A program made the position numbers and the translations under genes. A stretch of 51,674 nt of DNA from Gammaproteobacteria bacterium (GTDB taxonomy: Bacteria > Pseudomonadota > Gammaproteobacteria > JAABTG01). The notes under the pieces were generated by a model. It was not told the origin of the DNA. It did no database searches and saw nothing but the letters and a program-made list of their open reading frames with translations. The stretch is taken from the NCBI GenBank assembly GCA_017999615.1, contig JAGNLM010000014.1, positions 1 through 51,674 on the forward strand, given 5' to 3'. The first letter of the stretch is position 1. Each line of letters starts with the position of its first letter. Shown here piece by piece: positions 1 through 51,674 of the stretch.

Positions 1-357
1 AGCCTCCAGCGCCAGTTCCTGCGCCTCATGAGCAAGGAGCTCGCGCACGAGGAGGCGATGCTGATGCTCCTCGGCAAGGCCAGCGCGGAGGAGCGCCTCG
101 CCACCTTCCTGCTGAGCCTGGCCCAGCGCTTCAAGGCGCGGGGCTTCTCGGAGACGGAGTTCAACCTCAGCATGTCCCGGCACGACATCGGGAACTACCT
201 GGGGCTGGCGGTGGAGACCGTGAGCCGGATGTTCTCCAAGCTCCAGGAGGACGAGGTGCTCAGCGTGCACCGCAAGAACATCCGGATCCACGAGCCGGCG
301 CGCCTGCGCTCCATGCTGCGTTTGGACGAGAACCGCAGCGTCGCGCGCTGCGGCTGA
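1..357 (+). CDS. fnr: Fnr/Anr-type oxygen-responsive transcription regulator, C-terminal part (cut by window edge)
   Basis: The reading frame is open from base 1, so the N-terminal Fe-S sensor domain lies outside the window. The visible 118 codons match the end of the Fnr dimerisation helix (AEERLATFLLSLAQRF) and the winged helix-turn-helix (SRHDIGNYLGLAVETVSRMF), whose recognition helix carries the ETVSR residues that read TTGAT half-sites in Fnr-class proteins. Family knowledge: Fnr is a cytoplasmic [4Fe-4S] oxygen sensor that activates microaerobic genes. A near-perfect Fnr box lies 72 bases downstream, ahead of ccoN, so this regulator probably controls the adjacent cbb3 oxidase operon. 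It could equally be named Anr; the Cys ligands that would confirm the sensor are not visible. Confidence 0.9.
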   Translation, partial: SLQRQFLRLMSKELAHEEAMLMLLGKASAEERLATFLLSLAQRFKARGFSETEFNLSMSRHDIGNYLGLAVETVSRMFSKLQEDEVLSVHRKNIRIHEPARLRSMLRLDENRSVARCG

Positions 358-429
358 CCGTCGGCCCGCGTCGGGGAGCCAGGGACGCGCAGGGCGCGGC
401 CCCGGCATCCGCGCCCCCGTGGCGGCGCC

Positions 430-443
430 TTGACGTAGATCAA
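430..443 (+). promoter_or_regulatory. Fnr box upstream of ccoN
   Basis: TTGACGTAGATCAA differs from the Fnr consensus TTGAT-N4-ATCAA at a single base. Its centre is 139 bases before the ccoN start. A CAGAAT at 466-471 could be the -10 of a class II Fnr-activated promoter (centre of the box about 41 bases from a start near 478). The rest of the 218-base gap between fnr and ccoN shows nothing else I can support. The -10 is inferred from spacing only. Confidence 0.75.
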
Positions 444-575
444 AATTAGCCCCCCTTTTTGAAATCAGAATGGGCCGTCCTGTCGGGCCGATCCGGCCCG
501 CGGTCGTGCCTGTCTTCGCCTTCTGGCGGGGCGGGCTCGGCGTCGTCCGGGACCAAACTCTCAAGGGGGATTCAT

Positions 576-1994
576 ATGTCTGCCGTCGCCACGACCTATA
601 ACGACAAGGTGGTGCGTCAGTTCGCCATCATGACGGTGGTCTGGGGCATTGTCGGGATGCTGGTCGGCGTGATCATCGCCGCCCAGATGATCTGGCCCCA
701 GCTCGGAGAAGGCATTTCCTGGCTGAGCTTCGGGCGCCTGCGCCCGCTGCACACCAACGCGGTCATCTTCGCCTTCGGCGGCTCGGTGCTGTTCGCCGCT
801 TCCTACTACGTGGTGCAGCGCACCTGCCAGGTCCGGCTGTTCGGGGGCCCGCTGGTGCCGTTCACCTTCTGGGGCTGGCAGACGGTCATCCTGCTGGCCG
901 CCATCACCCTCCCGCTCGGGCTCACCTCCAGCAAGGAGTACGCGGAGCTGGAGTGGCCCGTCGACGTCCTGATCACCCTGGTCTGGGTGGCCTACGCGAT
1001 CGTCTTCTTCGGGACGATCATCCTGCGCAAGCAGAAGCACATCTACGTCGCGAACTGGTTTTTCGGGGCCTACATCATCACCATCGCGGTCCTGCACCTC
1101 GGCAACAGCGCCGAGCTCCCGGTGAGCCTCTGGAAGTCCTACTCGGCGTACCCGGGCACCATCGACGCCATGGTGGAGTGGTGGTACGGCCACAACGCGG
1201 TCGGTTTCTTCCTCACCGCCGCGTTCCTCGGGATGATGTACTACTTCATTCCCAAGCAGGCAGGGCGGCCGGTGTACTCCTACCGCCTGTCGGTCGTGCA
1301 CTTCTGGGCCCTGGTGTCCATCTACATGTGGGCCGGCCCGCACCACCTGATGTACACGGCCCTTCCGAACTGGGCGCAGTCCCTCGGCATGGTGTTCTCG
1401 CTGATCCTGCTGGCCCCCTCCTGGGGTGGCATGATCAACGGCATCATGACCCTCTCGGGGGCCTGGTACAAACTGCGCACCGACCCGATCCTGCGCTTCC
1501 TGATCGTCTCCCTGTCCTTCTACGGCATGTCGACCTTCGAAGGCCCGATGATGTCGGTGAAGACCGTCAACGCCCTCTCGCACTACACCGACTGGACGAT
1601 CGGCCACGTGCACTCGGGCGCCCTCGGCTGGGTCAGCCTCGTCACCATCGGCACGTTGTACGCCCTGCTGCCGAAGCTCTTCGGCAAGACCGAGATGTAC
1701 AGCGTGAAGCTCATCAACACCCACTTCTGGCTCGGCACCATCGGCATCGTGCTCTACGTGGTCTCTCTCTGGGTCGCCGGAATCATGCAGGGCCTGATGT
1801 GGCGGGCCATCAACGACGACGGCACGCTCACCTACAGCTTCATCGAGAGCCTGGAGGCCATGTATCCGTTCTGGACCGTCCGCCTGATCGGTGGCGGGCT
1901 GTTCATGCTCGGCATGTTCCTGATGGCCTACAACGTCTGGAAGACGGTGGCCGGGGCGCGACCGGTACAGGTCCCGGTCCCGCAGGCGGCGTGA
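576..1994 (+). CDS. ccoN: cbb3-type cytochrome c oxidase catalytic subunit I
   Basis: This is the 472-residue haem-copper oxidase catalytic subunit of the high-affinity cbb3 terminal oxidase, in the inner membrane. Haem-ligand and CuB histidines are visible in [41 protein letters not shown] and [14 protein letters not shown], spread over about 12 hydrophobic segments. The frame is open back to 459, but the ATG at 576 is preceded by AAGGGGGA and gives the canonical family N-terminus and normal length (about 475), so it is chosen. It heads ccoNOQP and follows an Fnr box, which fits induction at low oxygen. Confidence 0.97.
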
Positions 1995-2009
1995 CGGAGG
2001 AGTCGATCC

Positions 2010-2612
2010 ATGAGCCACGAAACGATTGAGAAGAATGTTGGCTTGATGATGATCCTGATCCTGCTGGTGATCAGCGTCGCCGGCCTGGTTCAGATCGTTC
2101 CCTTGTATTTCATCAAACAGACGACCGAGGCCGTCGCCGGGCTGAAGCCGTACACGCCGTTGCAGCTCGAGGGCCGCGACGTCTACATCCGCGAAGGCTG
2201 CAACAACTGCCACTCGCAGATGATCCGGCCGTTCCGGGCGGAGACCGAGCGCTACGGGCCCTACTCGGTGGCGGGTGAGTTCGTCTACGACTACCCGTTC
2301 CTGTGGGGGTCGCGGCGGACCGGGCCGGAGCTCGCGCGCGTCGGGAACCGCTACGGTGACGAGTGGCACCGCGTGCACTTCAACAATCCCCGGGACGTGG
2401 TCCCCGAGTCCAACATGACGGCCTACCCCTGGTTCACGGAGAACAAGCTCGACGGAGCGGGTACCCCGGACAAGCTGAAGGGCTTGAAGCTCCTCGGGGT
2501 GCCGTACACGGACGAGGACATCAAGGGGGCGACGGACGCCGTAAAGGGCAAGACCGAAATGGAGGCCCTGATCGCGTACCTGCAGGTGCTTGGCACCTAC
2601 GTGAAGAAATAG
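2010..2612 (+). CDS. ccoO: cbb3 oxidase monohaem cytochrome c subunit II
   Basis: A 200-residue membrane-anchored cytochrome c passing electrons to CcoN. One N-terminal transmembrane helix (about residues 10-32) is followed by a periplasmic domain with the haem c motif CNNCH near residue 64 and a methionine in [10 protein letters not shown] that is the likely distal haem ligand. GGAGGAG at 1996-2002 is a strong ribosome binding site for the ATG. It lies 15 bases after ccoN, and the length is normal for the family. Confidence 0.97.
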
Positions 2613-2622
2613 GGCAACCAAC

Positions 2623-2814
2623 ATGAACTGGTGGGGCAACCTGTGGGGCGTGTACACACTGATCCTCCTGGCTGTGTTTCTCGGGATCGTGTGGTGGGCC
2701 TGGAGCGCAAAGCGCGCCAGGGCATTCCGGGAGGCCGCAGAGCTCCCGCTCACCGAGGACAGGCCGCATAACGAGCAGACCCCCGCCCAGTCGAAGGAGG
2801 CGCGTCATGAGTGA
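2623..2814 (+). CDS. ccoQ: cbb3 oxidase small subunit IV
   Basis: A 63-residue single-span membrane protein (helix about residues 9-27, rich in Trp, Leu and Ile) with a charged cytoplasmic tail. It sits 10 bases after ccoO and its last bases overlap the ccoP start by 8. In other species CcoQ stabilises the assembled oxidase, especially in oxygen. Position between ccoO and ccoP, size and topology identify it; sequence conservation in this family is low. Confidence 0.9.
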   Translation: MNWWGNLWGVYTLILLAVFLGIVWWAWSAKRARAFREAAELPLTEDRPHNEQTPAQSKEARHE

Positions 2815-3700
2815 CGGTTGGAGCTGGTACATCGCAATCATTTCGGTCTTGAACATCCTGGCGATGGCATGGCTGATCTGGTGGAGCGGCAAGGGCAGCA
2901 GTCAGCACTACGCCCAGGGTGCGGAGATGAGCCACACCTGGGACGGGGACCTGCGGGAGATGAACAACCCGCTGCCGCGCTGGTGGCTGTGGCTGTTCTA
3001 CTCCACCATCGTCTTCGCCCTGCTGTATCTGGCCCTCTACCCCGGCCTCGGGAAGGCGCCGGGCCTGCTGAACTGGACCCAGGAGCAGGAGTACGCGGAC
3101 GAGGTCAAGGCGGCCGACGCGGAGTACGGCCCCATCTTCAAGAAGTACGCCGAGATGGACCTGAAGGCCGTGGCCAGGGACCCGCAGGCCATGAAGATGG
3201 GACAGCGCATCTACGCGAGCTACTGCGCCCTCTGCCACGGTGCGGACGCCCGCGGGGCGCGGGGCTTCCCGAACCTGGCCGACCAGGAATGGCTGTGGGG
3301 CGGTGACCCGAAGGCCATCAAGGTGAGCGTGGCCGAGGGCCGCATGGGCGTCATGCCCGGCTTCTCCGGTGCCCTGGGCGAGCAGGGGCTCGACGAGATC
3401 ACCGACTACCTCCTGAAGCTGGCGGGCCGTGAGCACGATGCCAAGCGCGCGGCGGCCGGCGAGGGGCGGTACGCGCTCTGCGCGGGCTGCCACATGCCGG
3501 ACGGCAAGGGCAACCAGGCCCTTGGTGCGCCGAACCTGACCGACAACATCTGGGTCTACGGCGCCTCGCGCAACTCCATCAAGGAGTCGATCGCCGCCGG
3601 CCGGCAGGGCCTCATGCCCGCGCACAACGAGTTCCTGGGCGATGCCAAGAGCCACCTCGTTTCGGCCTACGTCTGGAGCCTGTCGAACCCCGCGAAATAG
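2807..3700 (+). CDS. ccoP: cbb3 oxidase dihaem cytochrome c subunit III
   Basis: A 297-residue membrane-bound dihaem cytochrome c, the electron entry subunit of cbb3 oxidase. Two hydrophobic segments (about residues 7-27 and 60-85) precede two cytochrome c domains with CALCH at residue 140 and CAGCH at residue 225. Methionines in GVMPGF and GLMPAH are the expected axial ligands. The ATG lies inside the end of ccoQ, which suggests translational coupling. The two-helix N-terminus is the common gammaproteobacterial form. Confidence 0.97.
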   Translation: MSDGWSWYIAIISVLNILAMAWLIWWSGKGSSQHYAQGAEMSHTWDGDLREMNNPLPRWWLWLFYSTIVFALLYLALYPGLGKAPGLLNWTQEQEYADEVKAADAEYGPIFKKYAEMDLKAVARDPQAMKMGQRIYASYCALCHGADARGARGFPNLADQEWLWGGDPKAIKVSVAEGRMGVMPGFSGALGEQGLDEITDYLLKLAGREHDAKRAAAGEGRYALCAGCHMPDGKGNQALGAPNLTDNIWVYGASRNSIKESIAAGRQGLMPAHNEFLGDAKSHLVSAYVWSLSNPAK

Positions 3701-3748
3701 CCGCGGGCGAAGTCACACGAAATAACGAGACATCGCAGTAAGATGCGC

Positions 3749-3771
3749 GGGGCGCCGTCCACCGGCGCCCC
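3749..3771 (+). other. 9-bp perfect hairpin between ccoP and the DUF3149 gene
   Basis: Arms at 3749-3757 (GGGGCGCCG) and 3763-3771 (CGGCGCCCC) pair perfectly around a 5-base loop. No T-run follows, so it is not a standard intrinsic terminator. It could stabilise the 3' end of the ccoNOQP message or reduce readthrough into the accessory genes. A TAAGAT at 3739-3744 just before it could be a weak -10 for a separate transcript. Confidence 0.45.
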
Positions 3772-3789
3772 GCCCCAAGGGGGTGTGAC

Positions 3790-3927
3790 GTGGATAAGGT
3801 CATTGAGCTGCTGCTCGGCAGCTGGATCGGGGTTCTCTCGCTCTTCACGATTCTGTTCATGGTCGGGATGGCGATCTTCCTGGTCATCTTCATGCGCAAG
3901 CACATGAAGGAGCCGGGTCAGAAGTGA
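3790..3927 (+). CDS. DUF3149-type small membrane protein in the cco operon
   Basis: A 45-residue protein starting at GTG 3790 behind AAGGGGGTG. It has a short amphipathic N-terminus, one long hydrophobic helix (about residues 10-33) and a basic tail (RKHMKEPGQK). Size, topology and the GSWIGVLSLFTILFMVGM core resemble DUF3149, a family of unknown function that I recall near cbb3 oxidase genes in gammaproteobacteria. It lies between ccoP and ccoG in the same orientation, so a role in oxidase assembly or stability is a reasonable inference but unproven. Confidence 0.7.
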   Translation: MDKVIELLLGSWIGVLSLFTILFMVGMAIFLVIFMRKHMKEPGQK

Positions 3928-4004
3928 CGTCGTGGCGACGTCCCGCTTCCGGCGTGCTCGCTCGCGCGCCGGAAGCACCGGGTGTGTGAAAGAGGGGAAA
4001 CCCA

Positions 4005-5438
4005 GTGTCTGAGCAGCCTGCATCGAAGCCGCGCAAGGCGGGTGCGTCCGCGACACCGACGGACGAGGCCCCGAAGTCCCTGTACGCGAAGCGCCAGCAG
4101 ATCTACCCGCGCGAGGTCCACGGCGTGTTCGCCCGGCTGCGCATCGCCGCGCTGGTGGTGCTGCTCGGCATCTTCTACGTCCTGCCGTGGCTGCAGTGGG
4201 GCTCGCGTCAGGCGGTTCTCTTCGACCTCCCGGCGCGCAAGTTCTACCTCTTCGGCGTGGTGATGTGGCCCCAGGATTTCTTCTACCTGGCGCTGCTGAT
4301 GATCATCGCGGCCTACGCGCTCTTCTTCTTCACCGCCCTCGCCGGGCGCCTGTGGTGCGGGTACGCCTGCCCGCAGACGGTGTGGACCGAGCTCTTCATG
4401 TGGGTCGAGCGCAAAGTCGTCGGCGACCGCGCCAAGCAGATGAAGCTCGACAAGATGCCCTGGGGCCGGGAAAAGCTCCTGAAGAAGGGCACGACCCACC
4501 TGCTGTGGATCCTGATCGCCGCATTCACCGGTTTCACCTTCGTCGGCTATTTCAGCCCCATCCGCGAACTCGCCGGGCGCGTCCTCGGATTCGATCTGGG
4601 GGCCTGGGAAGCCTTCTGGATGATCTTCGTCTCCTTCGCGATCTACGCCTTCGCGGGTTGGATGCGCGAGCAGGTCTGCATCTACATGTGCCCCTACGCG
4701 CGATTCCAGAGCGCGATGTTCGACCGGGACACGTTGATCATCTCCTACATGCCGGCCCGCGGTGAGCCGCGCGGTCCCCGCCCCAAGAAGACGACGGACC
4801 ACCGCGCGGCGGGGTTCGGCGACTGCATCGACTGCACCGTGTGCGTGCAGGTCTGCCCCACGGGCATCGACATCCGCGACGGGCTCCAGTACCAGTGCAT
4901 CGGCTGCGCGGCCTGCGTGGACGCCTGCGACGAGGTGATGGAGAGGATGGGCTACCCCAAGGGGCTCATCCGCTACACCACGGAGAACGCGATGGAAGGG
5001 CGGCCGGCGCACGTGCTGCGCCCGCGCGTGCTCCTCTACGCCGCGGTGCTGGTCGCGCTCGTGGCCGGGCTGGTCTACGCGGTGAGCAGCCGCGTGCCCC
5101 TCGAGCTCGACGTCATCCGTGACCGCGCGAGCCTGTACCGGGAGACGAACGAAGGGCTGATCGAGAACGTCTACACGCTCAAGGTCGTGAACATGGACGA
5201 GCGGGACCACACCTACCGGATCTCGGCGAGCGGGCTGCCCGGCCTCGAGCTCGTGACGGACCTTCAGGAGATCCGGGTGCCCGCCGGCCAGGTCCACAGC
5301 CTGCCGGTCCAGCTGCGGGCCGACCCGGGGAGCTTGAAGGCCGTCACCAGCGAGGTGCGGTTCGACCTCGTGTCCGTCGACGACCCCACGCTCTCCGCCT
5401 CGTCGGAGAGCCGGTTCACCGGGCCGCGGGGGAGGTGA
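4005..5438 (+). CDS. ccoG: cbb3 oxidase maturation ferredoxin-like protein (RdxA/FixG)
   Basis: A 477-residue polyferredoxin of the inner membrane. It has about five transmembrane segments, a NapH-like motif GYACPQTVWTELF, a bacterial ferredoxin pair CIDCTVCVQVCPTG (first Cys residue 274) and CIGCAACVDACD, and a C-terminal Ig-like periplasmic domain. CcoG is a cupric reductase that supplies Cu(I) for building the CcoN active site. GTG 4005 is chosen for its AGAGGGGAAA leader and the usual MSEQ-type N-terminus. It follows the DUF3149 gene and its stop overlaps the ccoH start. Confidence 0.96.
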   Translation: MSEQPASKPRKAGASATPTDEAPKSLYAKRQQIYPREVHGVFARLRIAALVVLLGIFYVLPWLQWGSRQAVLFDLPARKFYLFGVVMWPQDFFYLALLMIIAAYALFFFTALAGRLWCGYACPQTVWTELFMWVERKVVGDRAKQMKLDKMPWGREKLLKKGTTHLLWILIAAFTGFTFVGYFSPIRELAGRVLGFDLGAWEAFWMIFVSFAIYAFAGWMREQVCIYMCPYARFQSAMFDRDTLIISYMPARGEPRGPRPKKTTDHRAAGFGDCIDCTVCVQVCPTGIDIRDGLQYQCIGCAACVDACDEVMERMGYPKGLIRYTTENAMEGRPAHVLRPRVLLYAAVLVALVAGLVYAVSSRVPLELDVIRDRASLYRETNEGLIENVYTLKVVNMDERDHTYRISASGLPGLELVTDLQEIRVPAGQVHSLPVQLRADPGSLKAVTSEVRFDLVSVDDPTLSASSESRFTGPRGR

Positions 5439-5995
5439 GCGTGGCCGACGCCGGACAGGGCCGGGGCCGGGGCCGGGGTCTCGCGTCGAGCGCGCCGGAC
5501 CCGACGCCCTGGTACCGGCAGTTCTGGCCCTGGGTGCTGATCCTGCTGCCCCTCACCTCGGTCCTGGGGGGCGTCACGGCGCTCCTCATCTCGATGGACG
5601 ACCCCGACGGCCTGGTGGTGGACGACTACTACCAGGCCGGCCTGGCCATCAACCGCACCCTCGAGCGCCAGGAACTGGCCCGCCAGTCGGGCATCCTGGC
5701 GCGGGGGCAGCTGGACCCCGGTACCGGGGACGTGGTGCTGGGCGTCGAAGGGCTGAGTCAAGCGCCGGGGGCGCTGACCCTGCGGCTCGCGTACGCCACG
5801 CGCGCGACGCACGACCAGCAGGTCGAGATGCACGCGCTGCCGGGGGGCGGCCGTTTCGCCGGTCAGCTGGGAAACCGGCTGCGGCCGGGAGCCTGGACCG
5901 TCACGCTCGAGCCGGCGGGCGGGGCCTGGCGGGTCTCCGGGCGTGTCGTGGTCGACAAGAAGGCCGAGCGGCTCGAGCTCTTGCTCGCACCCTGA
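5435..5995 (+). CDS. ccoH: FixH/CcoH family cbb3 oxidase assembly protein
   Basis: A 186-residue single-span membrane protein. A Gly/Arg-rich cytoplasmic N-terminus is followed by a helix at about residues 30-50, the FixH hallmark DDYYQAGLAINRTLER just after the membrane, and a beta-rich periplasmic domain. GTG 5435 overlaps the ccoG stop (GTGA); GTG 5441 is an alternative two codons in. CcoH interacts with cbb3 subunits during assembly. The usual next genes, ccoI (copper P-type ATPase) and ccoS, are absent: the operon ends here and meets a convergent operon 83 bases on. That short gap holds a GC hairpin (6050-6065) without a T-run. Confidence 0.88.
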   Translation: MSVADAGQGRGRGRGLASSAPDPTPWYRQFWPWVLILLPLTSVLGGVTALLISMDDPDGLVVDDYYQAGLAINRTLERQELARQSGILARGQLDPGTGDVVLGVEGLSQAPGALTLRLAYATRATHDQQVEMHALPGGGRFAGQLGNRLRPGAWTVTLEPAGGAWRVSGRVVVDKKAERLELLLAP

Positions 5996-6078
5996 CGCGC
6001 CGCCGCCCGGGCTTGGGCTCACGCGTGGACTTCGGCTTGGGTTCGGGGCCGGGGCTGCGGCCCCGGGGCCGCGGATAG

Positions 6079-6747
6079 TCAGTCTCCCGCGGGGACGGGC
6101 GTGGACAGCTGGCGCAGGCGCCCGGAGTCCCCGGGCGCGAAGTAGTCGATCATCTCCCGGCCCGGCTCGCTCAGGGTGACCGCGACCCCCCGCTCCGGGT
6201 AGAGCCAGCGCACCTGCCCCTCGCCCGCCGGAATCCGCTCCACCGGCTCGCCGAAGCGCGCGCGCAGGGTGGCCTCGTCCAGGTTTGCGCGGGGCACGAA
6301 GGTGAGCGAGGCCACCGGGAGGCGGGCCACGGTGTCGGCGTCGCGCGGGTCCAGCTCGTAGCGCAGGCTCCCGCTCTGCAGCCTCCGCGGCCCGGCGCCG
6401 CGCGCGCGCAATCCCTCGAGGACCGCGGGCTCGGGCGCCAGCGTCACCACGAGACGCCCCGAGAGTCCGCCCGAGCTCGCCTCGGCGAAGTACGCCTCGA
6501 GGGAGAGAGGCTGGCCGGGCGACTCGAACATCGCCACGTCCACGCCCTTCCCGAAGCGTGCGATGGCGTCCCCGAGGGTGCTCCGTCCCAGCGTGAGGCC
6601 GAGCGCCCGGCTCGCGCCGTCCGGCGCAAGGGTGACCTCCCAGGGGCGTTCACCCGGGGGCGGCGGTGGGGACGGTTCGCGCCCCCCGAAGAGCCACGCG
6701 GCGCCCGCAAGCCCCGCCACCGAGGCCAACACCACCCATCGATTCAC
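6079..6747 (-). CDS. hypothetical protein with N-terminal signal/anchor
   Basis: A 222-residue protein of no family I recognise. An N-terminal hydrophobic stretch ([18 protein letters not shown], about residues 5-22) looks like a signal anchor. A short Pro-rich linker and a soluble mixed domain without obvious catalytic motif follow. Repeated Leu-Gly-x-Thr patterns and a segment ending in REMIDYF suggest an envelope protein. Its start overlaps the end of dtd by 4 bases, so it is the last gene of the qmcA-nfeD-typA-dtd operon. Coding is supported by the overlap and by uniform codon bias. Confidence 0.7.
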
Positions 6748-7199
6748 GCGTCTTCTCTCCGCGGGACGCGCAGCCAGAAGGTGACCGGCCCGTCGTTCAC
6801 CAGCTCCACCTGCATGTCGGCCCCGAATACCCCGGCGGCCACGGGGGAGTGCAGCGACCCGGCCCGCCGGAACAAGTAAGTGAACACTCGCTCCCCCTCT
6901 TCCGGTGCGGCGGCGGGGGTGAAGCTCGGCCGCATCCCCTTGCCGGTGTCGGCGGCAAGGGTGAACTGGGGGACGAGGAGCAGGCCCCCCCGGACGTCCC
7001 GGAGGCTGAGGTTCATCCGGCCGGACGGGTCCGGGAAGACCCGGTAGCCGAGCAGCCGCTCCAGGAGCCGGTCGGCCTCGGGCTCGGCATCCCCCCGCTC
7101 CACGCCCACGAGCACCAGCAGGCCCTTCGCGATGCGGGCGACCTCCTGCCCCGAGACCGTGACCCGGGCCTGGCTCACGCGCTGCAGGAGGCCGATCAA
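6744..7199 (-). CDS. dtd: D-aminoacyl-tRNA deacylase
   Basis: A 151-residue proofreading enzyme that removes D-amino acids mistakenly attached to tRNA. Family motifs are visible: the N-terminal [12 protein letters not shown], the active-site segment [16 protein letters not shown], and NDGPVTFWL with the Gly-cisPro element. The usual Ser before Gln in SQFTL is Pro here. The start is TTG 7199, seven bases after the typA stop and preceded by AGGA, and it gives the standard N-terminus. Length is normal for the family (about 145-150). Confidence 0.94.
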
Positions 7200-7206
7200 G
7201 AAGGTC

Positions 7207-9027
7207 CTACGCCGCGCCCCGCCGCTCTGCCTTGCGGCGCTCGTGCTCCTTCAGGAGCTTCTTGCGCAGGCGCACCGCGTGGGGGGTCACCTCCACCAGT
7301 TCGTCGTCGTCGATGAACTCGAGCGCCTGCTCGAGCGAGAGGCGCAGGGCCGGCGTGAGCAGGATGTTCTCGTCGGAGCCGGCCGCCCGGATATTGGTCA
7401 GCTGTTTCCCCTTCAGCGGGTTGACGACCAGGTCGTTTCCGCGCGAGTGAATGCCCACCAACATCCCCTCGTAGACCTCGTCCCCGGGCCCCACGAAGAG
7501 CCGCCCTCGCTCCTGGAGGTTGAAGAGCGCGTAGGCGAGCGCCTTGCCCGTGCCGTTGGCGACCAGCACACCGCTCGCGCGCCGGCCGTACTCCGCGCCC
7601 TTGACCGGGCCGTACTCCAGGAAGACGTTGTACATGAGCCCGGTGCCGGAGGTCGCGGTCAGGAACTCGGTGCGAAAGCCGATGAGCCCGCGGGAGGGCG
7701 CGACGAAATCGAGCCGGACCCGGCCGCGGCCGTCGGGCATCATGTCCTGCAGGACCGCGCCGCGCGCGCCGAGGCGCTCCATCACCGTCCCCTGGTGCTG
7801 TTCCTCCACGTCCGCGGTGACCTGCTCGTAGGGCTCCTGGCGCTCGCCGTCCACCTCGCGGTAGATCACCTCGGGCCGGGAGACGGCGAGCTCGTAGCCC
7901 TCGCGCCGCATGTTCTCGATCAGGATGGAGAGGTGCAGCTCGCCCCGCCCCGAGACGCGGAACCGGTCGGGGTCGTCGGTGTCCTCGACCCGCAGCGCCA
8001 CGTTGTGCATCAGCTCCCGGCTCAGGCGCTCGCGCAGGTGCCGGGAGGTGAGGTACTTGCCCTCGCGCCCCGCGAACGGCGAGTCGTTCACCTGGAAGGT
8101 CATGCTGACCGTGGGCTCGTCCACCGTGAGGGGCGGCAGTGCCTCCACGTGGTCCGGGTCGCAGAGGGTGTCCGAGATGTGGACGCTGTCCAGGCCGGTG
8201 AAGGCGATGATGTCGCCGGCGTGGGCGTCGGGCACCTCCGTCCGCTCGAGGCCAAGGAAGCCCAGGATCTGCAGGATGCGTCCGCGGCGCACCGCGCCGT
8301 CCCGGGAGACCACCGCGACCGGGGTGTTGCGCTGGATACGCCCGCGCTGGATGCGCCCGATGCCGATGACGCCCACGTAGCTCGAGTAGTCGAGCGAGCT
8401 CACCTGCAGCTGGAACGGCCCATCGAGGTTCACCGGCGGCATCGGCACCTGGTCGACGATGGTCTCGAAGAGCGGGCGCAGGTCGCCCTCGCGGGCGTCG
8501 GGGTCGACGCTCGCATAGCCCTTCAGGGCCGAGCAGTACAGAACCGGGAAGTCGAGCTGCGCCTCGCTTGCGCCCAGGCGGTCGAAGAGGTCGAAGGTCT
8601 GGTCCAGCACCCAGGCGGGACGTGCGCCCGGCCGGTCGACCTTGTTGATGACCACGATCGGCCGGAACCCGCGGGCCAGCGCCTTCTGGGTCACGAAGCG
8701 GGTCTGGGGCATGGGCCCGTCCACCGCGTCCACCAGGAGCAGCACGGAGTCCACCATGGACAGCACCCGCTCCACCTCGCCGCCGAAGTCGGCGTGGCCC
8801 GGCGTGTCCACGATGTTGATGCGGTAGGGACCCCACGACACCGCCGTGTTCTTGGCCAGGATCGTGATGCCGCGCTCCCGCTCCAGGTCGTTGGAGTCCA
8901 TGACCCGCTCGGGCAGGTCGCCCCGCAGGTGGAGCGTGCCCGACTGCTTCAGCAGCTGGTCGACCAGCGTTGTCTTGCCGTGGTCGACGTGCGCGATGAT
9001 CGCGATATTGCGGAAGTTCTCGATCAC
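7207..9027 (-). CDS. typA: ribosome-associated GTPase TypA/BipA
   Basis: A 606-residue translational GTPase that helps ribosome assembly and stress adaptation. G-domain motifs are AHVDHGKTT (residues 12-20), the switch [10 protein letters not shown], and [12 protein letters not shown]-like domains III and V and the TypA-specific C-terminus (residues about 480-606, with GGSDEN-like [11 protein letters not shown]) follow. It starts at GTG 9027, overlapping the nfeD stop by 4 bases. The sequence is full length with no anomalies. Confidence 0.97.
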
Positions 9028-9503
9028 GGGGCCCCCGCGCCGGGGCGTGTCGTGGCGGTCTCGCGCCGGCGGACCCGCAGCAGGGTGGCGTCCACCCCGG
9101 TCACCTCCACGGCCGTCCCGGCGGGGCAGTCCTCACCCTCCACCCGCCAGACGGTGTCGTCCACCTGCAGGCGCCCCCGCCCGTTCACGATGGGCTCCTG
9201 GAGCGTGAACACGCGGCCCACGTACTGCTCGGCGCGCCGGTTGAGCAGCGGCTGCTCGCTCACGATGGGGTAGCGCGCCAGGTAGCGCCGCGAGACCAGG
9301 ATGGTCACGATGGACAGCACGGCGAAGGCGAGCACCTGCGTGTCGAAGGCGACCGCCGGGAGGACCCACACCAGCAGGCCCACGATGCCCGCCGAGATCC
9401 CCATCCAGAGGAAGAACGTCCCGGGGACGAAGGGCTCGATGGTGACGAAGACCAGCCCGAGGACGAGCCAGTGCCAGAACTCCGGGTGAACTTCAGGCAG
9501 CAC
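9024..9503 (-). CDS. NfeD-family membrane protein, stomatin operon partner
   Basis: A 159-residue inner-membrane protein. Three hydrophobic segments within residues 8-68 are followed by an OB-fold domain (about 95-148) typical of NfeD1/YbbJ-type proteins. These partners of SPFH proteins are thought to assist membrane-domain organisation. Its ATG lies 11 bases inside the end of qmcA, the usual pairing, and its stop overlaps typA. The function of the family is only partly known. Confidence 0.88.
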
Positions 9504-10434
9504 CGCCCTTGCCTCCCTCGCGCCGGGCGAACGTCTCCTTCGCCAGCTCCGCGATTCCGCCGAGCGAGCCGATGAGCGCGGTCGCCTCCACCGGGAACAG
9601 GATCACCCGCTGATTCTGGGCGGTCGCCAGCTCCCGCACCGCCTCGGTGTACTTCTGGGCGACGAAGTAGTTCAACGCCTGCACGTTGCCCCGGGCGATG
9701 GCGTCGGAGACCAGCTCGGTCGCCTTGGCCTCGGCCTCGGCCAGCCGCTCCCGGGCCTCCGCGTCGCGGACCGCGGCCTCGCGGCGGCCGTCCGCCGCCA
9801 GGATGGTCGCCTGCTTCTCGCCCTCGGCGCGCAGGATCGCGGCCTGCCGCGCGCCCTCGGCCTCCAGCACCGACGCGCGCTTTTCGCGCTCGGCCTTCAT
9901 CTGCCGGGCCATGGCGTCCACCAGGTCGCGCGGGGGCGCGATGTCCTTGATCTCGATCCGGGTGACCTTGACGCCCCAGGGCGTGGTGGCGTCGTCCACG
10001 ATGGAGAGGAGCCGGTGATTGATCTCGTCGCGCTTGGACAGCAGCTCGTCCAGGTCCATGGAGCCCATGACCGTGCGGATGTTGGTCATGGTCAGGTTGA
10101 CCATCGCGTTGCGCAGCTGGCTCACTTCGTAGGCCGCGCGCGCCGCGTCGATCACCTGGAAGAAGACCACGCCGTCCACCTTGACCATGGCGTTGTCCCG
10201 GGTGATGACCTCCTGGGACGGGATCTCCAGGACCGACTCCATCATGTTCATCTTCGCCCCGATGCGGTCGACGAACGGGACGATCAGGTTCAGCCCCGGG
10301 GTGAGCGTGCGGGTGTAGCGCCCGAACCGCTCCACGGTGAACTCCGTCCCCTGGGGCACGGATTTCACGCCCATGAACACCACCACGATGGCGAACGCGA
10401 GCACCGCCAGCACGAACAGGGCGAAACCTTCCAT
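9493..10434 (-). CDS. qmcA: SPFH/stomatin-family membrane protein QmcA
   Basis: A 313-residue SPFH (band 7) protein. An N-terminal membrane helix (about residues 4-23) is followed by the SPFH core ([15 protein letters not shown] to [14 protein letters not shown]) and an Ala/Glu-rich coiled coil (about residues 185-260) that drives oligomerisation. The frame is open far upstream, but the ATG at 10434 gives the normal MEGF-type hydrophobic N-terminus, so the upstream part is rejected. It is followed by nfeD, its usual partner. The family scaffolds membrane domains and protease complexes. Confidence 0.92.
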
Positions 10435-10510
10435 ACGCGGGAGACCTCTGATGTCCGACGCCCCGTCGAGGGGCACACGAGCACGGCGCGGTCGGCGCCG
10501 CGCGTCGTTC

Positions 10511-10530
10511 AGTATAGCGCTTGTTACACT
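10511..10530. promoter_or_regulatory. divergent -10 elements between qmcA and ttcA
   Basis: On the minus strand TATACT (10516-10511) is a good -10 for the qmcA operon. On the plus strand TACACT (10525-10530) is a good -10 for ttcA, ending only 6 bases before its GTG start at 10537. I see no convincing -35 for either. The plus-strand element would place transcription start at or next to the ttcA start codon. Confidence 0.4.
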
Positions 10531-10536
10531 CACCCC

Positions 10537-11295
10537 GTGACCGACACCCCCCCACAGCCCTCCACGCCGGCGCGCCCGGTGCCGCCGAAGTCGATCCTCC
10601 GCATGGCCGGGCGGGCCATCGGCGATTTCGACATGATCCGGGAGGGGGACCGGATCCTGGTGGGGGTCTCGGGGGGGAAGGACTCCCTCTCCCTGCTGCA
10701 CCTGCTGCTGCACCTCGCCACCTACGCTCCGGTGCGCTTCGAAGTGGGGGCCCTCACCGTGGACCCCCAGGCCGAGGGCTTCGACCCCCGGCCCCTGGTG
10801 CCGTACATGACCGCCCTCGGGGTTCCCTACGTCCTGGAGTCCCAGGACATCCTCGGGCAGGCGCGCCAGCACCTGCGCCACCCGTCCTATTGCTCCTTCT
10901 GTGCCCGGATGAAGCGGGGGGTGATGTACCGGGTGGCGCGGGAGCGGGGCTACAACGTCCTGGCGCTCGGGCAGCACCTGGACGACCTGGCGGAGAGCTT
11001 CCTGATGTCCGCCTTCCACGAGGGGCGGCTGCAGACGATGAAGGCGCACTACGTGATCGACGCCGGGGACCTGCGGCTCATCCGCCCCCTGGTCTACGTC
11101 CGGGAGCGCCAGCTCCGCGCGTTCGCGGAGGCCGCCGGGCTCCCCGTGGTGCCGGACAGCTGCCCGGCCTGTTTCCGTGCCCCGAGCGAGCGCGAGCACG
11201 CCAAGGAGCTCCTGGCGCGCGAGGAGGCGCTCAATCCCCGGCTGTTCGCGAACCTGCTGGCCGCGATGCGGCCCCTGCTCAGCCCGCCCCGCTGA
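10537..11295 (+). CDS. ttcA: TtcA-family tRNA thiolation PP-loop protein
   Basis: A 252-residue ATP pyrophosphatase of the TtcA family, which makes 2-thiocytidine at tRNA position 32 using an Fe-S cluster. Visible: [17 protein letters not shown], the PP-loop SGGKDS (about residue 46), the cysteine motif [10 protein letters not shown] (about 120), GQHLDD in place of the common GHHRDD, and a later CPAC (about 210). It is about 60 residues shorter than E. coli TtcA and has CPAC instead of CNLC, so the tRNA target could differ. GTG 10537 is the only start that keeps the domain, and no Shine-Dalgarno precedes it. The 3' end overlaps the convergent DUF4282 gene by 17 bases. Confidence 0.8.
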
Positions 11296-11635
11296 CGAGG
11301 GCCTCGCGGATCTGGAAGTAGGCGAGCAGGAACTCGAACAGCATCCGCCAGCTGATCTCGAGGATCACGAAGGTCGCGAGCGCGGCGCCGGCGACGCGCG
11401 CCCAGCCCTTCCACCCGAGCCCGCTCGTCTCGCTCCAGGTGTCCGGTGCCCGGGTCCGCAGCTCCTCCAGCAACCGGGTCCTGGACTGGCGCGCGACCAG
11501 CCAGGCGAGCACCGGCACGGAGACCGCGCCCACGTAGTAGGTGATGTAGATGACCCCGGGGGCGATGAAGGTGCGGAAGGCGAAGAAGTCGCCGACGGCC
11601 CCCAGAAGGCTCTGCAGCAGGGAATGATGGTCCAT
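11279..11635 (-). CDS. DUF4282 membrane protein
   Basis: A 118-residue protein with two hydrophobic helices (about residues 27-48 and 82-108) and a short basic loop. The N-terminal [20 protein letters not shown] matches the pattern of DUF4282, a family of unknown function. Its stop lies inside the end of the convergent ttcA. It is a single gene, transcribed toward ttcA. Between its start and qmoA lie 277 bases with one clear hairpin, annotated separately. Confidence 0.75.
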
Positions 11636-11742
11636 GGTCCCCGTCCCGTTGCCCGTGGCCCCTCCCGGCGCTCGAGCCGCCTCGAGGGGAGTCGGATGCC
11701 AAGACTACCGGATCGGGCGCCGGCAGTTTCGCCCGACGTTGT

Positions 11743-11763
11743 ACGGCAGCTTCCGCCTGCCGT
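11743..11763 (+). other. perfect 7-bp inverted repeat upstream of qmoA
   Basis: ACGGCAG (11743-11749) and CTGCCGT (11757-11763) form perfect arms around 7 bases. It lies about 150 bases before qmoA in the gap shared with the divergent DUF4282 gene. With no T-run it is not a terminator; it could be an operator or leader structure. I found no convincing -35/-10 pair for the qmo operon in this gap. Confidence 0.35.
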
Positions 11764-11912
11764 CCACCGTCGCGTGCCGCGGGTGGCAACTCCACGGCGC
11801 GCACGGTATCGTCCGGGGGAGTCCGGGAGGCCGTTCCCGGGGTCGGCGGGGCAGGCGCTGGGCCTGACCGCGCCCGGCCTCGCGGGCCGGTGCCCGGGGC
11901 CGAGGAGGGTCG

Positions 11913-13199
11913 ATGAGCGACGTGGTCGCTACCACCCGGACCATCCTGGTCGTGGGCGGCGGCATCAGCGGCACGACGGCGGCGCTGGAGGCGGCGGAGG
12001 CCGGCGCGGACGTGCTGCTGCTGGAGAAGGACGCCTCGCTCGGTGGGCGGGTGAGCCAGCTCTCCCGCCACTACCCCACGCTCGGCCCCCCGGCCTGCGG
12101 CCTGGAGATCGACCTGCGGCGCCTGGGGGCGAGCCGCCGCCTGCGCGTGCTCACGCTGGCGGAGGTGGTGCGCATCGACGGCCAGCCCGGTGACTACACG
12201 GCGACCGTGCGTCTGCGGCCTCGCTACGTCAACGAGCGCTGCACCGCCTGCGGGGACTGCGCCCGGGCGGTGGAGGCCGAGTTCCCCGACGAGCACGACT
12301 GCGGCCTCGGCACGCGCAGGGGCGCCTATCTGCCTTTCCCCATGGCCTACCCCCAACGCTACGTCCTCGACCCGCGCATCCTCGGCACCCCCGACGCCGA
12401 ACGGGCGAAGGCCGCCTGCAAGGTGGGCGCCGTCGACCTGGAGATGGGGGAGCGGGAGGCCCGGGTGAAGGCCGGGGCGGTGATCTGGGCCACCGGCTGG
12501 AGGCCCTACGACGCGGCGAAGATCGAGCCCTACGGCTACGGCCGGGTTCCCGACGTCGTCTCGAGCCTCGAGTTCGAGCGCCTGGCCGACCCCCTGGGGC
12601 CCACCGGCGGCCGTTTGCTGCGCCCCTCGGACGGGCGCGAGGCGCACCGCGTCGCCTTCGTGCTCTGCGCGGGGTCGTGCGACAAGAACCACCTGCGCCA
12701 CTGCTCCCGCGTGTGCTGCGCCGCCGCCCTCAAACAGGCGGCCTGCGTCACCGGGCGCCTGGGCGATGAGGCGGACGTGACCCTCTACTACGTGGACATT
12801 CGCGTCACGGACTTCCTCGAGGACTTCTATCGGAAGGTGCGCTCGGACCCGCGGGTGAAGTTCGTCCGCTCGAAGGTGGCCCAGATGACCCGGGACGTCG
12901 CCAGCGCCAGCCCCGTGCTCCACGGTGTGGCGACCGACGGCGGTCAGCGCTACGCCCACGCGCACGACCTGGTGGTGCTGGCCGTCGGCATGGAGCCGGG
13001 CGTGCCGGAGGACGCCCTGCCCTCGCGCCTCGTGACCCACGCCGGGGGCTTCGTCGCGCCCGACCCCGCGAACGGCGCCATCTTCGCGGCCGGGTGCGCC
13101 GCGGAGCCCCTCGACGTGGGCCGTTCCATACAGCACGCGACGGCCGCCGCGCTCCGGGCCCTCCAGGTGGTCCGCCGCGTGGGCGGGGCGGAGGGCTGA
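11913..13199 (+). CDS. qmoA: QmoA-like FAD protein of a Qmo/Hdr electron-transfer complex
   Basis: A 428-residue HdrA-related flavoprotein. The Rossmann FAD motif GGGISGTTAALEAA is at about residues 14-27. A GLEIDLRRLG segment and the cysteine cluster CTACGDC (first Cys residue 110) follow, then single Cys in HDCGLG and AACKVG, and a conserved LCAGSCDKNHLRHCSRVCC. The YLPFPMAYPQRYVLDP block is, from memory, characteristic of QmoA rather than methanogen HdrA. Qmo links APS reductase to the quinone pool. Start ATG 11913 follows GAGGAGGG. It is the first gene of qmoA-qmoB-hdrC-hdrB. A complete second ferredoxin motif is not present. Confidence 0.88.
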   Translation: MSDVVATTRTILVVGGGISGTTAALEAAEAGADVLLLEKDASLGGRVSQLSRHYPTLGPPACGLEIDLRRLGASRRLRVLTLAEVVRIDGQPGDYTATVRLRPRYVNERCTACGDCARAVEAEFPDEHDCGLGTRRGAYLPFPMAYPQRYVLDPRILGTPDAERAKAACKVGAVDLEMGEREARVKAGAVIWATGWRPYDAAKIEPYGYGRVPDVVSSLEFERLADPLGPTGGRLLRPSDGREAHRVAFVLCAGSCDKNHLRHCSRVCCAAALKQAACVTGRLGDEADVTLYYVDIRVTDFLEDFYRKVRSDPRVKFVRSKVAQMTRDVASASPVLHGVATDGGQRYAHAHDLVVLAVGMEPGVPEDALPSRLVTHAGGFVAPDPANGAIFAAGCAAEPLDVGRSIQHATAAALRALQVVRRVGGAEG

Positions 13200-13202
13200 G
13201 CC

Positions 13203-15371
13203 GTGGCCGGGCGGAAGCTCGCGGCCTATGTCTGCCGGGGTTGCGGGATCGGGGAGCGCCTGGCGACGGCGCGGCTCGCGGACATCGCCGTGCGCGAAGG
13301 CCGGGCGACGGTCTGCCGGGAGCACGACGTCCTCTGCTCGGCCGACGGCGTGGCCATGATCCGGGAGGACCTCGACGCCGAGGGCGTGAGCCGGGTGGTC
13401 ATCGCCGCCTGCTCGCGTCGGGCTAAGACCGAGGCCTTCGCCTTCGAGGGCGTCGCCCTCACCCGCGTGAGCCTGCGCGAGGGCGTCGTCTGGGTGCGCC
13501 CGGACACGGAGGAGGCGCGCGAGAGCACCCAGGAGATGGCCGAGGACTCCGTCCGCATGGGCTGTGCCGCGGCACGGGCCGTCGCCCCGCCCGTGCCCCG
13601 CCGCGAGGAGGGCCTGAGCCGCCGGATCCTGGTGGTCGGCGGGGGCGTGGCCGGCATGACCGCCGCCCTCGAGGCCGCGAGGGCGGGCTACCCCGTGACC
13701 CTGGTGGAGCAGGGTCCCGAGCTCGGCGGCGCGCTCGCCGGGCTCTGGAAGCGGGCCCCGGCCCGCTCCCCGTTCCGCCACCCGGTCGACACCGGGGTCG
13801 ACGCCCTGGCGGACGCCGTCTCCACGCACCCGGGCGTCCGAGTCCACCGCGCCGCCAGCGTGGCGCGGGTCTCCGGCGCCCCCGGGCGATTCACCGTGGT
13901 GGTTGCCGAGGGGACCGGCGGGCGCGTCACCACGCAGGTCGGGGCCATCGTGCTCGCGAGCGGATTCCGGCCCTACGACGCCCGCCGGCTGCCCGAGCTC
14001 GGCTACGGTGAGAGCCCGGACGTGGTGACCCAGCTCCAGCTGGAGACGCTCGCGAAGAAGGCCGGTGGCGCTCCCATCCGGCGCCCCTCGGACGACGCCG
14101 AGGTGCGGCGCGTGATCTTCGTGCAGTGCGCGGGCCAGAGGAGCGGGAAGGAGGGCCGTCTGCCCTACTGCTCCGGGCACTGCTGCGTCACCAGCATCAA
14201 GCAGGCGATGTACTTCAAGGACCGGGACCCCGGCGTCGAGACCCTGGTGCTCCACGACGACCTGCGCACCCCCGGTGTCGGCGGAGAGGACTTCTACCGG
14301 AGCGGCCAGGAGAAGGGGGTCACCTTCGTCCGCGCCCGGGTCGACGGGGTCGTGCCCCGCCCGCTGGGCGCGCTCGTGAGCTTCCACGACCAGGTCCTGA
14401 ACGAGGACGTCTCGGTCGAGGCGGACCTGGTGGTGCTGGCGACCGGCATGGTCCCGGTCTCCGGTGCGGACTCACCGGTCCTGAATCTCGATTACCTCCA
14501 GGGTCCCGAACTGCCCCACCAGCCCGGCGGCTTCCCCGACTCGCCCTTCCCCTTCTTCCCCTGCGAGACCCGCCGCACCGGCATCTACGCCGCGGGTGCG
14601 GTGCGCCGGCCCATGGACTCGAGCGAGGCCGCGGAGGACGGGGCAGGTGCCGCCCTGAAGGCCATCCAGGCGGTGGAGAACGCGGCGCAGGGGCGTTCCG
14701 GGCCGCCGCGCGCGGGCGACCCGTCCTTCCCCGTCGTGCGCCTGGAGGGCTGCACCCGCTGCGGGCGCTGCGCCCAGGAGTGCCCGTTCGGCGCCATCGA
14801 CGAGGACGCCCAGGGCTACCCCGTCATCCACGAGGGCCGCTGCCGGCGCTGCGGGATCTGCCTCGGGGCCTGCCCCGAGCGCGTCATCTCCTTCGCGGAC
14901 TGCTCGGTCGAGAGCGTGGGAGGCGCGATCCGGAGCGTCGCGATGCCCGGGGAGCCCGAGGGCAAGCCGCGCATCCTGGTGCTCGCCTGCGAGAACGGCG
15001 CCCTTCCGGCGCTCGACCTCGCGGCCGCGGGCCGCATCGAGCAGAGCGCCTTCGCGCGGGTGGTGCCGGTGCGCTGCCTCGGCGCGGTTCACCCCGCCTG
15101 GGTGAGCGGGGCGCTCGAGGCCGGCTACGACGGCGTCGTGCTGATGGGCTGTCCCTCGGGCTCGGACCCCCAGTGTCCCTTCGGCCGGGGCCCGGAGCTC
15201 GCCGCGCAGCGCATGGGTGCCGTGAACGAGACGCTGGACCGCCTCGGGTTGGAACGGGAGCGGGTCGTCATCGCCGGGGTTTCGGCCACGGACGCCGGGC
15301 AGGCGGCCCGGCGCATCGACGAGATGGCGGCCACGGTCACGCGGATCGGGCTGTCGCCCTTCAAGTTCTGA
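13203..15371 (+). CDS. qmoB: QmoB-like HdrA/MvhD fusion flavo-iron-sulfur protein
   Basis: A 722-residue cytoplasmic electron-transfer subunit. Residues 1-135 form an HdrA-type N-terminal domain with cysteines. FAD motif GGGVAGMTAALEAA lies near residue 146. Two [4Fe-4S] ferredoxin motifs, CTRCGRCAQECPFG (first Cys 517) and CRRCGICLGACP (547), follow. The C-terminus (about 585-722) is MvhD/FlpD-like, with cysteines in VLACENGA, VRCLGAVH and GCPSGSDPQCPFG for a probable [2Fe-2S] cluster. It starts at GTG 13203, three bases after qmoA. Length and domain order fit QmoB. Confidence 0.9.
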   Translation: MAGRKLAAYVCRGCGIGERLATARLADIAVREGRATVCREHDVLCSADGVAMIREDLDAEGVSRVVIAACSRRAKTEAFAFEGVALTRVSLREGVVWVRPDTEEARESTQEMAEDSVRMGCAAARAVAPPVPRREEGLSRRILVVGGGVAGMTAALEAARAGYPVTLVEQGPELGGALAGLWKRAPARSPFRHPVDTGVDALADAVSTHPGVRVHRAASVARVSGAPGRFTVVVAEGTGGRVTTQVGAIVLASGFRPYDARRLPELGYGESPDVVTQLQLETLAKKAGGAPIRRPSDDAEVRRVIFVQCAGQRSGKEGRLPYCSGHCCVTSIKQAMYFKDRDPGVETLVLHDDLRTPGVGGEDFYRSGQEKGVTFVRARVDGVVPRPLGALVSFHDQVLNEDVSVEADLVVLATGMVPVSGADSPVLNLDYLQGPELPHQPGGFPDSPFPFFPCETRRTGIYAAGAVRRPMDSSEAAEDGAGAALKAIQAVENAAQGRSGPPRAGDPSFPVVRLEGCTRCGRCAQECPFGAIDEDAQGYPVIHEGRCRRCGICLGACPERVISFADCSVESVGGAIRSVAMPGEPEGKPRILVLACENGALPALDLAAAGRIEQSAFARVVPVRCLGAVHPAWVSGALEAGYDGVVLMGCPSGSDPQCPFGRGPELAAQRMGAVNETLDRLGLERERVVIAGVSATDAGQAARRIDEMAATVTRIGLSPFKF

Positions 15372-15383
15372 GGACGGGGCGCC

Positions 15384-16031
15384 ATGGGTGAGGCGGGTAA
15401 GGTCATGATCGAGGCGGTCGAGGACCGGGGGGAGGACTATTCGGGCGACTTCCTCGCGGAGGTCGAGGCCCGCGTCGAGGAAGGCGAGTGGGTGACGATG
15501 TGCACGCAGTGCGGGGTGTGCTCGGGCTCCTGCCCGCTCGGCCCCGACTGGGAGCACCCGCCCCACAGGATCTTCCAGTTGATCCGCGCCAACCGGCGCG
15601 ACGAGGTCCTGGGCTCCCCCTCGGTGTGGATGTGCACCTCCTGCCACGCCTGTGTCGTGCGCTGTCCCCGCGGGGTGCCGGTCGCCCACGTGATGCACGG
15701 CCTCGCCCACTACGCGGTGCGCCGCGGGCTCGCTCCCGCGGACCCGCCGACCCGCCGGCTCGCCGAGCGCTTCTGGGAGAACGTGGTCCGGACCGGGCGC
15801 GTCAACGAGCCGAGGCTCGCCCTCTCGCTCCTCTTCGCAAACGGCCTCGCCGAGGGTGTGCGGCGGACGCTGCGGTCGAGGGACGCGGGTCTCGGCCTCC
15901 TGAAGGCGGGGCGCATGAGCCGGCTCGCGGCCGTCGCCGGTGACGGCGTGAAGGACCCCGCGGAGTTGCGCGCGATCCTCGAGAAGGCCCGCGCCATCGA
16001 GCTCGCGAAGGCCGCGGCGCTCGAGGACTGA
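15384..16031 (+). CDS. hdrC: HdrC-like di-[4Fe-4S] subunit replacing the soluble half of QmoC
   Basis: A 215-residue soluble protein with two complete cluster motifs, CTQCGVCSGSCP (about residue 40) and CTSCHACVVRCPRG (about 85), in the spacing of HdrC and of the N-terminal domain of QmoC. No transmembrane helix follows. Classical QmoC continues into a haem b membrane domain, and this protein ends instead in an alpha-helical, Arg/Ala-rich tail. It lies 12 bases after qmoB and 13 before hdrB, so it should wire the flavoproteins to HdrB. Confidence 0.88.
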   Translation: MGEAGKVMIEAVEDRGEDYSGDFLAEVEARVEEGEWVTMCTQCGVCSGSCPLGPDWEHPPHRIFQLIRANRRDEVLGSPSVWMCTSCHACVVRCPRGVPVAHVMHGLAHYAVRRGLAPADPPTRRLAERFWENVVRTGRVNEPRLALSLLFANGLAEGVRRTLRSRDAGLGLLKAGRMSRLAAVAGDGVKDPAELRAILEKARAIELAKAAALED

Positions 16032-16044
16032 GGAGGCGACAGGC

Positions 16045-16950
16045 ATGGCGAAGCGCCAGTACTCCTTCTTACCCGGCTGCTCCTCCCGCCCGGGTGCCTC
16101 CGCCTCGCACTACCTCACCTCCGTGGAGACGGTGTGCGGGGAGCTCGACATCGAGCTCCAGACCATTCCCGACTGGAACTGCTGCGGGGCCTCCCTCGGC
16201 CACGTGGGCGGCGGCGAGCTGCCGCGCATCGCGCTCTCGGCGCGCAACCTGGCCCTCTCCGAGCAGGCCCACCCGGGCCAGGATCTGGTCACCGCCTGCC
16301 CGGGCTGCTGGCTCGCGACCCGGGAGGCGAGCGAGCGCCTGCGCCAGGACGAGGACCTGATGCGCGACACGCAGGAGGCGTTAGCCGCCGGGGGGTTGCG
16401 GGTCCGGGCCGAGCAGAGGGTCCGGCGCCTGGTGGACGTCCTGGTGGAGGACGTGGGCTACGAGGAGATCGGCCGGCACGTGCGCCGGCCGCTCCAGGGG
16501 CTCAAGGTGGCGGGCTACGTGGGCTGCCAGAGCAGCCGGCCGGTGGGCGTCGCCGGTGATTCCACCGAGAACCCCACGCATCTGGACCGGCTGGTGGAGG
16601 CCCTGGGGGGCGAGCCCGTCCCCTCGTACGAGAAGAAGGTGCAGTGCTGCGGCGGGGCGCTCGCCCTCTCCGAGCCCGCCCGCAGCGAAGGGCTCCTCCG
16701 GGGGATCCTCGAGGCGGCCCGCGACCACGAGGTGGACCTCGTCGTCACCCCCTGCCCCCTCTGCCAGCTCCACCTCGAGGTCTACCAGCAGCGCCTCGCC
16801 CGGAGCGGGGGCACGCGGCCCGCGATGCCGGTCGTCTGCGCGACGAGCCTGATGGCGGTCGCCTTCGGGCGCTCGGCCCGGGAGGCGGGGCTGGACGGGC
16901 AGCTCATCCCCGCCCCGGCGCTGGAGGCGTTGCCCCCGGGTCTTGCCTGA
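16045..16950 (+). CDS. hdrB: HdrB-like subunit with two CCG domains
   Basis: A 301-residue protein with two intact cysteine-rich CCG repeats: FLPGC, WNCCGA and ACPGC in the first (residues about 8-90), and GYVGC, VQCCGGA and TPCPLC in the second (about 160-245). In HdrB these ten cysteines bind two non-cubane [4Fe-4S] clusters that reduce disulfides. ATG 16045 follows GAGGAGGCGA. It is the last gene of the qmo operon. Because no membrane anchor gene follows, the terminal acceptor may be a small disulfide or thiol carrier rather than quinone, or a separate membrane protein. Confidence 0.9.
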   Translation: MAKRQYSFLPGCSSRPGASASHYLTSVETVCGELDIELQTIPDWNCCGASLGHVGGGELPRIALSARNLALSEQAHPGQDLVTACPGCWLATREASERLRQDEDLMRDTQEALAAGGLRVRAEQRVRRLVDVLVEDVGYEEIGRHVRRPLQGLKVAGYVGCQSSRPVGVAGDSTENPTHLDRLVEALGGEPVPSYEKKVQCCGGALALSEPARSEGLLRGILEAARDHEVDLVVTPCPLCQLHLEVYQQRLARSGGTRPAMPVVCATSLMAVAFGRSAREAGLDGQLIPAPALEALPPGLA

Positions 16951-16965
16951 ACGTTGTGAATCTGC

Positions 16966-16989
16966 AACAATCTCGATGTCGATGTTGTT
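16966..16989 (+). other. imperfect inverted repeat between hdrB and porin
   Basis: AACAATCTCGA and TCGATGTTGTT face each other with two mismatches, 16 bases after the hdrB stop. The 185-base gap also holds a weak promoter candidate for the porin (TTGCAT at 17005-17010, 17 bases, CAGACT at 17028-17033). The repeat might be an operator for the porin or an inefficient hdrB terminator. Support is modest. Confidence 0.3.
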
Positions 16990-17135
16990 CTTGCACACGG
17001 GGTGTTGCATTTCTTTCTCGGGTGTGCCAGACTTCCCACAGCTACTCGCACAGAGGGCTTGCGCCTCCGGCCAGACAATCGGGGGATTGGTCGACTAGGG
17101 GTTCACTGTTTCAACACGACATCGGGAGAATTCAC

Positions 17136-18260
17136 ATGCAGAAGAAGCTTCTCACCATCGCAGTTGCAGCGGCCCTCGCGGCGCCGGTTGCGGTCATGGC
17201 CGACGTGACGGTGTACGGCCAGGCCCATTACAGCTATGACTGGGTTGACGGCTACACCTCGGGCGTTAGCGGCAAGAAGGTGACCGAGGACGCGACGGGC
17301 GTGTCCCGCAACAGCCGCATCGGCTTCAAGGGCGCCGAGGACCTGGGTGGCGGTCTGAAGGGTGTGTGGCAGGTCGAGGCCGAGGTCAACGGCAACGAGA
17401 ACGGCGTCGACTGGCGCAACACGTTCGTCGGTCTGTCGGGCGGCTGGGGCACGATCCTTGTCGGTCGGCACGACACCCCGTACAAGCTGGCCACCGGCAA
17501 GCTGGATCCGTTTGGTGACCGCATCGGTGACTATAACGTCGTCATCGGAAACTTCGGCGGGATCGTCACTTCTGACGAGCGCGCCCCGCAGACGATTGCG
17601 TACGTGAGCCCGAACTTCTCCGGCTTCAGCGGCGCCATCGCCTATGTCAGCCACTACTTCACGGACCAGGCTGCGACCGGTTCCGCCGGCGCCATTGATG
17701 GCGACGAGCGTGACCAGGCCGTCAGCGCGATGGTCATGTACGACAACGCCGGTTTCTTCGCCAGCGCTGCCTACGAGTACGGCGAGGGCAACCGGATTGC
17801 TGGGGCCCTGGCTCCCGGGCTTCTGCCCGCTGACCCGGCTGGCTACGACGAGCCTAACCTGACGTCCATGAAGTTCGGTCTGGGCTACACCTTTGCCGGC
17901 TTCACCCTGGGCGGCATCTACGAGAATATCGATGCCGATGGGGGCAAGGGTTCGAAGAGCATTGACCGTGATGCGTACTACGTGGCGGCGTCTTACGCCT
18001 TCGGCAACAGTGCCATCAAGGGCTTCTGGGGCATGGCGGACGACATTGAGAAAGTTAAGGATAGCGGTGCCTACATGTACGGCGTCGGGTACGACTACAA
18101 CCTGAGCAAGCGGACCACGCTGTATGCGATGTACGCTGGCATCAACAACGAGCGTAACGGTGATTACGGTCTGTGGGGCGGCCAGGGCCTGAACAGCGCC
18201 TACAAGGCCGACGGCCACAACGTCAACGGCTACTCCCTGGGCGTGATCCACAAGTTCTAA
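17136..18260 (+). CDS. outer-membrane trimeric porin (Gram-negative porin family)
   Basis: A 374-residue precursor. The signal peptide MQKKLLTIAVAAALAAPVAVMA ends with a typical AxA-type site near residue 22. The mature part begins DVTVYGQAHYSYDWV and consists of alternating beta strands ending in an aromatic C-terminus (LGVIHKF), the outer-membrane insertion signal for BAM. RNSRIGFKGAEDLGGGLKG and the GRHDTPYK loop identify the general diffusion porin family. Start ATG 17136 follows CGGGAGAA. Less extreme GC and codon use than its neighbours suggests high expression. It is monocistronic, with its own terminator. Confidence 0.93.
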   Translation: MQKKLLTIAVAAALAAPVAVMADVTVYGQAHYSYDWVDGYTSGVSGKKVTEDATGVSRNSRIGFKGAEDLGGGLKGVWQVEAEVNGNENGVDWRNTFVGLSGGWGTILVGRHDTPYKLATGKLDPFGDRIGDYNVVIGNFGGIVTSDERAPQTIAYVSPNFSGFSGAIAYVSHYFTDQAATGSAGAIDGDERDQAVSAMVMYDNAGFFASAAYEYGEGNRIAGALAPGLLPADPAGYDEPNLTSMKFGLGYTFAGFTLGGIYENIDADGGKGSKSIDRDAYYVAASYAFGNSAIKGFWGMADDIEKVKDSGAYMYGVGYDYNLSKRTTLYAMYAGINNERNGDYGLWGGQGLNSAYKADGHNVNGYSLGVIHKF

Positions 18261-18286
18261 TCGCTTCCCAGGCGTGACGTGACTCG

Positions 18287-18314
18287 GACGGGGCCTTCGG
18301 GCCCCGTCTTTTTT
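18287..18314 (+). terminator. intrinsic terminator of the porin gene
   Basis: GACGGGGCC (18287-18295), a TTCG tetraloop, and GGCCCCGTC (18300-18308) form a perfect 9-bp stem followed by six T (18309-18314). This is a textbook intrinsic terminator 26 bases after the porin stop. Confidence 0.95.
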
Positions 18315-18488
18315 GTGCGCTCGACGACTCGCCGGACCCGGGAACTGTCAAGAAACTCCCGCGCGCGGATCGAAAATCTGAAGCGGCCGGGGGGCGGAGG
18401 GGCGTGGTAGCGTTCCCCCGCTGACTTCGGAGGCCCGAAGGGGCTCCGGGGCAGAGCCGGCTCGAACCCAGGGAAGGAGGAAAGTCAC

Positions 18489-18854
18489 ATGGAACGGATG
18501 CGCAGCATCGCCCTCGCCGTGGCTCTCGCGGCGCCGTTTGCCCCGCAGGCGGGGCAGACCGTGGACATCAACAACGCGGACGCCGAGACGCTGGCGAAGG
18601 TCATCGACGGCATCGGCGTCGCCAAGGCCCAGGCCATTGTGGACTACCGGAAGGCGAACGGCCCCTTCCAGTCGGTGGAAGGGCTGGCCGCCGTCAAGGG
18701 GATCGGCGAGCGTACCGTGGAGCGCAACCGTGACCGGCTGACCGTCGGCGCGGCGTCTGCCGCGGCCCCGGCCCCGGCCAATCCGGCGGCCACCGCTCCG
18801 GTCGGCGCCCAGGCCGCGCCCACGCCCGCCCCGGCACGGGCCGCCGCCCGCTGA
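18489..18854 (+). CDS. secreted ComEA-like helix-hairpin-helix DNA-binding protein
   Basis: A 121-residue protein with a signal peptide (about residues 1-22). A ComEA-type double helix-hairpin-helix domain follows (VDINNADAETLAKVIDGIGV, then GPFQSVEGLAAVKGIGERTVE), and then an Ala/Pro-rich tail of about 35 residues. Such proteins bind DNA in the periplasm, classically during natural transformation. No other competence gene is in the window. ATG 18489 follows GAAGGAGGAAAG, a strong binding site. The 228-base gap before it holds only small hairpins (CTTCGG/CCGAAG at 18425-18440). Confidence 0.82.
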   Translation: MERMRSIALAVALAAPFAPQAGQTVDINNADAETLAKVIDGIGVAKAQAIVDYRKANGPFQSVEGLAAVKGIGERTVERNRDRLTVGAASAAAPAPANPAATAPVGAQAAPTPAPARAAAR

Positions 18855-19187
18855 AGACCCGCTTGCCTCCGCGTGGGGCAGCGGGCACCGGCCAGGGACG
18901 GCCGGCACTTCGGTCGGCGGGTTGGCTACGGAACGGGTGACCCGCCGGCCACCTTTCCCTTTCACCCCAGGGCGTTGAACGCGCCGGGGCTTGCCGCAGC
19001 TTTTCGTCTCGACATCACGTGCTGGGCCCTCGACTGGGACGACGTCCGGCGCGGGCTACTCGCTCAGCATTGAGGAGAGTGCCGCGAGGACGCTGGCCCG
19101 CGTGCCGGTCCCGACCGGTATGGCCTCCGTGACGCGCGTGCATGCTAAACTTTATTCAGTAGAGTTCAACTTGCTTGAAGGGTTGCT
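18855..19187. other. 333-base gap without a supported gene
   Basis: No reading frame here has a ribosome binding site or recognisable product. A 6-bp hairpin (CCGGCC/GGCCGG, within 18888-18905) lacks a T-run. The last 50 bases turn AT-rich and carry the likely promoter and operator of the toxin-antitoxin pair that follows. The drop in GC at about 19140 marks the edge of probably acquired DNA. Confidence 0.5.
19165..19179 (+). promoter_or_regulatory. small palindrome upstream of the antitoxin gene
   Basis: TTCAA-CTTGC-TTGAA is a perfect inverted repeat of 5-base arms ending 8 bases before the antitoxin ATG. Antitoxins of the ribbon-helix-helix type bind such short palindromes to repress their own operon. 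TAAACT at 19146-19151 may be the -10, but I see no good -35. Confidence 0.4.
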
Positions 19188-19544
19188 ATGGCACGCACCA
19201 GCCGGAACCTGGGCTTTACTGTCCCGCCGCGCATGGCGGATGAGTTTGAACGGGTTGCCGAGGAGGAGGGAAGCACGAAGAGCGAGCTCTTTCGCCGGAT
19301 GTTTCGCCTGTACCAGACCTACCGTGCGCCGCTTGTGAATCGAACGCAGGCGCCAGATGCGTGGGTAGAACGTCTGATCCTGGAGGCCCAGGAAGCGGAG
19401 CGCCGCGGCCCCCTGAACGCGAAGGAATACAGCGCCGAGATGGAACGCTCACAGATCTATGGCGCGCAACGGGCGAAGGCCCTTGGCATCAACTCGGAGA
19501 AGGAACTCGAGAACATGCTCTATGGGAAAAGATCGCCCCGGTAG
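19188..19544 (+). CDS. ribbon-helix-helix type antitoxin
   Basis: A 118-residue protein. Residues about 7-45 (NLGFTVPPRMADEFERVAEE then STKSELFRRMF) have the strand-helix-helix pattern of ribbon-helix-helix DNA-binding antitoxins. The long charged C-terminus would wrap the toxin. Its last 23 bases overlap the PIN-domain gene, the classic antitoxin-toxin arrangement. Codon use is less GC-biased than neighbouring genes, suggesting horizontal acquisition. The partner identity supports the antitoxin call more than the sequence itself does. Confidence 0.75.
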   Translation: MARTSRNLGFTVPPRMADEFERVAEEEGSTKSELFRRMFRLYQTYRAPLVNRTQAPDAWVERLILEAQEAERRGPLNAKEYSAEMERSQIYGAQRAKALGINSEKELENMLYGKRSPR

Positions 19545-19953
19545 CCTGCGCGTCGTCCTCGACACCAACGTTCTCATCTCGTCGCTTCACTTCCCAAACG
19601 GTGCGCTTTCCCGCATCTGGGTGCTGCTCGGTGGCCAGGTGCGGCTCATCCTTTCGCCTGCAATTCTTTCTGAGTTGGCTGAGAAGCTCCGGGGCAAGTT
19701 CGGGTGGGACGAAGCCGAGCTCCAGCGGACGTTGCGGACGCTCGTACGGAGAGCCGTCATTGTGCGGCCCACGACCATTCCCGACGTCCTTCCTGACGAC
19801 CCTGACGACAACCACATCATCGCGTGTGCAGTGTCGGGACGCGCCGACGTTATCGTAAGCGGCGACCGCGACCTGCTACGTCTCAAAGCGTACGAGGGAA
19901 TCCCCATCGTTCGGCCGATGGACTTCGTGCGCATGGTGGGAGGCACGCGTTAG
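19522..19953 (+). CDS. PIN-domain toxin (VapC-like ribonuclease)
   Basis: A 143-residue PIN-domain nuclease of the group annotated as putative toxin component, PIN family (COG1569-like). Acidic catalytic residues are visible: Asp in VVLDTNVLISSL, Glu in ILSELAEKL, and the Asp cluster in LPDDPDDNHIIACA with ISGDRD-like VSGDRDLL. ATG 19522 lies inside the antitoxin gene, which implies translational coupling. An in-frame start at 19459 is rejected because it has no binding site and adds a low-complexity Arg-rich segment. The toxin probably cleaves RNA; the target is unknown. Confidence 0.82.
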   Translation: MGKDRPGSLRVVLDTNVLISSLHFPNGALSRIWVLLGGQVRLILSPAILSELAEKLRGKFGWDEAELQRTLRTLVRRAVIVRPTTIPDVLPDDPDDNHIIACAVSGRADVIVSGDRDLLRLKAYEGIPIVRPMDFVRMVGGTR

Positions 19954-19996
19954 GTTGGGGGACTGGGCGGCCTCAGCCGTCAAGAGGCTCCAGCTG

Positions 19997-20748
<752 letters not shown>

Positions 20749-20759
20749 AACACGAAGCT

Positions 20760-21746
20760 TCATGCCCCCACCTGGTCCAGCACGCCCAGCAGCCCCCCCA
20801 GCTCCCCCTGCCTTCCCGCCACCTCCCGCACGTACCCGAGGGTGCGCGGGATGTCGGGGAGGTAGTGGGGCTTGCCGTCCCGGTGGTGCAGGCGAGCGAA
20901 GATCCCGGCCGCCTTCAGGTGGCGCTGGGCCCCGGCGAGGTCGAGCCAGCGCAGGAACACCTCGGGGTCGGTCCGGGGGATGGCGCCGGCGGCCTCGAGA
21001 CGGCGCCCGTAGCCGAGCGCGGTCTCCCGTACGAATTCCGCCGGCCAGGCGACGTAGCAGTCCCGCAACAGGCTCACCAGGTCGTAGGTCACCGGCCCCA
21101 CCAGGGCCCCCTGGAAGTCCAGGACGCCCGGGTTGCCCTCCGCGAGAAGCATCAGGTTCCGGGAGTGATAGTCCCGGTGCACGAAGGTGCGCGGCTGCTC
21201 GAGCGCCCCGGCCACCAGCACGTCCTCCGCGGCGGCGAGGCCCCTCTCCTGGTCCGGCGTCAGGGTGACGCCCAGGTGCCGGCCGAGATACCACTCGCGG
21301 AAGATGCCGAGCTCGAGGCGCAGCAGGCGTTCGTCGTAGGCGGGCAGACCCCGGGTCGGGACCGCGGTCTGCATGCGCAGCAGGGTGTCCAGGGCATCCC
21401 CGTAGAGCCTCTCCGCCGAGGCCCCCCCGGCGAGCGCGGCGAGGTAGTGGGTGCTGCCCAGGTCGGTCAGCAGCAGCAGGCCCCGCGCGAGGTCCGTGGC
21501 CAGCACCCGGGGGACGGTGACGCCGGCCGCGGCCAAGCGGGCGGCGAGCTCGACGAAGGGGCGCGAGTCCTCGCGCTCGGGCGGGGCGTCCATCAGGATG
21601 AGCGACTCTGCGTCCCGCGTGATGCGGAAGTAGCGCCGGAAGCTGGCGTCGCTCGAGGCGGGGGCGAGGGTGAAATCCCCGAACCCCAGCTCCTCGGAGA
21701 GCCAGCGGCGGGCGAGGTCGAGACGGGCGTCGGTGGGGGTGTTCAC
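20760..21746 (-). CDS. amgK: anomeric MurNAc/GlcNAc kinase
   Basis: A 328-residue aminoglycoside-phosphotransferase-fold kinase that phosphorylates MurNAc or GlcNAc at C1 so that MurU can make UDP-MurNAc, bypassing de novo synthesis (a route linked to fosfomycin tolerance in Pseudomonas). Motifs: SSDASFRRYFR N-terminally, the catalytic FVHRDYHSRNLML, and the metal-binding VLDFQGALVGPVTYDL. GTG 21746 is chosen; a promoter lies just upstream. The gene is followed by the palindromic element and murU. Confidence 0.9.
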   Translation of the reverse strand: MNTPTDARLDLARRWLSEELGFGDFTLAPASSDASFRRYFRITRDAESLILMDAPPEREDSRPFVELAARLAAAGVTVPRVLATDLARGLLLLTDLGSTHYLAALAGGASAERLYGDALDTLLRMQTAVPTRGLPAYDERLLRLELGIFREWYLGRHLGVTLTPDQERGLAAAEDVLVAGALEQPRTFVHRDYHSRNLMLLAEGNPGVLDFQGALVGPVTYDLVSLLRDCYVAWPAEFVRETALGYGRRLEAAGAIPRTDPEVFLRWLDLAGAQRHLKAAGIFARLHHRDGKPHYLPDIPRTLGYVREVAGRQGELGGLLGVLDQVGA

Positions 21747-21771
21747 GGGGCTTGTCTCACGGGCGGCCGGC

Positions 21772-21800
21772 AGTATAGCGGGGCGCCCCGTCGCCGTCAG
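21772..21800 (-). promoter_or_regulatory. sigma70-type promoter of amgK-murU
   Basis: On the minus strand CTGACG (21800-21795), a 17-base spacer and TATACT (21777-21772) match the consensus at 4/6 and 5/6. The -10 ends 26 bases before the amgK GTG. Confidence 0.55.
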
Positions 21801-21855
21801 ATTCCGGGCTAGAATGTCCGCCACCCCCGCGAGACGGCTGCCGAACGCACGCGCC

Positions 21856-22842
21856 ATGTCCCCCACCGCCCCCGACCCGGAAGCCCTGATCCGTCTCGGC
21901 GTTGCCGTCCTGGAGACGGAGGCGGCGGCCATCCGCGACCTCGTGCCCCGCGTCGGCGGGGACTTCGCCCGGGCCTGCGAATACCTGCTGGCCTGCCGCG
22001 GCCGCATCGTCGTCCTCGGCATGGGCAAGTCGGGCCACGTGGGCGGCAAGATCGCCGCGACCCTCGCCAGCACCGGCAGCCCCGCCTTCTTCGTCCACCC
22101 GGGCGAGGCGAGCCACGGCGACCTGGGGATGATCACCGCCGCGGACGTGGTCCTGGCGCTCTCGACCTCCGGCGAGACGGACGAGATCCTGGCCATCCTG
22201 CCGATCATCCGCCGCCTCGGCGTCCCGCTCGTCGCGCTGACCGGCAACCCCGGCTCGCGGCTCGCCCGCGAGGCGAGCGTGCACCTGGACGTGAGCGTGG
22301 CCCGCGAGGCGTGCCCCCTGGGGCTCGCCCCGACCGCGAGCACGACGGCGGCGCTCGCCATGGGGGACGCGCTCGCGGTGGCGCTGCTGCAGGCGCGGGG
22401 CTTCAGCGCGGAGGACTTCGCGCGCTCGCACCCCGCCGGGCGCCTCGGGCGCCGGCTGCTGCTGCACATCGCCGACGTCATGCGCACGGGCGCCGCGCTG
22501 CCCCGGGTCGGCCCCGATGCGACCCTGAGCGAGGCGCTGGTGGAGATGACCAGCAAGGGGCTCGGCATGACCGCCATCGTGGACGCCGGGGACCGGGTGC
22601 TCGGCCTCTTCACCGACGGCGACCTGCGCCGGGCGCTCGACCGCCGGGTGGACCCCCACGAGGCCCGCATCGCCGAGCTGATGACCCGCAATCCGAAGAC
22701 CGTCCCGCCGGGGCTCCTCGCCGTCGAGGCCCTGAACCGCATGCAGCAGCACAAGATCAACGGCTTCCTGGTGACCGCCGAGGACGGCCGGTTGCTGGGG
22801 GCGCTGAACACGCACGACCTGCTGCGGGCGGGCGTGCTGTGA
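21856..22842 (+). CDS. kdsD: D-arabinose 5-phosphate isomerase
   Basis: A 328-residue enzyme converting ribulose-5-phosphate to arabinose-5-phosphate, the first step of KDO synthesis. The SIS domain shows GMGKSGHVGGKIAATLASTG, the SHGDLG loop and SGETDEI. Two CBS domains follow (about residues 210-325, with NGFLV and LGALNTHDL). ATG 21856 gives exactly the length of E. coli KdsD. An in-frame ATG at 21814 would add 14 residues. TAGAAT at 21810-21815 may be its -10. It heads the kdsD-kdsC-lpt-rpoN cluster. Confidence 0.95.
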   Translation: MSPTAPDPEALIRLGVAVLETEAAAIRDLVPRVGGDFARACEYLLACRGRIVVLGMGKSGHVGGKIAATLASTGSPAFFVHPGEASHGDLGMITAADVVLALSTSGETDEILAILPIIRRLGVPLVALTGNPGSRLAREASVHLDVSVAREACPLGLAPTASTTAALAMGDALAVALLQARGFSAEDFARSHPAGRLGRRLLLHIADVMRTGAALPRVGPDATLSEALVEMTSKGLGMTAIVDAGDRVLGLFTDGDLRRALDRRVDPHEARIAELMTRNPKTVPPGLLAVEALNRMQQHKINGFLVTAEDGRLLGALNTHDLLRAGVL

Positions 22843-22886
22843 GGGACGCGCTGTGACGGAGGTGCCGGAGCGGTGAGGGGGCAGGC

Positions 22887-23411
22887 GTGAAGGATGTCCT
22901 GGAGCGGGCCGCACGCGTGCGGCTGGTGGTCTTCGACGTCGACGGCGTGCTGACCGACGGCAGCCTCTTCTTCGGCGACGACGGCGAGGAGTACAAGGCC
23001 TTCCACGCGCGGGACGGGCAGGGCATGGCCATGCTGCGCGAGGCCGGGGTGGAGATCGGGGTCATCAGCGGCAGGACCTCGCGGGCGGTCACTCACCGCA
23101 TGTCCTCGCTCCACGTCTCCCACGTGTACCAGGGCCAGCAGGACAAGCTGGCCGCCTTCGAGGAGCTGCTCGGCAAGCTCGGCCTCACCGCGGACCAGGC
23201 GGCCTTCGTGGGCGACGACGTCATCGACCTCCCCATCCTGCTGCGCGCCGGGCTCGCCATCGCGGTGGCGGACGCCCACCCCCTGGTGGCGCGCCACGCC
23301 CACTGGCAGACCCCCAGCGCCGGGGGGCGCGGCGCCGGCCGGGACGTCTGCGAGCTCATCCTGGAGGCGCGGGGCCAGCTCGAGGCGCTGTCGCAGCGCT
23401 ACCTGCGGTGA
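22887..23411 (+). CDS. kdsC: KDO 8-phosphate phosphatase
   Basis: A 174-residue HAD-family phosphatase that releases KDO from KDO-8-phosphate. HAD motif I FDVDGVLTDG, motif II VISGRTS, the lysine in GQQDKLAAFEE and motif IV FVGDDVIDLP are all present. It uses GTG 22887, 44 bases after kdsD. Its TGA stop overlaps the GTG start of the lptC remnant (GTGA), the usual kdsC-lptC coupling. Confidence 0.96.
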   Translation: MKDVLERAARVRLVVFDVDGVLTDGSLFFGDDGEEYKAFHARDGQGMAMLREAGVEIGVISGRTSRAVTHRMSSLHVSHVYQGQQDKLAAFEELLGKLGLTADQAAFVGDDVIDLPILLRAGLAIAVADAHPLVARHAHWQTPSAGGRGAGRDVCELILEARGQLEALSQRYLR

Positions 23412-23647
23412 GCCGTTGGTGGATCGCGGCCCTCCTCGCGAGCGCGCTCCTCGGCAGCGCGCTCGACGTGTAGATGCGCGACGTGACGGTGCTGCCCTCC
23501 CGCGAAGAGGCCCGCACGGAGGCCCCCGCGCGCATCGTCGGGCCCTGGGGCGAGGCCGAGGGCGTCGGCATGAATCTCCGGCTCGCCGCGAGCCGGTTGG
23601 AACTTCTCTCCCGGGTGAGGACCCGCTATGACCCACAAAGGCACTGA
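23408..23647 (+). pseudogene. lptC: degenerate lptC: in-frame deletion plus TAG stop
   Basis: A single frame runs from GTG 23408 (overlapping the kdsC stop) to TGA 23645-23647 (overlapping lptA by 20 bases), exactly where lptC belongs. It encodes a 21-residue membrane helix (MSRWWIAALLASALLGSALDV), then TAG (23471-23473) immediately followed by ATG, then 57 residues. Those residues match the LptC C-terminus from memory: VTVLPSREEARTEAP, GPWGEAEGVGM and [16 protein letters not shown], corresponding to its last beta strands. The intervening jellyroll, about 100-110 residues in LptC (normal length about 190), is missing. LptC normally bridges LptBFG and LptA. The two halves share a frame, so the lesion is an in-frame deletion plus a nonsense codon. 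An assembly artefact is possible. Confidence 0.85.
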
Positions 23648-24218
23648 GCTGTTCCTGATCCTGCTCGCGACCCTTCCCGGGGCCGCCCTCGCGCTCTCCA
23701 CCGACCGGGACCAGCCGGTGCACATCGAGGCCGACCGGGGCGAGCTGGACGACGTGAAGGGGGTGACCATCTACGAGGGCCGGGTGGTGGTGACCCAGGG
23801 CAGCATCAAGATCACGGGCGACCGCGTGGTCCTGTACTACGACGACCAACGGGACATCTCGCGGGCCGAGGCCGTCGGCAAGCCGGCGACCTACCAGCAG
23901 CTCTCGGACGGCGAGACCGAGCCGCTCAAGGCGCGGGCGCTGCGCATGGACTATCAGGTCAAGGAGGGGGTCATCGACCTCTACGACGACGCGAGCGTCC
24001 TCCAGTCGGGCAACAGCCTCTTCGGGAACCGGATCACCTACGACACGGTGAACGAGCGGGTGAAGGCCTCGCGCTCCGGTTCCGGGGAGGACCGCGTGCG
24101 CGTCATCCTCACCCCCAAGGCGAAGGACGGTGGGAAGGACGGAAAGAAGGATGGCGCCCCGGAGCCGGCGAAAGGCCAGCCCGCAAACGCCGGGCCCGGG
24201 AAGGGCGCCGCGCGATGA
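23628..24218 (+). CDS. lptA: periplasmic LPS-transport bridge protein
   Basis: A 196-residue precursor with a signal peptide (about residues 1-24, ending ALALS). The OstA/LptA jellyroll follows: [59 protein letters not shown] and [16 protein letters not shown] Lys/Gly/Pro-rich tail (about residues 165-196) is longer than in E. coli. LptA oligomers carry LPS across the periplasm. ATG 23628 lies inside the lptC remnant, and the stop overlaps lptB. Unlike lptC, the gene appears intact. Confidence 0.94.
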
Positions 24219-24940
24219 GCGTCCTGGCGGCGCGCCATCTGTCCAAGCGCTACCGCTCCCGGTATGTGGTGAACGACGTCAGCCTCAGCGTCACCAGCGG
24301 CGAGGTGGTCGGCCTGCTCGGCCCGAACGGCGCCGGCAAGACCACTTCGTTCTACATGATCGTGGGGCTGGTCCGCCCCGACGGCGGCACCATCGAGGTC
24401 AACCGGCGGGACATCACCTGGGAGCCGATGCACGTGCGCGCCCGGCTCGGCGTCGGCTACCTGCCCCAGGAGCCGTCGGTGTTCCGCAAGCTCACCGTGG
24501 AGCAGAACATCCTCGCCATCCTGGAGACGCGCCCGGACATGGACCGTGCCGAGCGTGAGCGCCGCGCGGAGTCGTTGATGAACGAGCTCCACGTGGGGCA
24601 CCTGCGCGACCAGATGGGGCTCAGCCTCTCGGGCGGTGAGCGCCGGCGCGTGGAGATCGCCCGGGCGCTCGCCGCGGACCCGCGCTTCATCCTCCTGGAC
24701 GAGCCCTTCGCCGGCGTCGACCCGCTCTCGGTGGTGGACATCCAGCGCATCATCGCCCACCTGAAGGAGCGCGGGATCGGCGTCCTCATCACCGACCACA
24801 ACGTCCGCGAGACCCTCGGGATCTGCGACCGCGCCTACATCGTGACCGAGGGCCACACCATCGCCGAGGGCGACCCCGAGTCGATCCTGCAGGACCGGCG
24901 GGTGCGCGAGGTCTATCTCGGCGAGGATTTCAAGCTGTGA
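24215..24940 (+). CDS. lptB: LPS export ABC transporter ATPase
   Basis: A 241-residue ATPase powering LptFG extraction of LPS. Walker [10 protein letters not shown] (about residues 37-45), Q-loop [12 protein letters not shown], signature [15 protein letters not shown], Walker [14 protein letters not shown] and switch His in TDHNVRE are intact. It overlaps lptA by 4 bases (ATGA). lptF and lptG are not in the window, as is normal. Intactness of lptA and lptB argues that the export pathway is in use despite the damaged lptC. Confidence 0.97.
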
Positions 24941-25033
24941 CCGGTGGTTCATGTGGTCTCGTTTATGCAAGGCAAAGATTGGGCTAGACTTGCCGCTAAA
25001 GGGGGTACCTAACCACCCGACGCCGCAGTGGCC

Positions 25034-26551
25034 ATGAAGCAGTCCCTCCAGCTCCGTCTCGGTCAGCACCTGACCATGACCCCCCAGCTGCAGCAGGCGA
25101 TCCGCCTCCTGCAGCTCTCCACCCTCGAGCTGCAGACGGAGGTCGAGCAGGTACTCGAGTCGAACCTGATGCTGGAGCGGGCCGAGGAGGAGGGCGAATC
25201 CGGGGCCGACGCGGGGGCGAGCCCGGCCGAGGCCTCCGCGGGCGCCGCCGAGGCGGCTGGTCCTGCCGAGCGGGGGGAGGCGTCCGCCGAGGAACCGGAC
25301 GACGACGGCCTCGCCCAGGAGCCGGACCTCACCATGGAGGGCGGGGACATCCCCGAGGAGCTGCCGGTCGACAGCGCCTGGGAGGACGTCTACGACGGCA
25401 CGGCGGGCCACACGGGGTCCGCCGACGGCGAGGCGGTCGAATTCGACCAGCTGCGCGGGCGCGAAGTCACCCTGCGCGACCACCTCCAGTGGCAGCTGCT
25501 CCTCACCCCACTCTCCGAGACCGACCGGGCCGTCGCCACCGCCATCATCGACGCCATCGACGAGGACGGCTACCTGCGGGCGAGCCTGGAGGAGATCCGC
25601 GACAGCATGGGCGGCGAGCCGCCCGTGGGGCTCGCCGAGGTGGAGGCGGTGCTCCACCGCGTGCAGGCCTTCGATCCGCCGGGGATCGGCGCGCGGGACC
25701 TGCGCGAGTGCCTGCTGATCCAGCTGCGCCAGCTCGACCCCAGGACCTGCTGGCGGGCCGAGGCGATCGACCTCGTGAGCGACCACCTAGGGCTCCTGGC
25801 GAGCCGGGACTTCGCCCAGCTCTCCCGGCGCATGCGCCTGGACCGCGCCGCGCTCCAGGAGGTGCTGCGCCTGGTGCAGGGACTGAGCCCCCGCCCGGGC
25901 GGCGAGCTGCCCGCGAGCGAGCCGGAGTTCATCGTCCCCGACGTGTTCGTGCGCAAGCACAAAGGCACCTGGCTCGTGGAGCTCAACGCCGACGCCCTGC
26001 CGCGCTTGCGCATCAATCCCTACTATGCGAGCCTCGTGCGCAGGGCCGACACGAGCGCGGACAACACCACGTTGAAGGCCCACCTGCAGGAGGCCCGCTG
26101 GTTCATGAAGAGCCTGCAGAGCCGGAGCGAGACCCTGCTCCGGGTGGCCTCGACCATCGTCGAGCGCCAGCGTGGATTCCTCGAGCACGGGGACGAGGCG
26201 ATGAGGCCCATGGTCCTCCACGACGTCGCCGAGGTCCTGGGCATGCACGAGTCGACCATCTCCCGCGTGACGACGCGCAAGTACATGCACACGCCGCGGG
26301 GGACCTTCGAGCTAAAGTACTTCTTCTCCAGCCACCTGCCGACCGACAGCGGCGGTGGGTGCTCGTCCACGGCCATCCGGGCCCTGATCCGGCGGCTCGT
26401 GGCGGCGGAGAATCCTCAGAAGCCTCTGAGCGACAACCGGATCGCCTCGCTGCTCTCGAAGGAGGGTATCCAGGTGGCCCGCAGGACCGTCGCCAAATAC
26501 CGGGAGGGGATGGCCATCCCTCCCTCGAGTGAACGCAAGCGGCTGGCCTAG
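25034..26551 (+). CDS. rpoN: RNA polymerase sigma-54 factor
   Basis: A 505-residue sigma-54. The Gln/Leu-rich region I ([20 protein letters not shown]) receives enhancer-binding protein signals. An acidic Ala/Glu/Asp-rich region II covers about residues 50-130. The core-binding region and the HTH with [19 protein letters not shown] follow, and the RpoN box [10 protein letters not shown] near residue 490 contacts the -24 element. ATG 25034 is chosen over GTG 25028 because family members begin [14 protein letters not shown] at 24985-24990 could be a -10. It follows lptB, a conserved arrangement. Confidence 0.97.
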
Positions 26552-26574
26552 AAGGGCCAGAAAGGAGTGCGTCT

Positions 26575-26895
26575 ATGCAGATCACGGTGAGTGGACACCA
26601 CGTGGAGGTGACTTCGTCGCTGCGCGAGTACGTCGAGAGCAAGCTGCAGCGCCTGGAGCGGCACTTCGATCACCTCACGACCGTCCACGTCGTCCTGAGC
26701 GTCGAGAAGCTCCTCCAGAAGGCCGAGGCCACGCTGCACCTGGCGGGGGCGAACCTCTTCGCCGACGCGATCGAGGAGGACATGTACGCGGCCATCGACG
26801 CGCTCGCCGACAAGCTCGACCGGCAGGTCAAGCGCCACAAGGAGCGCAAGACCGAGCATCGCGCCACCCCCGGCGCGAAGGCCCCGGAAGCCTGA
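26575..26895 (+). CDS. hpf: short-form ribosome hibernation promoting factor
   Basis: A 106-residue S30AE-family protein (MQITVSGHHVEVTSSLREYV, then AGANLFADAIEEDMYAAIDALADKLDRQ) that binds the 30S decoding region and inactivates ribosomes in stationary phase. There is no long C-terminal dimerisation domain, so it is the short HPF form. AAAGGAG precedes the ATG. It lies 23 bases after rpoN. Confidence 0.94.
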   Translation: MQITVSGHHVEVTSSLREYVESKLQRLERHFDHLTTVHVVLSVEKLLQKAEATLHLAGANLFADAIEEDMYAAIDALADKLDRQVKRHKERKTEHRATPGAKAPEA

Positions 26896-26904
26896 GTCTC
26901 GGAC

Positions 26905-26930
26905 GCCGGCGGGCCGTTCGGCCCGCCGGC
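26905..26930 (+). other. 11-bp perfect hairpin just before ptsN
   Basis: GCCGGCGGGCC (26905-26915), loop GTTC, and GGCCCGCCGGC (26920-26930) pair perfectly. A CTCTCTCC tract follows rather than a T-run, and the ptsN ATG is only 9 bases after the stem. Such a stable stem next to a start codon could terminate hpf transcripts partly, mark an RNA processing site, or hold down ptsN translation. No clear ribosome binding site separates it from ptsN. Confidence 0.6.
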
Positions 26931-26938
26931 CTCTCTCC

Positions 26939-27406
26939 ATGTCCCATCGGGTCTCGGATATCCTCACCGCGGACCGGACGGCCTGCGAGGTCGAGGTCGC
27001 GAGCAAGAAGCGCGCGCTCGAGAAGGTCTCCGAGCTGATCGCGTCCGCCGACCCCGAGCTCAGCGCAGGCGCGGTGTTCGATTGCCTCCTCGCCCGGGAG
27101 CGCCTGGGCAGCACGGGGCTCGGCCACGGCGTCGGCCTTCCCCACGGGCGGCTCAAGCAGCTCACCCAGCCGATCGGCGCCTTCGTGCGGCTCGTCTCCG
27201 GCGTGGACTACGACGCCGTCGACCGGGAGCCGGTGGACCTGCTCTTCGGGCTGCTCCTGCCCGATGGCGCGCCGGAGACCAATCTCGAGCTGCTCGCCTC
27301 GCTGGCGGAGCTCTTCGACGACTCCGGGCTGAGGGAGCGGCTGCGGGCGACCGACCGCTGCCAGGCCCTCTTCGAGCTCATCACGCGCGCGAAGGACGGG
27401 GACTAG
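26939..27406 (+). CDS. ptsN: nitrogen-PTS phosphocarrier EIIA-Ntr
   Basis: A 155-residue PTS EIIA domain. The phospho-accepting histidine lies in GLGHGVGLPHGRL (about residues 60-72). The remainder fits EIIA-Ntr (LLFGLLLPDGAPETNLELLASLAELF). It is the terminal acceptor of the PtsP-NPr chain and regulates potassium transport, envelope and nitrogen functions by protein contact. ATG 26939 follows a strong hairpin rather than a clear binding site. It is two bases upstream of hprK. Confidence 0.94.
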   Translation: MSHRVSDILTADRTACEVEVASKKRALEKVSELIASADPELSAGAVFDCLLARERLGSTGLGHGVGLPHGRLKQLTQPIGAFVRLVSGVDYDAVDREPVDLLFGLLLPDGAPETNLELLASLAELFDDSGLRERLRATDRCQALFELITRAKDGD

Positions 27407-27408
27407 GC

Positions 27409-27966
27409 GTGTCGGCCCCCGTCGTCACGGTCCCCGGCGTGCTGGTCGAGGTCCTGGGCGAGGGGGTCCTGCTCACCGGGGCCTCCGGGGTCGGCAAGAG
27501 CGAGCTGGCCCTCGAGCTCGTCAGCCGGGGGGCTCGGCTCATCGTCGACGACGCCCCGGAGTTCCGGCGGTTGGAGGACTCGTCCCTCGAGGGCTCCTGT
27601 CCCGAGGAGGGGCTCGGGGACTTCCTGGCCCACCGCGAGCTGGGGATCCTGAACGTGCGGGAGCTGCTGGGAGCGGGGGCTGTCCGCTCCCGGGGCCGGC
27701 TGGAGCTGATCGTGGAGCTGCGCCGCCCACCGGCGAGCGGCATCGTCGACGAGGGTCCCTGCCTCGGACTCTGTTACGAGACCCGGGAGGTGCTCGGCGT
27801 CCCGGTCCCGGCGGTGCGGCTGTGGTCGCGCGCCGGGCGCAATCTCGCGGTCCTCGTGGAGATGCTGGTGCGCAGTCACCGGCTGCGCAGGGCCGGCTAC
27901 GACGCCTATGCCGATTTCACGCGGCGCCAGGAGGCGCTGATGGCCGGGCGCGCAGGGGAGGGCTGA
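27409..27966 (+). CDS. hprK: HPr kinase/phosphorylase, kinase domain only
   Basis: A 185-residue protein carrying only the C-terminal catalytic half of HprK. Walker A GASGVGKSE is at about residues 25-33, and LIVDDAPEFRRL, the capping-loop region LGILNVRELLG, and the HprK signature region LGVPVPAVRLWSRAGRNLA are all present. The roughly 120-residue N-terminal domain of usual beta/gammaproteobacterial HprK (about 310 residues) is absent; the bases upstream are ptsN. This resembles the short alphaproteobacterial form. GTG 27409 is the likely start. It phosphorylates a seryl residue of HPr-like proteins, and no HPr/NPr gene is adjacent. Confidence 0.88.
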   Translation: MSAPVVTVPGVLVEVLGEGVLLTGASGVGKSELALELVSRGARLIVDDAPEFRRLEDSSLEGSCPEEGLGDFLAHRELGILNVRELLGAGAVRSRGRLELIVELRRPPASGIVDEGPCLGLCYETREVLGVPVPAVRLWSRAGRNLAVLVEMLVRSHRLRRAGYDAYADFTRRQEALMAGRAGEG

Positions 27967-27969
27967 GGG

Positions 27970-28830
27970 GTGCGCCTCGTGGTGGTGAGCGGTCTGTCCG
28001 GCGCCGGCAAGAGCGTCGCCCTGCACGCGCTCGAGGACCTCGGCTACTACTGCATCGACAACCTGCCCGCGGACCTGCTGCCCGCCTTCGCCGCGCAGAT
28101 GGCGAGCCCCGAGAGGCCGGTCTACGAGAACGCCGCGGTGGGCATCGACGCCCGCAACCCCTCGCGGTCGCTGGAGCGGCTGCCCGGCATCCTGAGCGAG
28201 CTGCGTGCGAAGGGGATGGAGTGCCAGCTGCTCTTCTTCGATGCCGAGGAACCCATCCTCATCAAGCGCTACAGCGAGACGCGCCGGCGCCACCCGTTGA
28301 CGAGCGGCGAGATCTCGCTGGCGGAGGCGATCGGCCGGGAGCGCGAGTTGTTGGAGCCGCTCGCCAGCTCGGCCGACCTGCGCATCGACACCAGCCTCAC
28401 GAGCCTGCACCAGCTGCGCGACATCATCCGCCTGCGCCTGGTGAGCAGCCCGCCGGGGACGCTGTCGGTGCTGTTCGTTTCGTTCGGCTTCAAGCACGGC
28501 GTGCCGCGGGACGCGGACTTCGTCTTCGACCTGCGCTGCCTGCCCAACCCGCACTGGGAGCCGCACCTGCGCCCGTTCACCGGGCGCGACGCGCCGGTCG
28601 TCGAATACCTCTCCCGGGACGCCATGGTGGCGGAGATGGAGGCCTCCATCGCGTCCTTCCTGGAGACCTGGCTCCCGCGCTTCCAGGCCGAGAGCCGGCC
28701 CTACCTCACGGTGGCGCTGGGCTGCACGGGCGGCCAGCACCGCTCCGTGTACATGGCCGAGAGGCTCGCCGCGCGGTTCCGCCAGGACGCGCGCTGGTCC
28801 GTCATCCTCCGCCACCGGGAGCTCTCCTGA
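27970..28830 (+). CDS. rapZ: RNase adapter / nucleotide-binding protein RapZ
   Basis: A 286-residue protein. N-terminal Walker A SGLSGAGKSVALHALEDLG and a Walker B-like region are followed by the conserved C-terminal RapZ domain (SFGFKHGVPRDADFVFDLRC, GCTGGQHRSVYMAE). In E. coli RapZ senses glucosamine-6-phosphate and hands the sRNA GlmZ to RNase E, linking it to LPS and peptidoglycan precursor supply. GTG 27970 follows GAGGG, 3 bases after hprK. Normally npr/ptsO follows; here the operon ends and a convergent gene begins. Confidence 0.95.
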   Translation: MRLVVVSGLSGAGKSVALHALEDLGYYCIDNLPADLLPAFAAQMASPERPVYENAAVGIDARNPSRSLERLPGILSELRAKGMECQLLFFDAEEPILIKRYSETRRRHPLTSGEISLAEAIGRERELLEPLASSADLRIDTSLTSLHQLRDIIRLRLVSSPPGTLSVLFVSFGFKHGVPRDADFVFDLRCLPNPHWEPHLRPFTGRDAPVVEYLSRDAMVAEMEASIASFLETWLPRFQAESRPYLTVALGCTGGQHRSVYMAERLAARFRQDARWSVILRHRELS

Positions 28831-28835
28831 CGCCA

Positions 28836-28853
28836 CCGCGGTGAGCACCGCGG
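28836..28853. terminator. hairpin between convergent rapZ and cpoB
   Basis: CCGCGGTG and CACCGCGG are perfect 8-base arms separated by AG, six bases after the rapZ stop. A second weaker stem (GGGGC/GCCCC) and TATTT follow. There is no proper T-run on either side, so terminator function for the two convergent operons is plausible but weakly supported. Confidence 0.4.
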
Positions 28854-28870
28854 GGGCCGGGGCGGAGCCC

Positions 28871-29785
28871 CTATTTCCCCTCGGCCTTCATCTTCTCCAG
28901 GCGTTCCCGGGCGAGACGGCCCTGGGGGGTGGTGGGGTAGCGGGTTGCCACCTCTTCCAGGGCCTTCCTGGCGCGCTCGGTCTCGCCCGTCTCCGCGTAG
29001 ATGAGTCCCATCTTCAGCTTCGCGTGGCTCACCTTGGCGCTGTCGGGGTAGGTCTGGACGAGCTTGTTGAACTCCGTCATCGCCGGCTGGAACTGGCGAT
29101 TCACGTAGTAGCTCTCGCCGAGCCAGTACTGGGCGTTGTCCGAGTAGGGCCCGGAGGGGTAGGTCTTGAGAAAGGTGCCGAAGGCCTTGGATGCCTGGTC
29201 GTAGCGGCCTTCCTTGAGCAGGCCGAAGGCCTGCTGGTACTGGTTCTGCTCCTTCAGGGGGTCGGCCCCGGCGGCCGCGGCTGCGGGGGCTGCCGCCGCA
29301 GGCGCCGGCCCTGCAGAGGCTGCCGGCGCCGCGGAGGCTGTGGGCCCAGCGGCGGGTCCCGCGGCGGCCCCCGCGGAAGACGCCTGAGCCCCCGTGGCCC
29401 CGCTTGCGGCCCCCGCCGCGGGCCGCTGAGAGGGCGCGGTCCCGGAAGACGCGGCGCTCTCCGCGGCAGCGGAGCCCGCGCCCCCTTCCATCCGCTTCAG
29501 GCGGCGGTCGAGGTCGAGGAAGAGCTCCTTCTGGCGGCGGGAGAGGTCGGATACGGCGCCGGAGTGGTCCTCGACCTCCCCTCGCAGCTCGCGCACCTCA
29601 CGGGTGAGCCGGTCGAGCCGGTCCAGGATGTCCACCAGGGTGTTGCTATCCAGCTGGCGCTCCAGGCGCCCGAGGCGGTCCTCGACCGACATGCGGCCCT
29701 GGGCCGGCGCGAGGCCGGGAGCCAGGGCGGCCAGCACCGCAGCGGACAGGGCCAGCAGCGGCCCGTAGCGGGTTCCGCGAGCCAT
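28871..29785 (-). CDS. cpoB: Tol-Pal system coordinator CpoB (YbgF)
   Basis: A 304-residue periplasmic protein. A signal peptide (about residues 1-29) is followed by a trimerising coiled coil (RLGRLERQLDSNTLVDILDR and heptads to about residue 95). A roughly 65-residue Ala/Gly/Pro-rich linker (residues about 100-165) is unusually long and low in complexity. Three TPR repeats follow (YQQAFGLLKEGRYDQA, YSDNAQYWLGESYYV, KLKMGLIYAETG). CpoB coordinates outer-membrane constriction with septal peptidoglycan synthesis. It is the last gene of the tol operon, 2 bases after pal. Confidence 0.93.
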   Translation of the reverse strand: MARGTRYGPLLALSAAVLAALAPGLAPAQGRMSVEDRLGRLERQLDSNTLVDILDRLDRLTREVRELRGEVEDHSGAVSDLSRRQKELFLDLDRRLKRMEGGAGSAAAESAASSGTAPSQRPAAGAASGATGAQASSAGAAAGPAAGPTASAAPAASAGPAPAAAAPAAAAAGADPLKEQNQYQQAFGLLKEGRYDQASKAFGTFLKTYPSGPYSDNAQYWLGESYYVNRQFQPAMTEFNKLVQTYPDSAKVSHAKLKMGLIYAETGETERARKALEEVATRYPTTPQGRLARERLEKMKAEGK

Positions 29786-29787
29786 CG

Positions 29788-30384
29788 TCAGCGCGACCCG
29801 TAGACGATCTCGACCCGCCGGTTCAGCGACCAGGCCGACTCATCGCCGCCGTCGGCGGCGGGCTTCTCTTCGCCGAAGCTCACCGCGCGCAGCTGATTGC
29901 CCCCGGCGCCGTAGGCGGTCATGAGCCGGCGCACCGCCTGGGCCCTGCGCTCGCCGAGACCGAGGTTGTACTCGCGCGAGCCGCGCTCGTCGGTGTTCCC
30001 TTCCAGGGTCGCGGCGGCGCGCTTCTCGGCGAGGTAGGCGGAGTGGGCCTCCAGCGTCGAGCGGTACTCTTCGCGCACCTCGTCACTGTCGTAGTCGAAG
30101 TAGATGACCCGCTTGGAGAGCGGGCTCGTCGGGTCGTCGACCGACTTGCCGCGCCAGCTCCCCGCGAGCCCGGAGGCCCCGGCGACACCACCGACACCAC
30201 CGACACCACCGATTCCGCGAACGCGGCCCCCGGCCTCGTCCAGGCCGGAGGTCGAGACCGACGACCCCGCCGCCCGGTCTTCCACCGCGATACCTTCGTC
30301 GTCCTGGGTGCCCACGGTCTGGCACGCGGCCAGGGGGAGCAGCAGGGAGGCGACCAACAACGGCTTCCAGAATCTCGCAGACAT
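29788..30384 (-). CDS. pal: peptidoglycan-associated lipoprotein
   Basis: A 198-residue outer-membrane lipoprotein. Signal sequence and lipobox LLPLAAC (Cys at about residue 21) are followed by a linker with a Gly-Gly-Val repeat and an OmpA-like peptidoglycan-binding domain (YFDYDSDEVREEY, GNTDERGSREYNLGLGERRA). ATG 30384 follows AGGAGA; the in-frame extension beyond it has no signal logic. Pal anchors the outer membrane to the wall and is relocated by TolB. Confidence 0.95.
   Translation of the reverse strand: MSARFWKPLLVASLLLPLAACQTVGTQDDEGIAVEDRAAGSSVSTSGLDEAGGRVRGIGGVGGVGGVAGASGLAGSWRGKSVDDPTSPLSKRVIYFDYDSDEVREEYRSTLEAHSAYLAEKRAAATLEGNTDERGSREYNLGLGERRAQAVRRLMTAYGAGGNQLRAVSFGEEKPAADGGDESAWSLNRRVEIVYGSR
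30184..30210 (-). repeat. three perfect 9-base repeats inside pal
   Basis: GACACCACC occurs three times in tandem on the plus strand, encoding Gly-Gly-Val units in the flexible Pal linker. Copy-number change would keep the frame and alter linker length. Confidence 0.85.
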
Positions 30385-30409
30385 GGGGTTCTCCTGGAGA
30401 ATGTGGGTT

Positions 30410-31708
30410 TCAGTCGAGGAAAGGGGACCACGCGGGCTCGCGCACGGTGCCGGAGCTGACGCTGAGACGCTGGCGCACACGGCCGTCCACCGAAACGGCC
30501 TCGAGCGTTCCGCCGCGTCCGCCGCTGGCGTAGAGCACCATCGAGCCGTTCGGCGAGAAGCTCGGCGACTCGTCGAGCCGGGTTTCGGTGAGCACGCGCA
30601 TCGCCCCGGTGTCGAGGTCCAGCAGGCCGATGCGGTAGCTCCCGCGTGCGCCGTGGATCATGGCGACCCGCTTGCCGTCGGGCGAATGGACCGCGCGTGC
30701 GTTGTAGTCGCCCTCGAAGGTGACTCGCCGGGCGGCCCCGCCCCCGCTCGCGACCCGGTAGATCTGGGGCTTGCCGCCCCGGTCGGAGGTGAAGACGAGC
30801 GAGCTGCCGTCCGGGGCCCAGTTCGGCTCGGTGTCGATGGCCGGGTTGTCGGTCAGGCGCAGGAGCTGGCGGGTGGCGATGTCGAGGACGTAGACGTCCG
30901 GGTTGCCGTCGCGCGAGAGCGTGAGGGCGAGGCGCGTCCCGTCGGGCGACCAGGCCGGGGCGCTGTTGATGCCTTCGAAGGCGGCGACGCGCTCGCGCCG
31001 CCCGCTCGCCAGGTCCTGGATGTAGACGGCCGAGCCGCCGTCCTCGAAGGAGACGTAGGCGAGCCGGCGCCCGTTCGGGGACCAGGCCGGGGACAGGATG
31101 GGCTGCCCCGACTCGAGGACGGTGTTGGGGTTGGCCCCGTCGCTGTCGGCAACCTCGAGCGAGTAGCGCCGGTTGCCCGTCGCCCCGCGGGACTCGGTGA
31201 CGTAGGCGACGCGGGTGGCGAAGGCGCCCCGCTCTCCCGTCAGCTTCTCGTAGATCAGGTCCGCCACCTTGTGGGCGGCGCGGCGCAGGGTGTCGTTGCG
31301 CGCCGGTATGGCGTATCCGGCGAGCTGCTGTCCCTTGAACACGTCGAGGAGATGGAACTCGACGCTGTACGCACCGCCCTCGGGCCGAACCCGGCCGATC
31401 ACCAGGTTCTCGGTGCCGAGCTTGCGCCAGTCGCCGAAGTCCACCTGGCTCGCCTCCGCGGGGCGCGCCGGCAGGTCGCGCTCCGCGATGGGTGCGAAGC
31501 GGCCGGTGCGGGCCAGGTCCGCTGCGACGACCTCCGCGACGTCCACGGGCAGCGACCCGGTGGCGGCGAACGGCACGATGGCGATCGGCTGCGCCCCCTC
31601 GGTGCCCTGGGTGATGCGGATCGTGAGAACCGCCGCGGCCTCCCGCGCGCCCGTGGTCAGCAGGGCCACGGCCCACAAGACTTGCAGTAGCGCTCTGCGC
31701 ACTCTCAT
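30410..31708 (-). CDS. tolB: periplasmic Tol-Pal translocation protein TolB
   Basis: A 432-residue protein with a signal peptide (about residues 1-25). The N-terminal TolA-box/anticodon-like domain (about 27-160) precedes a six-bladed beta propeller with repeated AWSPNG/AWSPDG motifs. TolB shuttles between TolA and Pal. ATG 31708 overlaps the tolA stop by 4 bases and gives a proper signal peptide; the upstream open frame is tolA in another frame. Confidence 0.96.
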   Translation of the reverse strand: MRVRRALLQVLWAVALLTTGAREAAAVLTIRITQGTEGAQPIAIVPFAATGSLPVDVAEVVAADLARTGRFAPIAERDLPARPAEASQVDFGDWRKLGTENLVIGRVRPEGGAYSVEFHLLDVFKGQQLAGYAIPARNDTLRRAAHKVADLIYEKLTGERGAFATRVAYVTESRGATGNRRYSLEVADSDGANPNTVLESGQPILSPAWSPNGRRLAYVSFEDGGSAVYIQDLASGRRERVAAFEGINSAPAWSPDGTRLALTLSRDGNPDVYVLDIATRQLLRLTDNPAIDTEPNWAPDGSSLVFTSDRGGKPQIYRVASGGGAARRVTFEGDYNARAVHSPDGKRVAMIHGARGSYRIGLLDLDTGAMRVLTETRLDESPSFSPNGSMVLYASGGRGGTLEAVSVDGRVRQRLSVSSGTVREPAWSPFLD

Positions 31709-33081
31709 TTCTCCGGCTCGAAGCTGAACTCGATCTCCTGGGCGAACAACGAGGCGTCCCGCGGCCGCGGCAGGGGCGAAGCCTTCAGCACAGCCCTTTC
31801 GACCGACTGATCGAAGGCCGTGTTCCCGCTGCTCTGCACGACCCGCACCTCGACCACCTCGCCGCCGGGGATCTGGCGCACCCGCACCTTGCAGCTGAGG
31901 CCCTTCGACGCGCCCTGGGGCCGTAGCCACTGGCGCTGGACCTTGTCCTGGATCTGGGCGACGTACTCGTTGAAGGCCTGGGAGAGGAGCTGCTGGCGCT
32001 GGCGGCCGAGCTGGGCCTCCTCCTCGGCGATCGCGCTCTGGAGCGCCTGCTCCGCCCTCTGGCGCTCCCGGGCCTCTTCCACCCTGCGCCGCTCGGCTTC
32101 GGCCCGGCCGCGCGCCTCGTCCGCCTTCTTCCTCTCCTCTTCGGCGTGGCGCCGCTCTTCGGCGATGCGTTTCTGCTCCTCCTCGGCGCGGCGCTTCTCC
32201 TCCGTGAGGCGCTTCTGTTCCTCGGCGGCGTGGCGCTTCTCTTCCGCGACCCGCTTCTGCTCCTCCTCGACCCGCTTCTGTGCCTCCTGGGCCTTGCGCC
32301 GCTCTTCGGCGATGCGCTGCTGCTCCTCCTCGGCGCGGCGCTTCTCCTCCGTGAGGCGCTTCTGCTCCTCGGCCGCGTGGCGCTTCTCTTCCGCGAGCCG
32401 CTTCTGCTCCTCCTCGACGCGGCGCCGGTGCTCCTCCTCGGCGCGCTGGCGCTCCACGGTCGCGCGGCGCTGCTCCTCCTCCAGCCGCTTCTTCTCCTCG
32501 GCGGCGCGCTGGCGCTCGGCCTCGGCGTGCAAGCGCTGCTCCTCCGCCCGGCGGTGCTCGGCCTCGGCCTGCCGGCGCTGTTCCTCCGCCCGGCGCTGGT
32601 CCTCCTCGGCCGTGCGCTTGCGCTCCTCTGCCGCCTTCTGCTCGGCCGCGATACGCGAGAGCCGCTCCTCTCCGGTCCGGCGCTCCGCCTCGACCTGCTG
32701 CTGCTCCTCCCGGAGCCTTTCCAGCCGCTCGGCCTCGGCCTGCCGGCGGGCCTTCTCCGCCTCGGCCTCGCGCCGGGCGGTCTCGGTGCGCTCTTCCTCC
32801 GCCTCGCGCTGTTCCCGGGCTCGAGCCGCCTGTTCCTCCAGGCGGCGCTTGCGCTCCTCCTCGGCCTGGCGCTTGCGCTGGTCCTGGCTCTGCAGCTGCT
32901 GGAGCTCCTTGCGGACCTTCTGCTCGTCCACCGCGACGGCCTGCACCACCTCGGGCTGGGGGCTGCCGCCGGTGATCTTGGGGGTCCAGTCGAGGCTGAA
33001 GAGCAGCAGCGCGAGGAAGGCGAGGTGGACCAGAACCGCCAGGAGCCCCGACCGGATGCTGTCGAAGACGCCCCTGGCCAT
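31705..33081 (-). CDS. tolA: Tol-Pal inner-membrane energy transducer TolA
   Basis: A 458-residue protein. An N-terminal transmembrane helix (about residues 12-30, with the SHLxxH-like VHLAFLALLL) is followed by a very long Glu/Lys/Arg/Ala-rich helical domain II (about 60-350), then the globular domain III (FNEYVAQIQDKVQRQW, GLSCKVRVRQIPGGEV, NTAFDQSVERAVLKASPLP) that contacts TolB. ATG 33081 overlaps the tolR stop. Domain II carries a near-exact 49-residue internal duplication. Confidence 0.95.
   Translation of the reverse strand: MARGVFDSIRSGLLAVLVHLAFLALLLFSLDWTPKITGGSPQPEVVQAVAVDEQKVRKELQQLQSQDQRKRQAEEERKRRLEEQAARAREQREAEEERTETARREAEAEKARRQAEAERLERLREEQQQVEAERRTGEERLSRIAAEQKAAEERKRTAEEDQRRAEEQRRQAEAEHRRAEEQRLHAEAERQRAAEEKKRLEEEQRRATVERQRAEEEHRRRVEEEQKRLAEEKRHAAEEQKRLTEEKRRAEEEQQRIAEERRKAQEAQKRVEEEQKRVAEEKRHAAEEQKRLTEEKRRAEEEQKRIAEERRHAEEERKKADEARGRAEAERRRVEEARERQRAEQALQSAIAEEEAQLGRQRQQLLSQAFNEYVAQIQDKVQRQWLRPQGASKGLSCKVRVRQIPGGEVVEVRVVQSSGNTAFDQSVERAVLKASPLPRPRDASLFAQEIEFSFEPEK
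32161..32430 (-). repeat. 147-base direct duplication inside tolA
   Basis: The block starting GGCGATGCG at 32161 recurs at 32308 with few differences over about 120 bases. The period of 147 bases equals 49 residues, exactly seven heptads, so the duplication lengthens the TolA helix without breaking frame or helical phase. Confidence 0.85.
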
Positions 33082-33530
33082 CACCGGCTCGACGGCTCGG
33101 CCGGCTCCGTCATCAGGCCGACCGTCGGGGCGCCCGCCTGTTGCAGGAGGGCCATCGCCCGCACCACCGTCCCGTAGGCGGCGTCGCGGTCGCCTTTGAC
33201 GAGCACCGGAAGCCCCGGCTTGTGGCGCAGCAGCGCGCCTACGCGGTTCACCAGCGTGTCCCGGTCGATGGGCTGGTCCTGGCCCTCGCCGTAATTGACG
33301 AAGGTCCGGCCCTGGGAGTCGACGGTGACGATGAGGGGCTCCTCGCTCTGGCGCTCGATGGGCGCGGCGGCGGCCTGGGGAAGGTCGACCTTCACCCCCT
33401 GGCTGAGGAGCGGCGCCGTGACCATGAAGATCACGAGCAGCACCAGCATGACGTCGATGTAGGGCACCACGTTGATGTCCGACATGGGACGCCGCCGGCG
33501 GTAGCGCTGGATGGTGGCGGGGTTCGGCAT
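33081..33530 (-). CDS. tolR: Tol-Pal inner-membrane proton channel subunit TolR
   Basis: A 149-residue ExbD/TolR protein. A short basic cytoplasmic N-terminus with RRPMSDINVVPYIDVMLVLL carries the critical Asp in the single transmembrane helix. A periplasmic domain (residues about 45-140) follows. It uses proton flow with TolQ to energise TolA. The stop overlaps the tolA ATG by one base. Confidence 0.96.
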   Translation of the reverse strand: MPNPATIQRYRRRRPMSDINVVPYIDVMLVLLVIFMVTAPLLSQGVKVDLPQAAAAPIERQSEEPLIVTVDSQGRTFVNYGEGQDQPIDRDTLVNRVGALLRHKPGLPVLVKGDRDAAYGTVVRAMALLQQAGAPTVGLMTEPAEPSSR

Positions 33531-33563
33531 GGCGCGGGGCTCGGGCCGGGGCGCGGAGCGCCC

Positions 33564-34238
33564 TCAGCCGTGAACCTGACGCTGGAGGATGGTGGAGAAC
33601 TCCTCCAGGAACGTGCCGTAGCGGTTCACCAGCCGCTCCACGTCGTTGGAGTAGCGGTTGTATGCGATCACGGCGGGAATGGCGGCGAACAGGCCCACGG
33701 CGGTCGCGATCAGGGCCTCGGCGATGCCGGGCGCCACCATCGCCAGGGTCGCCTGCTGGACGTTCCCGAGGGCGCGGAACGAATTCATGATGCCCCACAC
33801 GGTGCCGAAGAGGCCCACGTACGGGCTCGTGGAGCCGACGGTCGCGAGGAAGGAGAGGTGGGTCTCGAGGGTGTCGATCTCCCGCGACAGGGCGACCCGC
33901 ATCGCGCGCTGGGTGCCGTCCAGGACCGCCGCCGGCTCGATGTTGGTCTGCTTGCGCAGCCGGGCGAACTCCTTGAAGCCGGCCTCGAAGATCCGCTCCA
34001 TCCCCGCCGGGCTCTGGCGGCGCGAGGTGATCTTGTTGTAGAGCGAGAGCAGGTCCTTTCCGGACCAGAAGCGGTCCTCGAAGTCGTCCGCCGCGCGCCG
34101 GGCCGCGCCGAGCTGGCCGCGCTTGCGGAAGATCATGGTCCAGGAGGCCAGCGAGGCCGTGAGCAGGATGCCCAGGACGATCTGGACGAGGACGCTCGCG
34201 TTCGCGACCAGGGTGACGAGGGAGAGATCGGTGGTCAA
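33564..34238 (-). CDS. tolQ: Tol-Pal inner-membrane proton channel subunit TolQ
   Basis: A 224-residue MotA/TolQ/ExbB protein with three transmembrane segments (about residues 12-35, 130-155, 165-190). The conserved GLFGTVWGIMNSF and PGIAEALIATAVGLFAAIPAV are present. TTG 34238 is the start: it overlaps the ybgC stop (TTGA) and gives the usual N-terminus (TDLSLVTL); no ATG or GTG is nearby. Confidence 0.94.
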   Translation of the reverse strand: MTTDLSLVTLVANASVLVQIVLGILLTASLASWTMIFRKRGQLGAARRAADDFEDRFWSGKDLLSLYNKITSRRQSPAGMERIFEAGFKEFARLRKQTNIEPAAVLDGTQRAMRVALSREIDTLETHLSFLATVGSTSPYVGLFGTVWGIMNSFRALGNVQQATLAMVAPGIAEALIATAVGLFAAIPAVIAYNRYSNDVERLVNRYGTFLEEFSTILQRQVHG

Positions 34239-34669
34239 ACGCGCAGACCTCGCAGCAGGGCGTCCGGCATCGGGCGGGGGCGGAATCTCACCGCGTCCAG
34301 ACAAGCCACCCGCACCTCACCGCGGCAGAGGAGCGTGTCCGGGTCGCGAGATACCGTCTGGGCCAGCTCGAGGCTGGCCGGTCCCAGGCGCACTAGTTTA
34401 ACACCGACCGTGAGCCGGTCGTTGAGCCGCGCCGGCCGCAGGAACTCCAGGTGCGCCTCCACGACCGCGAACAGCACGCTCTGCTCGGAGTGGAGCACGT
34501 CCAGCTCGAAGCCGAGGGCGCGCAGCCACTCAGTGCGCGCGCGCTCCATGTACTTGAGATAGTTCGAGTGGTAGACCACCCCGCCGGCGTCGGTGTCCTC
34601 GTAGTAGACCCGCACCGGCCAGGTGAACCCGGGCGCGTCCCGGTCTTCCGCAGGTGATTCAGCCGCCAT
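34235..34669 (-). CDS. ybgC: Tol-Pal-associated acyl-CoA thioesterase YbgC
   Basis: A 144-residue hotdog-fold thioesterase. The catalytic Asp lies in [25 protein letters not shown]-type sequence ([20 protein letters not shown] visible). ATG 34669 overlaps the end of ruvB by 11 bases; a start eight residues earlier (34693) is possible but lies deeper in ruvB. It is the conventional first gene of the tol operon and here continues the ruv operon. Confidence 0.93.
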
Positions 34670-35738
34670 CCTCGTCGCTGCTCCGGGCCCCACGCTCGAA
34701 AAGGTCCAGCGTCTGGCGCGCCTCGCTCGCGGGAGGGGTGAGCCCGAAGTAGAGCCAGGCGTTCGCGGTGGCCATCCGCCCGCGCGGTGTGCGCATCAGG
34801 AAGCCCTGCTGGATGAGGTAGGGCTCGATGACGTCCTCGATGGTCCCGCGCTCCTCGCCGATGGCCGCGGCGAGGCTGTCGACGCCGACCGGACCGCCCT
34901 GGAACTTCTCCAGGATCGCAAGCAGCAGCCTGCGGTCCATGCCGTCGAGGCCCCGGCGGTCGACCTCGAGCAGCTCCAGGGCCTGGGCGGCGACCGGCCC
35001 TGTGATGGTGCCGTCGGCCCGCACCTCGGCGTAGTCCCGCACCCGGCGCAGCAGCCGGTTGGCGATGCGCGGGGTGCCCCGGGCCCGCCGGGCGAGCTCG
35101 GCGGCGCCGTCCGTGGCGAGGGCGACGCCCAGGATCCGCGCCGAGCGCTCCAGTACGGCCTGCAGCTCGCGCTCGTCGTAGAACTCCAGGCGCTGGACGA
35201 TCCCGAAGCGATCCCGCAGGGGCGAGGTGAGGAGCCCCGCCCGGGTGGTGGCCCCGACCAGGGTGAACGGGGGGAGGTCGAGCTTGATGGAGCGGGCCGC
35301 CGGGCCCTCCCCGATCAGGATGTCGAGCTGGAAGTCCTCCATCGCCGGGTAGAGGACCTCCTCGACCACGGGGCTCAGGCGGTGGATCTCGTCGATGAAG
35401 AGCACGTCCCGGGGCTCGAGGCCGGTGAGCAGCGCGGCCACGTCGCCCGGGCGCTCCAGCACCGGGCCGGAGGTCTGGCGCAGCCCCACGCCCATCTCCC
35501 GGGCCACGATGTGGGCGAGGGTGGTCTTGCCGAGGCCCGGCGGGCCGAACACCAGCAGGTGGTCCAGGGCCTCGCCGCGCCGGCGCGCCGCCTCGATGAA
35601 GATGGCGAGTTGCTCCCGGACCGCCGGCTGACCGACAAAGTCCTGCAGGCGCAGCGGCCGCACGGCGCGGTCCAGCACCTCGTCCTGGCGGGTGGCCGCG
35701 GGCCCGACGAGTCTGCCGGTGGAGGGGGGCACGGTCAC
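34659..35738 (-). CDS. ruvB: Holliday junction branch migration ATPase RuvB
   Basis: A 359-residue AAA+ motor. Walker [15 protein letters not shown], Walker [12 protein letters not shown], sensor I VGATTRAG and the C-terminal winged helix ([17 protein letters not shown]) are all present. GTG 35738 overlaps the ruvA stop (GTGA). RuvAB drives branch migration at Holliday junctions. It is complete. Confidence 0.97.
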
Positions 35739-36370
35739 GGCGCGGCCCCCTTTCCGCCCGCGTCCGCCCGGGCCAGGGTGGACTGCAGCGCGGCGCGGAT
35801 GATCTCCTCCCGGGCCATGTCGTCCCTCGCCACCGCGCGCACCCGCTGGCTCGCCTCCTGGGGCTTGAAGCCGAGCGCCACCAGCGCGCTCACGGCCTCG
35901 GCGCGGGCGTCCGCGGCGTCTGCCCCCGGCACCCCGGCGCGGGTGCCCGGTTCGAAGGCGGGCCCCGCCGCGCCCAGGCGGTCGCGCAGCTCGATGAGCA
36001 GGCGCTCGGCAGTCTTCTTCCCGATGCCGGGCACGCGGGTCAGGCTGGCCGCGTCCTCGGCGTGCACGCAGCGGGCGAAGGCGTCCGCGTCCATCGTGGA
36101 GAGCACCGCGAGCGCGAGCTTCGGACCCACCCCGCTCACCCGGATGAGGAGCCGGAAGAGGTCCCTCTCCGCCTCCCCGGCGAAGCCGAAGAGCAGGTGC
36201 GCGTCCTCGCGCACCACCTGGTGCGTGAACAGGGTGACCGGCTGCCCCGCCGGCGGCAGCTCGTAGAAGGTGGTCATGGGGGCCTCGAGCTCGTACCCGA
36301 CCCCCTGCACCTCGACCAGCACCAGGGGCGGGCGCTTGGCCCGGACCACGCCCGACAGCCAGCCGATCAC
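35735..36370 (-). CDS. ruvA: Holliday junction recognition protein RuvA
   Basis: A 211-residue protein. An OB-fold domain I ([20 protein letters not shown]) is followed by helix-hairpin-helix domain II ([31 protein letters not shown]), and domain III that contacts RuvB ([19 protein letters not shown]). GTG 36370 overlaps the ruvC stop by 4 bases. Normal length for the family (about 200). Confidence 0.96.
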
Positions 36371-36885
36371 CGCAACCTCCCGGCCCGCCAGCCCCGGGTC
36401 GCGGGCAGGCGGGCGAGCGTGGTGCGGGCGTGGGCGTGGCAGAGCGCCACCGCGAGAGCGTCGGAGACGTCCTCCGGCATCGCCTCGCCGAGTCCGAGGA
36501 GCAGCCGGACCATGTGCTGGACCTGTCCCTTCTCGGCCCGCCCGTGCCCGGTGAGCGCCTGCTTGACCCGGGCAGGCGGGTATTCGAAGAGGGGCAGACC
36601 CCCCAGCACGCCCGCCAGCAGCGCGGCGCCCCGGGCCTGGCCGAGCTTCAGCGCCGACCCGGCGTTGCGGGCGACGAACACGTCCTCGATCGCGACCTCC
36701 TCGGGGCCGTGCTCGTCGACTACCCCCCGGATGCCCTCGAAGATCCACCGCAGCCTCTCCCCGAGGTCCCCCTCCCGCGGCACGATGCGCCCGCTCGCCA
36801 GGTGGACGGTGCGCTGGCCGTCGGAGTCGACGACGCCGAAGCCGGTGACGCGGGAGCCGGGGTCGATGCCGAGGATGCGGGTCAA
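36367..36885 (-). CDS. ruvC: Holliday junction resolvase RuvC
   Basis: A 172-residue RNase H-fold endonuclease. Catalytic acidic residues are in [27 protein letters not shown] and the C-terminal [16 protein letters not shown] 36885 overlaps the yebC stop (TTGA) and yields the standard [11 protein letters not shown]-terminus, so it is preferred over any upstream start within yebC. Confidence 0.96.
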
Positions 36886-37628
36886 GCCAGCTTCGCCAGG
36901 ATCTCGTCCGGGATCTCCGCGTTGGAATAGACCTGCTGGACGTCGTCCAGGTCCTCGAGCATCTCGAGGAGCTTCATCATGCCCGCCGCGTCCTCGGCGT
37001 CGAGCACGGTCTGGGTCGAGGCCCGCATGGTGACCTCGGCGCCTTCGGGCGCCAGCCCCGCGCCGGCCATCGCGTCCTTCACCGTGCCGAAGGCCTCGGG
37101 GCTGGTGAGCACGTCGATGGAGCCGTCGGGGTTCACGGTCACGTCGTCCGCGCCCGCCTCGAGCGCGGCCTCCATCACGCGGTCCTCGCCGGTGCCCGCG
37201 GGGTAGCTGAGCTGCCCCACCTTGCGGAACAGGAACGCGACCGAGCCGTCCGTGCCGAGGTTGCCGCCGCACTTGGAGAAGGCGTGGCGGACCTCGGCCA
37301 CGGTCCGCGTGCGGTTGTCGGTCATGCACTCGACCATCACGGCCGCCCCGCCGGGCCCGTAGCCCTCGTAGCGGATCTCGTCCAGCGTGGACCCGTCGGC
37401 CGCACCCGTGCCGCGCTTGATGGCGCGGTCGACGGTGTCCCGGGTCATGTTGTTGGACAGCGCCTTGTCGATGGCCGCCCGCAATCGCGGGTTCGACCCG
37501 GCGTCACCCCCGCCCTGGCGGGCGGAGACGGTGATCTCGCGGATCAACTTGGTGAAGAGCTTGCCGCGCCGGGCGTCTTGCGCGCTCTTGCGGTGCTGGA
37601 TGTTCGCCCACTTGCTGTGACCGGCCAT
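36882..37628 (-). CDS. yebC: YebC/PmpR-family protein (TACO1-like)
   Basis: A 248-residue protein with the family N-terminus [20 protein letters not shown] and the later [14 protein letters not shown] and NRNRT-like [14 protein letters not shown]. The family includes DNA-binding regulators and ribosome-associated factors that help translate proline-rich stretches. ATG 37628 is chosen; a 15-codon upstream extension is rejected. It heads the yebC-ruvCAB-ybgC-tol series and has a clear promoter. Confidence 0.96.
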
Positions 37629-37663
37629 GGTTCTCGCAGTGCAGAGGTCGGAGATCGGCCACG

Positions 37664-37692
37664 AGTGTAGCACCGGGATTCCGGGTGCCCAA
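37664..37692 (-). promoter_or_regulatory. sigma70-type promoter of the yebC-ruvCAB-tol series
   Basis: On the minus strand TTGGGC (37692-37687), a 17-base spacer and TACACT (37669-37664) precede yebC by 36 bases. The -10 matches consensus at 4 or 5 of 6 and the spacing is ideal. Confidence 0.6.
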
Positions 37693-37734
37693 CGCCCCGC
37701 GCGGGCCGGCGCAACCCCGTCCCCGCGGGGGTTC

Positions 37735-38607
37735 TCAGTGCCGGGTGGCGGAGCCGGCGGGCGTCCCCTCGCCGGCGAGCGCCGCCTCCACGTCCACCCG
37801 GTCGAACACGTAGCGGCGGTTGCAGAACTCGCAGGTGACGGTCAGCTCGCCGAGCTCCTCCAGCGCCTCCTCGAGCTCGGCGCGCCCGAGGCTTGCCAGG
37901 ACGGTGCCGATGGTCTCCCGGCTGCAGGTGCAGTGGTAGGTGGTGCGCTGGGGGTCGAAGACGCGCACGTCCTCCTCGGGGAAGAGCGCGCGCCGCAGCT
38001 CGTCCAGCGAGAAATCGAGCAACTCCCTCGGCCGGACGGTGGCCGCGAGGAGCTGGATGCGGTTCCAGGCGTCGGGGTCGGCGCGCTGCCCGGGGAGGCT
38101 CTGCACCAGCAGTCCGGCGGCCCGCTCACCGTCGCAGGCGAGCCACAGGCGGGTCGGCAGCTGCTCGGACTGGTCGAAGTAGGTCTCGATGGCCTGGCCG
38201 AGGGACCCACCCGAGAGCGCCACCAGCCCCTGATAGCGCTCCTGGCCGCGGCCGGGGTCGATGGTGATGGCGAGGGTGCCTGTGCCGCACACGGTCTGCA
38301 GCCCTCCCGGCTCGACGGCGCCGGTCCAGCGGGCGAGCCCGCGCAGGCTGCGCTGGCTGGTGCACTGGGCCACCGCCAGGTGCACCGGGCCGCTCGCCTG
38401 GATCTGCACGATCAGGGAGTCGTGGGCTTTGATCGAGCCACTCAGGAGCGCCGAGGCGGCGAGCGTCTCGCCGAGCAACGCCCGCACGGGAGGCGGGTAG
38501 TCGTGGTTGTCGCGGATCGCCCGGTAGGTGGCGTCGAGGTGCACGAGCTCGCCGCGCACCGCGTTGTCCTCGAACAGGAAGCGCTGCAGGGTGTCGGGGG
38601 CGAGCAT
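37735..38607 (-). CDS. hslO: redox-regulated chaperone Hsp33
   Basis: A 290-residue holdase activated by oxidation. The N-terminal substrate-binding domain ([19 protein letters not shown]) is followed by the zinc/redox switch with Cys pairs HCTCS (about residue 235) and CEFC (about 267). All four zinc cysteines are present. It lies 36 bases after aspS, so it may be cotranscribed with it. It is followed by a 106-base gap containing the yebC promoter. Confidence 0.95.
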
Positions 38608-38643
38608 CGCGTCTCCAGGGTCCGGAGCAGGGTCCGGAGCGCC

Positions 38644-40419
<1,776 letters not shown>

Positions 40420-40476
40420 GAGTCCCTCACCCGATCGGTGCAGCGAAGCGCGGAAGAAGCGCGCAAGAAGCCTGTA

Positions 40477-40505
40477 ATGGTAGGAGCCGGCCCGGGCCGC
40501 GGCAA
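40477..40505 (-). promoter_or_regulatory. sigma70-type promoter of aspS
   Basis: On the minus strand TTGCCG (40505-40500), a 17-base spacer and TACCAT (40482-40477) lie 58 bases before aspS. The 186-base gap between aspS and the FmdB gene otherwise shows only GC-rich sequence. Confidence 0.6.
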
Positions 40506-40605
40506 CCGCGCGAGCGGGCCCCCCGCAACGGGAGGGCCGCGGGGTCGGTGGGGGGTGAGGAGGCGTGCGTGACGGGAGTCCCAGGGCGAGGGGCCCCCGC
40601 GAGGC

Positions 40606-40914
40606 TCAGCCGCCGCTACCGGAGCCCGCTCCGGAGGACGAGTTGCCCTTCGTTCCCCCGGTGTCCTTCCCTTCCTTCGTCCCGGCCTTCGGGGGTTTCT
40701 CGGACCGGTCCGCGGGCCCCTTCCTGCCCCCCTTGTCCCGGAAATCCGTGACGTACCACCCCGTCCCCTTCAACTGAAACCCCGCGGCCGAGACCAGACG
40801 CCTCAGTTTCGGCTCGTGGCACTTCGGGCATTCCTTCAGGGGCTCCTCACTCATCTTCTGGAGCGTCTCGAACTCGTGGCCGCAGGCGTCGCAGGCGTAC
40901 TCGTAGATAGGCAT
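40606..40914 (-). CDS. FmdB-family zinc-ribbon protein
   Basis: A 102-residue protein. The first 50 residues are a CxxC zinc ribbon of the FmdB regulatory family (MPIYEYACDACGHEFE, then CPKCHEPKLRRLVSAAGFQL). A charged Lys/Gly/Ser/Pro-rich disordered tail follows. The function is unknown; in other genomes it often precedes aspS, as here. It has its own promoter. Confidence 0.88.
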   Translation of the reverse strand: MPIYEYACDACGHEFETLQKMSEEPLKECPKCHEPKLRRLVSAAGFQLKGTGWYVTDFRDKGGRKGPADRSEKPPKAGTKEGKDTGGTKGNSSSGAGSGSGG

Positions 40915-40947
40915 GGGAAGTTTGGGATCCTGACCGGATTGCTCGGC

Positions 40948-40976
40948 AACATAGGGTCGGCACCCTGGAAAATCAA
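40948..40976 (-). promoter_or_regulatory. sigma70-type promoter of the FmdB gene
   Basis: On the minus strand TTGATT (40976-40971), a 17-base spacer and TATGTT (40953-40948) lie 34 bases before the ATG. Both hexamers match consensus at 4 of 6 with ideal spacing. Confidence 0.6.
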
Positions 40977-40990
40977 GGCATGCCCTGCGT

Positions 40991-41018
40991 TTGCCATCGC
41001 CCGGCGCTCGGGTATCAT
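40991..41018 (+). promoter_or_regulatory. sigma70-type promoter of tRNA-Lys
   Basis: TTGCCA (40991-40996), a 16-base spacer and TATCAT (41013-41018) lie 20 bases before the tRNA. Both hexamers match well. It is back-to-back with the FmdB promoter. Confidence 0.65.
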
Positions 41019-41037
41019 GCTCGGCGCATGTCCGCGC

Positions 41038-41113
41038 GGGCCGTTAGCTCAGCTGGTAGAGCAGCGGATTTTTAATCCGTTGGTCGCAAGTTCGAATCTT
41101 GCACGGCCCACCA
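41038..41113 (+). tRNA. tRNA-Lys(UUU)
   Basis: The 76-base cloverleaf has acceptor arm GGGCCGT pairing with ACGGCCC, D-arm GCTC...GAGC, anticodon stem GCGGA/TCCGT around loop TTTTTAA (anticodon TTT), T-loop TTCGAAT, and an encoded CCA end (41111-41113). The 128 bases downstream to the acetyltransferase gene contain no supported feature, and I found no repeated tRNA 3' end that would mark an integrated element. Confidence 0.97.
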
Positions 41114-41241
41114 ACATCGAAACCCCAAGCCTCGCCAACCGTCGCTCCCGACCTCGCTCCCTGAAACTGCCCCGAAGTCCGCAAAGGCCGCAACGCAGCC
41201 CGACAGGGTCCATGGGTTACGTAGCGCATCGCTCTGCTCGT

Positions 41242-41763
41242 TCAGGACACGCCGGCCACCATCGCCTCGAGCTCCCGCCAGCTCAGGAACAGGCGATTGG
41301 CGTGGCCCGGCAGTGGGCGGAAGTCCCAGCGCCGATAGAAGGTCTTCGCCTTCTCGTCGATGCAGTCGAGGATGACGGCGACCACCGGGAACGTGCGCCC
41401 GGCGTCGTGGCAGTCCCGCAGCGCCTGGGCGAGCAGGCGGCTGCCGAGCCCTTCCCCCTGCAGATCTTCGGCGACACCGAGCCACGCCAGTACGGCGACC
41501 GGCAGATTGCGCCGGGGAAGTTGTCGCGCCAGGTCGGGTGGCAGGTCACTGAAATCTGCCTGGGCGGTGGCGAGCGTGTAGAAGCCGGCGACGGCACCTT
41601 GTGGGTCGATGAGCACCCGGGTTGCCGACAGGTGTTTCTTCTGGCTCTGGAGGGCCCCGGTCGCGAGCCAGTGGTCGACCTGCGCCTGACCGCTTCGAAA
41701 GGAGGAACGGGGATGCCGGCGCTCGAGCGGCTCGACCTGGAAACCGGCGGGGAAACGGACCAA
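41242..41763 (-). CDS. GNAT acetyltransferase toxin (TacT-like)
   Basis: A 173-residue GNAT protein. The acetyl-CoA binding motif QGEGLGSRLLAQAL is at about residues 90-104, and a Tyr follows in KTFYRRWDFRPL. In TacT-type toxins this fold acetylates aminoacyl-tRNA and blocks translation. It lies immediately downstream of a DUF1778 antitoxin gene, the diagnostic pairing. TTG 41763 is the best start: two bases after the antitoxin stop, behind GGAGAG. No ATG or GTG fits. Confidence 0.85.
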   Translation of the reverse strand: MVRFPAGFQVEPLERRHPRSSFRSGQAQVDHWLATGALQSQKKHLSATRVLIDPQGAVAGFYTLATAQADFSDLPPDLARQLPRRNLPVAVLAWLGVAEDLQGEGLGSRLLAQALRDCHDAGRTFPVVAVILDCIDEKAKTFYRRWDFRPLPGHANRLFLSWRELEAMVAGVS

Positions 41764-41765
41764 CC

Positions 41766-42035
41766 CTACTCTCCCCGCATCAGCGCTCCGAGTGCCCGTT
41801 GCGCATCGGTCAGTCGTGGCGGCTCGGTGAGCGCCTGCCAGAAGGCGAGTTGCTCGTCGGGCGTCAACGCCACGACCTGATGCTCCGCCGCATCGAGCTC
41901 GCGCCGGGCCTGGGAGACGACGACCGACCGGACGTAGTCGCTGACGCTGACGCGCCGCAGCGCGGCGGCGCGAGCGATGCATTCCTTGCTCTCGGCGTCG
42001 ACCCGAATCATGAGGTTGCTGGAAGCGGTGGCCAT
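41766..42035 (-). CDS. DUF1778 antitoxin (TacA-like)
   Basis: An 89-residue ribbon-helix-helix antitoxin. NLMIRVDAESKECIARAAAL and VSVSDYVRSVVVSQA form the DNA-binding part, and the toxin-neutralising C-terminus has LTPDEQLAFWQALTEPP. ATG 42035 is chosen: the upstream ATG 42086 would lie within the promoter/operator. It probably represses its own promoter through the palindrome at 42071-42089. Confidence 0.88.
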   Translation of the reverse strand: MATASSNLMIRVDAESKECIARAAALRRVSVSDYVRSVVVSQARRELDAAEHQVVALTPDEQLAFWQALTEPPRLTDAQRALGALMRGE

Positions 42036-42067
42036 GGAAGCAGGCGTCGGATCAGGGGTCTCGTGGG

Positions 42068-42096
42068 ATGGTATTGCAGATTGCAATACACCGCAA
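42068..42096 (-). promoter_or_regulatory. promoter and palindromic operator of the TacA/TacT-like pair
   Basis: On the minus strand TTGCGG (42096-42091), a 17-base spacer and TACCAT (42073-42068) form a good promoter. The spacer and the edge of the -10 contain a perfect palindrome, GTATTGCA-GAT-TGCAATAC (42071-42089), of the kind bound by DUF1778 antitoxins. Binding would block RNA polymerase, the standard autoregulation of such modules. Confidence 0.65.
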
Positions 42097-42109
42097 GGCC
42101 GGGTAAATT
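42081..42109 (+). promoter_or_regulatory. divergent promoter toward the GlsB-type gene
   Basis: TTGCAA (42081-42086), a 17-base spacer and TAAATT (42104-42109) match consensus at 4 and 5 of 6. The -35 lies within the right arm of the antitoxin palindrome, so antitoxin binding should also affect this promoter. The gene start is 36 bases downstream of the -10. Confidence 0.6.
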
Positions 42110-42145
42110 CATGCGCCCGGGTTCTGCGTGGAGGGAGCGATTCCC

Positions 42146-42406
42146 ATGGGCCTCATCGGCGATGTCGTCGTCGGGATCCTGGCCGGCTGGGTGACCGGCA
42201 TGGTGCGCCGGGGGCGCGGCTACGGCCTCGTCGGCAACCTGGTGGTGGGGGCCGTCGGGGCGTCGGTCGGCGGCTTCCTCGTCGGGATCGTCGGTTTCGA
42301 GCCCGACAGCCTGCTGACCGGCGTGATCACCGCGGTCGCGGGGGCCGCGGGGCTCCTGTATCTGGTCGACCGGGTCTGGCAGCGGGCCTTCCAGGGCGCG
42401 GACTGA
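42146..42406 (+). CDS. GlsB/YeaQ/YmgE-family small membrane protein
   Basis: An 86-residue, very hydrophobic Gly/Val-rich protein with three predicted helices (MGLIGDVVVGILAGWVTG, LVGNLVVGAVGASVGG and a third near residues 57-75). It fits the transglycosylase-associated (GlsB/YeaQ) family of stress-related small membrane proteins of unclear role. GAGGGAG precedes ATG 42146; an in-frame start at 42128 is rejected because it removes that binding site. Confidence 0.82.
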   Translation: MGLIGDVVVGILAGWVTGMVRRGRGYGLVGNLVVGAVGASVGGFLVGIVGFEPDSLLTGVITAVAGAAGLLYLVDRVWQRAFQGAD

Positions 42407-42462
42407 GCCGAGGGCTCGAGCAAGGACCCGCAGTTCGGTCACCCATCACCAGGGGGTAGGGC

Positions 42463-44895
42463 ATGACGACGAGCACGAGTACGAGCAAGAGCAAGAGCAA
42501 GAGCAAGAGCGGTACCCGCGACGCCGCGCCGACGAATGGCCCGCTCGGCGCCGCGGAGCTGCGTCAGGTGCACGCCTTCTGGCGTGCGTGCAACTACCTG
42601 GCCCTGGGGATGATCTACCTGCGCGACAATCCCCTGTTGCGCCGGCCGCTCGACCCCGCGGACATCAAGAACCGGCTGCTCGGGCACTGGGGCGCGAGCC
42701 CGGGCCTGTCGTTCGTCTACACGCACCTGAATCGCGTCATCCGCAAGCACGACCTGGACGTCCTCTTCATGGCCGGGCCGGGTCACGGGGCGCCGGGGGT
42801 CCTGGGGCCGGTCTGGCTCGAGGGGACCTACGGCGAGGTCTACCCGGAGAAGGGCTGGGGCGAGGAGGGACTGCGCACGTTCCTGCGGGACTTCTCGTTC
42901 CCTGGCGGGGTGGGAAGCCACTGCACCCCCGAGACCCCGGGGTCCATCCACGAGGGCGGCGAGCTCGGCTACGTGCTCTCCCACGCCTGCGGGGCGGCCT
43001 TCGACAACCCCGAGCTCATCGTGGCCGCGGTGGTGGGCGACGGGGAGGCCGAGACCGGGCCGCTCGCGACCTCCTGGCACATCGGCAAGTTCCTGAGCCC
43101 GCTGCGGGACGGGGCTGTGCTGCCGGTGCTGAGCCTGAACGGCTACAAGATCAACAACCCGACGCTGCTCGCCCGCGTGAGCCACGAGGAGCTGGAGGCG
43201 CTCTTCCGGGGCTACGGCTGGACTCCCCACTTCGTCGAGGGGTCCGAGCCCGAGGCGATGCACCAGGAGATGGCCGCGGTGCTCGACCGGTGCGTGGCGG
43301 AGATCCGCGCCGAGCAGGCGAAGGCCCGCGCGAGCGGCAAGGCCCACCGCCCGCGCTGGCCCATGATCGTGCTGCGCAGCCCCAAGGGCTGGACCGCTCC
43401 GGCGGAGATCGACGGGCACAAGGTCGAGGGCTTCTGGCGCGCGCACCAGGTTCCCATCACGGACCCGAAGACGAGCCCGGCCCACCTGCAGCTGCTGGAG
43501 CAGTGGCTGCGCAGCTACCGCCCGGAGGAACTGTTCGACGCGGACGGGGTCCCGGCGGCCGAGCTGCGGGCCTTTGCGCCGTCAGGCCCGCGGCGCATGG
43601 GCGCCAACCCCCACGCGAACGGCGGCATGCTGAAGCGGGCGTTGCGGATGCCGGACTTCCGGGACTACGCCATCGCGGTCGAGAAGCCCGGGACGGAGCG
43701 CCGGGAGAACACCCGCCCCCTCGGCGCGATGCTGCGCGACGTCATGCGCGCCAACCCGAACAACTTCCGGGTCTTCGGCCCCGACGAGAACACCTCGAAC
43801 CGGCTCACCGCGCTCTACGAGGTGAGCAAGAAGCTGTGGCTCGCCGACCTCCTGCCGGAGGACGCGGACGGGGGCGAGCTCGCGACCGACGGGCGCGTGG
43901 TGGAGATGCTCTCCGAGCACACCCTGGAGGGGATGCTCGAGGGGTATCTCCTCACCGGCCGCCACGGCTTCTTCTCGACCTACGAGGCCTTCGCCCACGT
44001 CATCGACTCCATGTTCAACCAGCACGCCAAGTGGCTGGACATCTGCAATCACCTGTCCTGGCGCGAGGAGGTGGCCTCGCTCAACCTGCTCATCACCTCG
44101 ACCGTCTGGCGCCAGGACCACAACGGCTTCACCCATCAGGACCCCGGCTTCCTCGACGTGGTGGTGAACAAGAGCGGCAAGGTGACGCGGATCTACCTGC
44201 CGCCCGACGTGAACAGCCTGCTCTCCGTCGCCGACCACTGCCTGCGCAGCGAGAACTACGTCAACGTCATCGTCTGCGACAAGCAGGCGCACCTGCAGTA
44301 CCTCGGCATGGCCGAGGCCGTCGTGCACTGCGCGAAGGGCGTCGGGATCTGGCGCTGGGCGAGCACCGACGAGGGGGATGAGCCCGACGTCGTGATGGCG
44401 AGCGCGGGCGACATCACGACGCTCGAGGCGCTTGCCGCCACCGCGATGCTGCGGGGCGAGTTCCCGGACCTCAGGATCCGTTTCGTGAACGTGGTGGACC
44501 TCTTCAAGCTGCAGTCCGAGGGCGAGCACCCCCACGGGCTGTCGGACCGGGACTTCGACAGCCTGTTCACGGTGGACCGGCCGATCATCTTCAACTTCCA
44601 CGGCTATCCCTGGCTCATCCACCGCCTCGCCTACCGGCGCACCAACCACAAGAACCTGCACGTGCGCGGCTACAAGGAGAAGGGCAACATCAACACCCCG
44701 TTGGAGTTGGCGATCAACAACCAGATCGACCGATTCAGTCTCGCCATCGACGTGATCGACCGCGTACCGCGCCTGCGCGTGGCCGGTGCCCACGCCAAGG
44801 AACGGTTCCGCAACTTGCAGATCGAGGCGCGCAACTACGCCCACGAGCACGGCGTGGACATGCCCGAGCACGCGAACTGGCGCTGGCCCCTGTAG
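42463..44895 (+). CDS. xfp: phosphoketolase (xylulose 5-phosphate/fructose 6-phosphate)
   Basis: An 810-residue thiamine-diphosphate enzyme that splits xylulose-5-phosphate (or fructose-6-phosphate) with phosphate into acetyl-phosphate and an aldose phosphate. Signatures [15 protein letters not shown] and GDGEAETGP are intact, with GPGHGAPG near residue 106 and the C-terminal [14 protein letters not shown]. The N-terminus ([17 protein letters not shown]) is a low-complexity tail encoded by a hexanucleotide repeat. ATG 42463 is preceded by AGGGGGTAGGG, 56 bases after glsB. Substrate preference cannot be read from sequence alone. About 90 bases of GC-rich sequence without a clear terminator follow it. 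Confidence 0.95.
42469..42510 (+). repeat. hexanucleotide repeat in the phosphoketolase N-terminus
   Basis: Three ACGAGY units are followed by four AAGAGC units, encoding Thr-Ser and Lys-Ser dipeptides. A unit of six keeps the frame, so slippage would change only tail length. Confidence 0.85.
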
Positions 44896-44986
44896 CGGCC
44901 GGTGTGCCCGCGGGACCCGGGGGAGGGCCCCGCGGGAATCGATTGCGCGCCGCGAAGGCTCGCGAGAGCACGCCCTGCCAGAGCCC

Positions 44987-46108
44987 TCAGGTCATCGTTG
45001 CGAGGGTCTTGCGGAAGCGCGCGAGCGACAGGCTGAAGAGCGTGGCCCCGATCCCCACGAGCGCCAGGAACTGGGGCCAGACCACGGCGAGGCCGGCGCC
45101 GCGGAAGAGGATCGCCTGGGCGATCATCACGAAATGGGTGTTCGGCGCCGCCAGCATGAGGAGCTGCACGGCGTAGGGCATGCTCTCGCGGGGCGTGGTG
45201 CTGCCCGAGAGCGTCTGCAGAGGCAGCAGCACCAGCATCAGCAGGAGACCGAATTGCGGCATCGACCGCGCGACGGTGCCGAGGAAGATCCCCATCGAGG
45301 TCGTGGCGAAGAGCTGCAGCGCCGTGCCGAGGAGGAACAGGGGCACCGAGCCTTCGATGGGCACGCCGAGCAGGCCCTGCACGACGAAGAGGAGGGAGAG
45401 CGCCGAGACCACGAGCACGACCATCCCCATCGCCCAGACCTTGCTGGTCATGATCTCGAACGGGGTCACCGGCATGGCGAGCAGGTGCTCCACCGTGCCG
45501 TGCTCGCGCTCGCGGATGAGCGCGGCCCCGGTGAGGATGATCGACAGCATGGTGATGTTGTTGATCACCTCCATCACGCCCCCGAACCACGACTTGTCGA
45601 GCTCGGGGTTGAAACGCGCGCGCAGGGCGAGGCCCACCGCCGCCGGGGACTCCGCGCGGTTGCCCTGGACGAAGGCGCTCACCTCGCCCGTGACGATCGA
45701 CTGCACGTAGCCGCTCCCGGTGAAGGCCTGGCTCATGCGCGTGGCGTCCACGTTGAGCTGTACGGTGGGGCCCCGGCCCGCGAGCACGTCCTGCTGGAAG
45801 CCCGGGGGGATGTTGAGGGCGAAGGTGTCGAGGCCCGCGTCCATGCGGGCGTCCATCTCGCGCTGCGTGATCAGTTGGGGCGGCAGGAAGTACGGGGGGT
45901 AGAAGGCGTCCACGATGCGGCGGGAGAGGGGCGAGCGGTCCTCGTCCACCACGGCGATGGGTGCCTTGCTCAGGGTCTCCGGCATCGCCGTGGCCGCCGT
46001 GTAGATGGCGAACGTGAACGCCTGCACGATCAGCACCAGCATCACGGGGTCGCGCCACAGGCTGCGCAGTTCCTTCGTTCCCAGGTAGAAGAGGTTGGCC
46101 ACGGGCAC
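44987..46108 (-). CDS. yhhJ: ABC-2 type permease (YhhJ-like)
   Basis: A 373-residue ABC-2 membrane protein. One N-terminal helix (about residues 21-40) is followed by a large periplasmic domain (about 45-170, with AIVVDEDRSPLSRRIV-like VVDEDRSPLSRR) and five C-terminal helices, with the family motif REREHGTVEHLLAMPVTP. GTG 46108 starts three bases after the rbbA-like stop. As in E. coli yhiI-rbbA-yhhJ, it is the third gene of an HlyD/ABC/permease export operon. The substrate is unknown. Confidence 0.88.
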   Translation of the reverse strand: MPVANLFYLGTKELRSLWRDPVMLVLIVQAFTFAIYTAATAMPETLSKAPIAVVDEDRSPLSRRIVDAFYPPYFLPPQLITQREMDARMDAGLDTFALNIPPGFQQDVLAGRGPTVQLNVDATRMSQAFTGSGYVQSIVTGEVSAFVQGNRAESPAAVGLALRARFNPELDKSWFGGVMEVINNITMLSIILTGAALIREREHGTVEHLLAMPVTPFEIMTSKVWAMGMVVLVVSALSLLFVVQGLLGVPIEGSVPLFLLGTALQLFATTSMGIFLGTVARSMPQFGLLLMLVLLPLQTLSGSTTPRESMPYAVQLLMLAAPNTHFVMIAQAILFRGAGLAVVWPQFLALVGIGATLFSLSLARFRKTLATMT

Positions 46109-46110
46109 CG

Positions 46111-48984
46111 TCAGCGCTCCTGTTTGCGCACCAGCGCGGTCGCCAGGGCGAGGAGCACGGGAATGGCGACGAGGAGGGGGACGAACGACGCACGCAGGTC
46201 CACGAAGCCGAGCCCCTTCGAAAAGGTGCCCCGCGCGATGGTCAGGAAGTGGGTGGTCGGGTAGAGCTCGCCGATCACCCGGCCGGCGCCCTCGAGGGCG
46301 GAGACGGGGTCGATCATCCCGGAGAACTGCACCGCCGGGAGGATGGTCAGCACCGCGGTCCCGAACAGGGCGGCGATCTGGCTGCGCACGAAGGACGAGA
46401 CGACCAGGCCGAGCGTCGTGGCGGCGATGACGTAGAGGAACGCTGCGGCGCAGAGGGTGAGGAAGCTGCCCTTGATGGGCACGCCGAAGAGGAAGACCGC
46501 GAGCGCGGTGAGCAGCAGGAAGTTGAGGAGCGCGAGCAGCACGTAGGGGAGCTGCTTGCCCAGCAGGAACTCCAGGCGCGTGACCGGAGTGACGTAGAGA
46601 TTGACGATGGACCCGAGCTCCTTCTCGCGCACCACCGAGAGGGCGGTGAGCATGGAGGGGATCAGCATGAGCAGCAGCGGAATCACCGCCGGCACCATCG
46701 CCGGCAGGCTCTTCACGTCCGGGTTGTAGCGAAAACGGGTCTCGACGTTCACGAGCGCCAACCCGGCGGAGCCGTCGGAGGACTCCCGGGCCTTCGCCGC
46801 GAGCCAGTGCATGTGCATGCCCTGCACGTAGCCCTGCACCGTCTCGCCCCGGGTCGGCATGGCCCCGTCGATCCAGGCGCCGATCTCCACCGGGCTCCCC
46901 CGGGCGAGGTCGCGGGCGAAGCCGGAGGGGATCTCGATGGCGAGGCTCAGTTCTCCGGTGCGCATGCGGTGGTCGAGCTCCGCGTGGTCGGAGAGGGGCG
47001 GGCGCTCCAGGAAGTAGCGCGAGCCCGAGAGGTTCAGGATGTAGTCCCGGCTGAGGGTCGTCTGGTCGCGGTCGAGGGCCGCGAAGTTGAGGTCCTCCAC
47101 GTCCATGTTGATCCCGTAGCCCATCACCAGCATCAGGATGACGCTGCCGAGGCCGGCGAGCGTGAGGCGGACCGGGTCGCGGCGCAGTTCCAGGGCCTCG
47201 CGGCGGGAGTAGCTGAGGAGGCGCCGCAGCCCGAGCGCAGCGCGGGCGACGGGCCCCGGCAGCGCAGGGCCGCTCCCGGCCGGCAGGGCCCCAGGGACGG
47301 GTGGCAGGCTCCCCGGCTGCAGCGCCCCCTGGTCGGGGGACGCATCCGCGCTTGGCCGTGCCCCCGGGACGGGCCCGGTCGCGGGCGCCGGCGCCGGTGA
47401 CTCGGGACCCTCTTCGGCCACCACGTCCTCGAGGTACCGGATGAAGGCCTCTTCGAGGGTGTCCACGCCGCGTCTCGCGAGGAGGGCGGCCGGCGTGTCG
47501 CTCACCAGCACGCGGCCGGCGTGCATGAGGGAGATCCGGTCGCAGCGCTCCGCCTCGTTCATGAAGTGGGTGGAGACGAAGATGGTGACGTCGTCCTGGC
47601 GCGCCAGGTCCAGCATGATCTGCCAGAAGGCGTCCCGGGCGACGGGGTCCACGCCGGAGGTGGGCTCGTCCAGGATGAGCATCTCGGGCCCGTGGATCAT
47701 CGCGACGGCGAGCGAGAGGCGCTGGCGTTGGCCGAGGGGCAGCGCGCCCGGCAGGCTGTCGAGGATCTCCGACAGCCCGAAGCGCCGGGCCATCTCGTCG
47801 AGCCGCGCGCCGATGAGCCCCTCGGCCATTCCGAACAGGCGCGCGTGCAGCTGCAGGTTCTGGCGCACGGTCAGCTCCCCGTACAGGGAGAAGGCCTGGG
47901 TCATGTAGCCGACGCGCCGGCGGGTGTTGATGTCGCGGGGGTCCACGGGGTGGCCGAAGAGGCGGGCCTCGCCCTCGCTCGGAGGGAGGAGGCCCGTCAG
48001 CATCTTCATGGTGGTGGTCTTGCCGCAGCCGTTGGACCCGAGGAAGCCGAAGATCTCGCCGCGCCGGATGCGGAAGCTCACGTGGTCGACGGCGACAAAG
48101 TCCCCGAAGCGCATGGTCAGGTCGCGGGCCTCGATCGCCGCCTCGCCGTCGGTCGGCTGGGCGTGGGGCGTGATCACCACGGGGCGGTGGCCCTCCCGCT
48201 GCTCGGGCGGCAGCAGGGCGATGAAGGCCTCCTCCAGAGTCGGTGCCCCGGTGCCCGACAGCAGTTCGGCGGGGGTGCCGGCGGCGAGCACCTGGCCCGC
48301 GCTCATGGCCGCCAGCCAGTCGAAGCGCGCGGCCTCTTCCATGTAGGCGGTGGCGACGAGCACGCTCATGCCCGGGCGGTGCGCGCGGATGCGCCCGATG
48401 AGCTCCCAGAACTGGCGCCGGGACAGGGGGTCCACGCCGGTGGTGGGCTCGTCCAGGATGAGCAAGTCGGGGTCGTGGATGAGCGCGCAACACAGCCCGA
48501 GCTTCTGCTTCATGCCGCCCGAGAGCTTGCCTGCGGGGCGGTCCGCGAACGGAGCGAGGGCGGTGGCCTCGAGGAGCTCGGCGATGCGCCGCTCGCGCTC
48601 CTCGCGCCCGTGCCCGAAGAGGCGTGCAAAGAACTCGACGTTCTCGAACACCGAGAGCGTGGGGTAGAGGTTCTTGCCGAGCCCCTGGGGCATGTAGGCG
48701 ATGCGGGGCAGGAGTGCGGTGCGGTACTCCTCCTCGGCGATGTCGCCCCCGAGCACCTCGATGCGCCCCGCCTGGAGCGCGCGGGCCCCCGCCACCAGCG
48801 ACAGGAGGCTGGATTTGCCCACGCCGTCCGGGCCGATCAGACCGGCCATGCACCCGGCGGGGATGGCGAGGCTCACGCCCCCGAGCGCGACACGCTTTCC
48901 GTAGCGCAGGCCGACGCCGCTCAGCCGGACCGCAGGCGCCGGGCCCGGGGGCTTCGCGCCCCGCGTGGCGCCGGGGCCGCTCAT
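46111..48984 (-). CDS. rbbA: RbbA-like protein: two ABC ATPase domains fused to an ABC-2 permease
   Basis: A 957-residue fusion. ATPase 1 has Walker [10 protein letters not shown] (residues 51-59), signature LSGGMKQKL and [13 protein letters not shown]. ATPase 2 has Walker [10 protein letters not shown] (about 320), a degenerate signature [15 protein letters not shown], and [12 protein letters not shown]. After a Pro/Ala-rich linker (about 530-590) comes an ABC-2 permease with [17 protein letters not shown]. The LPLGQ substitution is typical of RbbA proteins, from memory. E. coli RbbA was described as ribosome-associated; with HlyD and a permease neighbour, an exporter role is more natural. 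ATG 48984 overlaps hlyD (ATGA). Confidence 0.92.
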
Positions 48985-50054
48985 CGCACCAGGTTGCGCT
49001 CCAGATGCTCGGGCCACGGCACGCCCGGGTCCAGCTTCACGTGGGCCATGCCGGGGAGCCCGGTCTTCACCTGGGTGATGCGGCGCTGCAGGAGCTCGAT
49101 GGGGATCCGCGCCCGGACCCGGAACATGAGCTTCTCCCGCTCGCTCGCAGTCTCCACGGTCTTCGGCGTGAACTGGGCCTCGGAGGCGACGAAGGAGACC
49201 TCCGCGGGCACCACGTAGTCCGGGGCGGCGTCGAGGACGAGGCGTGCCTCCGCGCCGAGGGCCACGCGCCCCGCGGCCGCCGTCGGCAGGAAGAACGTCA
49301 TGTACACGTCGCTCAGGTCGATGAGATTCAGCACCCGGCCCCCGGCGCCCAGCACCTCGCCCACCTCGGCCACCCGGTACTGGACGCGCCCGGCGCGCGG
49401 CGCCTTGAGCGCGCTGTCCGCGATGTCCGCCTGGATGCGCTCGACGCTGGATTGCGCGGCCGTGATGCTGGACTCCGCGCCGCTCACCTGGGACTGGGCG
49501 GTGGCGATGGCGGCGTCCGCAGCGGCCACCTGGGCCCGCGCCGCGCTGACGCCCGCCGACGCGCTCAGCACGAGGCCCCGGTGCTCGTCGGCGTCCTGCT
49601 GCGACCCGGCGCCCCGGGTGGCCAGGGCCGCGGACCTGCGCGAGCGCTTCTCCGCCACGTCGAGCTCCGCTTCCCGCTGGTGCACGGTCGCGATGGCCGC
49701 AGCCTTCTCCGCCTCACGCTGCGCGAGCTGGCTGCGCGCCGTGGCGGCGGCGCTGCGCGCCTGCTGCAGCTGGGCCTCGGCCTGCCGGCGCTGCGCCTCG
49801 AGCACCTCGGTGTCCATCCGCGCGACCACCTGGCCGGCGGTCACGAAGTCGCCCTCACGCACCGAGACCTCCACGATGCGCCCGGCAACCTTGGTGGCCA
49901 CGTCGATCTCGACGGCCTCGATCCGGCCATTGCCGCTGGCGATGCCCTCGTTACCGTGGTTGGCGCCGTAGCGCTCCCAGGCGCTGAGCGCCGCGAGCCC
50001 CGCGACGGCCAGGACTGCCAGGCGAACCCACCATTTCCGGCCCTGCGCGGTCAT
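48981..50054 (-). CDS. HlyD-family periplasmic adaptor (YhiI-like)
   Basis: A 357-residue membrane fusion protein. The N-terminal membrane anchor (about residues 10-26) is followed by a lipoyl half-motif ([20 protein letters not shown]), a long Ala/Gln-rich coiled-coil hairpin (about 85-205), the second lipoyl half ([15 protein letters not shown]) and a beta-barrel. It is the first gene of the hlyD-rbbA-yhhJ operon and should couple the ABC permeases to the outer membrane. No TolC gene is in the window. Confidence 0.92.
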
Positions 50055-50138
50055 CGCCCCCTGTCCTGTCGCGTTGCAGCTGCCCTGGCGAAGCCCCGCC
50101 CCGTGGCGCGGGGAGCCTTGGACGCCAAGTTCGTTTCC

Positions 50139-50148
50139 ATGCTAGCAT
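50139..50148. promoter_or_regulatory. palindrome in the hlyD/acrA divergent promoter region
   Basis: ATGCTAGCAT is a perfect 10-base palindrome in the only AT-rich patch of the 194-base gap. On the plus strand TTGGAC (50118-50123) and TAGCAT (50143-50148) are spaced 19 bases, longer than usual, with the palindrome covering the -10. It may be an operator for one or both efflux operons. No regulator gene is adjacent in the window. Confidence 0.35.
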
Positions 50149-50248
50149 AAAAAGAGCACTCAATCCACATTCCCGGCCCCCCGCTCGCGGCATCGTGCCC
50201 GTGAAGGCGGGCGGGCCGCTTGCTCGTTTCCGCGGAGAAGCCAACCCA

Positions 50249-51448
50249 ATGCAAGCCGGTCGCCGAATGCCCTCGACCCTGCTGTTTGCCGCCGGATTGG
50301 GCACCTTGCTCCTGGCGGCCTGCGACCGCCCGCCCCGGCAGGCCGCCAGCCCCGCCGGCGCGGCGCCGCCGCCCGCCGTCACCGTGCTGAAGGCGCAGCT
50401 TGAGTCCGTGCCGCTGGTGACGGAGCTGCCCGGGCGGACGGCGGCGCGGCTCATCGCCGAGATCCGGCCCCAGGTGACCGGCATCATCAAGGAGCGCCCC
50501 TTCGAGGAGGGCAGCGAGGTCAAGGCCGGCCAGCTCCTCTACCAGATCGAGCCCGCACCCTACCAGGCGGCCTTCGACAGCGCGAAGGCCAACGTGGAGC
50601 GTGCCGAGGCGAACCTCGTCGTCGCCCGCCTCAAGGCCAAGCGCTACGCGGGGCTGGAGAAGAACGACGCGGTCAGCAAGCAGGCCAACGACGAGGCCGT
50701 GGCCGAGGCGCAGAAGGCCGAGGCCGAGCTCGCGGCGGCCCGGGCGGCCCTGGACAAGGCGGGCATCGACCTGAACTTCACCCGGGTGCGCTCTCCGATC
50801 GCCGGGCGCATCGGGCGCTCGGCAGTCACCCCCGGGGCGCTGGTCACGGCGAACCAGGCGATGGCCCTCGCCACGGTGCAGCAGCTCGACCCGATCAACG
50901 TGGACCTGACGGAGTCGAGCGCGGAGCGCCTGCGCATCGAGCGCCAGCTGGAGTCCGCGAAGCTGCAGCGCGCGGAGGGCTCGACCGTTCCAGTGCAACT
51001 CGTGCTGGAGGACGGCTCGCTCTACGGGGTGGAGGGAAAGCTCGCGTTCTCCGAGGTCTCGGTCCACGAGGCGACGGGCACGGTGACGCTGCGCGCCGTC
51101 TTCCCGAACCCCGAGCGGCGGCTGCTCCCCGGGATGTACGTGCGGGCGCGGCTCTCCCACGGGTTGAACCGGCAGGCAGTCCTCCTGCCCCACGCGGCGC
51201 TGACCCGCAATCCCCGCGGCCAGGCCCAGGTCATGGTCGTCGGCGCCGAGGAGAAGGTCGAGGCGCGTAACGTGGACGCGGAGCGCTCCCACGGCGAGAA
51301 GTGGGTGGTGACGGCCGGGTTGCAGGCCGGGGACCGTGTCATCGTGGAGGGTCTGCAGAAGGTGAGGCCGGGCGCCGTGGTCAAGGCCGAGGAGGCTGGT
51401 GCGCCCAAGCAGGCGGAGCCAGCGCCTCCCGGCGCGGCGGCGCGCTGA
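50249..51448 (+). CDS. acrA: RND efflux periplasmic adaptor lipoprotein (AcrA/MexA type)
   Basis: A 399-residue membrane fusion protein. The signal sequence ends in the lipobox LLLAAC (Cys about residue 25). A lipoyl domain (EIRPQVTGIIKERPFEEGSE), coiled-coil hairpin (about 105-170), second lipoyl half (TRVRSPIAGRIGRSAVTPG), beta-barrel and membrane-proximal domains follow. ATG 50249 follows GGAGAAG; the open frame upstream to 50195 lacks a signal peptide at its start. It precedes acrB by 11 bases. Confidence 0.93.
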   Translation: MQAGRRMPSTLLFAAGLGTLLLAACDRPPRQAASPAGAAPPPAVTVLKAQLESVPLVTELPGRTAARLIAEIRPQVTGIIKERPFEEGSEVKAGQLLYQIEPAPYQAAFDSAKANVERAEANLVVARLKAKRYAGLEKNDAVSKQANDEAVAEAQKAEAELAAARAALDKAGIDLNFTRVRSPIAGRIGRSAVTPGALVTANQAMALATVQQLDPINVDLTESSAERLRIERQLESAKLQRAEGSTVPVQLVLEDGSLYGVEGKLAFSEVSVHEATGTVTLRAVFPNPERRLLPGMYVRARLSHGLNRQAVLLPHAALTRNPRGQAQVMVVGAEEKVEARNVDAERSHGEKWVVTAGLQAGDRVIVEGLQKVRPGAVVKAEEAGAPKQAEPAPPGAAAR

Positions 51449-51459
51449 GGTAGGACGAA

Positions 51460-51674
51460 ATGGCACGCTTCTTCATCGACCGCCCGATCTTCGCCTGGGT
51501 CCTGGCCATCGTCGTGATGCTCGCGGGGGCGCTGTCGATCCTGACCCTCCCGGTCGCCCAGTACCCCGCCATCGCCCCGCCCACCATCGCCATCAACGCC
51601 AGCTACCCGGGGGCGTCGGCGAAGACGGTCGAAGACTCCGTGACCCAGGTCATCGAGCAGAAGATGACCGGCCT
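51460..51674 (+). CDS. acrB: RND efflux pump inner-membrane transporter, N-terminal part (cut by window edge)
   Basis: The first 71 residues read [20 protein letters not shown] at the first transmembrane helix, then [21 protein letters not shown] and [19 protein letters not shown], the canonical HAE1-type AcrB/MexB N-terminus. The rest lies beyond the window. It is a proton-driven multidrug exporter forming a tripartite pump with the AcrA-like protein. No outer-membrane factor is visible yet. Confidence 0.95.

Follow-up and report, generated by a model that had tools for sequence, protein, structure and literature searches.

The canonical lipopolysaccharide (LPS) exporter of Gammaproteobacteria is a seven-protein machine, LptB2FGC-A-DE, and LptC has been thought to be retained in every LPS-making bacterium (Falchi et al., 2022, PMC9972910), a premise that the genomes described here suggest needs revision. 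An LptC-free machine is known from laboratory selection in E. coli, where all independent suppressors of an lptC deletion carried Cys, Gly or Ser in place of Arg212 of LptF, and these suppressor forms still tolerate LptC (Benedet et al., PMC4986956). LptF R212G gives a six-protein bridge with direct contact between LptF and LptA and wild-type-like coupling, and both R212G and R212S restore LptC-like ATPase coupling (Falchi et al., PMC9972910). A natural version based on a paralogous LptFG pair would be new; no natural LptC-free gammaproteobacterium was reported in the literature searched, whose coverage left out most subscription papers and preprints.

The window analyzed here is a stretch of 51,674 nucleotides from a Gammaproteobacteria bacterium, whose genome (G000) is 99% complete. 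In common with the canonical machine, G000 features the gene order kdsC-lptA-lptB (Table 1), and family members of LptA, LptB, LptD, LptF and LptG are encoded, the same set that is retained in the E. coli six-protein complex. The interval between kdsC and lptA (23408-23647) was found by reading and translation to contain a transmembrane-like start, a TAG codon and the final 57 codons of LptC. The N-terminal remnant, translated as VSRWWIAALLASALLGSALDV and followed by TAG, occupies the position of the N-terminal helix of LptC in G003 and G004, two genomes of the same family, and gave no profile match on its own; its start codon GTG overlaps the kdsC stop. The C-terminal remnant begins with an ATG at 23474, immediately after the TAG, and stops at 23645-23647. 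It matched positions 126-175 of the 175 positions of the Pfam LptC profile PF06835 (E 1e-8) and positions 133-180 of the NCBIfam LptC profile TIGR04409 (31.3 bits, below the 38-bit cut-off), and since both profiles match, the resemblance is beyond chance.

An intact LptC would match its profile over the full length above the curated equivalog cut-off and would carry the N-terminal membrane anchor and the periplasmic jellyroll in one open frame, whereas the G000 remnant matches over the final 48 positions only and its frame is interrupted by the TAG. The slot is about 110 codons shorter than the intact LptC of G003 (189 aa), with the frame kept. The stretch 'ALDV*MRDVTVLP' of the remnant aligns with 'RLEVLTSNLTIY' of the G003 protein (inner part 'LEVLTSNLTIY'), which places the TAG inside a former beta-strand and marks it as a second lesion. 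Taken together, an in-frame deletion and a nonsense codon lie between retained gene overlaps, with 4 bases (GTGA) shared by kdsC and the lptC start and the lptA ATG at 23628 located inside the end of the remnant. The first-pass annotation had described a broken lptC with an N-terminal helix, an in-frame TAG and the last beta strands, a central part of about 100 residues gone, both overlaps preserved, and lptA and lptB apparently intact; direct reading and the PF06835 match agree with this picture, the missing part measuring about 110 codons against G003, and LptA and LptB both score above their NCBIfam cut-offs. A short direct repeat, AGCGCGCTC, is present in two copies at window 23433-23465 and adjoins the deletion join, which might bear on the origin of the deletion.

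Table 1. Genes and gene remnants of the kdsD-lptB locus, in window coordinates
Feature	Position	Strand	Evidence and remarks
kdsD-type arabinose-5-phosphate isomerase	21856..22842	+	Upstream of kdsC; frame and translation, sequence likeness, gene order
kdsC, KDO-8-phosphate phosphatase, intact	22887..23411	+	NCBIfam KdsC, 211.8 bits (cut-off 208)
lptC, N-terminal remnant	23408..23473	+	GTG start, 21 codons resembling a transmembrane helix, in-frame TAG at 23471-23473; direct reading and translation
lptC, C-terminal remnant	23474..23647	+	57 codons, final beta-strands; overlaps lptA start; PF06835 match
lptA, intact, signal-peptide-like start	23628..24218	+	PF03968, E 1.7e-28; NCBIfam LptA, 153 bits (cut-off 71.7)
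lptB, intact	24215..24940	+	NCBIfam LptB, 391.5 bits (cut-off 240)

Outside the window's contig, G000 encodes an intact lptD on another contig, next to a SurA-like frame, whose product was recognized as an Lpt protein by the NCBIfam profile search, as well as one intact lptF-lptG pair. The products of this pair passed the LptF and LptG equivalog tests (TIGR04407/TIGR04408) with 245 bits against a cut-off of 230 and 292.9 bits against a cut-off of 240, respectively. Alignment with the E. coli-type LptF (6s8h_F) placed Ala at the Arg212 position, in an ungapped stretch directly after a conserved Gly. In a tree of 76 LptF sequences, 23 formed a distinct paralogue clade with support of 100/100, here termed LptF2 (LptG2 for the partner), to which the G000 protein belongs. 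Arg212 is found in 50 of the 53 remaining LptFs and in none of the 23 LptF2 proteins, which bear Ala, Ser, Leu, Ile, Gln, Val, Met, Tyr or Gly instead. The first-pass annotation had pointed to lptF and lptG as the places to look for bypass residues and had presumed that LPS export continues without normal LptC; with Ala found at this site, that view gains support as a presumption.

Like the E. coli suppressors and their six-protein complex (PMC4986956, PMC9972910), G000 has no encoded LptC and no Arg at LptF position 212. The two differ in that the G000 system is natural rather than selected in the laboratory, and in that the residue is Ala, with Gly or Tyr in relatives, instead of Cys, Gly or Ser. 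Moreover, the E. coli suppressors are point mutants of the canonical LptF, whereas the residue of G000 sits in a paralogous LptF2G2 pair, so that the putative bypass lies in the paralogous pair instead of in a mutated canonical LptF.

The sister species G001 has both lptFG pairs, the canonical lptF1G1 being located between dcd-like and pepA-like frames (named by sequence likeness). In G000, the dcd and pepA flanks are 93-96% identical to those of G001 and are joined without the 2.26 kb holding lptFG, and this precise junction indicates that the G000 lineage lost lptF1G1 after its split from G001. The deletion maps to another contig than the lptC locus and is thus independent evidence that the lptC lesion is real. 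Contamination as the source of the G001 lptF1G1 was rejected, since the pair sits in DNA syntenic with G000. Relative to the canonical machine, G000 has LptF2G2 instead of LptF1G1, the pepA-linked pair, and retains LptC only as a remnant, the gene being absent altogether in the other LptC-less genomes described below.

The locus was compared in close relatives, as the first-pass annotation had proposed: lptC is complete in G003 and G004, while G002, also of the same family, has none, with kdsC and lptA only 12 bases apart. The G001 assembly breaks across kdsC-lptC-lptA-lptB (window 22060-24873; end of contig C134 and start of C209), perhaps due to strain variation. An LptC match was present in 79 of the 80 named kdsC loci, the exception being L142 (JALSIC010000056.1) of genome G056, identical to G384. 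Survey of the class uncovered two further empty lptC slots, one in the closed genome G118, whose congener G231 has lptC, and one in G181, where a gap of about 185 bases is left. Counted by family codes rather than on a species tree, the LptC-less genomes, five in all, belong to four families (f1, f66, f74 and f137), and several independent losses are likely because f1, f66 and f74 also include lptC-bearing members. Judged from these genomes, lptC loss is real and recurrent, extending over four families, and it is seen here only where LptF2 exists. G044, G387, G340 and G320, whose lptA or lptB locus could not be located, were left out of the conclusions on lptC status, and a plasmid search gave lptB-type matches only.

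For all five LptC-less genomes, the LptF that was read belongs to the LptF2 clade, and the residue at the Arg212 position is Ala in G002 and G056, Gly in G118 and Tyr in G181. G000, G002 and G056 each carry just one lptFG pair, which is of type 2; G181 has one LptF match and G118 has two, of which the type 2 copy was read. Both kinds of LptF together with lptC are retained in G003, G004, G066, G083 and, by match count, others. The cultured species Thiohalobacter thiocyanaticus likewise has both pairs. Among about 20 LptF2-bearing genomes whose lptC status could be read, 5 lacked the gene, versus none of about 50 with LptF1 only (about 0.001 by simple count), and within the LptF2 genomes it was absent in 4 of 7 without a second LptF seen versus 1 of 13 with one (p 0.03), figures which are guides only, as the genome sample is non-random, related genomes are non-independent and the counting was manual.

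These results are most readily explained, with a probability of roughly 0.7, by a recent pseudogenization of lptC in a genome that exports LPS via LptB2F2G2 with direct handover from LptF2 to LptA and no LptC. Export at the inner membrane would run on LptB2F2G2, which contains the paralogous LptF2 and LptG2; LptF2 would pass LPS straight to LptA, resulting in an LptF2-LptA-LptD bridge comparable to the six-protein E. coli machine with LptF R212G, and the use of ATP would be coupled without LptC. The Arg-type lptF1G1 would have been lost first, leaving LptC without a partner needing it, followed by the decay of lptC, while LPS production presumably continued. More broadly, LptF2G2 is probably a naturally LptC-independent LPS exporter core in several gammaproteobacterial families, in which dependent genomes lost lptC repeatedly (five genomes, four families) to give natural six-protein Lpt machines. 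Arg212, a site known from selection in the laboratory, would then mark a real evolutionary route, and natural LptC-free exporters would provide systems for studying the purpose of LptC, the joining of LptF to LptA and the coupling of ATP use to LPS extraction in the absence of LptC.

Several points count against bypass by LptF2. G159, G284 and G331 have LptF2, no second LptF match and yet keep LptC, indicating that a non-Arg LptF permits but does not force the loss of LptC, in line with the tolerance of LptC by the E. coli suppressors. The Tyr of G181 is unlike the known suppressor residues (C, G, S), no test of LptF R212A in E. coli appears in the suppressor literature covered, and a second LptF is matched in G118. 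In addition, the bypass of LptC in E. coli requires overexpression of LptA, and G000 gives no sign of such a requirement.

It is unlikely that LptC is replaced by an LptC-like protein encoded elsewhere in the genome, whether strongly diverged or relocated. Divergent LptC proteins do escape the Pfam search in G050 and G010, but these copies occupy the usual slot, while that of G000 holds the remnant only. Genome-wide search of G000 with PF06835 (E <= 0.001), in answer to the first-pass proposal to look for a second lptC, found the remnant as the sole match, and in G002, G384, G118 and G181 only LptA or LptD matches emerged at E <= 0.5. G010, G050 and G007 had themselves been candidates for LptC absence and were rejected, since a divergent LptC-like frame occupies the slot in each.

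Alternatively, LPS export could have been abandoned, with LptF2G2 serving another lipid and the Lpt and LPS genes decaying. The loss of both the canonical lptFG and lptC would suit such a course, and the finding that several genomes carry LptF2G2 alongside the canonical pair points to an originally separate role. The intact state of kdsC, lptA, lptB and lptD, together with LptF2 and LptG2 scores above the NCBIfam LptF and LptG cut-offs, argues for continued export and makes abandonment very improbable.

A functional two-piece LptC, as raised in the first-pass annotation, would consist of the 21-residue transmembrane peptide and a 57-residue piece re-initiated at TAGATG, the two bridging LptF and LptA. 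The ATG directly after the TAG would allow this, and the remnant is 32-38% identical to intact relatives, compared with 28-38% among intact C-termini, but such conservation equally fits recent loss, though some constraint may exist. The 57-residue piece has neither a signal peptide nor a transmembrane segment and would therefore stay cytoplasmic, visual inspection reveals no ribosome-binding site, and lptC is wholly missing in four other lineages (G002, G056/G384, G118 and G181), so a minimal two-piece protein is most doubtful. A collapsed or misjoined assembly hiding an intact lptC in the organism is highly unlikely as well, for although the G001 assembly breaks at the same locus and assembly of this region may be difficult, the lesion combines an in-frame deletion and a nonsense codon with kept flanking overlaps, the canonical lptFG is lost on another contig, and lptC is cleanly absent in four other genomes, including the closed G118.

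Other irregular lptC and lptFG loci were encountered among the genomes compared. In G058 (L159:4552-4920, JAUPTV010000247.1), LptC is shortened internally in frame to about 140 residues, so that its N-terminal half runs directly into the last strand, and LptF keeps Arg at position 212. The LptC frame of G057 (L125:591-1080, JACRMO010000064.1) is broken after about 124 profile positions and resumes in another frame; as an LptF/LptG frame of this metagenome-assembled genome also contains a TAG, sequence errors are possible. The canonical LptF1 of G004 (L052, G004:C31) has Ser, a known E. coli LptC-bypass residue, at the Arg212 position with lptC intact, while the congener G003 has Arg. A third, divergent lptFG pair of G003 (G003:C2:1306315-1311316; L212, L041), with Met at LptF position 212, has a second lptB-like gene in its vicinity (59% identity) and possibly belongs to a separate Lpt-like exporter. 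Finally, lptF2G2 adjoins acetyltransferase-like and nucleotidyltransferase-like genes in both G002 (L237:3740-8149, G002:C71) and G003 (L238:10431-12469, G003:C6), neighbors that may hint at the original substrate or role of the pair.
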